Origin: Eunapius fragilis
Taxonomy: Eukaryota > Porifera > Demospongiae > Spongillida > Spongillidae
Reading direction: 5' to 3'
DNA length: 64,000 bases
Assembly: GCA_963681505.1 (NCBI GenBank)
Contig: OY811980.1
Span: forward strand, 5,583,004 to 5,647,003
Below, in pieces: positions 1 through 64,000 of this stretch. A program made the translations under genes and the position numbers. The notes below the pieces were generated by a model. That model had not been told where the DNA came from, made no database searches, and saw only the letters and a list, made by a program, of their open reading frames with translations. Numbering within the stretch: position 1 is the first letter of the stretch; each line of letters begins with the position of its first letter.

Positions 1-3000
1 TATGGGCTGAGTCCACTCAGTGTAGCAGCCAGTGTTGTCCCATTGACTACAGATCTAATGGTGGGCACATTTGGTCCAATCACTTGCTCTGGATATGATT
101 GATTAGCAGAAGTGTTACAGTACACAGAGTAACCAGTGATGATACCATTCCTAGGTATGGGTACAGACCAACTAGCAGACAGCTGAGATGGTGAACCAGC
201 AACAGGAGATAGAGAGAGGTTCTGAGGTGATGATGGAACTGTAGAAAAAGAACAATAACAAGATGTTCTCTCTGTACTGGATCATTTGGTAATGAAAACA
301 CATAGAAACTTTGAAGGAATACTGAAAATAATTAATATGCCAGCTGCTTAATATCCAACAGCTATGAATTACATGAATGATCAAAACATTACTTACTGTC
401 TTGAGTGGTTTGTGATGTGCTGGGGACTGATACATTTCCTTCTCCAGCAGTAGTGTTAGCAGTGACATAACACTGGTAGAATGTGAATGGAAGAAGGCCA
501 CTCAGGTATACAGAAGTCTGACTGGTCACATTGAAGACAGTATAGGTAGAAGCACCATTTGGCACCTGTTCAGGATAGGTCTGGTTCAGTGAAACTGTGC
601 AGTACACTGCGTAGCCTGTCACAATCCCATTGGGTGAGGATGGAGGTGTCCAGTTGGCCATAAGGGCACTGGAAGAGACTGCGGAGAGCTGGAAGTTTAG
701 CGGCATTGAAGGAACTGTTGGAAATGAATATTAATAAATATGTAAAATGTATATGCATCATATATGCCATTGATGTATACAAACTTACCATATTGCAAAG
801 TACTGACAACTAGCTGTTGAGAATAATTTCCATCAATTTGAGTTAATAGATTGAGCCTTATTGGATAGCTGTATGCTCTCACAGCAAAGAGGTATGCTGT
901 GAATGGAATGAGACCACTAAACGTGTAGTTTTGCTGTGAGGTATCATTGGTGGAGATGGTAATGTTCACTGGGTTGAATGACAGTGAAGTATTGTGCATT
1001 ATCTGATACCCAGCAATGAGACCTTGGGGAGTCTGTGGATATCCCCATGTTAGCTTGATTGATGTAGAGTTGACAGCAGTGGCAGTAAAGTTAGTGGGAG
1101 GTGAGGATGTGTCTGGGTCTGTAGTGATGACCACAGCAGTGGTGAGAGCACCAGGGCCAATCCTAGTTGAGGCCAGCACACACAAGGCATACATGCTAAA
1201 TGGAACCAGATTAGTCAAGGTTGCATTGTATGTAGTCTGCCCTGATACAGAGGGAACACGTTGTCTTGTTCCACTTGCAGTGCAATTGCCAGAAGTACTG
1301 ATGGAATAATCTGAACCTGCGTCAGCAGGTTCAATATAGGATTGATTGAGGAATGATGAATGTCATTAAAAATTTTAAATCGCGTCGGGAGGGACAACGG
1401 AGAAACGGATCACTTATCTCGTTGCAGCAATCGAACGACAACACCAAGATCTACGTTTTCATGCTAGTTTCATGTCATTAAACTATGCGCTTCCAGACAA
1501 ACAAAGAACCTGCTTCTCGTGCCCATTCCCAAAAAAATTGTTCGTCGTCGTCGTCGTCGTCGTCGTCGTCTTCCTTAGGAAGGTATAACTCGAGCTACGA
1601 ACGGTTTTAAAGAACGAAAATAGTACCAATCTCTTCAGAATTTACCGGCACGTTATCCTAGCATGTCATTTGGACACATATCACATCTAGAAAGAAACTA
1701 CAGCGAGAAATACCCTATTTTGTTGCAAGTTCTATGGCCATCTAGCAAGTTCTAGCAAGTTCTTAATAAAAAAAAGAAAAAAAAACTTATGAAACAAGTA
1801 AATAAAAACATTCTCTAACGAGAAAGTTGGTGGGCATATAGGATTGACAATGTTGGTGTAAAAAGCACGGAAACAAGTGTGACAGAAATGTTACTGGAAA
1901 ATTGAAATAGGCCTATATTTAGCCCAGTCACATTTAGGCAGCGCACGCCTGAGAAAATGGGCTAAATATAGGCCTATTTCAATTTTCCAGTAACATTTCT
2001 GTCACACTTGTTTCCGTGCTTTTTACACCAACATTGTCAATCCTATATGCCCACCAACTTTCTCGTTAGAGAATGTTTTTATTTACTTGTATACATCATA
2101 ACTAGTAATGATTCCATTGAGAGTGGTTGGTTCTGCCCATGAGACAAGGAGAACTGATGAATTGACTACTTCAGCCATCAGGGTATTAGGAGTACCAGGC
2201 ACTGTGGTATTTAAATGACAAAATGGAATAATCATTTGCAATCATTACATAAAACATACCATCTTCATTTGTTGACACTAAGATAGTTGAGCTGCTGTTG
2301 CCAAGGGTTACTGTAAGGGCTCTCACAAAAACAATATATTTTGTGTAAATAGACAGGCCAGTGAGGAGAGTGCTGTTGGTAACATTTTTATTCACAACAG
2401 AAGTAGTTCCAGCTCCTCCTAAAAGTGTGTAGTTCACTTGGTAGCCTCTGATGATACCATTTGGGAACTGAGGTGGTTGCCAGGTAACCATGATGGAGGT
2501 GGAGCTGATATTATATGCATTAACGTTCCGAGGAGGTGAGGGGGCTAGGATGATTTAACGGCATGAAAATAAATAGCCACATGTTACACAACTCCCACAC
2601 TACATACCATCCTCTGAAGTGAACTGACTAACAGGATCACTGAAGGCACTTGTCCCTCCACTGGTCACCACACTCGCTCTGAAGGTGTACAAGGTATAGA
2701 AGGCAAGTCCACTAATCGTTAGTGATGTAGTCAGTGTGGTGATGTTAGTGGTCCCATTAGTGTTCTCTGCTGGGTAGTACACAACCTCATACATCTGTAT
2801 GATGCCACTGGGAAATTGTGGGCGTGTCCAGTTCAGAGTGATTGAAGTAGAACTTTGATTGTATGCAGTGAGGTTATATGGAGGAGGTGGGGCTGGAATA
2901 CAATGGCATATAAGGTTTAGAAGTATCACATAGTAACAAACAACATACCTCCTTCAACTGTCCTGCTTGTTGATACATATGATGGATTACCTTCTCCCTC

Positions 3001-3275
3001 TGATGTATTTGCTGTCACATAACAACTATATTGTGTGTATGGGCTGAGTCCACTCAGTGTAGCAGCCAGTGTTGTCCCATTGACTACAGATCTAATGGTG
3101 GGCACATTTGGTCCAATGAATTGCTCTGGATATGTTTGATTAGCAGAAGTGTTACAGTACACAGAGTAACCAGTGATGATACCATTCCTAGGTATGGGTA
3201 CAGACCAACTAGCAGACAGCTGAAATGGTAAACCAGCAACAGGGGACAGAGAGAAGTTCTGAGGTGATGATGGAA
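1..3275 (-). CDS. Gene 1 exons 20-25: second FN3 cassette, exon 23 interrupted by a transposable element
   Basis: Exons 2949-3275, 2608-2892, 2260-2544, 789-2201 (interrupted), 397-714 and 1-238 (continues outside). The order repeats the A-B-C-D-E-A cassette. Exon 23 should be a 633-nt double FN3. Its two parts (2090-2201 and 789-1309) are contiguous in the paralogous exons at 4259-4891 and 33081-33713, but here a 780-bp element separates them. Translation entering the element hits TAA within three codons of the junction. Everything on either side is intact and very close in sequence to the other copies, so the insertion is young. Confidence 0.8.
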
Positions 3276-6200
3276 CTGAAAATGAATAAATCTTGATTGA
3301 TCAGTTGTAACATAATATTAATATATATGTGCGTGAGCAATGCCCTAGCATGGATTTACATGTAATTTAAAGTGTGGAAATAATTACCTGACTGAACACT
3401 TAGTGTTGTGAGTGTAGCTGAAGGGCTTCCTTGTCCCACTGATGTATTAGCTGTCACATAACAACTATATTGTGTGTATGGGCTGAGTCCACTCAGTGTA
3501 GCAGCCATTGTTGTCCCATTCACTACAGATCTAATGGTGGGCTCATTTGGTCCAATCATTTGCTCTGGATATGTTTGATTAGCAGAAGTATTACAGTACA
3601 CAGAGTAACCAGTGATGATACCATTTCTAGGTATGGGTACAGACCAACTAGCAGACAGCTGAGATGGTGAACCAGCAACAGGAGACAGAGAGAAGTTTTG
3701 AGGTGATGATGGAACTGTAAGAAAAAGAACAATAATAAGTTGCTTCTCTCTGTACTGGATCATTAATTAGGAAATGAAGACACTAAAACATAGAATGAAT
3801 ACTGAAACAATTACCCTGCTAGCTGCTTGTTATCCAACAGCTATGATTTAAATAAATTATGAAAACATTACTTACTGTCTTGAGTGGTTTGTGATGTGCT
3901 GGGGACTGAAGAATTTCCTTCTCCAACAGTAGTGTTAGCAGTGACATAACACTGGTAGAATGTGAATGGAAGAAGGCCACTCATATATACAGAAGTCTGA
4001 CTGGTCACATTGAAGACAGTATGGGTAGAACTACCAATTGGCACCTGTTCAGGATAGGTCTGGTTCTGTGATACTGTACAGTACACTGTGTAGCCTGTCA
4101 CAATCCCATTGGGTGAGGATGGAGGTGTCCAGTTGGCCATAAGGGCACTGGAAGAGACTGCGGAGAGCTGGAAGTTTAGAGGCATTGATGGAACTGTGAA
4201 AAATGAAATAAATATGTAAAATGTATATGTCATATGCCATTGATGTATGCAAACTTACCATATTGCAAAGTACTGACAACTAGCTGTTGAGAATAATTTC
4301 CATCAATTTGAGTTAATAAATTGAGCCTCATTGGATAGCTGTATGCCCTCACAGCAAAGAGGTATGCTGTGAATGGAATGAGACCACTAAATGTGTAGTT
4401 CTGCTGTGAGGTATCATTGGTGGAGATGGTAATATTCACTGGGTTGAATGACAGTGAAGTATTGTGCATTATCTGATACCCAGCAATGAGACCTTGGGGA
4501 GTCTGTGGATATCCCCATGTTAGCTTGATTGATGTAGAGCTGACAGCGGTGGTAGTAAAATTAATAGGAGGTGAGGATGTATCTGGGTCTGTAGTGATGA
4601 CCACAGCAGTGGTGAGAGCACCAGGGCCAATCCTAGTTGAGGCCTGCACACACAAGGCATACATGCCAAATGGAACCAGATTAGTCAAGGTTGCATTGTA
4701 TGTAGTCTGCCCTGATACAGAGGGAACCCGTTGTCTTGTTCCACTTGCAGTGCAATTGCCAGAAGTACTGATGGAATAATATACATCATAACTAGTAATG
4801 ATTCCATTGACAGCAGTTGGTTCTGCCCATGAGACAAGGAGAACTGATGAATTGACTACTTCAGCAATCAGGGTATTAGGAGTATCAGGCACTGTGGTAT
4901 ATAAATGACAATAGGGTATAATCATTAACAATTATTATATACAACATACCATCTTCATTTGTTGATACGAAGACAGTAGAGCTGCTGTTGCCAAGGGTTA
5001 CAGTCATGGCCCTCACAGAAATGATATATTCTTTGTAAATAGACAGGCCAGTGAGGATAGTGCTGTTGGTAACATTTGTATTCACAACATAAGTAGTTCC
5101 AGTTCCTCCTGAAAGTGTGTAGTTCACTTGGTAGCCTCTGATGATGCCATTTGGGAACTGAGGTGGTTGCCAGGTAACCATGATGGAGGTGGAGCTGATA
5201 TTATATGCATTAACGTTCCGAGGAGGTGAGGGGGCTAGGATGATTTAACGGCATGAAAATAAATAGCCACATGTTACACAACTCCCACACTACATACCAT
5301 CCTCTGAAGTGAACTGACTAACAAGATCAGTGTAGACACTTGTCCCTCCACTGGTCACCACACTCACTCTGAAGGTGTACAAAGTATAGAAGGCAAGTCC
5401 ACTTATAGTTAGTGATGTGGTCAGTGTGGTGATGTTAGTGGTCCCATTAGTGTTCACTGCTGGGTAGTACACAACCACATACATCTGTATAATGCCATCG
5501 GGAAACTGGGGCCGTGTCCAATTAAGAGTAATTGCAGTAGAACTTTGATTGTATGCAGTGAGATTATATGGAGGAGGTGGGGCTATAAATGAATTCGGAA
5601 AGTACAAGTTTAATGTACCTGTGCTCACCAAATAGGTTATTCTTACCAGCATCAACAGTCCTGGCTAGGCCCAATGAAGAGGGGCTTCCCTCTCCTGCTG
5701 ATGTATTAGCAGTGACATAACAAATATACTGTGTGTATGGTCTGAGTCCTGTGTTGAATGTTACAGCCAGTGTTGTCCCATTGACTACAGATCTAATGAT
5801 GGGCACATTTGGACCAATCACTTGCTCAGGGTATGGTTGGTCAATAGAAGTGTTACAGTACACAGTGTATCCAGTGAGGATACCATTCCTTGGTATGGGT
5901 ACAGACCAATTGGCTGAGAGCAAAGTTGGTGATACCAGGATATTGGATAGTGTGAAGTTTGAAAGTGAAGATGGAACTGAAGGCGAAAACAACAATTTAA
6001 TTTAGAAAAGTGCATAGGGAGGTAGGCAGTGATAACTACAGAAGTGTTTTCCTTCTTCTGTAGTTCCTGGTTATTTACGTGTCATAAATACATTAGACGA
6101 TGAAGTGGACCAAATGACATAATGCAGGGGGGGGGGGGGGGGGGGGGGAGGGGGTTGCTGCAGCACTAAAGCACCCTCTGTGGATATGGGCCTGCCCAAG

Positions 6201-9200
6201 TCAACTACAACTTTACATAATAGCAAGGTTCATTTAAAGCAAGGATATTAGTTACCTGACTGAGCACTTAGAGTTGTGAGTATAGCTGAAGGGCTTCCCT
6301 GTCCCACTGATGTATTAGCAGTTACATAACAACTGTATTGTGTGTATGGGCTGAATCCACTCAATGTAGCAGCCATTGTTGTCCCATTGACTACAGATCT
6401 AATGGTGGGCACATTTGGTCCAATTACTTGCTCAGGGTATGTTTGATTATCAGAAGTGTTACAGTACACAGAGTAACCAGTGATGATACCATTCCTAGGT
6501 ATGGGTACAGACCAACTAGTAGACAGCTGATATGGAGAACCAGTAACAGGAGACAGAGAGAAGTTTTGAGGTGATGATGGAACTGCAAATAAATAGTGAT
6601 TATATGTTAGTAAAGCTTCTACTAGAAGCAAAGTTTGAAAGGGCATGTTCCATAGATTTTGGATTTTAAACAGAACTTTTAACAGCATAGATTACCTGAT
6701 TGGGCAGTAAGCATGGTGAATATTGAAGATAGACTTCCTTCTCCCACCGATGTATTTGCTGTGACATAACAACTATATTGTGTGTATGGGTTGAGACCAC
6801 TCAGTGTAGCAGCCAGTGTTGTCCCATTGACTACAGATCTAATGGTGGGCACATTTGGTCCAATCATTTGCTCAGGATATGGTTGATTAGCAGAAGTGTT
6901 ACAGTACACAGAGTAACCAGTGATGATACCATTCCTAGGTATGGGTACAGACCAACTAGCAGACAGCTGATATGGTGAGCCAGCAACAGCAGACAGAGAG
7001 AAGTTTTGAGGTGATGATGGAACTGCAAATAAATAACCAATAGTAAAGTTAGGAAGGGTATGTTTCATAGATTTTGGATTGTAAACAACAACATAATAGC
7101 ATAACAGTTTAGCAGACTACCTGACTGATCAGTAATCATGGTGAATACAACTGATGGACTTCCTTCTCCCACTGATGTATTTGCTGTCACATAACAACTA
7201 TATTGTGTGTATGGGTTTAGTCCACTCAGTGTAGCAGCCAGTGTTGTCCCATTCACTACAGACCTAATGGTGGGCACATTTGGTCCAATCACTTGCTCTG
7301 GATATGTTTGATTATCAGAAGTGTTACAGTACACAGAGTAACCAGTGATGATACCATTTTTAGGTATGGGTACAGACCAACTAGCAGACAGCTGAGATGG
7401 TGAACCAGCAACAGGAGAAAGAGAGAAGTTCTGGGGTGTTGATGGAACTGCAAATAAATAATTTTTAATTCAAATCAGTTAGAACATGATATTATGGAGG
7501 TACATGTGTGTGAGTATAGACAGACATTCTGTGCCCAAGTAAACTACGGCGTTACAAAATAGCATGGTTATTTAAAGCAAGGATATATGTTACCTGACTG
7601 AGCACTTAGAGCTGTGAGTATAGCTGAAGGGCTTCCCTGTCCCACTGATGTATTAGCAGTCGCATAACAACTATATTGTGTGTATGGGTTGAGTCCAGTT
7701 AGGGTAGCTGCCAGTGTTGTCCCATTCACTACAGATCTGATGGAGGGCACATTTGGTCCAATCACTTGCTCTGGATATGTTTGATTAGCAGAAGTGTTGC
7801 AGTACACAGAGTAACCAGTGATGATACCATTCCTAGGTATGGGTACAGACCAGGCAACAATGAGATGTGTTGGGGATCCAGAAATGGAAGACAAGGAAAG
7901 CATTTGTGGTGATGCTGGAACTGGAAAAGATTGGTACAAATTATTATCATAATTTACATAGCCACAAAAATGTACCTCCTTCTCCAGTCTTGGCACTGAC
8001 AACCACTGAAGGTTTACCCTCTCCTGCTGATGTATTAGCAGTCACATAGCAGCTATACTGCGTGAATAGCTCAAGCTTAGTGTTGAATGTTGCACTAAAT
8101 GTTGTACCATCGGCAACAAATCTAATGGTGGGCACATTTGGACCAATCATTTGCTCTGAATATGTCTGGTTATCAGAAGTGTTACAGTACACAGAGTAGC
8201 CAATGACAAGACCATTCTTTGGAACTGTTGCTGACCAGCTAGCAGTGAGATATGTTGACAAGCCAGACAGTGGACTATATATAAGTGTAAAATTCTCTGG
8301 TGGTGATGGAACTGAAATAGAAAGCAAATGTTGTGCAAGTACATTTCATGCATGAATTTATGCGTTTGGAATCAAAAATGTCCATCTATACCTCAAAGTG
8401 ATTTACATTATATCTCTGTTGAACACTGCATTGTAATGCATATGTCATACCTGTTATTAGTGGGTCTTTTAGACATAAATGCATGTTTATGAGATTAAAG
8501 TGACATTTCTAATCAATATTGCCTTCAGGTTTACCATTTATCTATGTGCAAAATTTTACACATAGATGGATGATAGAAAGCCTGAAGCTAATCTGATCCA
8601 ACCATACAATCCAACGATGCAATCAAACGATGCTACACCAAGCATATCAACAACGACCAAGACAGACACATAAGTTGTGCCAGCAATGTCCTGGCCATAT
8701 GGTGCAACATATTAGGCTTCAAACTATGCAAGATCAATATTTTAAAGCTGTACCTGACCCTGTTGTGAATTGGTATTATCGGTATTATATGGAATGGTTG
8801 TAAACCAAAACTATATCACAAGTACTGTATAATGAATCAGCTCAATTAAAAAACATGCATGAAAATATTACAGAATATCAGATAGAGAATTCCCCTTCTC
8901 TGCCCCCCCCCCCCCCCCCCCCCCCCCCCAGTTTAATTCGGCATTCTCTACCCCACCTAATTCCTTCCATACTCACTTGGGATACAAACACATTACCATC
9001 AATGTGAGAGCTCCCTGAGCAATGTTAGGTGTTATACTGGGGGGAGGAGCTTAGAATAAATTATTATTATTTGAAAGTGCCCAAGCGAATACATACAATG
9101 TTGCCATTGCACACAATAGATTATTACTTCAACATACTATCAACAGTGGTCAGACCAATGATTGGAGTTGAAAAGTCACCAATGCCCCCACTATTGACCG

Positions 9201-12145
9201 CTGCAACTGCAACTGTGTAATTTGTGTCATTCACAAGACCACTGATGAAGTAGTTGGTGGAGGAGGAGGAGATGGATGTGAGGGAACCAGAGGAACAGGT
9301 AGGGCTATTGCTGGAGGTACATGAATACATCACTGTCCATGAGGCCACTGGGGCAGTGGTGGTGCTATTGATGAATGGAGGCTGTGGGAGTGAAGAAGGC
9401 ATTAAGTACATGTATATTTAATATAATGGCATAGTATGGCACACTTTTAAAAAAATAATATAATACTCTTCATGGTTTTATTTTTTTGCCTTTAATGTCA
9501 ATAGGGGCTATGAAATTTCAGTTATCATTGCTATCATTTTGAAAGCAGAGTCTTTTGAGCACCATGGGAGTGATTAATACATAGATAGTGTGTGTTTGTG
9601 CTAATGCAGTAAGTCATTCATCCCTGAGTAATGGACGATTTTTCAAGGGTCATTCAGGGACAGATAGAGGCTTTGGAAAAGATGAGTGGGGTTGTTAGCT
9701 TATGGGAAAATTGACTTCAACAGTATTGAGGAGTGCTCGCATGTATTCTGACCCCTGGAGCTTTTGTTCAACATTGATACCGCAAATTGCATATCCGTTT
9801 GCATATAATAGCAGAATGGAAGGCACATTGCAAGCAATCCATCAACCAAACCAACCTATCACCCTTCACCTTTTCCTTTTATCTGCTAGTCACCCTGTTC
9901 TGCAATATATCTTATACTCAAACGTTTTAATACAGAACCTCTGGTTTCTTGCTCTTTTAAAAAATAATTTGCTGATGCAAAATTGCAAAATATGAATGCA
10001 TGCAGCAAAGCTTCAAGCTTCCTATATTTTAATCTGATCCACTCACCGTCCATGTGACCATCAGTTGGGTGACTGTGACTGACACGATTCTGGTGATGAC
10101 TGGAGACGTTGGCCCTAATAGTTGGGAGGAATACAAGTGGTGAGCCAAAGGCTTGCAGTAGTTGGAGCTCACTTAAGGAAAGGGTAGCCACAATAATGTT
10201 GGATGAGATACTGGTTAGGCCAACAGCATTTGTTAGACTGACATCAATGGTGTAGTTGGAGTAAGGATAGAGAGCAGATAGAACAGCTGTTGTGCCCAAA
10301 GGAAGCATCAGGCGCCTACTCCCTTCCTGAGGGTACCTAACTGAAGCATAGCTGACATTGATGCCTATCAATGGAGAGTATCCATCAAATCCATTTGCCC
10401 AGTTGATTGAGATGGATGAATTGTCCACATTAGACGAAATTAGTCCCGTCGGGGGGTCTGGAGGAACTGTAGTGTTTATATGAATAAGTCAGGCAGTCAC
10501 AAAAGGTAGGCAGTAAATGCATGTAGAAGCATATGCTTAATGAGGTTGACATTACAAGAGCCATAATATATTAAGTTACCCTAAATAATGAGATTGGAGT
10601 CATTTAATTGTATCTATCATGTTAGTGCTTGGTTCCCATATCCATAGTAAAATACAAATATTGAAGATGGTCACCAAATGTAATGTGACCATAAAATCTA
10701 TATAGCAGTACCAAATAAATCATCATTGCAAGGGAAATTTTTATTATGTATCAAAGTAGACACATCTGTCTATATATTCAGCTAGTGTATCAGAACTTTT
10801 CATTGTCAGAATATTTCATCTCAGCAACCACAACACATTTTGGTAATTTACAGAACCTTCATTTATGAAAGCTGAATTTTGAATGCAAACAAGTACTATG
10901 TTTCTGCCATATTTCTTCATTATCCACACAGTCACTCCATTTTATATATGCCACAACTATACAATATTTTGCGCCAATGTTGAATTCATTAATGCTGATA
11001 TCTGCAATGGTCAACTTGCCTTGAACAAACAATTGGATGGAACCTGATGAATAACCAACAAGATTGGATGCACTACAAGTATAATTGCCAGTGTTTCCTG
11101 CATCAAGAGATGACAAGGTCAAAACAGTGAGGTTGTTGATGATTTGAAAGTTCAATATCTGCCTAGCAGCTAGAGTGGTCCATGTAATTGAAGGAGAAGG
11201 GAGCCCATCAAAAGTACATTCTAAATCCACACTGAGACCTTGGACCACAAAGATGACGGTTTGCGATGGAAGTATTTTGGGAGGGGAGACCACATAAACA
11301 TAACACTCACCATGCATGATGTGGCTTACAGTTTACAACCACTTGGGTAGTGGTATTCACAGTCTGTCCAGTCAAATTTGATAGCAGAATTGTTGTTACG
11401 CATGTGTAAAGTCCAGCATTTGTGCGGTTCACCAAAGCCAAAGTATATTTTGCAAATGATGAAACAATATTTTGATTAGGGTTCAGCCATTTTTGCTTTA
11501 CAGCAAGGGCACTGGCTGTAATTACTTTGCTGCACAACAGGGAGAGGGTGCTAGACTCATTTACATATGTAATTACAGGAGGATCCACTGGTATAGCTAC
11601 AAATGCTACAAGAAAAAAATTAGGAAGACCCATTGCACATTAGAAGCTGACTAACCTGTACTTTGAATACTGTCTGTACATTGAATTGGTACGGCATTTA
11701 GTATCATTCCAGGATTGGGTACATTGAGTACATAAGGTGGTAAAGAAGAAGAAGGTTGGTACTGCTCTGATGCAATAATCCAGTCATTCCTTGCTGTTTC
11801 AGAACATATTAGGCACACTGAAGTGTTCTGGGTAACAACAATTGTCTGCCCTGAAGAAATAGTGTAATTGTACAGGCACTCTTGGCCAGAAACTGATGGA
11901 GCAAAGCAACACATTATATGAACTGAACATCAGATTCATTATTTCCATTACGTTAATAAACAGTTGCGTGCTTACCTTGATATAGAAATATTCCACAAAT
12001 GTATAAGAATACAACCATTGAATTTTTAGGGATACTCACTATAAATAATTAGCGTTTAATGAGTTTACATGTCCACAGCAGAACTGTGCTTACCTTTCAC
12101 AACAGCATGCCAGAAGTGGATTAATTGAAGTCGTTTTGCACTCAT
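1..12145 (-). CDS. Receptor gene 1: giant Ig/FN3 adhesion-GPCR paralogue, 5' half (3' end outside window), probably degenerate
   Basis: Cell-surface receptor gene on the minus strand, modelled as 25 exons in the window (sub-blocks listed separately). Order: start codon at 12145, hydrophobic leader, one cysteine-bearing Ig-like exon, two clear Ig exons, then about 21 FN3 domains, running off at base 1. Exon-for-exon it matches exons 1-25 of gene 2 (20600-43683), so the missing 3' half presumably encodes HormR-GAIN-7TM; that is inference. Nearly all FN3 exons are phase 1-1. Two lesions are visible. The acceptor before exon 5 (about 11285) is absent because about 10 bases present in gene 2 are missing. 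Exon 23 is split by a 780-bp element (1310-2089) that brings an in-frame stop. Exon 23 is 633 nt and symmetric, so skipping it would keep frame. This may be a pseudogene or a gene with altered splicing. Family assignment is confident; integrity is not. Confidence 0.8.
1310..2089. mobile_element. 780-bp hairpin element, copy 1 (Helitron-like, tentative), inside FN3 exon
   Basis: Foreign sequence inside exon 23 of gene 1, delimited exactly by comparison with the uninterrupted paralogous exons. Insertion is between A and T with no target-site duplication when the element is read as TC...CTTG. One end carries a short palindrome (GAACCTGC, four-base loop, GCAGGTTC; about 1312-1331). The other end consists of two near-perfect 131-bp inverted arms (1795-1925 and 1959-2089). 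Between them are a TCG microsatellite (about 1543-1570) and an A-rich stretch. No transposase reading frame. The same element lies in opposite orientation at 43904-44672. A|T targeting without duplication and a terminal palindrome recall Helitrons, but the 3' CTRR end is not canonical and the palindrome sits at the TC end. Confidence 0.8.
1795..2089. repeat. 131-bp inverted arms of the hairpin element
   Basis: Left arm 1795-1925 and right arm 1959-2089 are reverse complements with essentially no mismatches and a 33-nt loop. Read-through transcription of the minus-strand gene would give a long RNA hairpin. The same arrangement is at about 43904-44190. Confidence 0.9.
3388..5582 (-). CDS. Gene 1 exons 15-19: FN3 cassette B-C-D-E-A
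   Basis: Exons 5298-5582 (type B, starts APPPPYNLTAYNQSS), 4950-5234 (type C, APSPPRNVNAYNISS), 4259-4891 (type D, VPDTPNTLIAEVVNSS, 633 nt, two fused FN3 domains), 3876-4193 (type E, VPSMPLNFQLSAVSSS) and 3388-3714 (type A). This ordered set recurs as a higher-order unit of roughly 2.5 kb, in exons 20-24 of this gene and four times in gene 2. B and C domains lack the cysteine pair seen in A, D and E. All exons are open and bounded by consensus splice sites. Confidence 0.85.
5647..7920 (-). CDS. Gene 1 exons 10-14: A-type FN3 modules
   Basis: Exons 7594-7920, 7121-7447, 6696-7022, 6256-6582 (327 nt each) and 5647-5976 (330 nt). Each encodes one FN3 domain with the template VPSSPQNFSLSPVAGSP, W-S-V-P-I-P-R-N-G-I-I-T-G-Y, YCNTS, NGTT and CYVTANTS. 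All exons start after an AG with a TTCC context and end in a G|GTAA-type donor, phase 1-1. Each domain has three or more N-glycosylation sequons at fixed positions and two cysteines that would face each other in strands C and F. Neighbouring exons and parts of their introns are very similar, indicating recent tandem duplication. Extracellular adhesion or ligand recognition is the expected role of such arrays; no ligand can be inferred. Confidence 0.85.
7976..10466 (-). CDS. Gene 1 exons 6-9: first FN3 domains
   Basis: Exons 10173-10466, 10047-10114, 9138-9381 and 7976-8311. Exon 6 is a complete FN3 module (VPPDPPTGLISSN near its start, a PYSNYTIDVSLTNAVG strand F/G near its end). Exons 7 and 8 together encode the next FN3, the only one here split by a phase-0 intron. 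Exon 9 (336 nt) starts the long series of one-exon FN3 modules with the YSVYCNTS and QYSCYVTANTS strands. Reading frame is open throughout in this copy, whereas the matching exon 6 of gene 2 has a 1-nt deletion. The introns at 9382-10046 and 8312-9137 are long for this gene; the latter holds a 27-base C run. Confidence 0.8.
8312..9137. other. Long intron of gene 1 (between exons 8 and 9) with poly(C) tract
   Basis: Non-coding by comparison with gene 2, which has the same intron at 39798-40604. It holds a 27-base C run at 8903-8929; the paralogous run is only 7 bases (40389-40395). A short inverted pair around a TGTGTAAAATTTTG-type motif is visible near 8540-8580. No open reading frame of interest. 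Confidence 0.7.
10467..11019. other. Intron 5 of gene 1 (GC-AG type)
   Basis: Runs from the GC donor after exon 5 to the ACTACAG acceptor of exon 6. AT-rich, no recognisable feature. The counterpart in gene 2 is 41967-42535, with the same non-canonical donor. Confidence 0.6.
11020..12145 (-). CDS. Gene 1 exons 1-5: leader and Ig block
   Basis: Exons 12094-12145, 11976-12038, 11656-11892, 11330-11596 and 11020 to about 11286. Exon 1 encodes 17 residues beginning MSAKRLQLIHF. Exon 2 encodes a hydrophobic run (MVVFLYICGIFLYQ) that would serve as a signal peptide, and its internal Met is a possible alternative start. Exon 3 begins VSGQECLYNYTI and has spaced cysteines suggestive of a degenerate Ig fold. 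Exons 4 and 5 are recognisable Ig domains: Cys in LSLLCSK paired with GLYTCVT, and DLECTFDG paired with NYTCSASN. Exon 5 ends at a GC donor (AAG|GCAAGT), also present in gene 2. The acceptor of exon 5 cannot be found in this copy: the intact one in gene 2 (42803-42804) lies in a stretch deleted here, and unspliced reading meets a stop just after the exon 4 sequence. The domain calls are firm; the start codon is the best-fitting one, not proven. Confidence 0.7.
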
Positions 12146-12890
12146 TATTATGAATGCATGTATCTGAAATAAAGGTCCCTCAAATAACGTCTATCCACTG
12201 ATCTGCATAGCCTATTTCAAGCTGACATGCAGTTATGTGTATGTATGTATGTATGTGCTGAATTTTACCCCAGCTCAGTACTGGGCAATCATGATCGCTA
12301 ATAAAGTATTGCATACAACATTAGGAAACAAAACACATGGAATCAATTAAGTGGTGATTAATTAAGGGATTAATTTTGTAAAATCATTTCTAAAACCAAT
12401 GCAGTACGTAATTTTATTATTTTAACATTGTACACTTGTGGCACAAACAAACTACTAGGGGCAAATGAGAGGTTGTTGCATTAATGCTGGAATGCCTCTG
12501 GGATTGCAATGCAATACTAAGGGGTAAGTGCATTGTTTCAAATTGCGCACGGATGTATTCCTTACTGATGCTTGTCATTCGTGCATAAATTCAATTCTTA
12601 GTTTGTTTTGTCAAGGAAATTATACCGCAATATCTATTAACTGGTGTAGCGCCCCCCTTACGATGACGTCATAGGACAGATCCCGTGGGGGGGGGGGGGT
12701 CCCGTACCCCTCCCCCCTTTCATTTATCTAATTATATTCATAGTCGCGCTATATAGCGTTTTAAATTGCGCATAGCTATCAAAAAGCCGTTCCCGCAACC
12801 ACTCCCTTTCGGTGACCTACGTCCATTTCTCACTTCTTAACTACTTTTAATAATGGCCTGCACGGATCCACCATGTTCGTGTGCTAAATA

Positions 12891-12990
12891 TAGGACTATG
12901 ACATTTACCCTTGTTTCCTTGCTTTTTACACCACCATTGCCTTCAAATCCCACTAACTTTCTCATTAGAGAAGGTTTTTTTTAATTAATG
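12891..12990. repeat. Diverged relic of the hairpin-element arm, copy A
   Basis: The sequence beginning TGCTAAATATAGGACTATG and running to a run of T's matches the right arm of the hairpin element (1959-2089) with many substitutions and gaps. The same relic is at 45249-45380. It predates the segmental duplication, so the family has had an older activity phase. Confidence 0.65.
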
Positions 12991-13467
12991 CAGATATTAA
13001 TATCTATGTATAATGACATCATCGCAGGAATGTATAACATGAAGTTGCACAATTAGTGATTTGGGTACACGAACCGTGCGATCCAACGTGGTGCCCAATT
13101 TTTCAAATTGGACCTATAGGTTTAAAATTGTACAATTGATGCATCAGCGGAAGCAGACAACTGGTTTTGACCGTGGAATATTGTAATGAGAAACGCAACC
13201 CATGACCTCGCGTTCAGACATTAGAAAAAATGGCTCATGGTACCGAACTTTAATGTCTAATGTACCGGGCGTCCTCCCGGTGGTACATTTGTCTACCGCG
13301 GTGTACAGAAAATAAATTTATTCACGTTCTGCCAGTTTTAACATCCCTTTTACATTTGACGGTTCGTTGTACAGGTCCTTTGGAGCTTGGCCCAAAATTG
13401 CCAAGCTCTTATTATTTTTCTCTGGTCTGAAGTCAGAGTGTGAAAGTGAAGCTATTCGATCGCCGGT

Positions 13468-14572
13468 ACGCGCCTATATGAACCCGGTACCGTTTTTAAT
13501 GATGGTTTTTAAAGGTGTTTTTGAAACGTTGTATTTCCGCGACTATATATACGTTTCTTGCCAAATTCAATACACGTATTGCCCCATCCCTTATGTACAT
13601 AATAGTGCAATTTTGATGTTATAGATCCACTCCGCTGGTTAGACCTAAGGCCTGATAGGGTCTCGGGGGTAAAACGTATCATAACTCCTACACCGAAAAT
13701 ATTTCTAACGCCAAATTTTAGTTACTGGTAGGAAAATGGTGTCCAAACAAACGCTGACTTTTCGCAATACCTTTACAGCGATGGTTAAGGCGAGGATTAG
13801 TGTGAAACATAAGTGCAGTGGTAGACCATTTTACATACGTACCTCGATCCGTTGCTATGTGACGTCACACGGGATAAGCATGATAGCTAAGTACGAGTGA
13901 CACCTCATGTTTGAATAAAAAACATCTATTCGCTCGTGATAAACAGTCCATCGTACGTACATTCACCTATATGATTCGTAATGAATGCAAGCTGGAAGGT
14001 TAGTTGTTAAAGGCCGATCTGTAGCAATGGTAGCAAACATGTTTGGGTGTGCTTCCAGTACTCGGTTCAGAAAGTTTTGGATGAGGCTTTAAGCGAAGTT
14101 GAATTACGCGACCCTATTACCAGTACTAAAGGTCGACCATCACGAATATAGGTGACGATGGACTGTTTATCACGAGCGAATAGATGTTTTTTTTTTTAAT
14201 TCAAAGGTGTTGATTTCAACCCTAGCTGCCATGCTTATCCCGTGTGACGTCACGTAGCAACGGATCGAGGTACGTATGTAAATTTATAAAATGGTCTATC
14301 TCTGCACTTATGTTTCACAATAAGCCTCGCCTTAACCATCGCTGTAAAGGTATTGCGAAAAGTCAGTGTTTGTTTACCAGTAACTAAAATTTGGCGTTAG
14401 AAAATACGTTTTACCCCCGAGACCTATCAGGCCTCAGGTATAACCAGCAGAGTGGATCTATAACATCAAAATTGCACTATTATGTACATAAGGGATGGGG
14501 CAATACGTGTATTGAAGAAACGTATATATGGTCGCGGAAATACAACGTTTTCAGTGGGTTCATATAGGCCGG
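13468..14572. mobile_element. Large foldback (inverted-repeat) element
   Basis: Long imperfect inverted arms, about 13468-13955 and 14152-14572, separated by about 200 bp. The innermost match is around TCGCTCGTGATAAACAGTCC (13929-13948) and its complement near 14160-14180. The outer ends share CTATATGAACCC and its complement. A segment of about 1.4 kb including this (about 13155-14575) is missing from the otherwise collinear copy B near 45590, supporting insertion. No transposase frame is seen; an 85-residue frame inside the left arm is not credible as a gene. Terminal sequences and target duplication could not be fixed. Confidence 0.65.
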
Positions 14573-14734
14573 ATGTTTAGTATATAGAAAATTACATAGC
14601 AACCAAGCATGCGCATGCATACATAAGCTAGCTAGTAGCTACACGTATGAAACACATTGTACATGTGCGAAACGTGCAAGTCATTCAGGTACACTGCACC
14701 AACTAGCTTTCTTGTTGCTGAAAGCTGTCTCTTA

Positions 14735-15295
14735 CAGTGGCGTAGGAGCTGCAGTGCACTTTTTCATATGAGAAAAATAAATTAAAATATAGGTTAACTT
14801 ATAATTTTCATGATACGAGCAGAATTGATGTAATTCAAATCAGCTGAGCGGCTGCTCCTAGTGAATTACATGCTGTTGCAAGTGTCATTATGGCGACTTC
14901 AGCTAGCTTTCCTGAACAAGCGCACCAACGAAGATTGTATCCCTTTCCGAAAAGAGGCTTCGGTAATAAGGTACATGCGCAACGTAGTTTTCAACCATCA
15001 TGGTTCGACAAGTGGCTCTGTTCCATGCATTCTTGCTATTGTTCATTGGACACGGATTTTTTTCGGAATGTTTTCACTTAAAAACAAGTGCAGTTTTGGC
15101 GTTTTGGGGGGTGTTTTTGTATGCAAAAGTGTTGGCTTCTGGGGCTTCGCCCCAGACCCCCATGGGGGAGCTTACAGCGCTTCCCCATACTCCCTGGCTG
15201 GGCGGGAGGGCGCCCCCCCCTCCCGCACCCTCCCCGGGGGGACTCCGCCATTTAACTTTGGCCGCTGCACTTTTTATTCCCTTCCTACGCCACTG
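14735..15295. mobile_element. 561-bp hAT-like non-autonomous element
   Basis: Terminal inverted repeats CAGTGGCGTAGGA / TCCTACGCCACTG with a 5-bp target duplication TCTTA (14730-14734 and 15296-15300). The empty site is seen in copy B near 45760. Interior is GC-rich and carries a TGGGGCTTCGCCCCA palindrome like that of the element at 49806-51470. CAG...CTG termini are hAT-like; 5-bp duplications are shorter than the usual 8 but are known in some hAT groups. The apparent 146-residue frame within it is low-complexity and not a gene. Confidence 0.8.
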
Positions 15296-15468
15296 TCTTA
15301 AAATGCATAACTTTAGTTATTTGTTTAAGTTACGTGGGTGAAGTAATTAGGGGTAAATATGAATGTCATTAGTGTGCACCATAGGAGTGGAATCGAGGCT
15401 AATCAACACCAATTGGCACCTCCACTCCTCGTTACAGCTCTTATAAGAATTTCCTTATGTGCCCCCGC

Positions 15469-15790
15469 ACAAGTTAATGGACTCCATCCTCACTCGAGGC
15501 GTATTTTGTGCGTGACATGTATGAAAAAAAAAAGTAGCCGCGGCCCGAGTACATACAAATAGGACTAACCAACAGCAAAACACGACAAACTGATCAATAT
15601 GCATAACTGCCCGCCCCACAGGTACACAAGTTAATGGACTCCATCCCCACTCGAGCGTATTTTGTGCTTAACACGTATCGCAAAATGACGAAAAAAGTAG
15701 CCAAGTGCATACAAACAGGTCTAACCAACAACAAAACACGACGAACTGATCAATACGTACAACAGCCCGCGCACAGAAGGTACACAAGTG
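15469..15790. repeat. Two tandem direct repeats of about 157 bp
   Basis: Two adjacent diverged copies (about 15469-15627 and 15627-15790), each containing AAGTTAATGGACTCCATCC, a TATTTTGTG block and AACACGAC...CTGATCAATA. They lie in the part of copy A missing from copy B. Short reading frames across them follow the repeat and are unlikely to be genes. Confidence 0.65.
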
Positions 15791-16191
15791 CGATGCGTCC
15801 TGAAAAAAATAATCTAATTTTCGAACTTGCCCGTCATATTTTCCCACCTAAAACGCTTAAAGATATTCTCCTACGTATGTGAAGCGCTTCAGAGACACCA
15901 AGACCTGCCGAACTAAATATATGGACGATTTCGAACCTCACAGTAGGTGTTAACGATGTAACGCGGAGTGCCCACAGCCAGTGCTGGGCTCACGCGATTC
16001 GTTTTTCCAATTCCCTTACTATACTATCTATGAGTACACGTACACCTGACAGTTGCCTAGCTCCATATTAATATGCTTTATTTTCCGTATAATCGAGCTG
16101 ATACTTTTCCGTATAACGAGGTGGCACTGTGCACAGAAGCGTTCGCGACTACGTATTTACGAGGATAACGGGTGTTTTAACGCAAACCTTA

Positions 16192-16192
<1 letters not shown>

Positions 16193-16256
<64 letters not shown>
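16193..16256. repeat. Poly(G) tract, 64 bases
   Basis: Uninterrupted G run. The duplicated position in copy B (46004-46020) has only 17 G. Frames crossing it encode polyglycine and are discounted. Confidence 0.95.
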
Positions 16257-16257
<1 letters not shown>

Positions 16258-16907
16258 ACTTTAGGTACCTAAGCACTGTCAGACAGACGATCGGTAATCT
16301 ATTTAGTCCACGCGTACGAGCGGCATGCTTTCCTACATTACAGGAACATGCTTAAACATATGCGTACTCACCGTGATATATATACCAAGGAGAACCGCCA
16401 ACTGTAAACTGAATAGAATAAACGTGTGAGCCTGTATATTTATATATACACTGCAGCAGCTCCTGTATACTTACGTAGACCTTTGCGCACCTTATATGTA
16501 TAGCTTAGCTGTTAACCTAATGACTCGAGGAATTGGCATTTGCGGTTCGGAGATTACCTCTGCATTACAATTTTACATTATTAGCCCGGCTTCAATGAGT
16601 GAACATCATTATTTGCAAAGTGATTGGGTAGTCCTACGTCGGTAAGCACAGTTTACCACAGGCATTGCCGCTGTCAACTTGCATCACGCAATTCTAAGTC
16701 GGTATACAAATGTTAGTGATCCAACTGGACGTTTATAATAATTTGACAGATGATTGATAAAATTACTTAGACATGTGACCACTCACTTCCCATAATGGTT
16801 AAAATAGTAAACAGCACTTTTGGTGGATTTGGAAATTCTCAGAGCATTCTACTGTTGGCATATTGCAATTTTTTGACAGCCCTACCCAGGGTTGGGGGTT
16901 AAAAAAT

Positions 16908-16908
<1 letters not shown>

Positions 16909-16941
<33 letters not shown>
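16909..16941. repeat. Poly(C) tract, 33 bases
   Basis: Uninterrupted C run; the counterpart in copy B is 46753-46778 (26 bases). Surrounding sequence is collinear between the copies. Confidence 0.95.
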
Positions 16942-16942
<1 letters not shown>

Positions 16943-17406
16943 ACCCAGTCCTGTTACATGTGTGATAGTTTTAAGTTTTATGACCTACGGTTTCGATCCT
17001 GCTATTCAAAACCAGAGAGAGTTATCACAGTTAGTGTGGTAGTATCGTCCCCAGACCCCATGACGTAACGATTATCGCTGCACTCACTTTCTGACTGTTG
17101 CTGTGATGCTTCAAAAGATTTCTATTCAGACAGGCTAATTTGTTTGTGTAGCAACTTCTTTTGTGCAATGACTTTAAAAACCATTAATTATTATAAATTG
17201 GCCAATGCCCCCATGAAGTAGGTTCTTATGTTTGTCCACAAGTTTACACCTTAGGTCATTAGCAGGCACATGACATGCACGCACTGTTGAAAGATCCATC
17301 TACCGCAGCTGCATCGACTAATATGGTCTACAGTTATGAACAACATTGCATAGTTAGCACACGTTAGATACGGATGAGTAGCCAGCAGCTGACAATATTA
17401 GCCAGT

Positions 17407-17752
17407 GCATAGATTGAAGACCTTACGGAACGGGGATTGGAAACGCAATAGGCATTGACATTGTTTCACGTAAATATGACGTCATGTACATTTTATGAGT
17501 ATTCATTACATGGTACCATGGTGTGAGGTAGGAGTGTCGGCACAACCGTCACTTCATTCAGTTGCTGCCACAGATGGGCCCTCCTGGCATCCTTCCAAAT
17601 GTCTATCCCAATTGAGACAGTAAGTTCACTGCATTCATGGCGCCTTTGTTGTTCGTACTTCTGTGTTTTGACAATCGTCCTCGCCGATACATGTCCTAAA
17701 TAAATTGTCAGATATGCAAGGCTGTAAGTACGCTTCTATAAGTACAGAAAGC

Positions 17753-17788
<36 letters not shown>

Positions 17789-18342
17789 ATGGCACCTATT
17801 GGCCTTAGCTCTTTTCGTGAAACTAATTTTGAAGCCACAACTATCTATCATAGTGGCACAACAATCCATATGGCACGTAAGGTATTTTAGCTACTTTTTT
17901 GTGTTTGAAGCTATGTAACTTTAAAGCCACAGGACTTGTTCTCTTCAAACCAGCACTACGGTATTCTTCAAACATCGAGCGTTTTAGCAAGGCATGCTTC
18001 GTCGCTTGAACATGCTGCATGTTGCCACGGCGACTCATACAAAAATATCACTTTGCTTTGGCAACGCTTGATCGACTTGTTTTGGTGATCCACGCACTCT
18101 AATGCTTTACATACATTGTGTCTGAAGTAACCAAAAGAGTTAGAAACCATCTATAGACTTTAGGGAATCTTAACAGTCTATTTTACCTTCTATTCAGTTG
18201 TCTACGTCCACACCATTTCTCATGTCACCAAGAAAGCCCGCGCGAACTTAATTAGGTTCATGCGAAACAAGGATGAAAATTTTTATTGAATTGGAATAGA
18301 TGCAGCGTTTCCAATCCCGTTCCGTAAGGTCTTCAATCTATG
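17407..18342. mobile_element. Inverted-repeat element at the duplication edge
   Basis: A 39-40 bp inverted repeat (17407-17446 and 18304-18342, core ATTGAAGACCTTACGGAAC) brackets about 0.94 kb that contains a 32-base C run (17757-17788). Similarity between duplication copies A and B stops within about 10 bp of its left end. No target-site duplication or transposase was found, so this may be a MITE or simply an inverted repeat left by the rearrangement. Confidence 0.55.
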
Positions 18343-18401
18343 CTGCAATGAAAAGAATAGAGCTCTTTCATCGCGTGACTTAATAGCATTCATCTTATAA
18401 T

Positions 18402-18625
18402 TAGTCCGCCATATTGGTGCTCGTTTACAATGGAGAAGTATGTGCTTATGCTTGTTTTTGGTACTTAACATTACTTCAGAGTGTCGTTTAAATATAGATT
18501 ATTGTGGTCTAACACATGACTAACATTTGATTTTTACTTGTGCCCTCGGAGCGCGAGTAATATGTATAAACCGAGCATAAGCTCATATATTTCCATAGTA
18601 AACCGAGCACCAATATGGCTGACAA
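18402..18625. repeat. Imperfect inverted repeat of about 50 bp
   Basis: CCATATTGGTGCTCG...GCTTATGCT (18405-18452) is mirrored by AGCATAAGC...CGAGCACCAATATGG (about 18575-18622) with about 120 bp between. Possibly a small transposon remnant; no other evidence. Confidence 0.6.
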
Positions 18626-20256
18626 AAAAGCAATTAACGCAATTAAAGCCCACGCGTCATGTGACCATGAAAGAGATCTATAATATTTTAAAGAGATGTA
18701 GTTATCTATCAAAAGAATAATATTCATAGTAGGGGACCGGGTAGTTATTAATAGCTGACTTTGTGACTATCAACGTGAATAAGTGTAACCACGCCATGAG
18801 ATTGTTTTCTGCCTGAATTATTGTATATGCCTAAAGCGTACAAAACTAAAAAGAATTACGGTATCCAACAATTATTATTCATTCAAACACGAGCCGTTAT
18901 GAGCGGACTTTTCAAGTCGATAAAGTTGGCCAAAGCGCTCTAAGACTTGTCTGGGGACCGGACTGGTGTGAATCAGCCCTGGCATGCTCGCATCCGTTCC
19001 ACGTTTGTCATTAACTGGTTATGAATAAGTATAAATCTATCCGATAATACATTATGTCTGCATTAACGCATGTACGTAGATACAATCCATTACACTTCGA
19101 AAACACTTAGGCGTACCGAGTTAAAAGTCTTTAGTTGGAAGTAGTTCTGGCTATAGCTACTGCATGGGTAGGACCTATGGTAGGACGTTTTTGGAGTGTT
19201 ACCAACTTGTTATACATCTGTATTGCCACAGGGTCGAATCGTTTAAAATAATCATGATTTTTGTGTGATTTTCAGAGAATCATATACAGAAATCTCAGTA
19301 TGATTTTTGTGTGATTTTCTATTCAATCACACAAAGATCATAGTTTCTAAAATGATTCGACGCTTTTCCCCCCTGTTAATTGCTCGATCACCTGTATTCT
19401 ATTAAAGCTTCGCCTTTTAAGTGGTCATTTCCACTGGCAGTCCCCGGTTAACCGGGGCGCAGGTCGCCAGGCCCATCGAAGGTAGGGGCCCACTCAGGAC
19501 AGACAGATTATCTCTGGGGACTGTAAAATGTTACATGTAGCGATAGCCGCGTTCTTAGTCCACTTCACGATACCATCTGAGTGCACAAAACGGATGCGAG
19601 CAACCACCATTCTATTCTATACATGTAATATCTAGCTCTATGGAGCAACTATCAGTAGCCGGGTCCCCGGGGAGACTACTCGAAGATTGTTGCTATACTT
19701 TTTCAGAGTCATGTGCCCGGCACATGCACAACGTAGGCGCGGGAGTTTTTCTGCGATGGATACGGGCGAACGTGGGGTCTTTTGATGCACGATCAGAGAA
19801 GAGCGAAGCCTTGTCAAAGCGGCGGTAAAAGTTTTTTCCACTTTGCATCGTTCGTAACAGAATATGCAGGACAGCTGCAGGATACCAGTATTTTATATAC
19901 AGAAAGTATGTAACTTTTTCATAATCCGTTCTAAATTCCTAAACATACACACACTAACAAACATTAAAAAGTCCTTTCATTCCAGTTGGCTCAGCAAATA
20001 CAGATTTATCGCACAACGTATCTACACAACAGATAGCTAGATCTACAATACAAAGCACGCACAGCTCCTCCTTGTCACTAACAGCTATAAATCTATCACT
20101 ACATCTCAAAAATATTTCTAGACAGGAAATAAAATTTATAGACCTGGGCCTGATGCTATGTAGTCTCGTGCCCACACCCAATGCATCGCGTACTGTGTAA
20201 TATCATAGATTATTTGGTAACATCAATGAGCTGTAGACATTGGAGGCTGGGAAACT
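18626..20256. other. Intergenic spacer between gene 1 promoter side and gene 2 3' end
   Basis: Apart from the palindrome at 19229-19375, no coding region, RNA gene or repeat family was recognised. The short reading frames here (62-75 residues) have no conserved features. Confidence 0.5.
19229..19375. repeat. Short palindromic element, 147 bp
   Basis: Begins CAGGGTCGAATCG and ends CGATTCGACG-type complement plus CCCTG, with internal arms around ATCATGATTTTTGTGTGATT and its partial complement. It looks like a small MITE. No clear target duplication. Confidence 0.5.
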
Positions 20257-20262
20257 TTTATT
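20257..20262 (-). terminator. Candidate polyadenylation signal for receptor gene 2
   Basis: AATAAA on the minus strand, about 340 nt downstream of the gene 2 stop codon. Position is plausible but the hexamer is common in AT-rich DNA. Confidence 0.35.
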
Positions 20263-20599
20263 ATAATTATTATTTTAAACATGGAGTATTGGTTTTTGTT
20301 TCAATACAATGCACAAAGTAATTAACAGTTTAGTCCGATCCGCCGTAATAATGCTAGAGAGCGACTTTAAAGCCGGTTGGAATTATTGAGCAGGCGCCAT
20401 TTTTAGCTCAGTAACAAAAAAAAAAACTACAAAGCATGCATGATGCATCGAAAATATGACAGCATGCACAGAAGTTTTAATACATGCATAATAATGTTTA
20501 TCTATTTTTCAAACATGCATCGTCGTGTGAATTTGTTAAATAAAAGTATTCACTCTAGTTCTCTCAAAGTATTGCGTCATAATCCTGGTGTATAACATT

Positions 20600-22231
20600 T
20601 TAAACTCCACTCTCCGATTGACTAGCGATTTCGCTTGAGTTGAGCTTAATGTCATAACCAGTTGGCTTGTCCTCGTCAAATCTTAGCTCCACCACTTCTT
20701 CCATATGACGTCTTCGTCGTGAGAAGGTACGTTTAAGCCATGCAACTGATCCAGACAACATGTTTATTTGTTCAGTGAAAACAGGGTCTGGAATGTCTAA
20801 ATCATCGGGACCACCTTCATCATCAAACTTCAATTCCACCGCCTCATTCATGTGCTTCCCTTTTCTAGTTAGGGTACGTACAAGTTTTGTAGGTGCTCCC
20901 AATGTAGTGATGTTTTCAGTGACGACGGTTTCATGATCAGACTCCTTAGTGCTTGCTCTGAGCTCCAATGCTTTATCCGTAGCAGCCAATTCCGCCATCG
21001 TATTAATGAAAACAGGGTCTGGAACGTCTACATCTTTATCATCAAACTTCAACTCCACCACCTCATTCATGTGCATCCCTTTTCGAGTTAGGGTACGTAC
21101 AAGTTTTGTAGGTGCTCCCAAAGTAGTGATGTCTTCAGTGATGACAGTTTCAGATTTCTCAGGCCTGCCTTGACGAAGTGACGTTTGCTTCGTACTGCTC
21201 CTGTACTTCAGCTGTGCTAATTGTTTGCCTAATACCTGGCGCACCCATGCCAACCGTACATCACTGTTCAGGACGCAGAAAAATATGAATATCATGAATC
21301 CCTGGAAGGAATTGGTAAGCGCAAACAGAATCTGGAAGGCATTCTGACGGTTCACAAATGTCAGTGCTCCAAAGAGCCAGGTAAGGCCAAAGAGAAAGGC
21401 TACTCCAGTGATATTCAACATCAATTGGAGAGTACCAGCTTTCTTGCCACGATTTTTGGACTGTCTGCGAAGATGTCTCACTAATACCACGATAACCACG
21501 ACAAATATGACCATATTAAAGGAAAGCACTAGCATGATGGGCCCCAAAAAGGCACCAAAAAATACCCCAACATTGTTGATGAAGCAGCTGTAATAGAAGA
21601 AGGAGAAAATTAAAACGCAGTACTTGATGTGTTAACCAACTTACTATCCGATGGTCGAGTTAACATTTTTGACAAGTAAATGTGTATTAATTGCCAGAGG
21701 GATAACTACTGGAACTAATGGAGTCACTAAAATGGTTATAAATATATATAGTTATCCAGCCATTATTTTGTTCATGCGTGACATTCATGTGCGTACCCCA
21801 ACAGACAAGAGATAGAATGATGATGTACCGTGTGGTGATCTGGAAAAACACAAGGACAAACTTCTGGAACATGAATAGAGCCTCCGCCCCCATCCACATC
21901 ACGGCCACCAAGGTGAAATAGTGGACCAACACTGACACAGTCACGCAGCCTCCATAGTTCTCTGTCCTGTCAATTCCAATCACAAACACCAACAGCATAC
22001 CAATGAGGGCACAGCACAGCTGAATGTGATACTTGGAGACATCCTTCTGCCTTAGCTTTCTAATATGAGACGTATATATAAGTAATTCGAAACATTGAAT
22101 TGTTCGACCTACTTTATCAGCAAAAGTGAAATAACTGTTGCTGTCAGGCCAATCAGGGATAGTGCCAACCCAATATAGATTATGATGTCAATTGGTGTGG
22201 GTGTGGGTGGTGGAGTGGTAGGATGTAATAT
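20600..22231 (-). CDS. Gene 2 exons 54-57: 7TM domain and cytoplasmic tail
   Basis: Exons 22113-22231 (stalk, TM1), 21797-22059 (TM2-TM4), 21645-21726 (start of TM5 region, VTPLVPVVIPLAI) and 20600-21587 (rest of the helices and the tail). Class B2 signatures include HIQLCCALIGMLLVF, EALFMFQK, FGLTWLFGAL and SFQGFMIFIFFCVLNS. The cytoplasmic tail of about 220 residues holds three imperfect repeats of a unit like LVRTLTRKG-HMNEVVELKFDD followed twice by DPVF. Stop codon at 20600-20602. No lesion in this block, so the signalling part is potentially functional. Confidence 0.88.
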
Positions 22232-25200
22232 CTGTGATATATCCTAAGTAAAGCAGGACATGATCAAATGAATAAAGTGCATGGTATTTAACAGTTGTTC
22301 TTACTACTAAGACAGCAAAGTTTGTCAAGTGGTAGCATTTGCATTCAACTGGAATGGTTGTCGCATTGCTTGTGGTATAATTAGTTTCACATCCATCTGT
22401 TGTCCAATTGCCCCTACCATCTGGAAGGTTAGACAAACATTTATAACATTCTGCTTTAAAACAGGAACAGCAGCATGATGGTTATAATCTTCTTTATATC
22501 CAAGTAATTGGGACCAGCACCCTCTGATTTCCCAACCACACATACCTGCTGCAGCAAAATTCCAGCTCACACAATAAATTTGAATTTTCTTATCAGTGGA
22601 GTTACTCTGTACAAACACAATGAGGTGATTAGTTGTCTACTATCATTCAAAATATAGCTTACTGTATTTTGAATGCTAAAATTTAATGAAATTGGCTCAA
22701 TAAGATTGCTTGTATTAATGCCAACAACTGTGACACCAATAACCACAGATGGTACAGTGGTTGTACTGCTTGCACCTTCCACAGGGAAGAGCACTGCAGT
22801 TGGGTAGACAGAAAAGAAAATGGCAACACTAGTAGTAGTATTTTCAGCTCTATTAAATAGTGAGGGTGGAAGAACAAGGGAAGCTGACAACTTGGATGAG
22901 TCAGGATCAGAAGATACATTAGCAGATGTCTGGTTGTTGTTTTCAGTAGTAAAGCTCTTCCCATTGGAAAGTAGGGTTTGTAGTTCAATCTAAAATAATT
23001 CAGTGACAATTGTAACCATTACACAATTTTGCTACTAAAAACTACCTTTTCAGCAACAAATCTTGTTTGGTTTTGTTTAAACTCAAAGGATTTAAAATCA
23101 TCCTGTTGGACAAAACTAGTAGCAATTTTCTCAAAGGCCTGTACAATTCTGCAAAAACATTTTCTCTCAAATACATAAATTTCATTGGAATTATTGATTG
23201 TACATACACTGATCCAGTTGTATTTAGGACTTCTGATGGCCATGTTTGGATACTACTTAGAACTGAAACAACATGTGAGATTGTCTAGGAAGAGATCATG
23301 TTGTTACAAATGTGTGCATGATTAAATTTCATCTACATCATTTTCTAAAGTTGTATTTTGCGATGATATGTTGGCAATTTGAGTGATGACAGTTGTCACA
23401 ACAGCCAGGTTTGAAGTACTTTGGTCAACCATCTCTGTAGCTTGAGACACTACAGTCTGTAACTGTGATGTCACATTTACCACATTATCTGTACTGATGG
23501 TTTGCTGGTGAGCATAGATAACAGTAAGTACTGTACAAAGATTTTTAACCTCACATTTTGTATAACTGATCCGAGGTTTTTGAACTGGTTGGTCACCACT
23601 GTGGGGCATTTTGAAGCATCCTCTGTCCAGATCTGTCCATTACAGAACCGTGTTACATTTTGGCCAACTACACCATACTGACACATTTGAGATACAGTCT
23701 GACCATCCACTGCCTCTGGCCAGCTGTATGTCCCTCGTCTGGTGGATACATCCAGAGCACAACTGCAAAATCTGTTTGCTGTAATAGAAGTGTCAATGTG
23801 GAATGCTACATACTTGATAGTGTAATCAATGCTAAAACCAAACCTGATATGAATAGCATACTATTTCCCAGAACAATAGCTGTACTGTTGATAGGTCCAA
23901 TCGAATGCACAAATGTAGTAATCTCAGTGGTTGTCAACTTCAGAAAAATTAAAATGTTGCATTCAATCCTATATGATCCAGTAGTGACATCATTTGGACA
24001 CCTAATATCAGTGTACATAAAGTAAAAACCAAATCAACATGTTGATTTTACCTTTGCACAGAAGTGCACAGTGCCCCCAGGGGAAATACGCCATTTATGC
24101 CACTCTCCTGAAGACTGACATTTGCTACCATTGCTATCTGAAAATGGAGCACATGTACTTATATATATATATATATATATTCTAAAATGAGGTTACCTCA
24201 TCTTGAAACTGTGAGAGAGCGGCATCATTTTGATGATTATCAATGTTGGTTAGTGTGGATATCCTGAGATACACAACAGATGGATCTGTGGTCGGTGCTG
24301 TATGGAATTATACCAGAGTTAAATGTCATAAGCTTAGTTACTAGAGATGGCAAGTTACCATGAAGGGTTGTTGCATTTATAGAGGCGTTAGGACCACACC
24401 CACCCTTGGTGAAGGCACACACAGAGATTGAGTACAGGGTATAATTGAAAAGGTTTTGAAGTAGAAGTGTCGTAGCATATGAAACATTGTAAGAACTTTT
24501 GGGAAAGCCATTTGATGGTGTACAGGTCACCTAGGCATATTGTAATAAGGACAGCATTTCCTACATCATTGTAATCAACACTCACCATGTATCCTAATAC
24601 AATTCCATTACTACATGATGGAGGACTCCATGACACCAACAGACTGCTGTAGCTGAGGTCACTGACACTAATATTGAGAGGGGAAGAAGGAGGAGCCTGT
24701 AGGGTGGTGAATGATTGAGGCATGGAGACCTCTCCTCCTCCTTCAGTTGTGTTTACCAACACAACAAATGAGTAAGAAGTGAATGGCACTGTGGGAACAT
24801 TGGGTATCAACATTTATAAGTAGAGACGTGTTAGGCCACCTACCAAGTGACATGTCTATCAGTGCTATGTATCGCTGGCTTCCAGGTACTGTAATGAAGT
24901 AACTTTGATTGCGACCATTTAGACAGTCTGCATCAACAGGGCTGGGATCATTAACAGTTACATTAACAGAGTATGAAATGACTGAATAGTTCTTTTCCAG
25001 AGGACAGCTCCAGGTGAGATTGGCAGAGGTAGCAGTGAGGGCACTGGATGGAACCTCTGGAGGTTGTGGGACCTCAGCATATGCTGTGGGGGTCATGTAG
25101 GTCATACAGGTTTACCACTTTGTACAGTGGCAGGACTCACTGTTAAGGGATGAATCAACAACTGGTCCACTAAATGGTCCAGAACCTTTGCTTGTGTATG

Positions 25201-28200
25201 CTCTCACAGAAATGCTGTACTGCACACACTCCTGGAGCATATTCAGTACTAGATGATTTGGAGCACCACTGGTGTTCCTATAGCTGACACCAGTCTGTCC
25301 ATTGTCCAAGGGCCATGTATACCTCACTTCATAGGCTATGAGGATACCATTCCTTGATATATTAGGTATCTGTTCCCAACTGACATTGACTGAAGTTGGT
25401 GCAAGTGTAATAGCAGACAATTTGATGGGTGCAGCACTAGGACCTGAAATTGAAAATAAATTAGCAATGAATGAAAATAAATGGAGTTTGATTGCAGTTA
25501 TTAAACTATACACTACTAACAATACCTTTGCTGGGTGCAGCACAATCCACTAATACAAGTTTACATGAGTGTTAGCGTTACATTGGAAGTGATTATTTGG
25601 CTGATCATGTACTGTGATAGATGACCACATGTACAATTGATTTGGGCATTAATAACATTGGACCTCTGCAGCAAAAAGAGCCATAAAGCATATCAGTTTC
25701 AAGTTTTAAAATCATTTGGTGTTCTAAGAGACTCCTATGTTCTCTACAACTTCTAGTGTGGCCTAGAACATCTCTTATGACAATGCATCAACAACTAGTA
25801 TTCTGCCATCATACCTGCTTCTCCTGTTGTAGCTGCCACAGTTCTTGAAAGAGGTCCCTCTCCTACTGATGTGTTAGCAGTCGCATAACAACTATACTGT
25901 GTGTATGGGCTGAGTCCTGTGTTGAATGTTACAGCCAGTGTTGTCCCATTCACTACAGATCTAGTGGTAGGAACATTTGGACCAATCACTTGCTCAGGGA
26001 ACGGTTGGTTAAAAGAACTGTTACAGTACACAGAGTAACCAGTGATGATACCATTCCTAGGTATGGGTACAGACCAACTAGCAGACAGCTGATATGGTGA
26101 ACCAGCAACAGGAGACAGAGAGAAGTTTCGAGGTGATGATGGAACTGGGAAATGTGAAGTATTGAGATTGGCAGGGGGGGGGGGGGGGGGGGGGGGAATA
26201 TGAGACATTGGGTACTTGCAATATTCTTGGTGTTGATAACACTTGTATTACCTGCTTGATTGGTTTGTGATAATCTTGCAATAGAAGAGCCACCTTCTCC
26301 AACAGTTGTGTTAGCAGTGACATAACAATGGTAGAATGTGAATGGAAGAAGGCCACGCAGGTATACAGAAGTCTGACTGGTCACATTGAAGACAGTATAG
26401 GTAGAACCACCAGTTGGCACCTGTTCAGGATAGGTCTGGTTATGTGAAACTGTACAGTACACTGTGTAGCCTGTCAGAATCCCATTGGGTGAGGATGGAG
26501 GTGTCCAGTTGGCCATAAGGACACTTGAAGACATTGCAGAGAGCTGGAAGTTCAGTGGCATTGAAGGGACTGCAGAAACATTACAATATCAATAACATGT
26601 GTTACTAAATAACATCACTATACATACCATCTTGTAATGTTCTGATAACTAGTTGCTGGTTATAATCTCCATACACTAGTGCACTAAGTCTGGTAGAATA
26701 GCTGTATGCCCTTACTATAAATGAATACACTGTGAATGGAATGAGACCACTAAACGTGTAGGACTGTTGTGAAATGTCATTGGTGGAGATGGTAATGTTC
26801 ACTGGGTTGAATGACAGTGAAGTATTGTGCATTATCTGATACCCAGCAATGAGACCTCTAGGAGTCTGTGGATATCCCCATGTTAGCTTGATTGATGTAG
26901 AGCTGACAGCAGTGGCAGTAAAGTTAGTGGGAGGTGAGGATATGCTTGGATCTGTAGTGATGACCACAGCAGTGGTGAGAGCACCAGGGCCAATCCTAGT
27001 TGAGGCCTGCACACACAGGGCATACATACTAAATGGAACCAGATTAGTCAAGGTTGCATTGTATGTTGCCTGCCCTGGTACAGAAGGAATACGTTGACTT
27101 GTTCCACTTGTAGTACAATTACCAAAAGTACTGATGGAATAGTACAGATCATAACTAGTTATAATTCCATTGACAGGGGTTGGTTCTGCCCATGAGACAA
27201 AGAGAGCTGATGAATTGGCTACTGAGGAGTTCAAGGCATTAGGAGTACCAGGCACTGTGGTATACATAAGAATATGAATCATCATTCAATTTGGTATAAA
27301 ACATACCATCTTCATTTGTGATTACCATAACACTAGAGCTGCTGTTGCCAAGGGTTACTGTCAGAGCTCTCACAAAAATGATATATTTTTTGTAAATAGA
27401 CAAGCCAGTGAGGAGAGTGCTGATGGTAACATTTGTATTCACAACAGAAGTAGTTCCAGCTCCTCCTGAAAGTGTGTAGTTCACTTGGTAGCCTCTGATG
27501 ATGCCATTTAGGAACTGGGGTGGTTGCCATGTAACCATGATGGAGGTGGAGCTGGTGTTGTAGGCCACAACATTGAGGGGAGGGGAGGGGGCTAGGATGG
27601 TTTGATGGTATGCACAGTCAAAGAATGATGCAGTACACACTCCCACACTACATACCATCCTCTGAAGTGAGCTGACTAACAGGATTACTGTAGACACTTG
27701 TCCCTCCACTGGTCACCACACTCACTCTGAAGGTGTACAAGGTATAGAAGGCAAGTCCACTTATAGTTAGTGATGTGGTCAGTGTGGTGATGTTAGTGGT
27801 TCCATTAGTGTTCTCTGCTGGGTAGTACACAACCTTATACATCTGTATGAGGCCATTGGGAAACAGGGGGCGTGTCCAATTTAGAGTGATCGAAGTAGAA
27901 CTTTGATTGTATGCAGTGATGTTATATGGAAGAGGTGGGGCTGAAAAAGAAATGCCAGTACGAGTATATTATCATGGATCTATGGTACTATGTATCTTTG
28001 CACAACCATACACTTCGGAGCTATATCTTACCAGCATCAACAGTCTTGGCTAGGCCCAATGCAGAGGGGCTTCCCTCTCCTGCTGATGTATTAGCAGTGA
28101 CATAACAGATATACTGTGTGTATGGGCTGAGTCCTGTGTTGAATGTTACAGCCAGTGTTGTCCCATTCACTACAGATCTAATGGTGGGCACATTTGGTCC

Positions 28201-31200
28201 AATCACTTGCTCTGGATATGTTTGATTAGCAGAAGTGTTACAGTACACAGAGTAACCAGTGATGATACCATTCCTAGGTATGGGTACAGACCAACTAGCA
28301 GACAGCTGAGATGGAGAACCAGCAACAGGAGACGGAGAGAAGTTTTGAGGTGATGATGGAACTGCAAATAAATTTGAATATGCATAGTAGCAATATTATA
28401 CTAGAAGCAAATCTTGGGAAGGGCTTGTGTGTTTCATAGATTAAGAGTAATGGATAAAGGTATAAAAGATTACCTGATTCAACAGTAATCGTGGTGTATA
28501 AAACTGATGTACTTCCTTCTCCCACTGATGTATTAGCAGTCACATAACAACTATATTGTGTGTATGGGTTGAGACCAGTCAGTGTAGCAGCCAGTGAAGA
28601 TCCATTCACTACAGATCTAATGGTGGGCACATTTGGTCCAATCAATTGCTCTGGATATGTTTGATTAGCAGAAGTGTTACAGTACACAGAGTAACCAGTG
28701 ATGATACCATTCCTAGGGATGGGTACAGACCAACTAGCAGACAGCTGAAATGGTGAACCAGCAACAGGAGTAACAGTGAAGTTCAGAGGTGTAGTTGGAA
28801 CTGTTAAAGATCAATATAAATATTTTTTATAATAGAAATCAACACGTGGGAGCTAGATACTTAGTGCCACATAATATTTACCAGGACAGTTCTGGCTAGG
28901 CACATGATGTATGCACAACATGTATACATATCACACTGTCTATACCTGTTTCACTGGTTTGTGATAACACAGTAGTAGAAGGTCTTCCTTCACCAACAGT
29001 AGTGTTAGCAGTGACATAACACTGGTAGAATGTGAATGGAAGAAGGCCACTCAGGTATGCAGAAGTCTGACTGGTCACATTGAAGACAGTATAGGTAGAA
29101 CCACCAATTGGCACCTGTTCAGGATAGGTCTGGTTATGTGAAACTGTGCAGTACACTGTGTAGCCTGTCAGAATCCCATTGGGTGAGGATGGAGGTGTCC
29201 AGTTGGCCATAAGGACACTTGAAGAGACTGCAGAGAGCTGCAAGTTCAGTGGCATTGAGGGAACTGCAAAAACATTCAAATATTAATAACATGTGTTATA
29301 CTAACTAACATCACCATACCATCTTGTAATGTTCTGAAAACTAGTTGCTGGTTATAGTTTCCGTATATTTGGGCACTAAGCCTGGTAGAATAGCTGTATG
29401 CTCTTACAGTAAATGAATATACTGTGAATGGAATGAGACCACTAAACATGTAGGACTGTTGTGAGCTATCATTGGTGGAGATGGTAATGTTCACTGGGCT
29501 GAATGACAGTGAAGTATTGTGCATTATCTGATACCCAGCAATGAGACCTCTAGGAGTCTGTGGATATCCCCATGTTAGCTTGATTGCTGTAGAGTTGACA
29601 GCAGTGGCAGTAAAGTTAGTGGGAGGTGAGGATGTATCTGGGTCTGTAGTGATGACCACAGCAGTGGTGAGAGCACCAGGGCCGATCCTAGTTGAGGCCT
29701 GCACACATAGTGCATACATACTAAATGGAACCAGATTAGTCAAGGTTGCATTGTATGTTGCCTGCCCTGGTACAGAAGGAATATGTTGACTTGTTCCACT
29801 TGTAGTACAATTACCAAAAGTACTGATGGAATAGTACAGATCATAACTAGTTATAATTCCATTGACAGGGGTTGGTTCTGCCCATGAGACAATGAGAGCT
29901 GATGAATTGACTACTGAGGAGGTCAGGGCATTAGGAGTACCAGGCACTGTGGTATATATGATAATATGGATAATAATTAGAAAACATCCATTAAAGTTAT
30001 ACACAAAACATACCATCTTCATTTGTTGATACCATGATATCAAAACTGCTGTTGCCAAGGGTTACTGTAAGGGCTCTCACAAAAACAATATATTTCTTGT
30101 AAATAGACAGGCCAGTGAGGAGAGTGCTGTTGGTAACATTTGTATTCACAACAGAAGTGGTTCCAGCTCCTCCTGAAAGTGTGTAGTTCACTTGGTAGCC
30201 TCTGATGATGCCATTTGGGAGTTGGGGTGGTTGCCAGGTTACCACGATGGAGGTGGAGCTTGTGTTGTAGGCCACAACATTAAGGGGAGGGGAGGGGGCT
30301 AGGATGGTTTGATGGTATGCACAGTTAAAGAGTGATGCAGTACACACTCCCACACTACATACCATCCTCTGAAGTGAGCTGACTAACAGGATCAGTGTAG
30401 GCACTTGTCCCTCCACTGGTCATCACACTCACTCTAAAGGTGTACAAGGTATAGAAGGCAAGTCCACTTATAGTTAGTGATGTGGTCAGTGTGGTGATGT
30501 TAGTGGTTCCATTAGTGTTCTCTGCTGGGTAGTACACAACCTCATACATCTGTATGATGCCATTAGGAAAATGTGGGCGTGTCCAGTTCAGAGTGATTGA
30601 AGTAGAACTTTGATTGTATGCAGTGAGGTTATATGGAGGAGGTGGGGCTATAAATAAATTCGGAAAGTATTAATATTATGTATCTTTGCATAATATACAC
30701 TTCACAGCTATATCTTACCAGCACCAACAGTCCTGGCTAGGCCCGATGCAGAAGGGCTTCCCTCTCCTGCTGATGTATTAGCAGTGACATAACAACTATA
30801 CTGTGTATATATTCTAAGTCCTGTGTTGAATGTTACAGCCAGTGTTGTCCCATTGACTACAGATCTAATGGTGGGCACATTAGGTCCAATCACTTGCTCA
30901 GGATATGTTTGATTATCAGAAGTGTTACAGTACACAGTGTATCCAATGATGATACCATTCCTTGGTATGGGTGCAGACCAGTTAGCAGAGAGCCAAGTTG
31001 GTGATCCCAGAACAGGGGATAGTGTGAAGTTTGAAGGCGAGGATGGAACTGAAGATGAAAATAACAATCTAATTTTCAATTATAGGAAAGTGCATAGAAA
31101 GGTTATCTGTTTGTAATGCAGCACTTTAACATCAATTTTAAAAAAATTAGAATATGACCCGTTTGCATGCTGTTGTAAATATAATGGGACCAATAAAAAA

Positions 31201-34200
31201 ACCATTGTGTTGAGCAGAATATTATAGTATAATTAATCTGTAATAACTGTCCTGCTAGTCACAAATGGTAACTTTACCATCTTCAGTTGTCTTGACAGTA
31301 ATAACCACTGAAGGGTTTCCCTCTCCGAATGATGTATTAGCAGTCACATAACAACTATATTGTGTGTATGGGTTGACTCCAGTGTTGAATGTTACAGCCA
31401 GTGTTGTCCCATTGACTACAGATCTAATGGTGGGAGTGTTTGGACCAATCACTTGCTCAGGGTATGGTTGGTTGATAGAAGTGTTACAGTACACAGAGTA
31501 ACCAGTGATGATACCATTCCAAGGTATGGGTACAGACCAACTAGCAGACAGCTGAGATGGTGAATCAGCAACAGCAAAAAGTGAGAAGTTCTGAGGTGAC
31601 GATGGACCTGATAAATAAAAAGATTGTGCATTATTAGTATAATACTAGAATCAAATGTGTCCATGGTTTGGCGCCAAGTTAAATAGATTTTGGATTTGAA
31701 TATATCAGTTTTACAATCTGACAGATTACCTGACTTAACAGTAATCATGGTGAATACAGCTGATGGACTTCCTTCTCCCACTGATGTATTTGCTGTCACA
31801 TAACAAATATATTGTGTCTGTGGACTTAGTCCAGTCAGTGTAGCAGACAGTGTTGTCCCATTGACTACAGATCTAATGGTGGGCACATTTGGTCCAATCA
31901 CTTGCTCTTGAAAAGTTTGATTGGCAGAAGTGTTACAGTACACAGAGTAACCAGTGATGATACCATTCCTAGGTATGGGTACAGACCAACTAGCAGTCAG
32001 CTGAGTTGGTGAACCAGCAACAGGAAACAGGGAGAAGTTTTGAGGTGATGATGGAACTGAAAATAAATAATTTTTGATTCTAATCAGTTGGAACATTATA
32101 TTATGTACTCTGAGTTATATGAGTGTAAGCATAGACTATCAATGCCCATGTAAGCTATTACAATACACAATAGATAGTTATTTATAGCGTGGATATAAGT
32201 TACCTGACTGAGCACTTAGAGTTGTGAGTATAGCTGAAGGGCTTCCCTGTCCCACTGATGTATTAGCAGTTACATAACAACTGTATTGTGTGTATGGGCT
32301 TAATCCACTCAGTGTAGCAGCCATTGTTGTCCCATTGACTACAGATCTAATGGTGGGCATATTTGGTCCAATCATTTGCTCTGGATATGATTGATTAGCA
32401 GAAGTGTTACAGTACACAGAGTAACCAGTGATGATACCATTCCTAGGTATGGGTACAGACCAACTAGTAGACAGCTGATATGGTGAACCAGCAACAGGAG
32501 ACAGAGAGAGGTTCTGAGGTGATGATGGAACTGTAGAAAAAGAACAATAACAAGATGTTCTCTCTGTACTGGATCATTTGGAAATGAAAACACATAGAAA
32601 CTTAGAAGGAATACTGAAAAAAATTAATATGCCAGCTGCTTAATATCCAACAGCTATGAATTACATGAATGATCAAAACAATACTTACTGTCTTGAGTGG
32701 TTTGTGATGTGCTGGGGATTGAAGCATTTCCTTCTCCAGCAGTAGTGTTAGCAGTGACATAACACTGGTAAAATGTGAATGGAAGAAGGCCACTCAAGTA
32801 TACAGAAGTCTGACTGGTCACATTGAAGACAGTATAGATAGAAGCACCAGTTGGCACCTGTTCAGGATAGGTCTGGTTCTGTGAAACTGTACAGTACACT
32901 GTGTAGCCTGTCACAATCCCATTGGGTGAGGATGGAGGTGTCCAGTTGGCCATAAGGGCACTGGAAGAGATTGCAGAGAGCTGGAAGTTTAGCGGCATTG
33001 AAGGAACTGTTGGAAATGAATGTTAATAAATATGTAAAATGTACATGCATCATATATGCCATTGATGTATACAAACTTACCATATTGCAAAGTACTGACA
33101 ACTAGCTGTTGAGAATAACTTCCATCAATTTGAGTTAATAAATTGAGCCTTATTGGATAGCTGTATGCCCTCACAGCAAAGAGGTATGCTGTGAATGGAA
33201 TGAGACCACTGAATGTGTAGGACTGTTGTGAGGTATCATTGGTGGAGATGGTAATGTTCACTGGGTTGAATGACAGTGAAGTATTGTGCATTATCTGATA
33301 CCCAGCAATGAGACCTTGGGGAGTCTGTGGATATCCCCATGTTAGCTTGATTGATGTAGAGTTGACAGCAGTGACAGTTAAGTTAGTGGGAGGTGAGGAT
33401 GTGTCTGGGTCTGTAGTGATGACCACAGCAGTGGTGAGAGCACCAGGGCCAATCCTAGTTGAGGCCTGCACACACAGGGCATACATGCCAAATGGAACCA
33501 GATTAGTCAAGGTGGCATTGTATGTAGTCTGCCCTGATACAGAGGGAACCCGTTGTCTTGTTCCACTTGCAGTGCAATTGCCAGAAGTACTGATGGAATA
33601 ATATACATCATAACTAGTAATGATTCCATTGAGAGTGGTTGGTTCTGCCCATGAGACAAGGAGAACTGATGAATTGACTACTTCAGCCATCAGGGTATTA
33701 GGAGTACCAGGCACTGTGGTATATAAATGACAAAGGGGAATAATCATTAGCAATCATTACATAAAACATACAATCTTCATTTGTTGACACTAAGATAGTT
33801 GAGCTGCTGTTGCCAAGGGTTACTGTAAGGGCTCTCACAAAAACAATATATTTTGTGTAAATAGATAGGCCAGAGAGGAGAGTGCTGTTGGAATCATTTG
33901 TATTCACAACATAAGTAGTTCCAGTTCCTCCTGAAAGTGTGTAATTCACTTGGTAGCCTCTGATGATACCATTTGGGAACTGAGGTGGTTGCCAGGTAAC
34001 CATGATGGAGGTGGAGCTGATATTATATGCATTAACGTTCCGAGGAGGGGAGGGGGCTAGGATGATTTAATGGCATGAAAATAAATAGCCACGTGTTACA
34101 CAACTCCCACACTACATACCATCCTCTGAAGTGAACTGACTAACAGGATCACTGAAGGCACTTGTCCCTCCATTGGTCACCACACTCACTCCGAAGGTGT

Positions 34201-37200
34201 ACAAGGTATAGAAGGCAAGTCCACTTATCGTTACTGATGTAGTCAGTGTGGTGATGTTAGTGGTCCCATTAGTGTTCTCTGCTGGGTAGTACACAACCTT
34301 ATACATCTGTATGATGCCATTGGGAAACTGGGGGCGTGTCCAGTTCAGAGTGATTGAAGTAGAACTTTGATTGTATGCAGTGAGGTTATATGGAGGAGCT
34401 GGGGCTGGAATACAATGCCATATAAGGTTTAGAAGTATCACATAGTAACAAACAACATACCTCCTTCAACTGTCCTGCTTGTTGATACATATGATGGATT
34501 TCCTTCTCCCTCTGATGTATTTGCTGTCACATAACAAATATATTGTGTGTATGGGCTGAGTCCACTCAGTGTAGGAGCCAGTGTTGTCCCATTCACTACA
34601 GATCTAATGGTGGGCACATTTGGTCCAATGAATTGCTCTGGATATGTTTGATTAGCAGAAGTGTTACAGTACACAGAGTAACCAGTGATGATACCATTCC
34701 TAGGTATGGGTACAGACCAGCTAGCAGACAGTTGAGATGGTAAACCAGCAACAGGAGACAGTGAGAAGTTCTGAGGTGATGATGGAACTGAAAATGAATA
34801 AATCTTGATTGATCAGTTGTAACATAATATTAATACATATGTGTGTGAGCAATGCCCTAGCATGGATTTACATGTAATTTAAAGTTACCTGACTGAGCAC
34901 TTAGAGCTGTGAGTATAGTTGAAGGGTTTCCCTGTCCCACTGATGTATTAGCAGTCACATAACAACTATACTGTGTGTATGGGCTGAGTCCACTCAGTGT
35001 AGCAACCAGTGTTGTCCCATTGACTACAGATCTAATGGTGGGCTCATTTGGTCCAATCATTTGCTCTGGATATGTTTGATTAGCAGAAGTATTACAGTAT
35101 ACAGAGTAACCAGTGATGATACCATTCCTAGGTATGGGTACAGACCAACTAGCAGACAGCTGAGATGGTGAACCAGCAACAGGAGACAGAGAGAAGTTCT
35201 GAGGTGATGATGGAACTGTAAGAAAAAGAACAATAATAAGTTGCTTCTTTCTCTACTGGATCATTAGGAAATGAAGACACTAAAACATAGAATAAATACT
35301 GAAACAATTACCCTGCTAGCTGCTTGTTATCCAACAGCTATGAATTACATAAATTATCAAAACATTACTTACTGTCTTGAGTGGTTTGTGATGTGCTGGG
35401 GACTGAAGCATTTCCTTCTCCAGCAGTAGTGTTAGCAGTGACATAACACTGGTAGAATGTGAATGGAAGAAGGCCACTCATGTATACAGAAGTCTGACTT
35501 GTCACATTGAAGACAGTATGTGTAGAAGCACCAGTTGGCACCTGTTCAGGATAGGTCTGGTTCTGTGAAACTGTACAGTACACTGTGTAGCCTGTCACAA
35601 TCCCATTGGGTGAGGATGGAGGTGTCCAGTTGGCCATAAGGGTACTGGAAGAGATTGCAGAGAGCTGGAAGTTTAGCGGCATTGAAGGAACTGTTGGAAA
35701 TGAATGTTAATAAATATGTAAAATGTACATGCATCATATATGCCATTGATGTATACAAACTTACCATATTGCAAAGTACTGACAACTAGCTGTTGAGAAT
35801 AACTTCCATCAATTTGAGTTAATAAATTGAGCCTTATTGGATAGCTGTATGCCCTCACAGCAAAGAGGTATGCTGTGAATGGAATGAGACCACTGAATGT
35901 GTAGTTCTGCTGTGAGGTATCATTGGTGGAGATGGTAATGTTCACTGGGTTGAATGACAGTGAAGTATTGTGCATTATCTGATACCCAGCAATGAGACCT
36001 TGGGGAGTCTGTGGATATCCCCATGTTAGCTTGATTGATGTAGAGGTGACAGCAGTGGTAGTAAAGTTAATGGGAGGTGAGGATGTGTCTGGGTCTGTAG
36101 TGATGACCACAGCAGTGGTGAGAGTACCAGGGCCAATTCTAGTTGAGGCCTGCACACACAGGGCATACATGCTAAATGGAACCAGATTAGTCAAGGTTGC
36201 ATTGTATGTTGTCTGCCCTGGTACAGAAGGAATATGTTGACTTGTTCCACTTGTAGTACAATTACCAAAAGTACTGATGGAATAGTACAAGTTATAACTA
36301 GTAATGATTCCATTGACCGCAGTCGGTTCTGCCCATGAGACAAGGAGAACTGATGAATTGACTACTCCAGCAATCAGGGTATTAGGAGTACCAGGCACTG
36401 TGGTATATAAATGACAATGGGGTATAATCATTAACAATTATTACATACAACATACCATCTTCATTTGTTGATACGAAGACAGTAGAGCTGCTGTTGCCAA
36501 GGGTTACAGTCATGGCCCTCACAGAAATGATATATTCTTTGTAAATAGACAGGCCAGTGAGGAGAGTGCTGCTGGTCACCAGTGTATTCACAACAGAAGT
36601 AGTTCCAGCTCCTCCTGAAAGTGTGTAGTTCACTTGGTAGCCTCTGATGATACCATTTGGGAACTGAGGTGGTTGCCAGGTAACCATGACGGAGGTGGAG
36701 CTGATATTATATGCATTAACGTTCCGAGGAGGGGAGGGGGCTAGGATGATTTAACAGCATGAAAATAAATAGCCACATGTTACACAACTCCCACACTACA
36801 TACCATCCTCTGAAGTGAACTGACTAACAGGATCAGTGTAGACACTTGTCCCTCCACTGGTCACCACACTCACTTTGAAGGTGTACAAGGTATAGAAGGC
36901 AAGTCCACTTATAGTTAGTGATGTGGTCAGTGTGGTGATGTTAGTGGTTCCATTAGTGTTCTCTGCTGGGTAGTACACAACCTCATACATCTGTATGATG
37001 CCATTGGGAAACTGAGGGCGTGTCCAGTTCAGAGTGATTGAAGTAGAACTTTGATTGTATGCAGTGAGGTTATATGGAGGAGGTGGGACTATAAATGATT
37101 TCGGAAAGTACAAGTTTAATGTACCTGTGCTCACCAAATAGGTAATTCTTACCAGCGTCAACAGTCCTGGCTAGGCCCAATGCAGAAGGGCTTCCCTCTC

Positions 37201-40200
37201 CTGCTGATGTATTAGCAGTGACATAACAGATATACTGTGTGTATGGAATGAGTCCTGTGTTGAATGTTACAGCCAGTGTTGTCCCATTCACTACAGATCT
37301 AATGGTGGGCACATTTGGACCAATCATTTGCTCAGGGTATGGTTGGTCAATAGAAGTGTTACAGTACACAGTGTATCCAATGATGATTCCATTCCTTGGT
37401 ATGGGTACAGACCAATTGGCTGAGAGCAAAGTTGGTGATCCCAGGATATTGGATAGTGTGAAGTTAGAAGGTGAGGATGGAACTGAAGGCAAAAACAACA
37501 ATTTAAATTAGAATAGTGCATAGGGAGGTAGGCAGTAATAACTACAGAAGTGTTTTCCTTCTTCTGTAGTTCCTGGTTATTTACGTGTCATAAATACATT
37601 AGACGATGAAGTGGACCATATGACATAATGCAGGGGAGGGGGGGGGGGGGGGAGGGGGTTGCTGCAGCCCTAAAGCACCCTCTGTGGATATGGGCCTGCC
37701 CAAGTCAACTACAACTTTACATAATAGCAAGGTCATTTAAAGCAAGGATATTAGTTACCTGACTGAGCACTTAGAGTTGTGAGGGTAGCTGAAGGGCCTC
37801 CCTGTCCCACTGATGTATTAGCAGTTACATAACAACTATATTGTGTGTATGGGCTGAGTCCAGTCAGTGTAGCAGCCAGTGTTGTCCCATTGACTACAGA
37901 TCTAATGGTGGGCACATTTGGTCCAATTACTTGCTCTGGGTATGTTTGATTATCAGAAGTGTTACAGTACACAGAGTAACCAGTGATGATACCATTCCTA
38001 GGTATGGGTACAGACCAACTAGCAGACAGCTGATATGGAGAACCAGTAACAGGAGACAGAGAGAAGTTTTGAGGTGATGATGGAACTGCAAATAAATAGT
38101 GATTATATGTTAGTAAAGCTTGCAAAGTTTGAAAAGGCATGTTCCATAGATTTTGGATTTTAAACAGAACTTTTAACAGCATAGATTACCTGATTGGGCA
38201 GTAAGCATGGTGAATATTGAAGATAGACTTCCTTCTCCCACCGATGTATTTGCTGTGACATAACAACTATATTGTGTGTATGGGTTGAGACCACTCAGTG
38301 CAGCAGCCAGTGTTGTCCCATTGACTACAGATCTAATGGTGGGCACATTTGGTCCAATCACTTGCTCAGGATATGGTTGATCAGCAGAAGTGTTACAGTT
38401 CACAGAGTAACCAGTGATGATACCATTCCTAGGTATGGGTACAGACCAACTAGCAGACAGCTGATATGGTGAGCCAGCAACAGGAGACAGAGAGAAGTTT
38501 TGAGGTGATGATGGAACTGCAAATAAATAACCAATAGTAAAGTTAGGAAGGGTATGTTTCATAGATCTTGGATTGTAAACAACAACATAATAGCATAACA
38601 GTTTAACAGATTACCTGACTGATCAGTAATCATGGTGAATACAACTGATGGACTTCCTTCTCCCACTGATGTATTTGCTGTAACATAACAACTATATTGT
38701 GTGTATGGGCTGAGTCCAGTCAGTGTAGCAGCCAGTGTTGTCCCATTGACTACAGATCTAATGGTGGGAACATTTGGTCCAATCACTTGCTCTGGATATG
38801 TTTGATTATCAGAAGTGTTACAGTACACAGAGTAACCAGTGATGATACCATTCCTAGGTATGGGTACAGACCAACTAGCAGACAGCTGAGATGGTGAACC
38901 AGCAACAGGAGACAGAGAGAAGTTCTGGGGTGTTGATGGAACTGCAAATAAATAATTTTTAATTCTAATCAGTTAGAACATGATATTATGGAGGTACATG
39001 TGTGTGAGTATAGACAGACATTCTGTGCCCAAGTAAATACATATTAGCATGGTTATTTAAAGCAAGGATATATGTTACCTGACTGAGCACTTAGAGCTGT
39101 GAGTATAACTGAAGGGCTTCCCTGTCCCACTGATGTATTAGCTGTCACATAACAACTATATTGTGTGTATGGGCTGAGTCCAGTCAGTGTAGCAGCCAGT
39201 GTTGTCCCATTCACTACAGATCTGATGGAGGGCACATTTGGTCCAATCACTTGCTCTGGATATGTTTGATTAGCAGAAGTGTTGCAGTACACAGAGTAAC
39301 CAGTGATGATACCATTCCTAGGTATGGGTACAGACCAGGCAACAATGAGATGTGTTGGGGATCCAGAAATGGAAGACAAGGAAAGCATTTGTGGTGATGC
39401 TGGAACTGGAAAAGATAAGTACAAATTATTATCATAATTTACATGGGCCACAAAAATGTACCTCCTTCACCAGTCTTGGCACTGATAACCACTGAAGGTT
39501 TACCCTCTCCTGCTGATGTATTAGCAGTCACATAGCAGCTATACTGTGTGAATAGCTCAAGCTTAGTGTTGAATGTTGCACTAAATGTTGTACCATTGGC
39601 AACAAATCTAATGATGGGCACATTTTGACCAATCATTTGCTCTGGATATGTCTGGTTATCAGAAGTGTTACAGTACACAGAGTAGCCAATGACAAGACCA
39701 TTCTTTGGAACTGTTGCTGACCAGCTAGCAGTGAGATATGTTGACAAGCCAGACAGTGGACTATATATAAGTGTAAAATTCTCTGGTGGTGATGGAACTG
39801 AAATAGAAAGCAAATGTTGTGCAAGTAAATTTCATGCATGAAGTTGTGCGTTTGGAATCTAAAATGTCAATCTATACCTCAAAGTGATTTACATTATATC
39901 TCTGTTGAACACTGCATTGTAATGTGTATGTCATACCTGTTATTAGTGGGCCTTTTAGACATAAATGCATGTTTATGAGATTAAAGTGACATTTCTAATC
40001 AATATTGCCTTCAGGTTTACCATTTATCTATGTGCAAAATTTTACACATAGATGGACGATAGAAAGCCTGAAGCAAATCTGATCCAACTATACAATCCAA
40101 CGATGCAATCAAACGATGCTACACCAAGCATATCAACAACGACAAAGACAGACACATAAGTTGTGCCAGCAATGTCCTGGCCATATGGTGCAACATATTA

Positions 40201-43200
40201 GGCTTCAAACTATGCAAGATCAATATTTTAAAGCTGTACCTGACCCTATTGTGAATTGGTATTATCGGTATTATATGGAATGGTTGTAAACCAAAACTAT
40301 ATCACAAGTACTGTATAATGAATCAGCTCAATTAAAAAACATGCATGAGAATATTACAGAATATCAGATAGAGAATTCCCCTTCTCTGCCCCCCCAGTTT
40401 AATTCGACATTCTCTACCCCACCTAATTCCTTCCATACTCACTTGGGATACAAACACATTACCATCAATGTGAGAGCTCCCTGAGCAATGTTAGGTGTTA
40501 TACTGGGGGGAGGAGCTTAGAATAAATTATTATTATTTGAAAGTGCCCAAGCGAATACATACAATGTTGACATTGCACACAACTAGATTATTACTTCAAC
40601 ATACTATCAACAGTGGTCAGACCAATGATTGGAGTGGAAAAGTCACCAATGCCCCCACTATTGACCGCTGCAACTGCAACTGTGTAATTGGTGTCATTCA
40701 CAAGACCACTGATGAAGTAGTTGGTGGAGGAGGAGGAGATGGATGTGAGGGAACCAGAGGAACAGGTAAGACTACTGCTATAGGTACATGAATACATCAC
40801 TGTCCATGAGGTCACTGGGGCAGTGGTGGAGCTATTGATGAATGGAGGCTGTGAGGAGTAAAGGCATGAAGTATATCTATATTTAGTAGAATGGCAATAG
40901 TATGGCACACTTTATTATAATATAATACTCTTCATGGTTCCATTTTTTTTTTTTGTGTCTTTAATGTCAATAGGAGCTATGAAATTTCAGTTATCATTGC
41001 TATGATTTTGAAAGCAGAGTCTTTTGAGCACCATGGTGGTGATTACTACACAGATGGTTAGTCAGCAGTGTGTGTTTGTGTTAATGAAGTAAGCCATTCA
41101 TCTCCGAGTAATGGACGATTTTTCAAGGGTCATTCAGGGACAGATCGAGGCTTTTGGAAAAGGTGAGTGGGATTGTTAGCTTAGGGGAAAATTGTCTTCA
41201 ATAGTATGAGGAGTGCTCGCATGTATTCTGACCCCTGGAGCTTTTGTTCAACATTGATACAGCAAATTACATATCCATTTGCATATAATAGCAGAATGGA
41301 AGGCACATAGCAAGCAATCAATCAACCAATCACCCTTCACCTTTTCCTTTTATCTGCCAGTCACCATGTACCATTGGGCTCAGGGCTGGGAGCTTTCTGT
41401 TCTGTAGTGTATCTTGTACTCTAACATATTTATACAGAACCTCTGGTTTCTTACTCTTTTTAAAATAATTGTTGATGCAAATTGTAATATATTAATGTAC
41501 ATGTAGCAAAGCTTCAAGCTTCCTATTATTTCCATCTGATCCACTCACCGTCCATGTGACCATCAGTTGGGTGACTGTGACTGACACGATTCTGGTGATG
41601 ACTGGAGACATTGGCCCTAATAGTTGGGAGGAATACAAGTGGTGAGCCAAAGGCTTGCAGTAGTTGGACTCACTTAAGGAAAGGGTAGCCACAATAATGT
41701 TGGATGAGATACTGGTTAGGCCAACAGCATTTGTTAGACTGACATTGAGGTGTAGTTGGAGTAAGGATAGAGAGCAGATAGAACAGCTGTTGTGCCCAAA
41801 GGGAGCATCTGGTGCCTACTCCCTTCCTGAGGGTACCTAACTGAAGCATAGCTGACATTGATGCCTATCAATGGAGAGTATCCATCAAATCCATTTGCCC
41901 AGTTGACTGAGATGGATGAATTGTCCACATTAGACGAAATTAGTCCCGTCGGGGGGTCTGGAGGAACTGTAGTGTTTATATGAATAAGTCAGGCAGTCAC
42001 AAAAGGTAGGCAGTAAATGCATGTAGAAACATACACGTTATGAGGTTGACATTACAAGAGCTATGATATATTAAGTTACTCTAAATAATGATATTGGAGT
42101 CATTTATCACATTATGCTTAATTTAATTGTATCTATCATGTTAGTGCTTGGTTCCCATATCCATAGTAAAATACAAATATTGAAGATGGCCACCAAATGT
42201 AATGTGACCATAAAATCTATATAGCCGTATCAAAAGAATCATCATTGCAAGGGGAATTTTTATTATGTATCAAAGTAGACACATCTGTCTATATATTCAG
42301 TGTATCAGAACTTTTCTTTGTCAGAATATTTCATCTCAGCAACCACAACACATTTTGGTAATTTACAGAACCTTCATTTACGAAGGCTGAATTTTGAATG
42401 CAAACAAGTACTATGTCTCTGCCATATTTCTTCATTATCCACACTGTCACTCCGTTATAAAATATGCCACAACTATACATTATTTTGCGCCAATGTTGGA
42501 TTCATTAATGCTGATATCTGCAATGGTCAACTTGCCTTGAACAAACAATTGGATGGAACCTGATGAATAACCAACAAGATTGGATGCACTACAAGTATAA
42601 TTTCCTGTGTTTCCTGCATCAAGAGATGGTAAGGTCAAAACAGTGAGGTTGTTGATGATTTGAAAGTTCAATATCTGCCTAGCAGCTAGAGTGGTCCATG
42701 TAATTGAAGGAGAAGGGAGCCCATCAAAAGTACATTCTAAATCCACACTGAGACCTTGGACCACAAAGATGATGGTCTGCGATGGAAGTATTTTGGGAGG
42801 GACTGGATTGAGAGACCACATAAACATAGCACTCACCATGCATGATGTGGCTTACAGTTTACAACCACTTGGGTAGTGGTATTCACAGTCTGTCCAGTCA
42901 AATTTGATAGCAGAATTGTTGTTACGCATGTGTAAAGTCCAGCGTTTGCGCGATTCACCAAAGCCAAAGTAAATTTTGCAAATGATGAAACAATATTTTG
43001 ATTAGGGTCCAGCCATTTTTGCTTTACAGCAAGGGCACTGGCTGTAATTACTTTGCTGCACAACAGGGAGAGGGTACTAGACTCATTTACATATGTAATT
43101 ACAGGAGGATCCACTGGTACAGCTACAAATGCTACAAGAAAAAAAATTAGGAAGACCCATTGCACATTAGAAGCTGACTAACCTGTACTTTGAATACTGT

Positions 43201-43683
43201 CTGTACATTGAATTGGTACGGCATTTAGTATCATTCCAGGATTGGGTACATTGAGTACATAAGGTGGTAAAGAAGAAAAAGGTTGGTACTGCTCTGATGC
43301 AATAATCCAGTCATTCCTTGCTGTTTCAGAACATATTAGGCACACTTAAGTGTTCTGGGTAACAACAATTGTCTGCCCTGAAGAAATAGTGTAATTGTAC
43401 AGGCACTCTTGGCCAGAAACTGGTGGAGCAAAGCAACACAATGTTAGAATATTGTATGATCTGAACATGAGATTCATGATTTCCATTATATTAATACACA
43501 GTTGCATACTTACCTTGATATAGAAATATTCCACAAATGTATAAGAATACAGCCAGTGAATTTTTAGGGATACTCACTATAAATAATTGGTATTTAATGA
43601 GTTTACATGTCCACAGCAGAACTGTGCTTACCTTTCACAACAGCATGCCAGAAGTGGATTAATTGAAGTCGTTTTGCACTCAT
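20600..43683 (-). CDS. Receptor gene 2: giant adhesion GPCR with Ig domains and about 40 FN3 domains
   Basis: Modelled as 57 exons from the ATG at 43683 to the stop at 20600; exon lists are in the sub-blocks. The spliced length is 16,283 nt and becomes a multiple of three (about 5,430 codons) when the 1-nt deletion in exon 6 is allowed for, which supports the model. Domain order: leader, cysteine-bearing Ig-like exon, two Ig, about 40 FN3, unassigned module, HormR, GAIN with GPS (CKCYHL^TNF), 7TM class B2, cytoplasmic tail. In the adhesion GPCR family the GAIN domain self-cleaves at HL^T and the freed TNFAVLV-type N-terminus acts as tethered agonist. Lesions: TAA in exon 3 (43346-43348) and the exon 6 frameshift near 41745. 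From exon 7 to the stop everything is open, so a downstream promoter could still make a receptor. Upstream, a hairpin element ends about 220 bp before the ATG. Confidence 0.85.
22305..23284 (-). CDS. Gene 2 exons 49-53: GAIN domain with GPS motif
   Basis: Exons 23208-23284, 23046-23148, 22663-22989, 22546-22606 and 22305-22420. The GAIN subdomain B ends in the canonical GPS: YCVSWNF, then RGNWTTDGC, VECKCYHL and TNFAVLV. The four cysteines, the tryptophans and the His-Leu-Thr cleavage triad are all present, so autoproteolysis is expected. The residues after the cleavage point form a good tethered agonist. Conservation with gene 3 drops in this part. Confidence 0.88.
23337..24137 (-). CDS. Gene 2 exons 45-48: unassigned module, HormR domain and start of GAIN
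   Basis: Exons 24052-24137, 23844-24001, 23555-23778 and 23337-23504. Exons 45-46 encode about 80 residues with several cysteines (ALCTSVQRCPND, YRIECNI) that I cannot assign to a family. Exon 47 is a HormR domain: FCSCALD, then TYSWPEAVDG, CQYG, NVTRFCNGQIW and a final Cys-Pro. It begins at the upstream acceptor (TTACAG|CAAACAG), which keeps frame. Exon 48 is helical, Ser/Thr/Gln-rich, as expected for GAIN subdomain A. HormR next to GAIN is typical of adhesion GPCRs. Confidence 0.8.
24197..25443 (-). CDS. Gene 2 exons 40-44: receptor-proximal FN3 domains
   Basis: Exons 25141-25443, 24844-25083, 24586-24788, 24359-24530 and 24197-24297. Exon 40 is one FN3 (GPSAAPIKLSAITLAPTS). Exons 41-42 and 42-43 encode two more FN3 domains split by introns with other phases (PSSALTATSANLTWSC; PLNISVSDLSYSSLLVSW). 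Exon 44 links to the next module. The whole block, introns included, is almost identical to 62735-63973 of gene 3, unlike the more distal GPCR exons. Confidence 0.85.
25444..25814. other. Intron 39 of gene 2
   Basis: Lies between the last cassette exon and the receptor-proximal block. AT-rich, no feature recognised. It marks the border between the amplified FN3 region and the single-copy part of the receptor. Confidence 0.6.
25815..28361 (-). CDS. Gene 2 exons 34-39: FN3 cassette 4
   Basis: Exons 28032-28361 (A, 330 nt), 27656-27940 (B), 27307-27591 (C), 26628-27254 (D, 627 nt), 26252-26569 (E) and 25815-26144 (A). Last of the repeated cassettes before the receptor-proximal part. A 23-base G run (26174-26196) lies in the short intron just upstream of exon 39's acceptor region. 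Confidence 0.88.
28474..31048 (-). CDS. Gene 2 exons 28-33: FN3 cassette 3
   Basis: Exons 30719-31048 (A, 330 nt), 30363-30647 (B), 30014-30298 (C), 29320-29946 (D, 627 nt), 28946-29263 (E) and 28474-28800 (A). The D exon is two codons shorter than in cassettes 1 and 2, a feature shared with cassette 4, so cassettes 3 and 4 are closest relatives. The C exon starts APSPPLNVVAYNTSS, again shared with cassette 4 only. Confidence 0.88.
31278..34787 (-). CDS. Gene 2 exons 20-27: FN3 cassette 2 with two to three extra A-type exons
   Basis: Exons 34461-34787 (A), 34120-34404 (B), 33772-34056 (C), 33081-33713 (D), 32689-33006 (E), 32204-32530, 31730-32056 (A) and 31278-31607 (A, 330 nt). The last base of exon 22 is T instead of G, leaving the GTATGT donor intact and changing one residue. 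Exon 23 is the uninterrupted counterpart of the transposon-split exon in gene 1. This cassette carries more trailing A modules than the others, so cassette copy number and A-module number vary independently. Confidence 0.88.
34889..37088 (-). CDS. Gene 2 exons 15-19: FN3 cassette 1 (B-C-D-E-A)
   Basis: Exons 36804-37088 (B), 36456-36740 (C), 35765-36397 (D, double FN3), 35373-35690 (E) and 34889-35215 (A). Preceded by the 330-nt A-type exon 14 (ends TVDAG), which is the usual first member of the cassette. All frames open, all junctions consensus. Confidence 0.88.
37153..39405 (-). CDS. Gene 2 exons 10-14: A-type FN3 modules
   Basis: Exons 39079-39405, 38615-38941, 38190-38516, 37759-38085 (327 nt each) and 37153-37482 (330 nt). 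One FN3 per exon, phase 1-1, same template and order as exons 10-14 of gene 1. Each has the YCNTS and CYVTANTS cysteine pair and repeated sequons. The intron between exons 13 and 14 holds an interrupted G run (37638-37652 and flanks). Confidence 0.88.
39462..41966 (-). CDS. Gene 2 exons 6-9: first FN3 domains, exon 6 frameshifted
   Basis: Exons 41674-41966, 41549-41616, 40605-40848 and 39462-39797. Exon 6 is 293 nt against 294 in gene 1; one base is missing near 41745 (GACATTGAGG versus GACATCAATGG), breaking the FN3 frame after PYSNYT. Exons 7-8 form the split FN3, exon 9 the first single-exon module of the long array. The intron at 39798-40604 and that at 40849-41548 contain no recognisable gene. 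Confidence 0.75.
42536..43683 (-). CDS. Gene 2 exons 1-5: leader and Ig block, with nonsense codon
   Basis: Exons 43632-43683, 43514-43576, 43183-43419, 42856-43122 and 42536-42802, same lengths as in gene 1. Exon 2 keeps the hydrophobic run but the internal Met of gene 1 is Leu here (NSLAVFLYICGIF), so the exon 1 ATG is needed. Exon 3 has TAA at 43346-43348 where gene 1 reads TCA (Ser), which would stop translation after roughly 65 residues. Exons 4 and 5 are intact Ig domains, separated by a 53-nt intron with a good GTAAGC donor and a CAATCCAG acceptor. Exon 5 ends at a GC donor. Whether the stop is fixed, polymorphic or a base-call error cannot be told here. Confidence 0.7.
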
Positions 43684-43903
43684 TATTATGAATACATGTA
43701 CCTGAAATAAAGGTCTCTCAAATAATATCTATCCACTGATCTGCATTGCCTATTTCGAGCCGACAGTTATGTGTATGTATGTGCTGAATTTTACCCCGGC
43801 TCAGTACTGCGCAATCATGATCGCCAATAAAGTATTGCATACAACATTAAGAAACAAAACAATGGAATCAATTAAGTGGTGATTAATTAAGGGATTAATT
43901 ATA

Positions 43904-44672
43904 CAAGTAAATAAAAACATTCTCTAACGAGAAAGTTGGTGGGCATATAGGATTGACAATGTTGGTGTAAAAAGCACGGAAACAAGTGTGACAGAAATGT
44001 TACTGGAAAATTGAAATAGGCCTATATTTAGCCCGTTTTCTCAGGCCTAAATGTGACTGGGCTAAATATAGGCCTATTTCAATTTTCCAGTAACATTTCT
44101 GTCACACTTGTTTCCGTGCTTTTTACACCAACATTGTCAATCCTATACGCCCACCAACTTTCTCGTTAGAGAATGTTTTTATTTACTTGTTTCATAAGTT
44201 TTTTGTTCTTTTTTTTTATTAAGAACTTGCTAGAACTTGCTAGATGGCCATAGAACTTGCAACAAAATAGGGTATTTCTCGCTGTAGTTTCTTTCTAGAT
44301 GTGATATGTGTCCAAATGACATGCTAGGATAACGTGCCGGTAAATTCTGAAGAGATTGGTACTATTGTCGTTCTTTAAAACCGTTCGTAGCTCGAGTTAT
44401 ACCTTCCTAAGGAAGACGACGACGACGACGACGACGACGAACAATTTTTTTGGGAATGGGCACGAGAAGCAGGTTCTTTGTTTGTCTGGAAGCGCATAGT
44501 TTAATGACATGAAACTAGCATGAAAACGTAGATCTAGGTGTTGTCGTTCGATTGCTGCAACGAGATAAGTGATCCGTTTCTCCGTTGTCCCTCCCGACGC
44601 GATTTAAAATTTTTAATGACATTCATCATTCCTCAATCAATCCTATATTGAACCTGCTGACGCAGGTTCAGA
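43904..44672. mobile_element. Hairpin element, copy 2, just upstream of gene 2
   Basis: Same element as 1310-2089, opposite orientation, 769 bp. Long arms about 43904-44034 and 44058-44190, ACG-type microsatellite near 44417-44442, terminal palindrome near 44650-44670. Flanks align with the empty site in copy A around 12370 and again indicate insertion between A and T without duplication. It ends about 220 bp from the predicted gene 2 start codon and may lie in promoter or 5' untranslated sequence. Confidence 0.85.
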
Positions 44673-45031
44673 TAAAATCATTTCTAAAACCAATGCAGTA
44701 CGTAATTTTAAAGATTTTAATATGTTGACATATACACTTGTGGCACAAATGCAATTCGACAAATTAACGGCTAGGGGCAAATGAGAGATTAGTTATGCTC
44801 TGGGATTGCAATGCAAAACTAAGGGGTAAGTGCTATAATGACATTTGTTTCAAATTACGCACGGATGTATTCCTTACAGGTAGGTCCGGCGGACATGATT
44901 AAATATAGATGCTTGTCATTCATGCATAAATCCAATTTCTAGTTTGTTTTTTAAGGAAATTACACCGCAATATCTATGAACTGGTGTAGCGCCCCCCTTA
45001 CGATGACGTCATAGTGACAGATCCCGCACGT

Positions 45032-45059
45032 GGGGGGGGGGGGGGGGGGGGGGGGGGGG
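45032..45059. repeat. Poly(G) tract, 28 bases
   Basis: Counterpart in copy A is 12687-12699 (13 bases). Flanks are collinear (GATGACGTCATAG and GTACCC). Confidence 0.9.
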
Positions 45060-45248
45060 CGTACCCTCCCCTTTTCATTTGTCTAATTATATACTCATAG
45101 TCGCGCTATACAGCGTTTTAAATTGCAGTATGAACGCATAGCTACCAAAAAGCCGTTCCCGCACCCACTCCCTTTCGGTGACCTACGCCCATTTCTCACT
45201 TCTTAACTACTTTTAATAATGGTGCCCTGCATGATCCACTATGTTCGT

Positions 45249-45380
45249 GTGCTAGATATAGGACTATGACATTTTCCCTTACTATTACAGACCCTTGTTT
45301 CCTTGCTTTTTACACTACCATTGCCTTCAAATCCTATATCCCACCAACTTTCTCATAGAGAAGGTTTTTTAGTTACTTGT
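45249..45380. repeat. Diverged relic of the hairpin-element arm, copy B
   Basis: Same relic as 12891-12990 but longer, keeping CCCACCAACTTTCTC and GTTACTTGT, which match the arm of the young elements. Confidence 0.65.
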
Positions 45381-47325
45381 TCTAATATCTATTGCATTGT
45401 GAGTACGTTGGATCGCACGGTCCGTCCGTCTGTACTCTGTACCCACAAATTGTACAACTTTACACTAATTGTGCAACTTCACACATTGTCATGCGACGAT
45501 GTCATTAATTAGTATACGCCGTGTAATAGTTCGTTTAAGGGTGAATTGGACTATAGGTTTAAAATCGTACAATTGATGTATCAGCTCTAGCCTCGGTACG
45601 CGTAGTTAGTATATAGAAAATTTTACATAGCGCATCGCGCATGCGCATGCACACATAAGCTAGCTACACGTATGAAGCACATTGTAAATGTGCGAAACGT
45701 GCAAATCTTTCAGGTACACTGCACCAATTAGCTTTCTTGTTGCTGAAAGCTGACTCTTAAACTTCTATTGTATAACTATAACTGTTAACGTGGGTGACGT
45801 TAATTAGGGGTAAATATGAATGCCATTAGTGGAATAGATAGCTTAGGGCGAAGTACACTGACAGTTTGCCTAGCTCCATATGAATATGCCTCCGTATAAT
45901 CAAGCTGATACTTTTCCGTATAAACGAGCGGGCACTGTACAAAGAAGCTTTCGCAATTACGAATCGAATTTACGAGGATAACGGGTGCTTAAACGCGAAC
46001 CTTGGGGGGGGGGGGGGGGGCTTTAGGTACGTAAGCACTGTCAGACAGACATCGGCAATCTATCTAGTCCAAGCGTACGACCGGCATGCTTTCTAGATTA
46101 CAGGAACATGCTTGCACACTATATATAAACATATGCGCACTCACCAAGGAGAACCGCCAACTGCAATGAATAGAATAAACGCGTGAGCCTGTATATTTAT
46201 ATATACACTGCAGCAGCTCCTGTATACTCACGTAGACCTTTGCACACTCCACGCACCTTATATGTAGCTTAGCTGTTAACAGAATAACCCTAATGACTCG
46301 AGGAATTGCATTTGCGGTTCGGAGAGTTCCTCTGGGTTAACCCTGAATACAATTTTGGTTTACATTATTAGCCCGGCTTCATGAGTGAACATCATTATTT
46401 GCAACGTGATTGGGTAGTCTACCTCGGTAAGCACCGTTTGTACCATAGGCATTGCCGCTGTCAACTTGCAGCACAAGAAATACGCAATTCTAAGTCGGTA
46501 TACAAATGTTAGTGATTCCAACTGTTTGACGCCTTCTCATCCTTATAAAGATGTGACAGATGATTGATAAAATTACTTAGACATGTGACCAATTCACTTC
46601 CCATAATGGATAAAATGGTAAACAGCTAATTTGGAAATTGTCAGAGTATTTTTGTGCATATACGGTTGGCATATTGCAAAGAATGTGAGTGAGTGGCATT
46701 TTTTCGACAGCCCTATCCACGAACGGGGCCACGATTGGGGGTTAGTAAAATACCCCCCCCCCCCCCCCCCCCCCCCCCTCCTGACCCAGTCCTGTTACAT
46801 GTGTGATAGCTTTAAGTTTTATGACCTACGGTTTTGATCCTGCTATTCAAAACCAGAGATAGTTAGTGTGGTCGTCTCGTTCCCAGACCCCATGGCGTAA
46901 CGTATATGGGTCTGACGACGCACACACACCTGGCATTCTCACTTTCTGACCGTTGCTGTGGTGCTTCAACAGATTTTCTATTCAGACAGGGTTAATTTGT
47001 TTGTGAAGCAACTTCTTTTGTGCAATGACTTTTAAAAACCTGTAATTTTTAAAAATTGAATAGCTGAGCTGGCTAGCTGCCCAATGCCCCCGGCCCCATG
47101 AGGTAGGATTGGATCCTTATGTTGTCAACATAGTGCTAGCAAGTTTGCACCTTAGGTGCTTAGCAGACACATGACATGCACGCACAACAACTGGAAGCTG
47201 TTGAAAGATCATCTATACCGTAGCTGCATCTACTGATATGGTCTACAGATAGGGCCTGTTATGAACAACATTGCATAGTAGTACACATTAGATACGGATG
47301 AGTAGCCAGCAGCTGACAATACGAG
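45381..47325. other. Upstream spacer of gene 2 (copy B), no gene seen
   Basis: Collinear with 13020-17398 minus the copy A insertions. Contains G17 at 46004-46020 and C26 at 46753-46778. No coding sequence or RNA gene recognised. Confidence 0.6.
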
Positions 47326-47580
47326 GGACATCATAGTATCCTTTGCACGTGTGTTTTATTGATGGGAAGCTGCTGCACTTACCTATCAGTACACATGCAA
47401 GATTTTGCACAAACATCACAACATATGCACAGCTGATTTGCCGTCGGTATCCAGTTGGCAACCTGACGAGAACATTCATCGAATGTTCGTACTACAACAA
47501 AGGATGATTAGTACTTTTTAAGACATTTCTGCCTGCCCGCCACATGCACGCACACGAACGTGCGCACTTACACGCAGTTA

Positions 47581-47585
<5 letters not shown>

Positions 47586-47651
<66 letters not shown>
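47586..47651. repeat. (CA)n microsatellite
   Basis: About 33 CA units, followed by degenerate CA/CG-rich sequence to about 47710 and further CA-rich stretches to about 48190. Reading frames across it (His-Thr repeats) are artefacts. Confidence 0.95.
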
Positions 47652-47655
<4 letters not shown>

Positions 47656-48068
47656 GCACGCACACACACACGCACGCACACGCACATACACACACCAACA
47701 CGCACATGCCCAAACTGTTCAGTGCTGTCCATGTACGTTTTCAGTCAACACCACACACACTGTTCAGTTCACACACTCCACACAATCTGTTCAGCCCATT
47801 ATCGATGGTTCAGTCATCACACACACAACCATCCCCACACTTCACTGCATGCATGCACCCACACACACACACACTGTTCAGTCCACAAACGCATGCACCA
47901 TCCATACACTACACAAACTGTTAACACACACCACACCACACAATTTTAGTCCACACACACTGTACACACATTCAGTCCACCACACACAGTCCTCATCGCA
48001 CACAAAAACACTGTTCAGTCCTCATACTACATAACACACTACATAATACACTACAAATTCACACGCAA

Positions 48069-48101
<33 letters not shown>

Positions 48102-48204
48102 TTTTAGTCTGAGAAAACACCTATACATACACAGCATTCCTCAGTCATCAGACACACACACACACACACACATGCGCCCGTCCACACACTGTTCAATTCA
48201 CATT

Positions 48205-48805
48205 CACATTGTTCAGGTGTGCATGGTATGTAAAGTTGTGCCCTGGTGTGTCGGTGTGTCCCTGCTGTGTAGTTGTGGGTGTGTCTCAGCTGCGTAGGTG
48301 TGTCCTTGTGCGGGTCTCATAATAGTCTATAGTCCAGGTTTTGGTGGTATTAGGTATGTCCCCGGTTCTCTGGGTTTATCCCTGGTATGTAGAAGTGTCC
48401 CTAGTGTATAGGTGTGTCTGAGATGTGTAGTTATATGTCCCTGGTGTGTAAATGTGTCTCTGATGCGTAGAGGTGTGTCATACACATCGTTCAGGTGTGG
48501 TATGTAGTTGTGCCCTGGTGTGTGGGTGTGCTTCTGGTGTGTCCCTGCTGTGTAGGTGTGTGGGTGTGTCTCAGCTGTGTAGATGTGTGCCTGTGTGGGT
48601 CTCAAATAATCTATAGTCCAGGTTTGGAGGTGGATAATTTAATTTAAAATTAAATTCTCACCTGGTGGTATTAGGTATGTCCCTGGTTCTCTGGGTTTGT
48701 CCCTGGTATGTAGAAGTGTCCCTAGTGCATAGGTGTGTCTGAGATGTGTAGTTATATGTCCCTGGTGTGTAAATGTGTCTCTGATGTGTAGAGGTGTGTC
48801 CCTCA
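48205..48805. repeat. Tandem duplication of a GTGTGT-rich unit of about 300 bp
   Basis: Two units (about 48205-48480 and 48480-48800) share blocks such as GTAGTTATATGTCCCTGGTG, ATAGTCCAGGTTT and GGTATTAGGTATGTCC. Each unit is itself built from short degenerate repeats of a GTCCCTGGTGTGTAG type. Non-coding. Confidence 0.7.
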
Positions 48806-49800
48806 GGGCCTGTGTGCAACGTGTCTTTGTCCTGCAGAAAGTTCCCACCCCGCTCATGTGTTTTGGGAAGGTAGCTACCAACCACGCGGCCCTCTGCTAG
48901 TATAGGAGCATGAGTGTGCTTGAGAATGGCACTGATCTGGGGGTAACCGCAGAGAGTCACTATAAGAAGGTGTGCATGGTGCTATTAGCCAGTAGTTGAA
49001 GCTTAGCAGGGGGCACTCGCTTGATTGTATCAGTGTTGGGTGACGATGGCCTCATGTATGCACTTAACGGCCACCTGCTACCTCTGAGCTTTCCTTCCTT
49101 AACATATCCCCGAGCCCCTCCTCTTAATTACCTCTCCATCACTAGTACTGTTAGTATGCCTTACACTGTGAGTGTTCCTCCATAAGGGCTTCTCATTCCT
49201 TCCGCTTCTGTTCTCCCATTCATAGTTTGTTTACATTCCTTCACTGCTTGATCTTGCTCTTCCTTATACCTGACTACATTCCTTCACTGTTAGATCTCGC
49301 TCCTCTTTGTGTTGATTTTCATTCCTTGGGCCCGATTCTTCTTGTAGCTCTTGTCTTCACTTCATGCATAGCTAAGGAATATATGAGCATGCTAAAATGT
49401 ACGATCACAAAAATACTAATTAAACAGTTGTCTGAAATGTACATACTAAATGAGGCAGCAGATAGGATCGGGGTTTCAACAAAAGCCATGGACATGAATA
49501 ACCATGTAATGTTTCAAAGGGTCTGAAATGGTAACTGTAAACACATCATTGATGTAGATATGCAGACTCTCCCTTATTTATGGTTTTTAAAACGAACATT
49601 ACTAAGTCTAGTACTATTAGTGACGTTAAATAGTTATTTTTTTTGAGGTAGCCATCTAATGCATGGTTAATTTTAGATGCTGGCTGAGGTAACCATCGAA
49701 TGGTTAAATTTAGATGCTGCTGCTGCTGCTTTAGGTGCTGCCTGATGTAACCATCTAATGGTTAATTTTATATGCAGTGTAGTTCCTGATGTTATCTCTA
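48806..49800. other. Spacer with no recognised gene
   Basis: Contains one 99-residue plus-strand frame (49227-49526) without conserved features, and three short direct repeats around ACCATCTAATGGTTAATTTT (49650-49775). Nothing else supported. Confidence 0.5.
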
Positions 49801-49805
49801 CGCAT

Positions 49806-51470
49806 CAGGGCTGGCGGAAGCCTTTAAGGATTGGACCGGCGAGGGGGCGGGAAAAGCTCCTCCATCGGGCCGGGATCTGGGGCTCCGCCCCAGCACTTTG
49901 CAACTTTCGCTTTTTTTAAGTCACATACTTGCATAGAAATATGGTAGAAAGTAAATACAGCTGTAGCAACGAAAGACAATGTGGTCCAGCTAATGCAAAA
50001 TAGGTTGGTTGCTATGTCAACCCAAAATTTGGTCCGAGGTGTCGTAGTGTAAACCAAATTTGGCTAAACTGTTTCATGGTTTTGTTTTCCACACTACATT
50101 GGTTTAAGGTTTAGTTTACTGGTTATAGTATGAGGATTAGAGCAACCCTGCCATGCAGAGAATCAACTCAGCCAATGCACCATTTAAATATCTATCTTAA
50201 CCCCGAAAGGTATTTTGTGTGATGTGCACACAGGCTATTAATACAGCTCATTCCTTGGAAACAGGCAAAGGCTTAAGGATTCAAAACCAACCTAAAGGCA
50301 TTCAATCTCATCAACCCTATATAGATTTGCGTCAAATAAGGTGTTTACATTCATTTGGGACATGACCAAGGTATTTTATTTGGGACCTATCATTATACCA
50401 ATCAGTGACCATGGACGTATCGTACTTGTGGCTGTGCATGCATGAAGCTTTGCAATTTGCTCTTCTATGTGGATATGCATTCAAACTCGCCAACTCATCC
50501 AAGAGTTGTGTCAATATAGGTGTTTATAGAAACCAAAGTATTTTGTTTGAAACATGACCACGTACCTTTGAAACGTTATACCAACTTATGGTTATGCAGT
50601 TTTAAACATTATCCCAATCTCTGACCATGTATGTAGCTTTGATACATTGTGCCAATTTGTGGGCATGTAGCTTTGCAATTTTCTCTTCTTCATGAACATG
50701 GCTTCAGTTTGTCTTGTAAGAAGTTATTTCCTGCCACCAAATATTCCTTCTTCCTTGCCACACTGAACTAGTGGCTGCTCTAAACCATAGGTTGTGCATA
50801 TATGGCATTTTGAGGTGTAATGTCCCAAACTGCTGGGTTTAAACAGACAATTTGGCGTACACACATCACATGCACGATGAATTTATCAAATTGACAACTT
50901 TAAAATAACTTATGCTCTGGCCAAAAACCAGTATACGTTTTAGTGTGTATAGGCCGTAGCGGTTGCGACGGCCCTGAAATAAGACAAGACATACATGCCT
51001 CGATTACAATGTATTGTTTGGTTGATGTTACTGAAACGAACTCGGATGCAAACAAATTTGAACTGGTCGTGTTAGATACTGCTCAAGAAGCTTTCTTTGT
51101 AAGCTTTTAAACACATGGGGCAAAATGCCAAATTGTAATGCAACCATGGGTATCTACTGTGAAGACACCAATCTGCCCTAAAGAACCTTTCTTCTTTCTT
51201 TGCACTACCAAATACACGCTTTGGAAAGGCAAATTCCATGGGAAGAGGAAACTTTCGGGAACGTTTCAGCCAATGATTACAATAAATAGACTCAATAGTA
51301 TTGCAGCTGTCATAAACAGAACGTTATTGCAGCTACATTACTAAACTACTAGATATATACAATTCATATTGTAATCAATTAATTTATAATAAATTAGAAA
51401 ATAGATATGGTAGGGTAAAAATAATGGTCCGGCGGCCGCCGGACCTGCCGGACCGGTTCCGCCAGCCCTG
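49806..51470. mobile_element. 1,665-bp hAT-like non-autonomous element
   Basis: Terminal inverted repeats CAGGGCTGGCGGAA / TTCCGCCAGCCCTG and a 5-bp target duplication CGCAT (49801-49805 and 51471-51475). Near the left end it has a TGGGGCTCCGCCCCA palindrome like the element at 14735-15295, suggesting one family. No transposase frame was found; the longest frames are under 80 residues. It ends 177 bp before the CTH start codon. Confidence 0.85.
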
Positions 51471-51646
51471 CGCATGGTACCATTTTTAGGACTGGACCCG
51501 GGAAGTCAACTAAATTACAGAGGCGCACAGCACACAGATATCAAAGCTGGGATTAAAGCCAAAGCAAAAGAGATCCAGGCCGTATGAGTTTTGATATTAA
51601 TAATACTATAATTAATTTGAATTAATTATAGATTCATTGCCTCGCT

Positions 51647-54600
51647 ATGGCGGGGCGCGATGCACCAGCCCTCAACAGGCCTTACCCTCACTTTGGGACA
51701 CAAGCCGTGCATGCAGGACAGGACCCAGATCAATGGAACGTAAGAACCCTGGTTCCGCCCATCAGCCTGTCCTCCACGTTCGAGCAGGCGAGCCCGGGCG
51801 ATCCGGTAGGCGGAGCATCGCGTGCACGGGTCGCATTTATTGATGATCTTGAATGCTTCAACGCTGTCGCAGTCGCCCTACGAGTATAGTCGAAGCGGAA
51901 ACCCAACTCGAGATGTTTTCGAGAAGTGTATGGCATCGTTGGAGAATGCAAAATTTGGTTAGTTATAAATCGTCAAGAATTACATCAAATGATGCCTTCT
52001 CCTCCCCACCACACGCACATACGCGCATGCACACGCAACTGCTCCTCACCCTCCTCCCCTCCCCTTCCTTAAATTCCCCCCCCCCCCCCCCCCCAGCAAT
52101 TGCCACCTCTTCTGGCGTATCTGCGCCAACACTGATTGCGCAGATGTTGAAAAGTGGTGACCACATTGTCTGCATTGATGTCTACGTTGGTAAGGAGAAG
52201 GGTTGGGCTTGGTAAGGTGATGAGGTGTGGGTGGGCTTAGTAAGGTGATAAGGTGAGGAGGGGTGGGTAAGGAGAAGGGGTGGGCTTGGTAAGGTGATGT
52301 GAGGATGGAGGTAGGTGAGATGATGGTAAGGATAAGATAGGGGTGTGGCTAATTATCCTCTAGTGTGTACCATTGAACATGTACCTCAGCTGTCCCTGAC
52401 CACACCTCTTCCCACCCCACCCCTCACCTCAGCACCTTACCAGCCCCACCCCTCACCTCATCACCTTACCAGCCCCACCCCTCACCTCATCACCTTACCA
52501 GCCCCACCCCTCACCTCATCACCTTACCAGCCTCACCTCTTTACATCATCACCTTACCAGCCTCACCTCTTTACATCATCACCTTACCAGTCTCACCTCT
52601 TCACCTCATCACCTTACCAGCCCACCCTTACATCATCACCTTACCAGCCTCACCCTCACCTCATCACCTTACCAACCTCACCTCTTACATCATCACCACA
52701 AACAACTTGTTACTTGGTAACACTGGCATTGAACAACATAAGTTGGTTTGAACATCCTTTTAAGCCATCCAAAAAAGTTTGGTTTGACATATCAACCATC
52801 TTATTTGCAGCTGGCTAATTTTGTAGTCAATAGTGTATGCTATTAAAATGCCACGCAAAAAAAGAAAATGAAATTGCTGAGTATAATGTTATAATGACTT
52901 AAGAGCACCACCTCTTTCTCTCCCCCCCCCCCCCCCCCCCCCCCCCCCACCATAAAAAAATGTCTGGCTATACGGGCCTAGGTACGGTGATGATGTGTGG
53001 GGTAGTACTGGTAAGGTGATGAGGTGAGGGGTGGGGCTGGTAAGGTGATGAGGTGAAGAGGTGAGGCTGTTAAGGTGATGAGGTGAGGGGTGGGGCTGGT
53101 AAGGTGATGAGGTGAAGAGGTGAGGCTGTTAAGGTGAGGAGGTGAGGGGTGGGACTGGATGATGTACAAATTTAACTTTTAATTTTAATTTGACAAGAGG
53201 TCAGCTGTTATGAATAACCCATAGATATATGTCCTGAGATGTGTTTATGAACCTGCGCATCAACATGTGCATCAGTCATCATAGCCATTTAATGTGGCCA
53301 CACGGTCCTTGGGAACCAAATGAAGAACTACTGGCAGAACAAACTGAAGTCTTGTTCATGAGGAAGAGTCAATTAGTATATTATTTCAAAGGTCTTAAAA
53401 TACTGACAGAACAAGCAGAAGCCATGTTCACACATGTGGAAGAGTAATTTACAAATGCCTTTCAATAAACTGTAAACACCTAAGTGACTTATGTGAAATC
53501 GTTTTGTGTACATGCCATAGGTCTGGTCTCTGAGCTAGGGTATTTGTTAACGAAAGTACATAGGTTTGTATCCCACCCACCTGAGTCATCCTATTTTTTA
53601 TTTTTATATTTACAAACGTTAATGACTGGGATGGTTACAACTTCTAACAAAAAAAAGAGAGAGTAAGCCACATCATTTTGTTTACCCTGTGTAGTGCAGA
53701 CGTCAAATGAATTTTTGGTTAAGCATATCAACCAACTGAGTTCCAGTGATATAATAAATTAATCATGGTTCAGCTAGGTGCTGCTGCAGCACCTAGCTTC
53801 CCGATGGTGCTGCTGCAGCACCAGCAGGGAGGGGACCCAAAGCACCCTCTACGGCTACAGGCCTGGTACCTAGCCCCACCCCTCGCCCCACCCCTACAGG
53901 CCTGGTACCTAGCCCCACCCCTTGCCGTATCTAGCCCACCCCTCACATCATTACAGCCCCGCCCCTCACCTCATCACCCTCACATCAGCCCCACCCCTCA
54001 CCTCACCACCTTATCTAGCCCTTCCTGCATGTACATTACTACACAGGGACACTAAGGTACTTCAAATCCATTCTGAGCAGGTTCAATATTCATGCAACAT
54101 TCCTTGATACCATCGACCTTTCTTCAGTTGACAAGGCAATCCAGGAGAATACTGAGGTATGCTGAGCAATATGTGTGTATATAGAATACTGAGGTATGAT
54201 GCCAAACTAGTTAATCGATCTGATTGAGTGTCTCGGTATGTATCGCTATGTTGCTTCCCTTCAGATTGTATGGATGGAGGCATCAACCAATCCGCTTCTC
54301 CGTATGGTGGATATTGAAGCCGTAGCAAAGTTAGCAAAGGGAAGGAACCCTGTAAGCAAACTGAACTGATGTCCTGACAGTGTTGGAAGCTTCAACTGTC
54401 ATGCCAGAGTGCCTTATTGTACCCCTTGTTCCCCTCTCCCTCCTCCTCCCACTCCTCCCCCAGAACATTATGGTTGTGATAGATAACACATTCATGACAC
54501 CGTACTTTCTCCGCCCCCTTGACCTGGGTGCAGACATTGTTTACTACTCTGTAACCAAGTATCTGAATGGTAAGATCTATCAGCAAGGGGTATCATTGGT

Positions 54601-57600
54601 AAGGGTATCATTTGTAAGGGTATCTTTGTTAAGGGTAAGGTTGTCATACTGTTTTGGATCTATTTCAGGTCACACTGATGTCATCATGGGAGTCATTTGC
54701 ACCAACAATGATGACCTCGCAAAGAAGCTACGATTTCAGCAGTTTGGTAAGCCTCCTCCCTGCAGCTCCTCCAACCGAACACCTCTTTTTCCAACTACAT
54801 TACCAAAAAAAATCCATCTTTTGCGAGCCAGCCGGAGGAGCAGTCCCCAGTCCATTTGACTGTTACCTAGCCAACCGTGGTGTGAAGACCCTCCACCTGA
54901 GGATGAGGGAACACCAGAAGAACGCCTTTGCTGTGGCCAGGTTCCTGGAGACCTCCCCCCACGTTGCTGAGGTGATGTACCCTGGCCTCCCCTCCCACCC
55001 CCAACACGAGCTGGCCAAGAGGCAGTGCAGTGGGTTCAGTGGTATGGTGTCCTTCAGGATCAAGGGGACCCTGGACAACGCCTTGAAGTTCTTGGAGAAC
55101 CTCAAGGTGATAGTTGTTAGTTTTTTTGCCCGCCTGTATTGAACGTGTGGCCAAGCAGGAGGGGCATAGTGATGGGTGGTGGGTGGGTGGGTGGGTGGGT
55201 GGGTGAGGTGAGGGTTGGATACCCCCCTCACATCATTATGTCTTTAAAAACCTGCTGAAAAGCAAAGCTACTGAGGTTTGGTCCCAGATCCAGATGAAGA
55301 ACAGAGTTTCCCCATACCCCCTGGCTGGATGGAAAGGGGGTATGGTGGTGTGCTACTTATGTCATTTGTGGTGCTACTTATGTTATTTGTGGTGCTACTT
55401 ATGTCATTTGTGGTGCTACTTATGTCATTGGTGGTGCTACTTATGTCATTGGTGGTGCTACTTATGTCATTGGTGGTGCTACTTATGTCATTGGTGGTGC
55501 TACTTATGTCATTGGTGGTGCTACTTATGTCATTGGTGGTGCTACTTATGTCATTTGTGTGCTACTTATGTCATTGGTGGTGCTAGTTATGTCATTTGTG
55601 GTGCTACTTATGTCATTGGTGATGGTGCTAGTTATGTCATTGGTGGTGCTAGTTATGTCCATTGGTGGTGCTACTTATGTCATTGGTGGTGCTAGTTATG
55701 TCCATTGGTGGTGCTACTTATGTCCATTGGTGGTGCTACTTATGTCATTGGTGGTGCTAGTTATGTCATTGGTGGTGCTAGTTATGTCATTGGTGGTGCT
55801 ACTTATGTCATTGGTGGTGCTAGTTATGCCATTGGTGGTGTTACTTATGTCATTGGTGGTGCTAGTTATGTCATTGGTAGTGCTACTTATGTCATTGGTG
55901 GGGCTAGTTATGTCATTGGTGGGGCTAGTTATGTCATTGTTGGTGCTAGTTATGTCATTGGTGATGCTATTTATGTCGTTGGTGTTGCTAGTTATGTCAT
56001 TGGTGGTGCTGAATGCTGAGGTAAAAGATCTTAGAAGTATACCATCAATATAATGTTGGATGCAAAGGCACTAACTGAGGCTAACTGATGCACACCACCT
56101 TACCACTTACTTGCAACTACCTCATATGCACACCTTACCCCATATGCACACCTTATCACGTATGTGCACCTTACCACATACTTGCAACTACCTCATATGC
56201 ACACCTTACCCCATATGCACACCTTATCACGTATGTGCACCTTACCACATACATGTATGCACACCTTACCACATATGTACACCACCTTACCACATATGCA
56301 CACCTTACCACATATGCACACCTTACCTCATATGTACACCTTACCATATATGCACACCACCTTACCACATACGCACACCTTCCCTTATATCACTCCATGC
56401 AGCTATTTTACTATTGTAATTATCTTTTTGAGGTCTTCATTCTTGCTGAGAGTTTTGGAGGCTATGGCAGCCTTGTAGACCACCCTGCCCTCATGACACA
56501 CAAATATTCCTCTGCTGAAGAGAGGGAAAGGATTGGCATATCAGACACACTGGTAAGGGGAAAGGATTGGCATATCAGACACACTGGCATATCAGACACA
56601 CTGATAAGGGGAAAGGATTGGCATATCAGACACACTGGCATATCAGACACACTGATAAGGGGAAAGGATTGGCATATCAGACACACTGGCATATCAGACA
56701 CACTGATAAGGGGAAAGGATTGGCATATCGGACACACTAGTAGGGGGGAAGGATTGGCATATCAGACGCACTGGTAAGGGGAAAGGATTGGCATATCAGA
56801 CACACACTGGTAAGGGGAAAGGATTGGCATATCAGACACACTGGTAAGGGGAAAGGATTGGCATATCAGACACACTGGTAAGGGGAAAGGATTGGCATAT
56901 CAGACACACTGGTAAGGGGAAAGGATTGGCATATCAGACACACTGGTAAGGGGAAAGGATTGGCATATCAGACACACTGGTAAGGGGAAAGGATTGGCAT
57001 ATCAGACACACTGGTAAGGGGAAAGGATTGGCATATCAGACACACTGGTAAGGGGAAAGGATTGGTATATCAGACACACTGGTAAGGGGAAAGGATTGGC
57101 ATATCAGACACACTGGTAAGGGGAAAGGATTGGCATATCAGACACACTGGTAAGGGGAAAGGATTGGTATATCAGACACACTGGTAAGGGGAAAGGATTG
57201 GCATATCAGACACACTGGTAAGGGGAAAGGATTGGCATATCAGACACACTGATAAGGGGAAAGGATTGGCATATCAGACACACTGGTAAGGGGAAAGGAT
57301 TGGCATATCAGACACACTGGTAAGGGGAAAAGGATTGGCATATCAGACGCACTGGTAAGGGGAAAGGATTGGCATATCAGACACACTGGTAAGGGGAAAG
57401 GATTGGCATATCAGACACACTGGTAAGGGGAAAGGATTGGCATATCAGACACACTGGTAAGGGGAAAGGATTGGCATATCAGACACACTGGCATATCAGA
57501 CACACTGGCATATCAGACACACTGGCATATCAGACACACTGGTAAGGGGAAAGGATTGGCATATCAGACACACTGGTAAGGGGAAAGGATTGGCATATCA

Positions 57601-58744
57601 GACACACTGGTAAGGGGAAAGGATTGGCATATCAGACACACTGGTAAGGGGAAAGGATTGGCATATCAGACACACTGGTAAGGGGAAAGGATTGGCATAT
57701 CAGACACACTGGTAAGGGGAAAGGATTGGCATATCAGACACACTGGTAAGGGGAAAGGATTGGCATATCAGACACACTGGTAAGGGGAAAGGATTGGCAT
57801 ATCAGACACACTGGTAAGGGGAAAGGATTGGCATATCAGACACACTGGTAAGGGGAAAGGATTGGCATATCAGACACACTGGTAAGGGGAAAGGATTGGC
57901 ATATCAGACACACTGGTAAGGGGAAAGGATTGGCATATCAGACACACTGGTAAGGGGAAAGGATTGGCATATCAGACACACTGGTAAGGGGAAAGGATTG
58001 GCATATCAGACACACTGGTAAGGGGAAAGGATTGGTATATCAGACACACTGGTAAGGGGAAAGGATTGGCATATCAGACATGTGTCAGAGTGTTGAAGGT
58101 GTGACTGCAGTGTGTTTGACATTATTAGATCCGTCTGTCGGTGGGCTTGGAGGATGAGGAGGATCTTTTGCATGATCTAGGGCAGGCACTGGAGGTATGT
58201 GGTGTGTGGTGTGTGCATGTGTATGTGTGGTGTGTGCATGTGTATGTGTGGTGTGTGCATGTGTATGTGTGGTGTGTGCATGTGTATGTGTGGTGTGTGC
58301 ATGTGTATGTGTGGTGTGTGCATGTTTATGTGTGGCGTATGCATGTGTATGTGTGGTGTATGCATGTGTATGTGTGGTATATGCATGTGTATGTGTGGTA
58401 TATGCATGTGTATGTGTGGTATGTGCATGTGGCTGTGTGGTATGTGGCTGTGTGGTGTATGCATGTGTATGTGTGGTGTATGCATGTGTATGTGTGCATG
58501 TGTATGTGTATGTGTGGTGTATGCATGTGTCTATGCATGGGCATGTATATGCATTTGTGCATGTGTGTGAATTTGTGTGCATGGTTGTGCACGTGTGTTT
58601 GCATATGCTTGTGTGAGTGCTCAGCATGTCTTAGTGCATGTTTGCACGCATGTGTGTATGTGCGTGTGTGCGAGCATGCATTTATTGTTCTCGGTTTCAT
58701 TGGATACTTTCACTCTGCAGTCAGCTCATTCAGCTCAAGCCTAA
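51647..58744 (+). CDS. CTH: Cystathionine gamma-lyase
   Basis: PLP-dependent enzyme of transsulfuration; cleaves cystathionine to cysteine, 2-oxobutanoate and ammonia in the cytosol, and can make hydrogen sulfide. Eleven exons: 51647-51805, 51873-51957, 52097-52189, 54047-54156, 54265-54351, 54464-54569, 54669-54746, 54832-55106, 56433-56552, 58129-58194, 58721-58744; 1,203 nt, 400 aa, close to the 405 of the human enzyme. Visible motifs: [45 protein letters not shown], the PLP-lysine in [27 protein letters not shown] and GISDTL. Equivalents of human Glu59, Tyr114, Arg119, Lys212 and Glu339 are all present, favouring gamma-lyase over other family members. One oddity is Val for the first Gly of the usual VYGGT. 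Start ATG sits in a good context. Introns 3, 8, 9 and 10 are inflated by minisatellites. It is convergent with gene 3. Confidence 0.93.
52076..52094. repeat. Poly(C) tract serving as polypyrimidine tract of CTH exon 3
   Basis: Nineteen C directly before the AG acceptor at 52095-52096. Length variation here would act on exon 3 recognition. Confidence 0.85.
52190..54046. repeat. CTH intron 3: alternating-orientation GGTAAGGTGATGAGG minisatellite
   Basis: The intron begins at the exon 3 donor (TTG|GTAAGG) and from there carries degenerate copies of GGTAAGGTGATGAGGTGAGG. Blocks: forward 52190-52310, reverse complement about 52425-52690, forward about 52985-53155, reverse complement about 53870-54025. 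A 26-base C run lies at 52923-52948. The sequence between (53200-53760) shows nothing recognisable. Frames here (Leu-Thr-Ser-Ser-Pro repeats) are not genes. Confidence 0.8.
55345..56010. repeat. CTH intron 8: 21-bp minisatellite
   Basis: About 30 copies of GTGCTACTTATGTCATTGGTG (21 bp) with single-base variants. Because 21 is a multiple of three it gives long open frames in several phases, all artefacts. Confidence 0.9.
56090..56390. repeat. CTH intron 8: CACCTTACCACATATGCA minisatellite
   Basis: About 16 degenerate copies of a unit near 18-21 bp (ACCTTACCACATATGCACAC). On the opposite strand it reads GGTAAGGTG, the same core as the intron 3 arrays. Confidence 0.85.
56527..58083. repeat. CTH exon 9/intron 9 boundary amplified as a 34-bp minisatellite
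   Basis: About 44 copies of a 34-bp unit. The first copy is the last 26 bases of exon 9 (AAGGATTGGCATATCAGACA then CACTG) plus the donor GTAAGGGG, so every copy carries a full exon-intron boundary with an intact GT donor. A few copies have an inserted 17-bp sub-repeat (GCATATCAGACACACTG; around 56570-56700 and 57480-57540). Copies are nearly identical, implying recent homogenisation. The array ends at 58083, 45 bp before exon 10. Confidence 0.93.
58195..58530. repeat. CTH intron 10: 21-bp GTGTATGTGTGG minisatellite starting at the donor
   Basis: Copies of about TGTGTGCATGTGTATGTGTGG begin within a few bases of the exon 10 donor (GAG|GTATGTGG), then decay into TG-rich DNA to about 58670. Cys-Val or His-Thr reading frames on either strand are artefacts. 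Confidence 0.85.
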
Positions 58745-59524
58745 CCATCTGTTTTAAACTGATGCGCAAGAACACTCTGTTATCCTTATCTGCCAGCTAG
58801 GTCACTAAAAGTAACTAAAATATGCAGCTTCTTTGTACACAATGTGTACGCATGCATTGATTATATATGTGTGTGTATGTGTGTGTGTGTTTGTGGGATG
58901 ACAATTTTTCCAACTTCCATGTGCAGAGTGCATACCCTTGCCTGTTGTTGAAATTGTGGGCCTACAGGCTCTGAATACTGTACACATGGCCTGGCTCTCT
59001 GGTTGAAGGAGAATACACTCACCCTCCCTCCCTCCCCCCCCCCCCCCCCCCCAACTGCTTGAGGTGACATATGTACCCAGAGTCTGCCAGCATCTATCTA
59101 TAGCACATGTTTTAGAGACTGCATCAGTCAAAAGGTTTTCACTCTCCTTTACCTCATTGTCCACTAATTCGATCAGCATATTGATGATGGCTTGACTGCA
59201 AACTCGAGGATAATACTTCTGCCTTCTATTCTTGAAGCGTTTGGGTTTATTAATACAAGTCTCGGCCCCGGACCCGAATGGGTTGCATGTACATGAAACC
59301 TAACAGTGGTGATGTAATCGTTTGGGGCGGAGAGTTGTTCGACCATGCTAAAAAAAAAAAAGCATGCGGGTGACATGCATTATGTAACATCATTATATTT
59401 CAGTGGAAGTGCAGCGGAAGCATTTCAATGCACCATATTACATAACTAAAGACATGTACGTAAAACAAGGAAGAGTTAATGTTCATTTCTACGAACGTAG
59501 TACTGTAATGCCCTCTGCAGTTGC
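58745..59524. other. Convergent 3' spacer between CTH and gene 3
   Basis: Holds a TG-rich stretch (58863-58890) and a 19-base C run (59034-59052). An AATAAA for gene 3 lies on the minus strand at 59246-59251, about 275 nt beyond its stop. No gene seen. Confidence 0.5.
59246..59251 (-). terminator. Candidate polyadenylation signal for receptor gene 3
   Basis: AATAAA on the minus strand about 275 nt after the stop. Single hexamer, weak evidence. Confidence 0.35.
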
Positions 59525-60799
59525 TCAGACCTTTGGCTTTTTGTTGTTACCATTTCCTTTTTCTTCGTCAAATATAACAGTCGCTACTTCCGGTCCTCCT
59601 CGTGAAGCTTGTGATATTGCAAGGTGCGAGAGAGCCGGTCCAAGTGCTTTTATTTCTTCAGTGTAAAAGACAGTTTCATCGGTATCAGTTTTGACTAAAA
59701 TTGTTCCGCGAGTCAGCACACTCAGCTTAGTTGATGTTCCTGTTAAAGATAGAGATAATTTATGTTTCTTGTCACGAGGCCTTAGAAGCTGCAACCACGA
59801 GAGCCGAACTTCCTTCTTCAGGGCGCAGAAGAAAATAAATATTAAGAAACCTTGGAACGAGTTTATCAATGTGAACACAATCTGGAAAGCCTGGTCAGCT
59901 TTCAAGATGGTAAGTGCTCCAAAGATCCAGGTAAGGCCAAATAGGACGAATATACTAATGATGTTTATCATCAGTTGAATGGAACCAAAATTCTTGTTGT
60001 GGTCGCTTGATCGTTTCAGCGCGTGCTTAATAAGTACCACAATCACGATAACAAATATGACAGCATTGAAGGCAAGCATGAGAAGAATCGGTCCCAAGAA
60101 TGCGGCAAAGAACACAGTGACATTACTAATGAAGCAGCTATTGTGGTAGGGAAGATATCAGCGGAATGACAAGTGCACATGCAACCACGCGGTTAGCTTA
60201 CTATCCATACGGTGCGTCACGTTTGACAAGCAGATTTCGATCCATGGCTAGCGGAATAATTACGGGAACCAATGGTGTCACTGAAGGGTTAAAAATAATA
60301 CATGGCAACCCAACACCATCTAGAGCATACCCCAACAGACAAGAGATAGAATGATGATGTATCGTGTGGTGATCTGGAAAAATACAAGAACAAGCTTCTG
60401 GAACATCAGCAAGGCCTCCGCCCCCATCCACATCACGGCCACCAGGGTGAAGTAGTGGACCAACACTGACACAGTCACACAGCCTCCATAGTTCTCTGTC
60501 CTGTCAATTCCAATCACAAACACCAACAGCATACCAATGAGGGCACAGCACAGCTGAACATGGAACTTGGAGACATCCTTCTCTCTCTGCTTCCTAATTT
60601 AAGCATTGCATTGTGAAACACGCAGGTAACTATATTAATTAACCAAATATTATACATTAACGTACTTTATAAGTGTTAGGCTTAGAATTGTTGCCACCAG
60701 TCCAAGAAGAGACAGTGACACTCCAACAAAGGTGATGGCTTCCAATGCTCTTTGAACAGGTGTACTTGGAGGTTCAGGTCTGATTCTGCTTGATATGTC
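59525..60799 (-). CDS. Gene 3: 7TM domain and cytoplasmic tail
   Basis: Exons 60666-60799 (TM1), 60331-60593 (TM2-TM4), 60202-60280 (VTPLVPVIIPLAM) and 59525-60137 (remaining helices and tail). Signatures HVQLCCALIGMLLVF, EALLMFQK, FGLTWIFGALT and SFQGFLIFIFFCAL mark class B2. The tail of about 95 residues is unrelated in sequence to the repeat-bearing tail of gene 2, so downstream coupling probably differs. Confidence 0.87.
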
Positions 60800-63700
60800 C
60801 TGCAATGATCAAAGTAAGAGTGCTGGGTATGACCACAAAAGCCTTACCACTAAGATGGCAAAGTTTGTGAGGTGTGAGCATTGACACTGTATTTGACTAT
60901 TTGAAGTGTTGCTCATGTTGGTGATGCATCCCTCTGTAGTCCAATTACCTCTCCCTCCTGATGGTAAAAGTAGTATATGGATTCATATTAATAACTGTTT
61001 GTCCTTAATGAACATTCTTTTAGCACCTTCCCTTCCTAATAAGCTATTATCTCTCAACCTTATCTTAACCCACCTCATTCCCTCCCCTCCCTCACTGTAC
61101 CTGCTGCACTAAAGTTCCAACTGACGCAGTCATATCTTGAATAATTCTGCATTCAGTAATAACCCATCAAAAATGTCTCATATTTTATAATGGTCTTACT
61201 TTGCTAGGAATAGTGAACAAGAACTGAGCTGGGGTTGAAAGGTTTCCAAATGAGGTATCACTTCCTGCTACAATTGTAGCACCGAGGACGAGAGATGCTA
61301 TCATGGTGCTGTTTGAAGAAATAGCTAGTGGGAATAATGATGCTATGTGATAGATAGAGAAAAAAACTCCAACACGAGTGATATTTAAAGATTTGAACAA
61401 TGATGGCGGCAGGAAAACTGATGCAGTGGATGCAGGACTATTGGAGACACTGGAAGTGTTTCCTGTTTCTTGGCTGCTATTTCCAACATCTTGTGGGGAA
61501 AAGCTAAAGCTGGTTCCCTCAATGGTAAGGTTAGCTAGAGGAATCTGGTTGGCAGGATTACTGCATGACTACCACTTGTGCACTTCATTACAGGCAAACC
61601 TTTTGAGCAACAAATGTTGTCTGATTTTTTATAGAAATGAAAGATGTGAAGTTTTCTTGTTCAACAAGGCTTGAAGCAATGTTTTCAAATGACTTAACAA
61701 TTCTGGGAAAATGGTTTATTTTTAAATGGTAAGAAGTTTAATTGTAATTTACATTGAACCACTTCTTTCCAGCACCATTGGTGGCCAAGATTGGATACTG
61801 CTTAGGACTGTAACAACGTTGGTAATGGTCTGATGAGATATAAATGTAAGTTCAAAACACTGGCTCGCTTGTCATGTACCTCTGGCTGCACAGAAACAGA
61901 TGGTGATGATATGTTGGCAATTTGAGTGAAGACAGCTGTTACAACAGCCAGGTTTGAACTACTTTGGTCCACCACCTCCGTAGCTTGAGACACTACAGTC
62001 TGTAACTGTGATGTCACATTTATCATATTTTCTGAGCTGATGGTTTGCTGGTGAGAATTAAAAACTGTAAGTACTGAACGAAGATTTTTAAAGCCTCACA
62101 TTTTGTATAACTGATCTGAGGTCTTTGAACTGCTTGGTCACCACTGTGGGGCATATAGAAGCATCCTCTGTCCAGATCTGTCCATTGCAGTACCGTGTTA
62201 CATTTTGGCCATCAACCCCGTACTGACACATTTGAGACACAGCCTGACCATCCACTGCCTCTGGCCAGCTGTATGTCCCTCCTCTGTTGGCCACATCTAG
62301 AGCACAACTGCAAAATCTGTTCGCTGTAATGGAAGTACCAATGTGGAATCACATGATAGTGTAATCAATGCTAAAACCAAACCTGATATGAATAGCGAAT
62401 TATTTCCCAGAACAATAGCTGTACTGTTGATAGGTCCAATTGACTGCATAAATGTAGTAATCTCCGTGGGTGTCAACTTCAGAAAAATCGAAATGTTGCA
62501 TTCAATCCTATATGATCCAGTAGTGACATCATTTGGACACCTAATACAAAGTGCTCATGAGGTAAATAACCACATCAACATGTTGATTTTACCTTTGCAC
62601 AGAAGTACACAGTGCCCCCAGAGGAAATACTCCATTTATACCACTCCCCCGAAGACTTACATTTGCTACCATTGCTATCTGATAATGGAACATGTGTACT
62701 AATGTATTACTATTCTTTTTAAAAATGACATTACCTCATCTTGAAACTTAGAGAGAGCGGCATCATTTTGATGATGATCAATGTTGGTTAGTGTGGATAT
62801 CCTGAAATATACAATGGATGGAACTGATGTTGGAGCTGTATTGAATATTTCAAGAGTTAACACATTGTTAAAATATGTCTGCAAGTTACCATGAAAGGTT
62901 GTTGCATTTATAGAGGTGTTAGGACCACACCCACCAATGGTAAAAGCACACACAAGGATTGAATATCGGGTATAATTGAAAAGGTTTTGAAGTAGTAGTG
63001 TGGTATTTGAAACCCTAGAAGACCTTGCTGGAAAGCCATTTGATGGTGTGTAGGTCACCTATATACATTAGTAATTGATACAACATTTTATATGTCACTT
63101 CTCTTAAGCCTCACCATGTATCCTAATACAATTCCATTACTACATGATGGAGGACTCCATGACACTAACAGACTGCTGTAGCTGAGGTCACTGACACTAA
63201 TATTGAGAGGGGAAGAAGGAGGAGCCTGTAGGGTGGTGAATGATTGAGGCATGGAGAATTCTGCTTCTCCTTCAGTTGTGTTTACCAACACAACAAATGA
63301 GTAAGAAGTGAATGGCACTGTGGGAACATTGGGTATCAACATTTATAAGTAGAGACATGTTAGGCCACCTACCAAGTGACATGTCTTTGAGTGCTATGTA
63401 TCGCTGGCTTCCAGGTACTGTAATGAAGTAACTCTGATTTTGACCATTTACACAGTCTGCATCAACAGAGCTGGGATCATTAACAGTTACATTAACAGAG
63501 TATGAAATGACTGAATAGTTCTTTTCCAGAGGACAGCTCCAGGTGAGATTAGCAGTGGTAGCAGTGAGGGCACTGGATGAAATTTCTGGAGGTTGTGGGA
63601 CCTCAGCATATGCTGTGGGGGTCATGTAAGGTATACAGGTTTACCACTTTAGAACAGAGACAAGACTCACTGTTAAGGGATGAATCGACAACTGGTCCAC

Positions 63701-63973
63701 TAAATGGTCCAGGACCTTTGTTGGTGTATGCTCTCACGGAAATGCTGTACTGCACACACTCCTGGAGCATATTCAGTACTAGATGATTTGGAGCACCACT
63801 GGTGTTCCTATAGCTGACACCAGTCTGTCCATTGTCCAAGGGCCATGTATACTTCACTTCATAGGCTATGAGGATACCATTCCTTGATATATTAGGTATC
63901 TGTTCCCAACTGACATTGACTGAAGTTGGTGCAAGTGTAATGGCAGACACTTTGATTGGTGCAGCATTTGGAA
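59525..63973 (-). CDS. Receptor gene 3: adhesion GPCR paralogue, 3' half (5' end outside window)
   Basis: Eighteen exons in the window, 3,422 nt, in one frame from an FN3 exon at 63973 to the stop at 59525. Order: three FN3 domains, unassigned module, HormR, GAIN/GPS, 7TM, short tail. It matches exons 40-57 of gene 2 exon for exon; only one exon in the HormR-to-FN3 part differs in length (62890-63058, 3 nt shorter), while the GAIN and GPCR exons differ more. No stop, frameshift or missing splice site was found in this part. By analogy the off-window 5' part should carry FN3 arrays and Ig domains, but that cannot be seen. Expected at the plasma membrane, self-cleaved at the GPS. Confidence 0.87.
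60848..61829 (-). CDS. Gene 3: GAIN domain with GPS
   Basis: Exons 61753-61829, 61600-61702, 61200-61544, 61101-61146 and 60848-60957. GPS elements DCVSWNF, RGNWTTEGC, IQCQCSHL and TNFAILV are all present with the HL^T cleavage triad. Compared with gene 2 the largest exon is 345 versus 327 nt and the sequence is much less similar. Confidence 0.87.
61880..62678 (-). CDS. Gene 3: unassigned module, HormR and start of GAIN
   Basis: Exons 62593-62678, 62383-62540, 62100-62323 and 61880-62047. HormR signature FCSCALDVANRGGTYSWPEA, CQYGVDG, NVTRYCNGQIW. Exon lengths are identical to gene 2 exons 45-48. The last exon diverges at its 3' end, which is where close similarity to gene 2 stops. Confidence 0.82.
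62735..63973 (-). CDS. Gene 3: receptor-proximal FN3 exons
   Basis: Exons 63671-63973, 63373-63612, 63115-63317, 62890-63058 and 62735-62835. Same three FN3 domains and same irregular phases as exons 40-44 of gene 2. Introns are nearly identical to those of gene 2 as well (for example around 63345-63370 versus 24815-24840), pointing to recent duplication or conversion. Confidence 0.87.
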
Positions 63974-64000
63974 CTGAAAAGCAAATATTTTAATTAAAGG

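Follow-up and report, generated by a model that had tools for sequence, protein, structure and literature searches.

A minisatellite repeats the exon 9 splice donor of a cystathionine gamma-lyase gene in the sponge Eunapius fragilis

In the sponge Eunapius fragilis, a 34-bp minisatellite enters the end of exon 9 of a gene for cystathionine gamma-lyase (CTH) and carries copies of the splice donor of this exon far into intron 9. We regard it as probable (about 0.72) that the array is a neutral minisatellite, which arose from a donor-spanning duplication, expanded, and is tolerated thanks to use of the first donor. Coordinates refer, unless a locus is named, to the window, i.e. the whole stretch of 64,000 nucleotides of contig OY811980.1 that was analysed. 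The features are collected in Table 1.

The CTH gene and its 34-bp array

The gene that hosts the array lies on the plus strand and was modelled with ten exons (51647-58194), all of which are open and which join to an open frame of 393 residues. Exon borders were placed by eye, using the protein match together with GT/AG signals. The spliced model matches the Pfam family Cys_Met_Meta_PP from profile position 2 to 381 of 381 (E 2.1e-147), and its residues 13-392 align with the solved cystathionine gamma-lyase 6nba (E 1.5e-146), which we take to be the human enzyme. An earlier note on this DNA had named the gene as CTH and placed the true donor at 56553 and the start of exon 10 at 58129; the protein match bears out the name, and joining the two sites gives CTH. 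A terminal exon reading SAHSAQA-stop likely follows at 58721-58744, judging from the sequence.

Repeats are also present in other introns of the gene. Intron 3 (52190-53158) opens with diverged units bearing GTAAGG, and a related 29-mer occurs there in both orientations, minus at 52408-52697 and plus at 52981-53158. Intron 8 (55346-56381) contains two further minisatellites, one with 31.5 copies of a 21-bp unit and an 18/71 bp array that stops about 50 nt before the acceptor of exon 9. Tail to tail with CTH, the minus strand holds pieces of a receptor gene (59525-63989); four of the six open frames scanned show 7tm_2 (secretin family) and fn3 domains.

Table 1. Features of the CTH gene and its exon 9 array (window coordinates; a slash marks the exon-intron border)
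Feature	Position	Strand	Remarks
Two-copy second donor-spanning duplication in CTH	54147..54201	+	AGAATACTGAG/GTATG, end of exon 4, again 37 nt on
CTH exon 9	56433..56552	+	120 nt, phase 0 at either end, 40 residues
34-bp minisatellite, starting inside exon 9	56527..58080	+	42 full units, 6 half-units, 1 partial
Authentic 5' splice site	56553..56560	+	CTG/GTAAGGGG
Stretch after the true donor free of intact donors	56569..56773	+	three 51-nt composites (17+34), then the AGTAGG unit; in frame, open
36 intact decoy donors CTG/GTAAGG	56774..58057	+	first GT 56774, last GT 58052
TAA in the CTH frame when the true donor is skipped	56775..56777	+	precedes the 35 intact decoys that start at 56810
Three half-units in a row, without donor	57473..57523	+	17 nt each
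Non-repeat remainder of intron 9	58081..58128	+	acceptor TTATTAG
CTH exon 10	58129..58194	+	22 residues; protein match

The array is real and lies where the earlier note had put it, beginning 26 nt upstream of the end of exon 9, and its unit indeed consists of the final 26 nt of the exon followed by GTAAGGGG. The estimate of about 44 copies can be refined, since the array divides into 49 pieces, namely 42 full units, six half-units of 17 nt and a partial unit at the end. TRF reports a period of 34 with 95% and 98% matches in two rows, and the head-to-tail units fall in the range of about 10-100 bp that defines a minisatellite. Among the full units, 30 of 42 are identical, and, with the two longer ones (35 and 36 nt) set aside, the 40 units of exactly 34 nt differ from the consensus at only 13 of 1,360 bases, which indicates that the array is young or homogenised. 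The two TGG within the unit stand 17 nt apart, exactly the length of the half-units, which is what slippage would produce. At least 30 perfect copies of the unit are present in the assembly (219 Mb, 24 contigs searched), and the 30 that were found all belong to this array. A 16-mer crossing the donor has 41 near copies (up to 3 of 16 positions mismatched) in intron 9, whereas 200 dinucleotide shuffles yielded three at most; therefore, the array is not due to chance.

The motif CTG/GTAAGG is intact in 37 of the 42 full units, and all 37 donors share the sequence GTAAGGGG; GATAAGG takes its place in four units and AGTAGG in one. The view that every copy offers an equivalent donor thus holds for the 37 alone. 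Their equality rests on the sequence and on predicted U1 pairing: the true donor and the tested decoy both reach -8.5 kcal/mol, and none of the ten donors modelled in the CTH gene pairs better. The corresponding energies are -4.7 kcal/mol for the AGTAGG unit and -3.5 kcal/mol for a GATAAGG unit. As had been proposed, the intact donors are dozens in number and mostly 34 nt apart, but the decoys that come first are disabled. Of the four GATAAGG units, three sit in the 51-nt composites adjoining the true donor, which have no GT at the donor position, and the GT of the weak AGTAGG donor (56740) lies 187 nt past the true donor. Since the units beside the true donor have lost their donors, the nearest intact rival is 221 nt away, and its use would lengthen exon 9 from 120 to 341 nt. 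The GATAAGG composites look like copies of one event, and we make no claim of selection against near decoys.

Outcome of donor choice

Each of 38 donor-like sites was joined in silico to exon 10, and 56553 is the only one that gives CTH. The weak donor at 56740 shifts the frame and leads to a stop 26 nt past the junction. The 36 intact decoys fall into frames 0, 1 and 2 in the numbers 10, 12 and 14. Whereas the earlier note had argued that donor choice would shift the frame two times out of three, 26 of the 36 do so and ten do not, yet every one of the 36 runs into a stop upstream of the junction or at it and is non-productive, so the argument becomes stronger. In the case of decoy 56774 the stop is formed across its own junction. 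In 34 of the 36 the stop lies at least 69 nt upstream of the junction, and for stops that far before a junction nonsense-mediated decay is expected. In-frame protein variants from alternative donors, a trait of the human IFI6 minisatellite though perhaps not a defining one, were found for none of the 36 intact decoys. Exonisation of the first in-frame 51-nt block was considered too and rejected, as the two donor-like sites that lie after 56553 and ahead of the stop at 56775 are both out of the CTH frame.

From these results we infer the following course of events. A tandem duplication across the border of exon 9 and intron 9 would have started the array, and growth by slippage or unequal exchange would have multiplied the donor carried along, in a genome that generates comparable arrays at many sites. 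Productive splicing would stay at the first donor, so that exon 9 remains 120 nt long and the decoys are excised with the rest of the array as one intron of 1,576 nt. Transcripts spliced at decoys would bear an early stop and should be lost, and the array itself would be neutral.

Several factors bear on whether the first donor prevails. Exon length (120 nt versus at least 341 nt) and the order of transcription act in its favour, and proximity to the acceptor favours the last decoy, whose use would leave a 77-nt intron. Classic experiments with equally strong donors often showed a preference for the one closest to the acceptor. Such a preference would predict the non-productive 77-nt intron and goes against first-donor use. 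Bound proteins such as SRSF1 can, as reported in PMC5585400, shift the choice to a donor near the acceptor. Predicted accessibility, in a fold of positions 56433-57300, is 0.36 for the first donor, 0.34-0.52 for 14 of 15 intact decoys and 0.09 for the remaining one. It does not favour the first donor and hence counts against the neutral reading; RNA folding as the cause of first-donor use is without support in this one fold. If the decoys were substantially used, the array would be a burden and not neutral.

Donor-spanning copies in the paralog and across the genome

A second CTH gene resides on the same contig, 1.36 Mb away. Its intron 9, which measures only 73 nt, lacks the array. Since the last decoy would leave 77 nt, the exon 9 array fits growth within a short ancestral intron, and the array-free intron of the paralog suggests that it arose in this way. 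The donor of the paralog's exon 8, however, begins an array of its own (CTCAAG/GTATGGTTGGAGGGTGTGGTACAT, 30 bp x 20 copies, L035 5965-6561). Its first five extra donors follow at 30-150 nt and are in frame, and as the unit of 30 nt is a multiple of three they could add in-frame repeats of ten residues. Exon 8 is 96.0% identical in DNA between the paralogs (264/275; 54832-55106 and L035 5696-5970), versus 55-73% for exons 3-7, 9 and 10, which looks like a recent gene conversion across 1.36 Mb that ended near the donor array of the paralog. The two genes also differ in a conserved loop (52171-52189; L035 3660-3681). The present CTH reads CIDVYVG there, lacking a residue and having a changed Gly relative to the paralog (CMNDVYGG) and 6nba (CMDDVYGG).

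Minisatellites are abundant in this genome. In a sample made up of the window holding the CTH array and 20 stretches of 10 kb, 24,048 of 264,000 bases, or about 9%, belong to 78 arrays, counted without overlaps and with a period of 9-100, no fewer than 2.5 copies and no less than 70% matches (2,747 bases are N). We compared how often exon ends and random positions are followed by a near copy, defined as up to 4 of 18 positions mismatched within the next 320 nt or up to the end of the piece, which was shorter for most CCT genes. Exon ends came from the proteasome, AAA and CCT families (of the matches listed, 15 of 17, 15 of 24 and 34 of 34 were taken, respectively). Donors were assigned by eye at 25 of 30 and 23 of 34 of them, and 16 were dropped; eight donors of the CTH paralog and ten of the present gene complete the set of 66. 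Near copies follow 7 of these 66 donors, or 5 of 56 without this gene, compared with 464 of 3,830 random positions in the 20 stretches (Fisher p = 0.85 and 0.68, respectively), where 121 low-complexity positions had been removed from the random set, a filter that the donor set did not pass. Donors carry copies about as often as any other place, although the rows are not independent, since there are paralogs among the CCT rows, the AAA genes are paralogs of one another, and the CTH gene was chosen for its array. This background rate favours the notion that such duplications are tolerated.

The seven donors belong to the AAA genes L048 and L050, the CCT exons L080 and L087, exon 8 of the CTH paralog, and exons 4 and 9 of CTH. 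In L049, the third of the AAA paralogs, TRF finds this array too, yet the locus did not pass the near-copy test. These AAA-domain copies (C20, 4.70-4.82 Mb) share a 20-bp donor-spanning array with 15.1, 18.5 and 7.2 copies by TRF in L048, L049 and L050, respectively. In the other donor-spanning cases the spacing is 28, 37 or 49 nt, or 20 nt in L050, and these frame-breaking distances would be harmful if the decoys were much used; the exception is the 30-nt spacing of the paralog's exon 8.

At acceptors, a near copy upstream was found in none of 38 (20 assigned among 30 exon starts of proteasome and AAA genes, nine per CTH gene, none from CCT). This has a probability of 0.007 at the background rate, for which copies had been sought downstream on both strands, and differs from the donors with Fisher p = 0.046. 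Because the sample is small, assigned by hand and drawn partly from related genes, and because the background direction is downstream, the contrast between donors and acceptors (7/66 versus 0/38) is suggestive only.

Competing explanations and precedents

Instead of being neutral, the decoys could divert CTH pre-mRNA to stop-bearing transcripts, with the length of the array as a rheostat of output. The 37 donors of the same sequence, whose predicted U1 pairing equals the best of the gene's ten, would suit such a role, as would the lack of any productive intact decoy and the closeness of the last decoy's 77-nt intron to the 73 nt of the paralog. We nevertheless deem this unlikely, as similar duplications are found in other conserved genes, where they affect donors about as often as the background predicts, as if harmless, and as the nearest intact decoy, 221 nt off, would extend exon 9 from 120 to 341 nt. 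A broader proposal, in which the array is a length-dependent brake on CTH and the genome tolerates minisatellites across donors but not acceptors, strikes us as distinctly unlikely. If it were true, copy-number differences between individuals would alter hydrogen-sulphide and cysteine metabolism, and growth at donors but not acceptors would lay open, within a single genome, the rule that lets the first donor win.

Splicing errors would also be cheap if the present CTH copy were partly or largely inactive and the second gene did the work. The existence of that gene on the same contig, 1.36 Mb off, and the altered loop (CIDVYVG versus CMNDVYGG in the paralog and CMDDVYGG in 6nba) point in this direction; the ten open exons, the Pfam match over positions 2-381 of 381 (E 2.1e-147) and the paralog's own donor-spanning array point the other way and make it very unlikely. 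Hardly credible is the idea that active donors are favoured starting points for minisatellites, for example through RNA-DNA hybrids at G-rich intron starts. Several introns of CTH and its paralog do open with donor-like repeats, and GGTAAG triplets (8-38 nt gaps, both strands) outnumber those of the reversed word genome-wide by 9,244 to 3,432, a count that is inflated because, among the places listed, the same units occur at several sites and each array is counted many times. However, the donors with copies (7/66) show no excess over random positions (464/3,830), and at random loci copies are rarer at donor-like sites (206/839) than at the reversed motif (448/1,159). With donors at the background rate and the donor-like motif not favoured in random loci, we rejected a special seeding process.

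The human gene IFI6 carries a minisatellite with units of 12 nt, which are thus in frame. Turri, Cuin and Porter reportedly described in 1995 (NAR 23:1854) that this minisatellite of IFI6 (G1P3, 6-16) gives multiple splice donors. The title of that work is cited in PMC4526556, PMC2572611 and PMC3618361, and in the first of these two downstream repeat units are reported as donors that yield isoforms. In the CTH gene, likewise, the array enters the exon end, the units carry the splice donor, and one exon stands opposite many donors. The CTH unit differs in that it is 34 nt long and mostly exonic, and no intact decoy could give the normal protein. The IFI6 minisatellite is a direct precedent, and the frame-breaking, mostly exonic unit of the CTH array is unusual.

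In a potato RdRp gene, a tandem duplication across an intron-exon border was accompanied by intron gain (PMC4974935). There, as in CTH, whose unit contains GT and AG, splice signals were copied with exon sequence, but the potato case concerns the acceptor side, at the first intron and second exon, and a new intron, whereas CTH has dozens of donor-side copies. The other donor-spanning cases in the sponge genome (paralog exon 8, the AAA genes on C20 with 20 bp, two CCT exons) resemble the exon 9 array in that exon end and donor were copied, and differ in unit and length. Among the titles and abstract beginnings of the matches listed, other donor minisatellites were not found, which is weak evidence of absence. 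The available text on an earthworm metallothionein gene describes intronic minisatellites and none across a donor, and in C. elegans minisatellites have reportedly been linked to splicing decisions (PMC4039745).

Intron 9 of CTH represents a natural competition among 37 identical donors that has a single productive winner and is simple to read out. Along with other donor-spanning arrays, it can show whether order, acceptor distance or exon length decides, and the AAA genes L048, L049 and L050 form a ready series for effects of array length. If the contrast between donors and acceptors holds genome-wide, it would reveal which of the two splice borders is tolerant of duplication.
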